A stretch of 5,377 bases of DNA from JBHIBR01 sp046759145 [NCBI: Nitrospinota bacterium]. Its GTDB lineage: Bacteria > UBA8248. The stretch is from assembly GCA_046759145.1 (NCBI GenBank), contig JBHIBR010000145.1:1-5377 (forward strand). The letters are read 5' to 3'. Positions within the stretch are counted from its first letter, which is position 1; each line of letters starts with the position of its first letter. The notes under the pieces are model-generated. The model was not told the origin of the DNA. It saw only the letters and a list, made by a program, of their open reading frames with translations, and ran no database searches. The translations under genes and the position numbers were made by a program. Of this stretch, positions 1-5,377 are shown in pieces.

Positions 1-111
1 GTAGCGGCGCAGGACCGCGTCCACCCGGAGGATGAGGAGGTCCTGTCTTGTCTTCCTCCTCCCCCGTAGCGAGCGCAGACGGCCGGGAGGGGCGGAGGTG
101 CCCACATTCAC
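1..111 (-). CDS. Start of an unrecognised gene, cut by the window edge
   Basis: An open frame begins at a GTG (complement of 109-111) and stays open to the window edge, giving 37 residues. A GGGAG-like ribosome binding sequence lies about nine bases upstream of the GTG. An in-frame stop sits about 15 codons before it. The peptide is basic, with an Arg/Lys-rich stretch followed by a likely helix ending LLILRVDAVLRRY. Third codon positions are mostly G or C, as in the real genes here. It lies 64 bases downstream of the annealing-protein gene on the same strand, so the two could be co-transcribed. I do not recognise the family. A competing plus-strand frame (1-69, ending in TAG) has lower third-position GC and a proline-rich end, so I prefer the minus-strand reading, with modest confidence. 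Confidence 0.35.
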   Translation of the reverse strand, partial: MNVGTSAPPGRLRSLRGRRKTRQDLLILRVDAVLRRY

Positions 112-175
112 GGGCGGCCTCTCCCGGAGGTCTGGAAAGGTCGAAAAAAGCGCCCCTCACCTGCCCTTCCCGCAC

Positions 176-784
176 TCACTCTGCCCTCCCCTCCCTTTCC
201 GTTACGGGCTCGGGCGGCCAACCGAGCCTGAGGGCGCGGGCGACAGCGCGCGACTTGGCGAGGTCCGCGAGTTCCCGGGGGGAGAGCTTGCGGTCCAATC
301 CCTCGTCCGGTGTGGCGAGGCCCCATTCCACGTAGGGCCGGGTCGAGCCCTGCTGGAAGAGGGCGGCCCGCCAGTAGTGGGCCCCATCCGGCACCAGGGA
401 GGCGCGGCGCTCCTCGGCCGAGGCCGGCCGAAGCTCCGCTCCGGCAGGAGGACGAGGGGAGCGGTGGGCGAGTTTCAAGAGGCCCCGGAGCGGGATGTAG
501 GGGGTCCCCTGGGCGATGACCACCTCGCCCAGGTTCGGGTCCAGGCCATAGACCCGGACGACCGTCTCGAGGGCATCCCGCTGGGCGGGCGTGAGAGGGG
601 GAGGAGAGCCTGCGTGAAGGGGCGGATCGGGCTGGGCAGGGGCTTCCCGCTCCTCTCCTCCCCCTTCCCTCGCATGCGTCTCCGGGCGCCACTCTTCGGC
701 CTCTGGCCAGGATGTCGGCGAGGATGGGCGGTCGAGCGAGGAGATGACTTCTTGCGGGGTCTCGTGCGGGGCGGAGCTCTTCAT
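176..784 (-). CDS. Putative RecT/Bet-like single-strand annealing protein, 202 aa
   Basis: Residues 1-62 are rich in Pro, Glu, Ser and Gly and are probably disordered. The conserved-looking part runs from about residue 64 to 190. It contains YGLDPNLGEVVIAQGTPYI (79-97), then GLLKLAHR (101-108), a WRAALFQQG strand (138-146), VEWGLATPDE (152-161) and an Ala/Arg-rich helix ELADLAKSRAVARALRLGWP (171-190). This order resembles the core of phage RecT/Bet annealing proteins: a GL-P-x-EI loop, a G-x-P segment, a G-x-A strand, and a final helix of the A-x-x-RA-x-x-RALR type. Such proteins coat single-stranded DNA and anneal complementary strands. The start is well supported: AAGGAG (793-798) lies eight bases before the ATG. 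It is divergent from an S24 regulator. It is shorter than typical RecT (about 270 aa), so it may be a distant or reduced member. The family call is pattern-based and could be wrong; the coding call is firmer. Confidence 0.6.
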   Translation of the reverse strand: MKSSAPHETPQEVISSLDRPSSPTSWPEAEEWRPETHAREGGGEEREAPAQPDPPLHAGSPPPLTPAQRDALETVVRVYGLDPNLGEVVIAQGTPYIPLRGLLKLAHRSPRPPAGAELRPASAEERRASLVPDGAHYWRAALFQQGSTRPYVEWGLATPDEGLDRKLSPRELADLAKSRAVARALRLGWPPEPVTEREGRAE

Positions 785-792
785 GGTGGGTT

Positions 793-798
793 CTCCTT
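793..798 (-). promoter_or_regulatory. Ribosome binding site of the annealing-protein gene
   Basis: Read on the minus strand this is AAGGAG, a near-perfect Shine-Dalgarno sequence eight bases upstream of the ATG at 784. It fixes the start of that gene. It contrasts with the divergent regulator, which has no such site. Confidence 0.75.
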
Positions 799-877
799 CT
801 CCCGATGGGTGGTGGACACTGGCTAACTAACAGAAAAATGGCGTCTTTCCAGGGCCGAAAATCGGGCCGGCAGCCAG

Positions 878-889
878 GCTCTCGAATCC
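878..889. repeat. Copy 1 of a 12-bp direct repeat around the divergent promoters
   Basis: GCTCTCGAATCC occurs here and again at 1064-1075, inside the first codons of the regulator gene. A shorter copy of its core, CGAATCC, is at 898-904. The copies lie on either side of the divergent promoter pair. A 12-base match is unremarkable across the whole window but unlikely within about 200 bases, so it could be a binding site. No protein is assigned to it. Confidence 0.4.
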
Positions 890-952
890 CTCTTCTGCGA
901 ATCCGCGACTCAACGCCCACGTGAGAGACATGGTGCCTAACGACTGATAGCA

Positions 953-981
953 AATTTATCCGTTATGCTGGGTTTTGTCAA
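953..981 (-). promoter_or_regulatory. Candidate sigma70-type promoter reading towards the annealing-protein gene
   Basis: On the minus strand a perfect TTGACA (complement of 976-981) is followed after 17 bases by TAAATT (complement of 953-958), which matches four of six positions of a -10 box. Transcription would start near 946 and leave a leader of roughly 160 bases before the ATG at 784. This is inferred from the consensus; a closer promoter is not excluded. Its -35 box lies back to back with that of the regulator, 23 bases apart. Confidence 0.55.
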
Positions 982-1004
982 GTGTTTTTTGCTTCGTTTT
1001 TCCC

Positions 1005-1032
1005 TTGACGGCCGCGCGGGGCGCTCTATAAT
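1005..1032 (+). promoter_or_regulatory. Strong sigma70-type promoter giving a leaderless mRNA for the S24 regulator
   Basis: TTGACG (1005-1010), a 16-base spacer containing the palindrome CCGCGCGG (1012-1019), and a perfect TATAAT (1027-1032) form a near-consensus promoter. A T-rich tract (985-1001) lies just upstream. The ATG of the regulator is at 1042, only nine bases after the -10 box, so transcription should start at or within about three bases of the start codon. There is no Shine-Dalgarno sequence. Confidence 0.75.
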
Positions 1033-1041
1033 TTTTAGCAA

Positions 1042-1758
1042 ATGCCAAAGAAAGTCACAGTTCGCTCTCGAATCCACCTTCCCGAATTCGGGCGCTACCT
1101 TGCGGGTTTGCGCCGCAGGCAGGGCCTCTCCCAAAAGGAGGCGGCGAAGCTCCTGGGAGAGGGCGGAGCTTCGATCGCGAGCTATGAGGCGGGTTATGTG
1201 GGAGACCCGGGGGTCAAGTTCCTGCGCGCCGCGGCGCGCCTCTACCACGTCCCCCTCGCCCAGATGATCCAGAAACTCATCGAGGAAAAGTACGGCCCCC
1301 AGGCGCTCCACACCCCTCCCTCCATCCCCCTCTCGGAGGATGGCCGCTACCGCTCCATCCCCATCGTGACCGACCCTATCGCCGCAGGGGCGGGGGTGGA
1401 GGTGGTGGACGCCCTCGTCGAGGACTACGCGGTCATCTACCGGGAGTGGCTTCCGCCGGGCCGTTGCGTGTGTGTGCGCGTGGCGGGCGACAGCATGGAG
1501 CCCACCCTGCCGGATGGCTCCATCGTCGCCATCGCCCTGGACGAGCGGGTGCTCCAGGACGGGAAGGTCTTCGCTTTCTACGATCGGGAAGTGGGGGGAG
1601 CCATCCTCAAGCGCGCCCTGGCGGCCCGGGGACGGCAGAGGGTGTGGCTGATTGTGAGCGACAACCCAGACCGCAAGCGCTACCCCGTGCTCGCCTACGA
1701 CGAGGAGCGCTTCTTCATCGCGGGGCGCGCCTCCTGGGCGTGGAAGACATTCGAGTGA
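1042..1758 (+). CDS. XRE-family transcriptional regulator with S24 (LexA/CI-type) autopeptidase domain, 238 aa
   Basis: Residues about 15-72 form an XRE/Cro helix-turn-helix (LRRRQGLSQKEAAKLLG, then ASIASYEAG as the likely recognition region). Residues about 104-234 are an S24 domain. It shows the nucleophile Ser151 in VAGDSMEPTLPDGS, the general-base Lys190 in GGAILKR, and Ala-Gly bonds in DPIAAGAG (111-118), where LexA, UmuD and CI cleave themselves. The Ser-Lys spacing of 39 residues is close to that of LexA (37). By family, it should bind operators as a dimer and be inactivated by RecA-stimulated self-cleavage after DNA damage; that it is cleaved is inferred. Some relatives keep the fold as a dimerisation or sensing domain without cleavage. 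The start is forced: an in-frame TAG lies at 1036-1038 and the next in-frame Met is far inside the protein. It is divergent from the annealing-protein gene and overlaps the next gene by four bases, so autoregulation and control of both directions are likely. Confidence 0.9.
   Translation: MPKKVTVRSRIHLPEFGRYLAGLRRRQGLSQKEAAKLLGEGGASIASYEAGYVGDPGVKFLRAAARLYHVPLAQMIQKLIEEKYGPQALHTPPSIPLSEDGRYRSIPIVTDPIAAGAGVEVVDALVEDYAVIYREWLPPGRCVCVRVAGDSMEPTLPDGSIVAIALDERVLQDGKVFAFYDREVGGAILKRALAARGRQRVWLIVSDNPDRKRYPVLAYDEERFFIAGRASWAWKTFE
1064..1075. repeat. Copy 2 of the 12-bp direct repeat
   Basis: This copy of GCTCTCGAATCC is identical to the one at 878-889. It falls in codons 8-12 of the regulator gene, 32 bases after TATAAT, where a bound protein could block transcription. 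Confidence 0.4.
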
Positions 1759-2030
1759 GCGAGGAGCCCGTGGCGCACCCCCGAAGCCGCAGAGAGCAGA
1801 CCAAAGCCGCCGCCGAGAAGCTGAGCCGGCTGCTGGCGGGGCCGCTCGAGGACATCCCCACCATGTGCTACAACTTCGCCGGAGAGGGCTTCCGGCTCAG
1901 CTGGGGCCCGCCCCCCGCCGAAGAGGAAGAACGGCCGAGCACACACCTCACCCTGGAGGAGATCGCCACCCTCGCCGACGACGAGCTCGCACGCCTCATC
2001 CGCCACCGGGTAGAGGCCGCCGGCGACTGA
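1755..2030 (+). CDS. Small protein of unknown function, translationally coupled to the S24 regulator, 91 aa
   Basis: The start is a GTG at 1755 whose last bases form the TGA stop of the regulator (GTGA overlap), a hallmark of translational coupling. A GGAAG sequence at about 1742-1746 is a possible ribosome site. The protein starts with a Ser/Arg/Lys/Ala-rich helix-like part (EQTKAAAEKLSRLLAGP, residues 14-30). A middle segment with CYNFAGEGFRLSWGPPP (38-54) follows, then an acidic linker (EEEER). The end is an amphipathic helix region, LTLEEIATLADDELARLIRHR (65-85). No signal peptide, membrane segment or known catalytic motif is visible, and I do not recognise a family. Its position suggests a co-regulated partner, for example a modulator of the regulator; this is inference. 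The same frame extends upstream to 1446, but that part lies over the S24 domain and is not believable. A shorter start at ATG 1863 (55 aa) is possible. Confidence 0.65.
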   Translation: MSEEPVAHPRSRREQTKAAAEKLSRLLAGPLEDIPTMCYNFAGEGFRLSWGPPPAEEEERPSTHLTLEEIATLADDELARLIRHRVEAAGD

Positions 2031-2072
2031 GGGAACGGGGGGACTTTTACGACCTCCGGAAGGAAGCTTCAG

Positions 2073-4382
2073 ATGGCAACAAGCATCGCCCATGACGGCC
2101 TGCGGGTTGTGGGCCAGAGGGTTCGCTTCCAGGATGCTCCCGAAAAAGCCCTCGGCACAGCCCTCTACCTGGATGACCTGCAGCTCCCGGGGATGCTGGT
2201 CGGCCGGGCGCTCCGCAGCGCCCGCTCCCACGCGCGCATCTTGGCCGTCCGGGCGGAGAGGGCGCGGCGGGTGCCAGGCGTGGCCTGTGTCCTGACGGCG
2301 GAGGACATCGGGGGGGAGGTCCTCCTCAGCACCTACCCCCACGACCCTCCCGTGATCGCGGCCCACAAGGTGCGCTGCCGGGGGGACGTGGTGGCTCTGG
2401 TGGCTGCCGAGAGCCCCGATGCGGCCGAGGAGGCTCTCTCCCTCATCGAGGTGGCCTACGAACCCCTCCCCGCGGTGGACGACCCCCTCCAAGCCCTCGC
2501 CCCCGGCGCCCCAAAACTCTTCCCCGAGGGGAACCTCCTCAACCACGGCAAGGTCCGCAAGGGAGAGGGAGCGGGGGGCTTCCGGTATGCGGACGTGGTC
2601 GCGGAGGGGGAGTACCGCACCCCCTGCGTGGACCACCTCTATCTCGAGGTAGAAGGTGCGTGTGCCGCCTTCGGGCCCGACGGCTCGCTCACCCTATGGG
2701 CGGCGAGCCAGCAGCCCTTCAGCGTGCGGAAGCACCTGGCGCGCGCGCTGGGCTTGAAGGGAGAGGGGAGGGTGCGCTTCATCCAGACCCTTCCCGGCGG
2801 GGCCTTCGGGGGGAAGAGCGAGGCCGCCCTTGATGCGGGGCTCCGGGCGGCCTTCCTGGCGCGGGCGGCGGGCCGCCCGGTCAAGCTCGTCTACTCCCGG
2901 GAGGAGTCCCTCATCGCCTCCTCCAAGCGCCACCCGATGGTGATCCGCTACAAGACCGGGGCGACCCGGGGGGGGAAGCTGGTCGCGGCCGAGGTGGAGG
3001 TCTATCTCGATAAGGGCGCCTACACCGCCTACGGGGGGAAGAAGCCCCCCGCCTTCCACCGCGCCACCTTTCACTGCACGGGGCCCTACGAGATCCCCCA
3101 CGTCCACGTGGACGTCTTCTGCGCCCACACTAACAACCCCTATGGGGGCCAGATGCGCGCCCCGGGCTGCCCGCAGGTCCATTTCGCCTGCGAGGCCCAG
3201 ATGGATGCCCTCGCCCGGCTCCTCCACATGGACCCCCTGGAGCTGCGCCGCCGCAATGCCCTGCGCCCGGGCAGCCGCACCGCCTCGGGCCAGCGCCTGG
3301 GGGAGAGCGTGGGGCTGGTGGAGACCATCGACAAAGCGGCGGCCCGCTTCGGCTGGGCCGACCGGGCGGGCCTCCCCCGGCGGGCCCCCGATGGGAGGCT
3401 CCGGGGGTTCGGGGCGGCCTGCTGCTGGTATGGGACGGGGAACGCCTACAGCGGCTCCGAGGCCCACTTCTTCCTCACCGCGGAGGGCACCTTCCGCCTC
3501 GCCACGGGGGTGGTGGACTTCGGCCAGGGGAGCAAGACGGTGTTGTCCCAGATGGCCGCCGAGGTGCTGGGCGTCCCCTACGGCCTCCTCCACATGGGCA
3601 ACGTGGACACCGCCCTCGACCCCTTCGGCGGCACCTCCACCTCCTCCCGCATCACCATGCAGGTCGGAAACGCCGTCGTGCGCGCGGCCGAGGCAGCCCG
3701 GGAAGAGCTCAAGAGGCTCGCCGCGGAGATGCTGGAGGTGGACCCCTCGGACCTCGAGCTCGCGGGCGAGGGGGTCCGCTCCCGCTCCCACCCCGAGACG
3801 AGGGTGAGCTTCGCCGAACTCGCCCGCCGTTGCGTGATGGATGAGCGCCGCCTCCTGGCCCGGGGCGCCTGGGAGCCGCCGGCCGTCAAGCTGGAAGAGG
3901 ATACGGGCCAGGGCAATCTCTGGGAGGTGTACGCCTTTGGCACCCAGTGCGTGGAGGTGCTGGTGGACTCCGACACGGGCGAGGTGGAGGTGACCCGCGT
4001 GGTGGCCGCCCACGACGTGGGCCGGGCCATCAGCCCCCTGGGGGTCGAGCAACAGGTGGAAGGGGGGGTGTACATGGGGCTCAGCTTCGGCCTGATGGAG
4101 GAGCTCGTCCAGCGGGGGGGCCAGGTGCTGAGCCCGGACCTGGCCAGCTATCTCGTCCCCACCGCCCTCGACGTCCCCGACCGCGTGGAATCCCTCCTCG
4201 TCGAGTCCGCCTACCCGGGGGGGCCCTTCGGCGCCAAGGGGGCGGGCGAGCCCCCCAACGTGCCCACCGCCGCCGCCCTCGCCTCGGCGGTGGAGGACGC
4301 CACCGGCCTCCGCCTGCGGGAGCTCCCCCTTACGGCGGAACGGGTGCGGATGGGGTTGCGAGCGGTGCGAGAGAGGGGATGA
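2073..4382 (+). CDS. Molybdopterin-binding large subunit of a xanthine dehydrogenase/aldehyde oxidase-family enzyme, 769 aa
   Basis: This family oxidises or hydroxylates aldehydes, purines or other N-heterocycles with water as oxygen source, passing electrons through iron-sulfur and FAD subunits. An a/b hammerhead domain lies at about residues 20-135, followed by two cofactor-binding halves. Visible signatures are SQQPF (212-216, aligning with the cofactor-contacting Gln of xanthine dehydrogenase), GGAFGGK (242-248), RAPGCPQ (362-368), DFGQGSKT (482-489) and GPFGAKGAGE (717-726), which ends in the catalytic base Glu726. All key positions are present and the length is normal, so it looks functional. 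The CO-dehydrogenase loop (AYxCSFR) is absent, so it is not form I CoxL. The substrate cannot be named. ATG 2073 has AAGGAAG six bases upstream. It begins 42 bases after the 91-aa gene with no visible terminator between, so readthrough from the regulator promoter is possible. No small [2Fe-2S] or FAD subunit gene is in the window, which is unusual for this family. Confidence 0.93.
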   Translation: MATSIAHDGLRVVGQRVRFQDAPEKALGTALYLDDLQLPGMLVGRALRSARSHARILAVRAERARRVPGVACVLTAEDIGGEVLLSTYPHDPPVIAAHKVRCRGDVVALVAAESPDAAEEALSLIEVAYEPLPAVDDPLQALAPGAPKLFPEGNLLNHGKVRKGEGAGGFRYADVVAEGEYRTPCVDHLYLEVEGACAAFGPDGSLTLWAASQQPFSVRKHLARALGLKGEGRVRFIQTLPGGAFGGKSEAALDAGLRAAFLARAAGRPVKLVYSREESLIASSKRHPMVIRYKTGATRGGKLVAAEVEVYLDKGAYTAYGGKKPPAFHRATFHCTGPYEIPHVHVDVFCAHTNNPYGGQMRAPGCPQVHFACEAQMDALARLLHMDPLELRRRNALRPGSRTASGQRLGESVGLVETIDKAAARFGWADRAGLPRRAPDGRLRGFGAACCWYGTGNAYSGSEAHFFLTAEGTFRLATGVVDFGQGSKTVLSQMAAEVLGVPYGLLHMGNVDTALDPFGGTSTSSRITMQVGNAVVRAAEAAREELKRLAAEMLEVDPSDLELAGEGVRSRSHPETRVSFAELARRCVMDERRLLARGAWEPPAVKLEEDTGQGNLWEVYAFGTQCVEVLVDSDTGEVEVTRVVAAHDVGRAISPLGVEQQVEGGVYMGLSFGLMEELVQRGGQVLSPDLASYLVPTALDVPDRVESLLVESAYPGGPFGAKGAGEPPNVPTAAALASAVEDATGLRLRELPLTAERVRMGLRAVRERG

Positions 4383-4383
4383 G

Positions 4384-4389
4384 TATAAT
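4384..4389 (+). promoter_or_regulatory. Possible -10 box upstream of the lipoprotein gene
   Basis: A perfect TATAAT lies two bases after the stop of the molybdenum enzyme gene, in otherwise GC-rich DNA. Transcription would start near 4396, about 55 bases before the lipoprotein ATG. No good -35 box sits at the right distance (TTGCGA at 4356-4361 is 22 bases away), so the call is weak. Confidence 0.3.
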
Positions 4390-4450
4390 AGGCGGAGCGT
4401 GCGTTGAGTGTTCTTGTTCGGGAGTCGTCCGACTTTAGGGAGGCGGAACG

Positions 4451-4771
4451 ATGCGGAGGCTGCTGGCTCTTTTGGCGTGTGGGGCCCTGTTTCTCGCCGG
4501 CTGCACGAGCATGAGCGGCCGGGAGATGAAGGTGGCGGACGTGAAGAAGATCAAAAACCTCGCCACCACCGCTGACGACATACGCCGGATGTTCGGCGAG
4601 CCCCAGAAGGTGGAGGCCGAGGGCGACGCCAAGGTGTGGAGGTACACCTTCGAGCGCAAGGTGTGGGGCGGCCTCGGCACCACCCGCCAGACCCTCCAGG
4701 TGCGCATCGAAGCCGACGGGAAGGTGAACCGCTGGAAGTTCACCGACTCCTCGAACGAGTGGGGGAGGTAG
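4451..4771 (+). CDS. BamE/SmpA-like small lipoprotein, 106 aa
   Basis: Residues 1-18 are a lipoprotein signal peptide: basic MRR, a hydrophobic stretch, and the lipobox LAGC with the acylated Cys18. Thr and Ser follow the Cys, with no Asp at +2, so in a diderm cell it should go to the outer membrane. Residues about 40-103 resemble the SmpA/OmlA (BamE) fold: TADDIRRMFGEPQKVE, then a VWRYTFE strand (62-68), then strands QTLQVRIEADGKVNRWKF. In Proteobacteria BamE stabilises the BAM outer-membrane assembly complex, but many small lipoproteins share this fold with other roles, so the function is open. A GGGAGG site (4438-4443) lies seven bases before the ATG. It sits 68 bases after the molybdenum enzyme gene on the same strand and converges on the permease remnant. 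An AGTCG/CGACT inverted repeat (4423-4434) lies in its leader. Confidence 0.85.
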   Translation: MRRLLALLACGALFLAGCTSMSGREMKVADVKKIKNLATTADDIRRMFGEPQKVEAEGDAKVWRYTFERKVWGGLGTTRQTLQVRIEADGKVNRWKFTDSSNEWGR

Positions 4772-4855
4772 GAGGACCAAGAGGCCCCCACCCCCCCTGC
4801 GGCAGCGGGACCGTCCTTGGGGCGGGGATGCTTCGGGGGGAGGGATGCCTCCACG

Positions 4856-4872
4856 CGGCGCGGCCCGCGCCG
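4856..4872. repeat. GC-rich perfect inverted repeat between convergent genes
   Basis: CGGCGCGG and CCGCGCCG flank a single C, giving a stem of up to eight pairs (in practice fewer, to leave a loop). It sits in the 121-base gap between the lipoprotein gene and the end of the permease remnant. It could end transcription or block readthrough, but no T-tract follows on either strand, so it is not a classic intrinsic terminator. Confidence 0.3.
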
Positions 4873-4892
4873 GCCGGGTAGGTCTCGGCGCC

Positions 4893-5117
4893 CTAATAGA
4901 CCTCTGAGGTCTCTGCGCCGGCCGGCTCCTCTTTCGGCCGCCAGCGGAGGAGGTGTCGCTCGAGGCGGTTCACGGCGGCGTTGGCGAGGAGCACGATGAA
5001 CATGAGGAGGATGAGGCCCGCGAAAGAGCCCGCAATGTTAAACAAGTTGCTCGCGGGCTGGATCATGAAACCGAGCCCCTTGCTCGCCGCCATGAACTCC
5101 CCGAGGATGGCCCCGAG
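4893..5117 (-). pseudogene. C-terminal fragment of a NitT/TauT-type ABC transporter permease
   Basis: The frame reads LGAILGEF, then MAASKGLGFMIQPASNLF, then a hydrophobic membrane segment (AGLILLMFIVLLANAAV), then the end NRLERHLLRWRP with a short acidic tail. This matches the last quarter of SsuC/TauC-like permeases, which pass sulfonates, nitrate or similar small substrates through the inner membrane. In these, E-F/L-x-G/A-A-x-x-GLG precedes the last helix and the protein ends in E-R-x-x-LRWR. Only about 74 residues remain of a normal 250-280. A TGA (complement of 5118-5120) interrupts the frame directly upstream, and the DNA beyond it encodes another permease tail on the opposite strand. 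The internal ATG at 5093 is not a real start, because the homology continues before it. The piece was therefore truncated by a rearrangement, or the sequence is misjoined there. Confidence 0.75.
4936..4946. repeat. Inverted repeat arm shared by the two permease tails
   Basis: GGCCGCCAGCG here is the exact reverse complement of CGCTGGCGGCC at 5188-5198. Both encode the RWRP ending of the two opposing permease fragments, so the repeat reflects their homology. Confidence 0.55.
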
Positions 5118-5271
5118 TCATCCTGCCCCTCATGGCCGTCGTCCTCCTCGTGAACCAGTTCCTCAACTGGGCCGAGAACCGGGCCTGCGCTGGCGGCCCC
5201 CCGTCCAGATGGGCCAGGACGGCAGGATGCCCTCTCGCCCGGCCTCCCTCAGAAGCCCGCCAGCCCTTTGA
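5117..5271 (+). pseudogene. Second ABC permease C-terminal fragment, opposite strand, with a frameshift
   Basis: From about 5117 the plus strand reads VILPLMAVVLLVNQFLNWAE, then NRA. A one-base slip at about 5185 moves to the frame reading LRWRPPVQMGQDG and ending at TGA 5269-5271. Joined, the text VLLVNQFLNWAENRALRWRP aligns without gaps to VLLANAAVNRLERHLLRWRP of the minus-strand fragment, with 11 of 20 residues identical. This shows a homologous but different permease end. The slip looks like one missing C (gcctg where gccctg is expected). Everything before the last membrane segment is absent, because the DNA upstream belongs to the other permease in reverse. The segment is short and spans two frames, so the evidence rests on this alignment. 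The frameshift may be decay or a sequencing error. Confidence 0.6.
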
Positions 5272-5377
5272 TGACCCGGTAGATGGAAGAGCCGTCCTCT
5301 CCTTCTCCCCCGTGCGCGCGCTGGACGAGGTAGAGCTGGTGAGCCAATGCGGTGAGGGGGAGCGGGACGTCGAGCTC
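5249..5377 (-). CDS. C-terminal end of a 3-hydroxyisobutyrate dehydrogenase-type oxidoreductase (partial)
   Basis: The frame is open from the window edge to a TGA (complement of 5249-5251), giving 42 residues. They begin ELDVPLPLTALAHQLYLVQR and continue with GEGEDGSSIYRVIKGLAGF. This matches the last helices of beta-hydroxyacid dehydrogenases (3-hydroxyisobutyrate dehydrogenase, tartronate semialdehyde reductase and relatives). These typically end with ELG-x-PLPLT, a Q-x-Y/F helix, and G-x-x-DxSAI-x-x-V. Such enzymes oxidise or reduce small 3-hydroxyacids with NAD(P). The Rossmann domain and catalytic Lys lie outside the window, so cofactor and substrate cannot be judged. Its end overlaps the end of the convergent permease fragment by 23 bases. 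Confidence 0.7.
   Translation of the reverse strand, partial: ELDVPLPLTALAHQLYLVQRAHGGEGEDGSSIYRVIKGLAGF

Follow-up and report, generated by a model that had tools for sequence, protein, structure and literature searches.

A probable phage control region pairing an S24 repressor gene with a divergent RecT-like gene

Our question was what kind of element sets the genes for an S24 peptidase repressor and a putative annealing protein back to back. Both genes lie in a stretch of 5,377 nucleotides, hereafter the window, and a preliminary description had proposed that together they may form a damage-inducible annealing module. We favour a related reading, to which we give a probability of roughly two in three. 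Here, the locus would be the control (immunity) region of a temperate phage or phage-derived element, with the S24 protein as the lysogeny repressor and recT as the first gene of the repressed operon.

Genes and promoters of the window

The features are listed in Table 1. Both ORFs named in the preliminary description are found where it placed them. They are transcribed divergently and separated by a gap of 257 bp. The back-to-back promoters that it described are also present, and near consensus; two were found, and 50 shuffles of window positions 1-2100 gave 0.1 on average. With this arrangement, the S24 transcript would be nearly leaderless.

Table 1. Positions of features at the repressor-recT locus and the basis of each assignment
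Feature	Position	Strand	Basis
Possible 5' end of another gene on the downstream side of recT, continuing past the window edge (tentative, short)	1-111	-	Codon-position GC
recT-like gene, 202 aa: disordered N-terminal ~60 residues, predicted RecT/Redbeta-type core ~61-190, almost no C-terminal tail	176-784	-	ORF, profile test, predicted fold, PDB alignment, codon-position GC
Ribosome-binding site GAAGGAG of recT-like gene, 8 nt 5' of ATG	793-799	-	Sequence
TAGCAAAT copy 1, overlapping the -10 element of the recT promoter; weak operator candidate	948-955		Chance 3.75%
Sigma-70-like promoter towards recT, TTGACA-17-TAAATT, 10/12; leader ~160 nt	953-981	-	Promoter scan
Sigma-70-like promoter towards S24 gene, TTGACG-16-TATAAT, 11/12; 9 nt from end of -10 element to ATG	1005-1032	+	Promoter scan and sequence
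TAGCAAAT copy 2, at the S24 gene start; weak operator candidate	1036-1043		Chance 3.75%
HTH and S24 peptidase repressor, 238 aa; Ser151, Lys190, Ala115-Gly116	1042-1758	+	Pfam, PHROGs, alignments
91-aa ORF, 4-base overlap with the S24 stop	1755-2030	+	Sequence

Between the genes, no palindrome of 14-26 bp (positions 930-1060) clearly beat shuffled sequence, the lowest count being 77 of 300. An 8-bp word, TAGCAAAT, is common to both promoter neighbourhoods. Note that such a word arises in 3.75% of resampled pairs; a claim of an operator based on this word was rejected.

The 91-aa ORF that follows the repressor is probably co-expressed with it. This ORF has no curated family in Pfam, NCBIfam or PADLOC and no credible phage match; there are two weak PHROG matches, of unknown function. 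Downstream, a gene for an XDH-type enzyme starts 315 bp past the repressor and is followed by a small lipoprotein-like ORF. On the other side, the window stops 175 bp past recT. Positions 1-114 have a GC content, by codon position, of 0.71/0.55/0.84, which is coding-like, in a short stretch; a phage match was sought for the minus-strand frame at this edge and none was found. Integrase, Cro and structural genes were not recognised in the window. The absence of integrase and structural genes says little, because the window continues for only 175 bp past recT, and of these the outermost 111 bp have a coding appearance. Rfam and tRNA scans of the window gave no matches, and a PADLOC scan gave a weak HTH match only.

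The repressor and the RecT-like protein

The 238-aa protein matches Pfam families Peptidase_S24 (5e-13), HTH_31 (2.7e-10) and HTH_3 (2.3e-08), and the transcriptional repressor family phrog_4 among PHROGs (1.9e-26). Its HTH is of the Cro/CI type. The intact Ser151/Lys190 pair and Ala-Gly site reported previously were confirmed, with correct numbering. Thus, Ser151 is inside a GDSM motif, and an Ala-Gly pair at 115-116 is followed by a second at 117-118. Ser151, Lys190 and Ala115-Gly116 are identical in an alignment with two viral S24 relatives. In a five-protein alignment with four phage repressors the site residues also agree, the one exception being a Cys-Gly cleavage site in D3 cI. Hence, the HTH and S24 peptidase domains, Ser-Lys pair and Ala-Gly site expected of an S24 repressor are all present. 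The nearest phage proteins, taken from the best 20 of 128 records, are CI-type repressors with 25-29% identity. The structure model was poor (mean pLDDT 37). A search of viral contigs gave no usable match, and searches of genomes gave matches in 1 of 20 and 9 of 395. Some of the genome stretches around these relatives have DnaB-like or transposable-phage-like genes alongside, as judged by reading the ORFs.

Direct searches with the 202-aa protein gave little. Pfam, PHROGs and NCBIfam gave no family match, even with E values of up to 10 allowed, and there was no usable match among viral contigs or genome contigs. Three plasmid records had E values of 5-10, and the best PDB sequence (E 0.045) was an unrelated designed cage. 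Four of 151 genomes gave matches at E <= 0.01, all long ORFs judged to be chance, and none of 395 did so at E <= 1e-5. The best phage match was weak (E 0.8); from it we reached a podovirus protein whose marginal match to Rad52 was under the cut-off. The GC content at the three codon positions (0.76/0.58/0.82) is consistent with a real gene.

Kinship with RecT emerged through intermediates. A DNA pattern derived from a motif of the window protein matched nine viral stretches. Genuine RecT-like ORFs are present in two of these (L104 and L106); the other seven (L105 and L107-L112) lack them and were rejected as relatives. Further relatives were gathered by a scan of viral contigs. Against a Pfam RecT cut-off of 24 bits, L104 (26.9) and another relative, L137 (124.8), pass and L106 (21.7) falls short. 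A profile from 21 relatives, with the window protein excluded, scored the 202-aa protein at 38.5 bits. The best of 4054 decoy ORFs scored 8.2, and the best of 1000 full-length shuffles 6.4. A separately gathered family of 10 also ranked the 202-aa protein first (13.7 bits, compared with 5.9 for the best decoy and 7.3 for the best shuffle). Note that most of the profile signal comes from the core's N-terminal half, part of which, within the motif, had served to find some of the relatives. The C-terminal half alone scored 0.0 bits with the 21-relative profile, which counts against a RecT assignment. A TRDG motif, common to the nearer relatives, is absent from the 202-aa protein. The profile search suggested in the preliminary description failed in its direct form and succeeded by way of relatives, of which L104 and L137 are themselves RecT by Pfam; the RecT/Bet-like identity claimed for the gene is upheld. 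RecT-type profiles run over genomes gave matches in 1 of 198, none of 199 and 4 of 217. Separately, one RecT/Rad52-like viral protein (L092, 5953-7062) has a C-terminal match to an E3-binding domain (PF02817, 6.2e-06).

The predicted fold points the same way. In an AlphaFold2 model, the core (residues 61-190) has block means of 69-95 pLDDT; the underlying alignment, of window and viral-contig proteins, already held RecT-like rows. Compared with the PDB using VIA-align, model residues 49-188 fit best on lambda Redbeta (7ujl; Z 8.1, 125 aligned, rmsd 5.0), which is ahead of the remaining structures by 3 Z units. Next are Sak (Z 5.0, level with an unrelated deformylase) and RAD52 (4.7), with unrelated rows interspersed at 4-5. 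Foldseek found no PDB match at E <= 0.001, and its first two rows were the yeast annealing protein Mgm101. Three BFVD matches at E <= 0.001 are uncharacterised or unnamed among the matches listed. In addition, a profile from 15 relatives, without the window protein, matches Redbeta 7ujl by sequence (2.5e-7, 138 positions). On the strength of these fold rows and this profile, the core is predicted to be RecT/Redbeta-like, among the Rad52-type annealing proteins.

With lambda Redbeta and the RecT family (PF03837, Rad52 superfamily), the 202-aa protein has the predicted core fold and an N-terminal core motif in common. It differs in having no direct Pfam match, no C-terminal domain and a long disordered N-terminus. 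We call the protein RecT-like, and do not file it as a family member; its score is below the Pfam RecT cut-off, which is a library threshold and not a biological trait. According to one report, truncated Redbeta anneals but does not recombine (PMC5052646). Since the 202-aa protein has almost no tail, annealing without recombination is, by analogy, a fair expectation.

Layout in relatives and the phage control region

Thermus phages phiMa and Cumys offer one of the closest plans. In each, a LexA-like S24 regulator is on the opposite strand to, and divergent from, an early operon that contains a RecT-like relative. The window has the same plan, the one expected of an immunity region, in which the repressor is divergent from an early operon containing recombination genes. 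A paper on such Thermus phage loci describes a lysis-lysogeny switch that might answer DNA damage (PMC11437467). There are also differences. In the Thermus phages, a small regulator is first in the early operon and recT is 1.77 kb from the S24 ORF, whereas recT is first in the window. Cumys has an integrase after the repressor, and none is visible in the window. The S24 protein of the window and the viral copies aligned with it have only 26-27% identity.

Of 46 loci with RecT relatives, four (L113, L115, L133 and L135, two of which are phiMa-type) include a complete S24 gene in divergent orientation, at a distance of 1.8-2.3 kb. None has a directly adjacent S24-recT pair; note that several of these loci share a contig and that many are cut off within 6 kb. 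In 14 hand-picked annotated records, opposite-strand S24/HTH matches are 1.77-3.2 kb from recT, compared with 257 bp in the window. For genomes, we found no recT in 10 stretches around S24 relatives (some short, at contig ends). Similarly, there was no S24 peptidase in two stretches around RecT relatives, one of which has an HTH gene 6.5 kb away, and no S24 match in four further stretches of this kind. The pair therefore recurs in none of the 16 genome stretches surveyed near S24 or RecT relatives, some of them short. The expectation that the two genes would occur together in relatives is borne out in Thermus phages, where an S24 gene and a related recT belong to a single control region, but not for an adjacent pair, in either the 46 loci or the 16 genome stretches.

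More compact arrangements exist in other viral contigs. L132 has a divergent HTH regulator ~270 bp from recT, L130 has a divergent HTH pair and then recT, and L129 has an HTH gene just upstream. As in the window, the HTH proteins of L130 and L132 are Cro/CI-type and near a related recT. Unlike the window protein, they have no S24 domain, and in L130 recT is preceded by a further HTH gene. L132, where a divergent HTH gene sits beside recT, led us to reject a claim of uniqueness for the S24-recT adjacency. A literature survey covering titles and the openings of abstracts gave no account of an S24 repressor in direct divergence from recT. As a side observation, assorted small viral RecT-like proteins (L136, 5944-7005, and L129-L132) adjoin Cro/CI-type HTH genes, and those scanned match PHROGs or Pfam weakly or near the cut-off.

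Our preference for a phage control region draws on the S24 and HTH domains, the preserved Ser, Lys and Ala-Gly residues, the RecT kinship, the promoters, the Thermus phage plan and the DnaB-like or transposable-phage-like genes beside some S24 relatives in genomes. Several observations count against it. No integrase, Cro or structural gene was seen in the window and no operator was demonstrated in the gap. The gap is 257 bp, against at least 1.77 kb in the 14 annotated records, and the XDH gene, 315 bp past the repressor, is a normal chromosomal enzyme gene.

If the locus is a phage control region, the S24 repressor would occupy DNA between the two genes, hold the leftward recT operon off and probably tune its own transcript. 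Following DNA damage, RecA filaments would cause the repressor to cut itself at Ala115-Gly116, using Ser151 and Lys190. With the repressor lost, the leftward operon would be turned on, led by the divergent RecT/Redbeta-type protein and its presumed annealing activity. This operon may well go on to the left, beyond the window, because the edge frame, 175 bp past recT, has coding-like GC. Control of recT by the repressor, and a response to DNA damage, are plausible. The damage-inducible module proposed at the outset is partly supported, in that the S24 repressor is intact, its partner is RecT/Redbeta-like and their promoters diverge; the palindrome search and the shared 8-bp word (3.75%) do not add to this support. 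A phage control region of this kind would add a distant RecT-like protein, missed by family libraries, and a compact repressor-recT layout.

Other readings and neighbouring genes

Could the pair instead be a self-contained host damage unit, in which a phage S24 repressor, captured by the chromosome, governs itself and a divergent, stand-alone RecT-like gene without a tail? We consider this unlikely, yet the best of the alternatives. The two genes are directly divergent, with good promoters, and a chromosomal-type XDH gene adjoins them. That directly adjacent S24-recT pairs are absent from the phage loci examined would also fit a reduced unit. Moreover, there is a precedent in Francisella FddR, described as a co-opted phage S24 repressor whose targets are its own gene and a divergent one, which in some species is dinB (PMC13148647). 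FddR shows that a captured S24 repressor and one divergent gene can form a damage unit, which leaves this reading a small share of the probability. The likeness lies in a phage-type S24 repressor that directly faces a single divergent gene, in units of fddR and a divergent gene or fddR-dinB. The Francisella units differ in having a proven palindromic site and genus-wide conservation (PMC13148647); in the window no palindrome clearly beat shuffles, the pair did not recur in the 16 genome stretches, and the partner is a RecT-like annealing protein. What weighs against a host unit is that the pair has no relatives in the 16 genome stretches (10 for S24, 2 + 4 for RecT), that the left window edge looks coding, and that the gap contains no significant operator. 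If it were correct, strand annealing would be induced by DNA damage with no phage involved. The locus would be a counterpart of Francisella fddR-dinB, with annealing replacing error-prone synthesis. As a stand-alone unit, the pair would extend captured-repressor damage modules to a second kind, one whose output is annealing, and would be relevant to the way in which divergent two-gene units serve to rebuild SOS-like networks.

Less probable again is a decaying prophage remnant, where deletions have placed recT beside the repressor and neither gene works. The compact layout without Cro would suit such decay, as would a 202-aa protein that lacks TRDG and has almost no C-terminal tail, and a likely rearranged junction elsewhere in the window (~5110-5120). 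Conversely, both ORFs are open, the promoters are near consensus, the catalytic residues are intact and codon-position GC is normal. Finally, that the 202-aa ORF is not an annealing protein, its motif match being chance or only shared substructure, is very improbable: the want of a direct match in three family libraries, the 0.0 bits of the C-terminal half, the lack of a Foldseek PDB match at E <= 0.001 and an alignment already holding RecT-like rows are set against 38.5 bits versus 8.2 for the best decoy, first rank with an independent family of 10 (13.7 versus 5.9 bits), the 3 Z unit lead of Redbeta and the two leading Mgm101 rows.

Some observations concern the remainder of the window. The XDH-type gene (2073-4382, plus strand) encodes a molybdopterin-binding large subunit of the XDH/4-hydroxybenzoyl-CoA-reductase type; small subunits are not adjacent within the window. 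Among full-length matches in the genomes searched, identity to this protein is at most ~45%. On the minus strand, positions 4893-5190 include the C-terminal portion of an ABC permease resembling SsuC/TauC (NCBIfam 1.7e-04), which ends abruptly at ~5110-5120. A permease-tail-like frame starts on the plus strand where the minus strand permease stops. The junction is possibly a chimeric assembly join or an inversion. Beyond it, the minus-strand frame at 5249-5377 resembles what we take to be the C-terminus of a 3-hydroxyisobutyrate-dehydrogenase-type enzyme.
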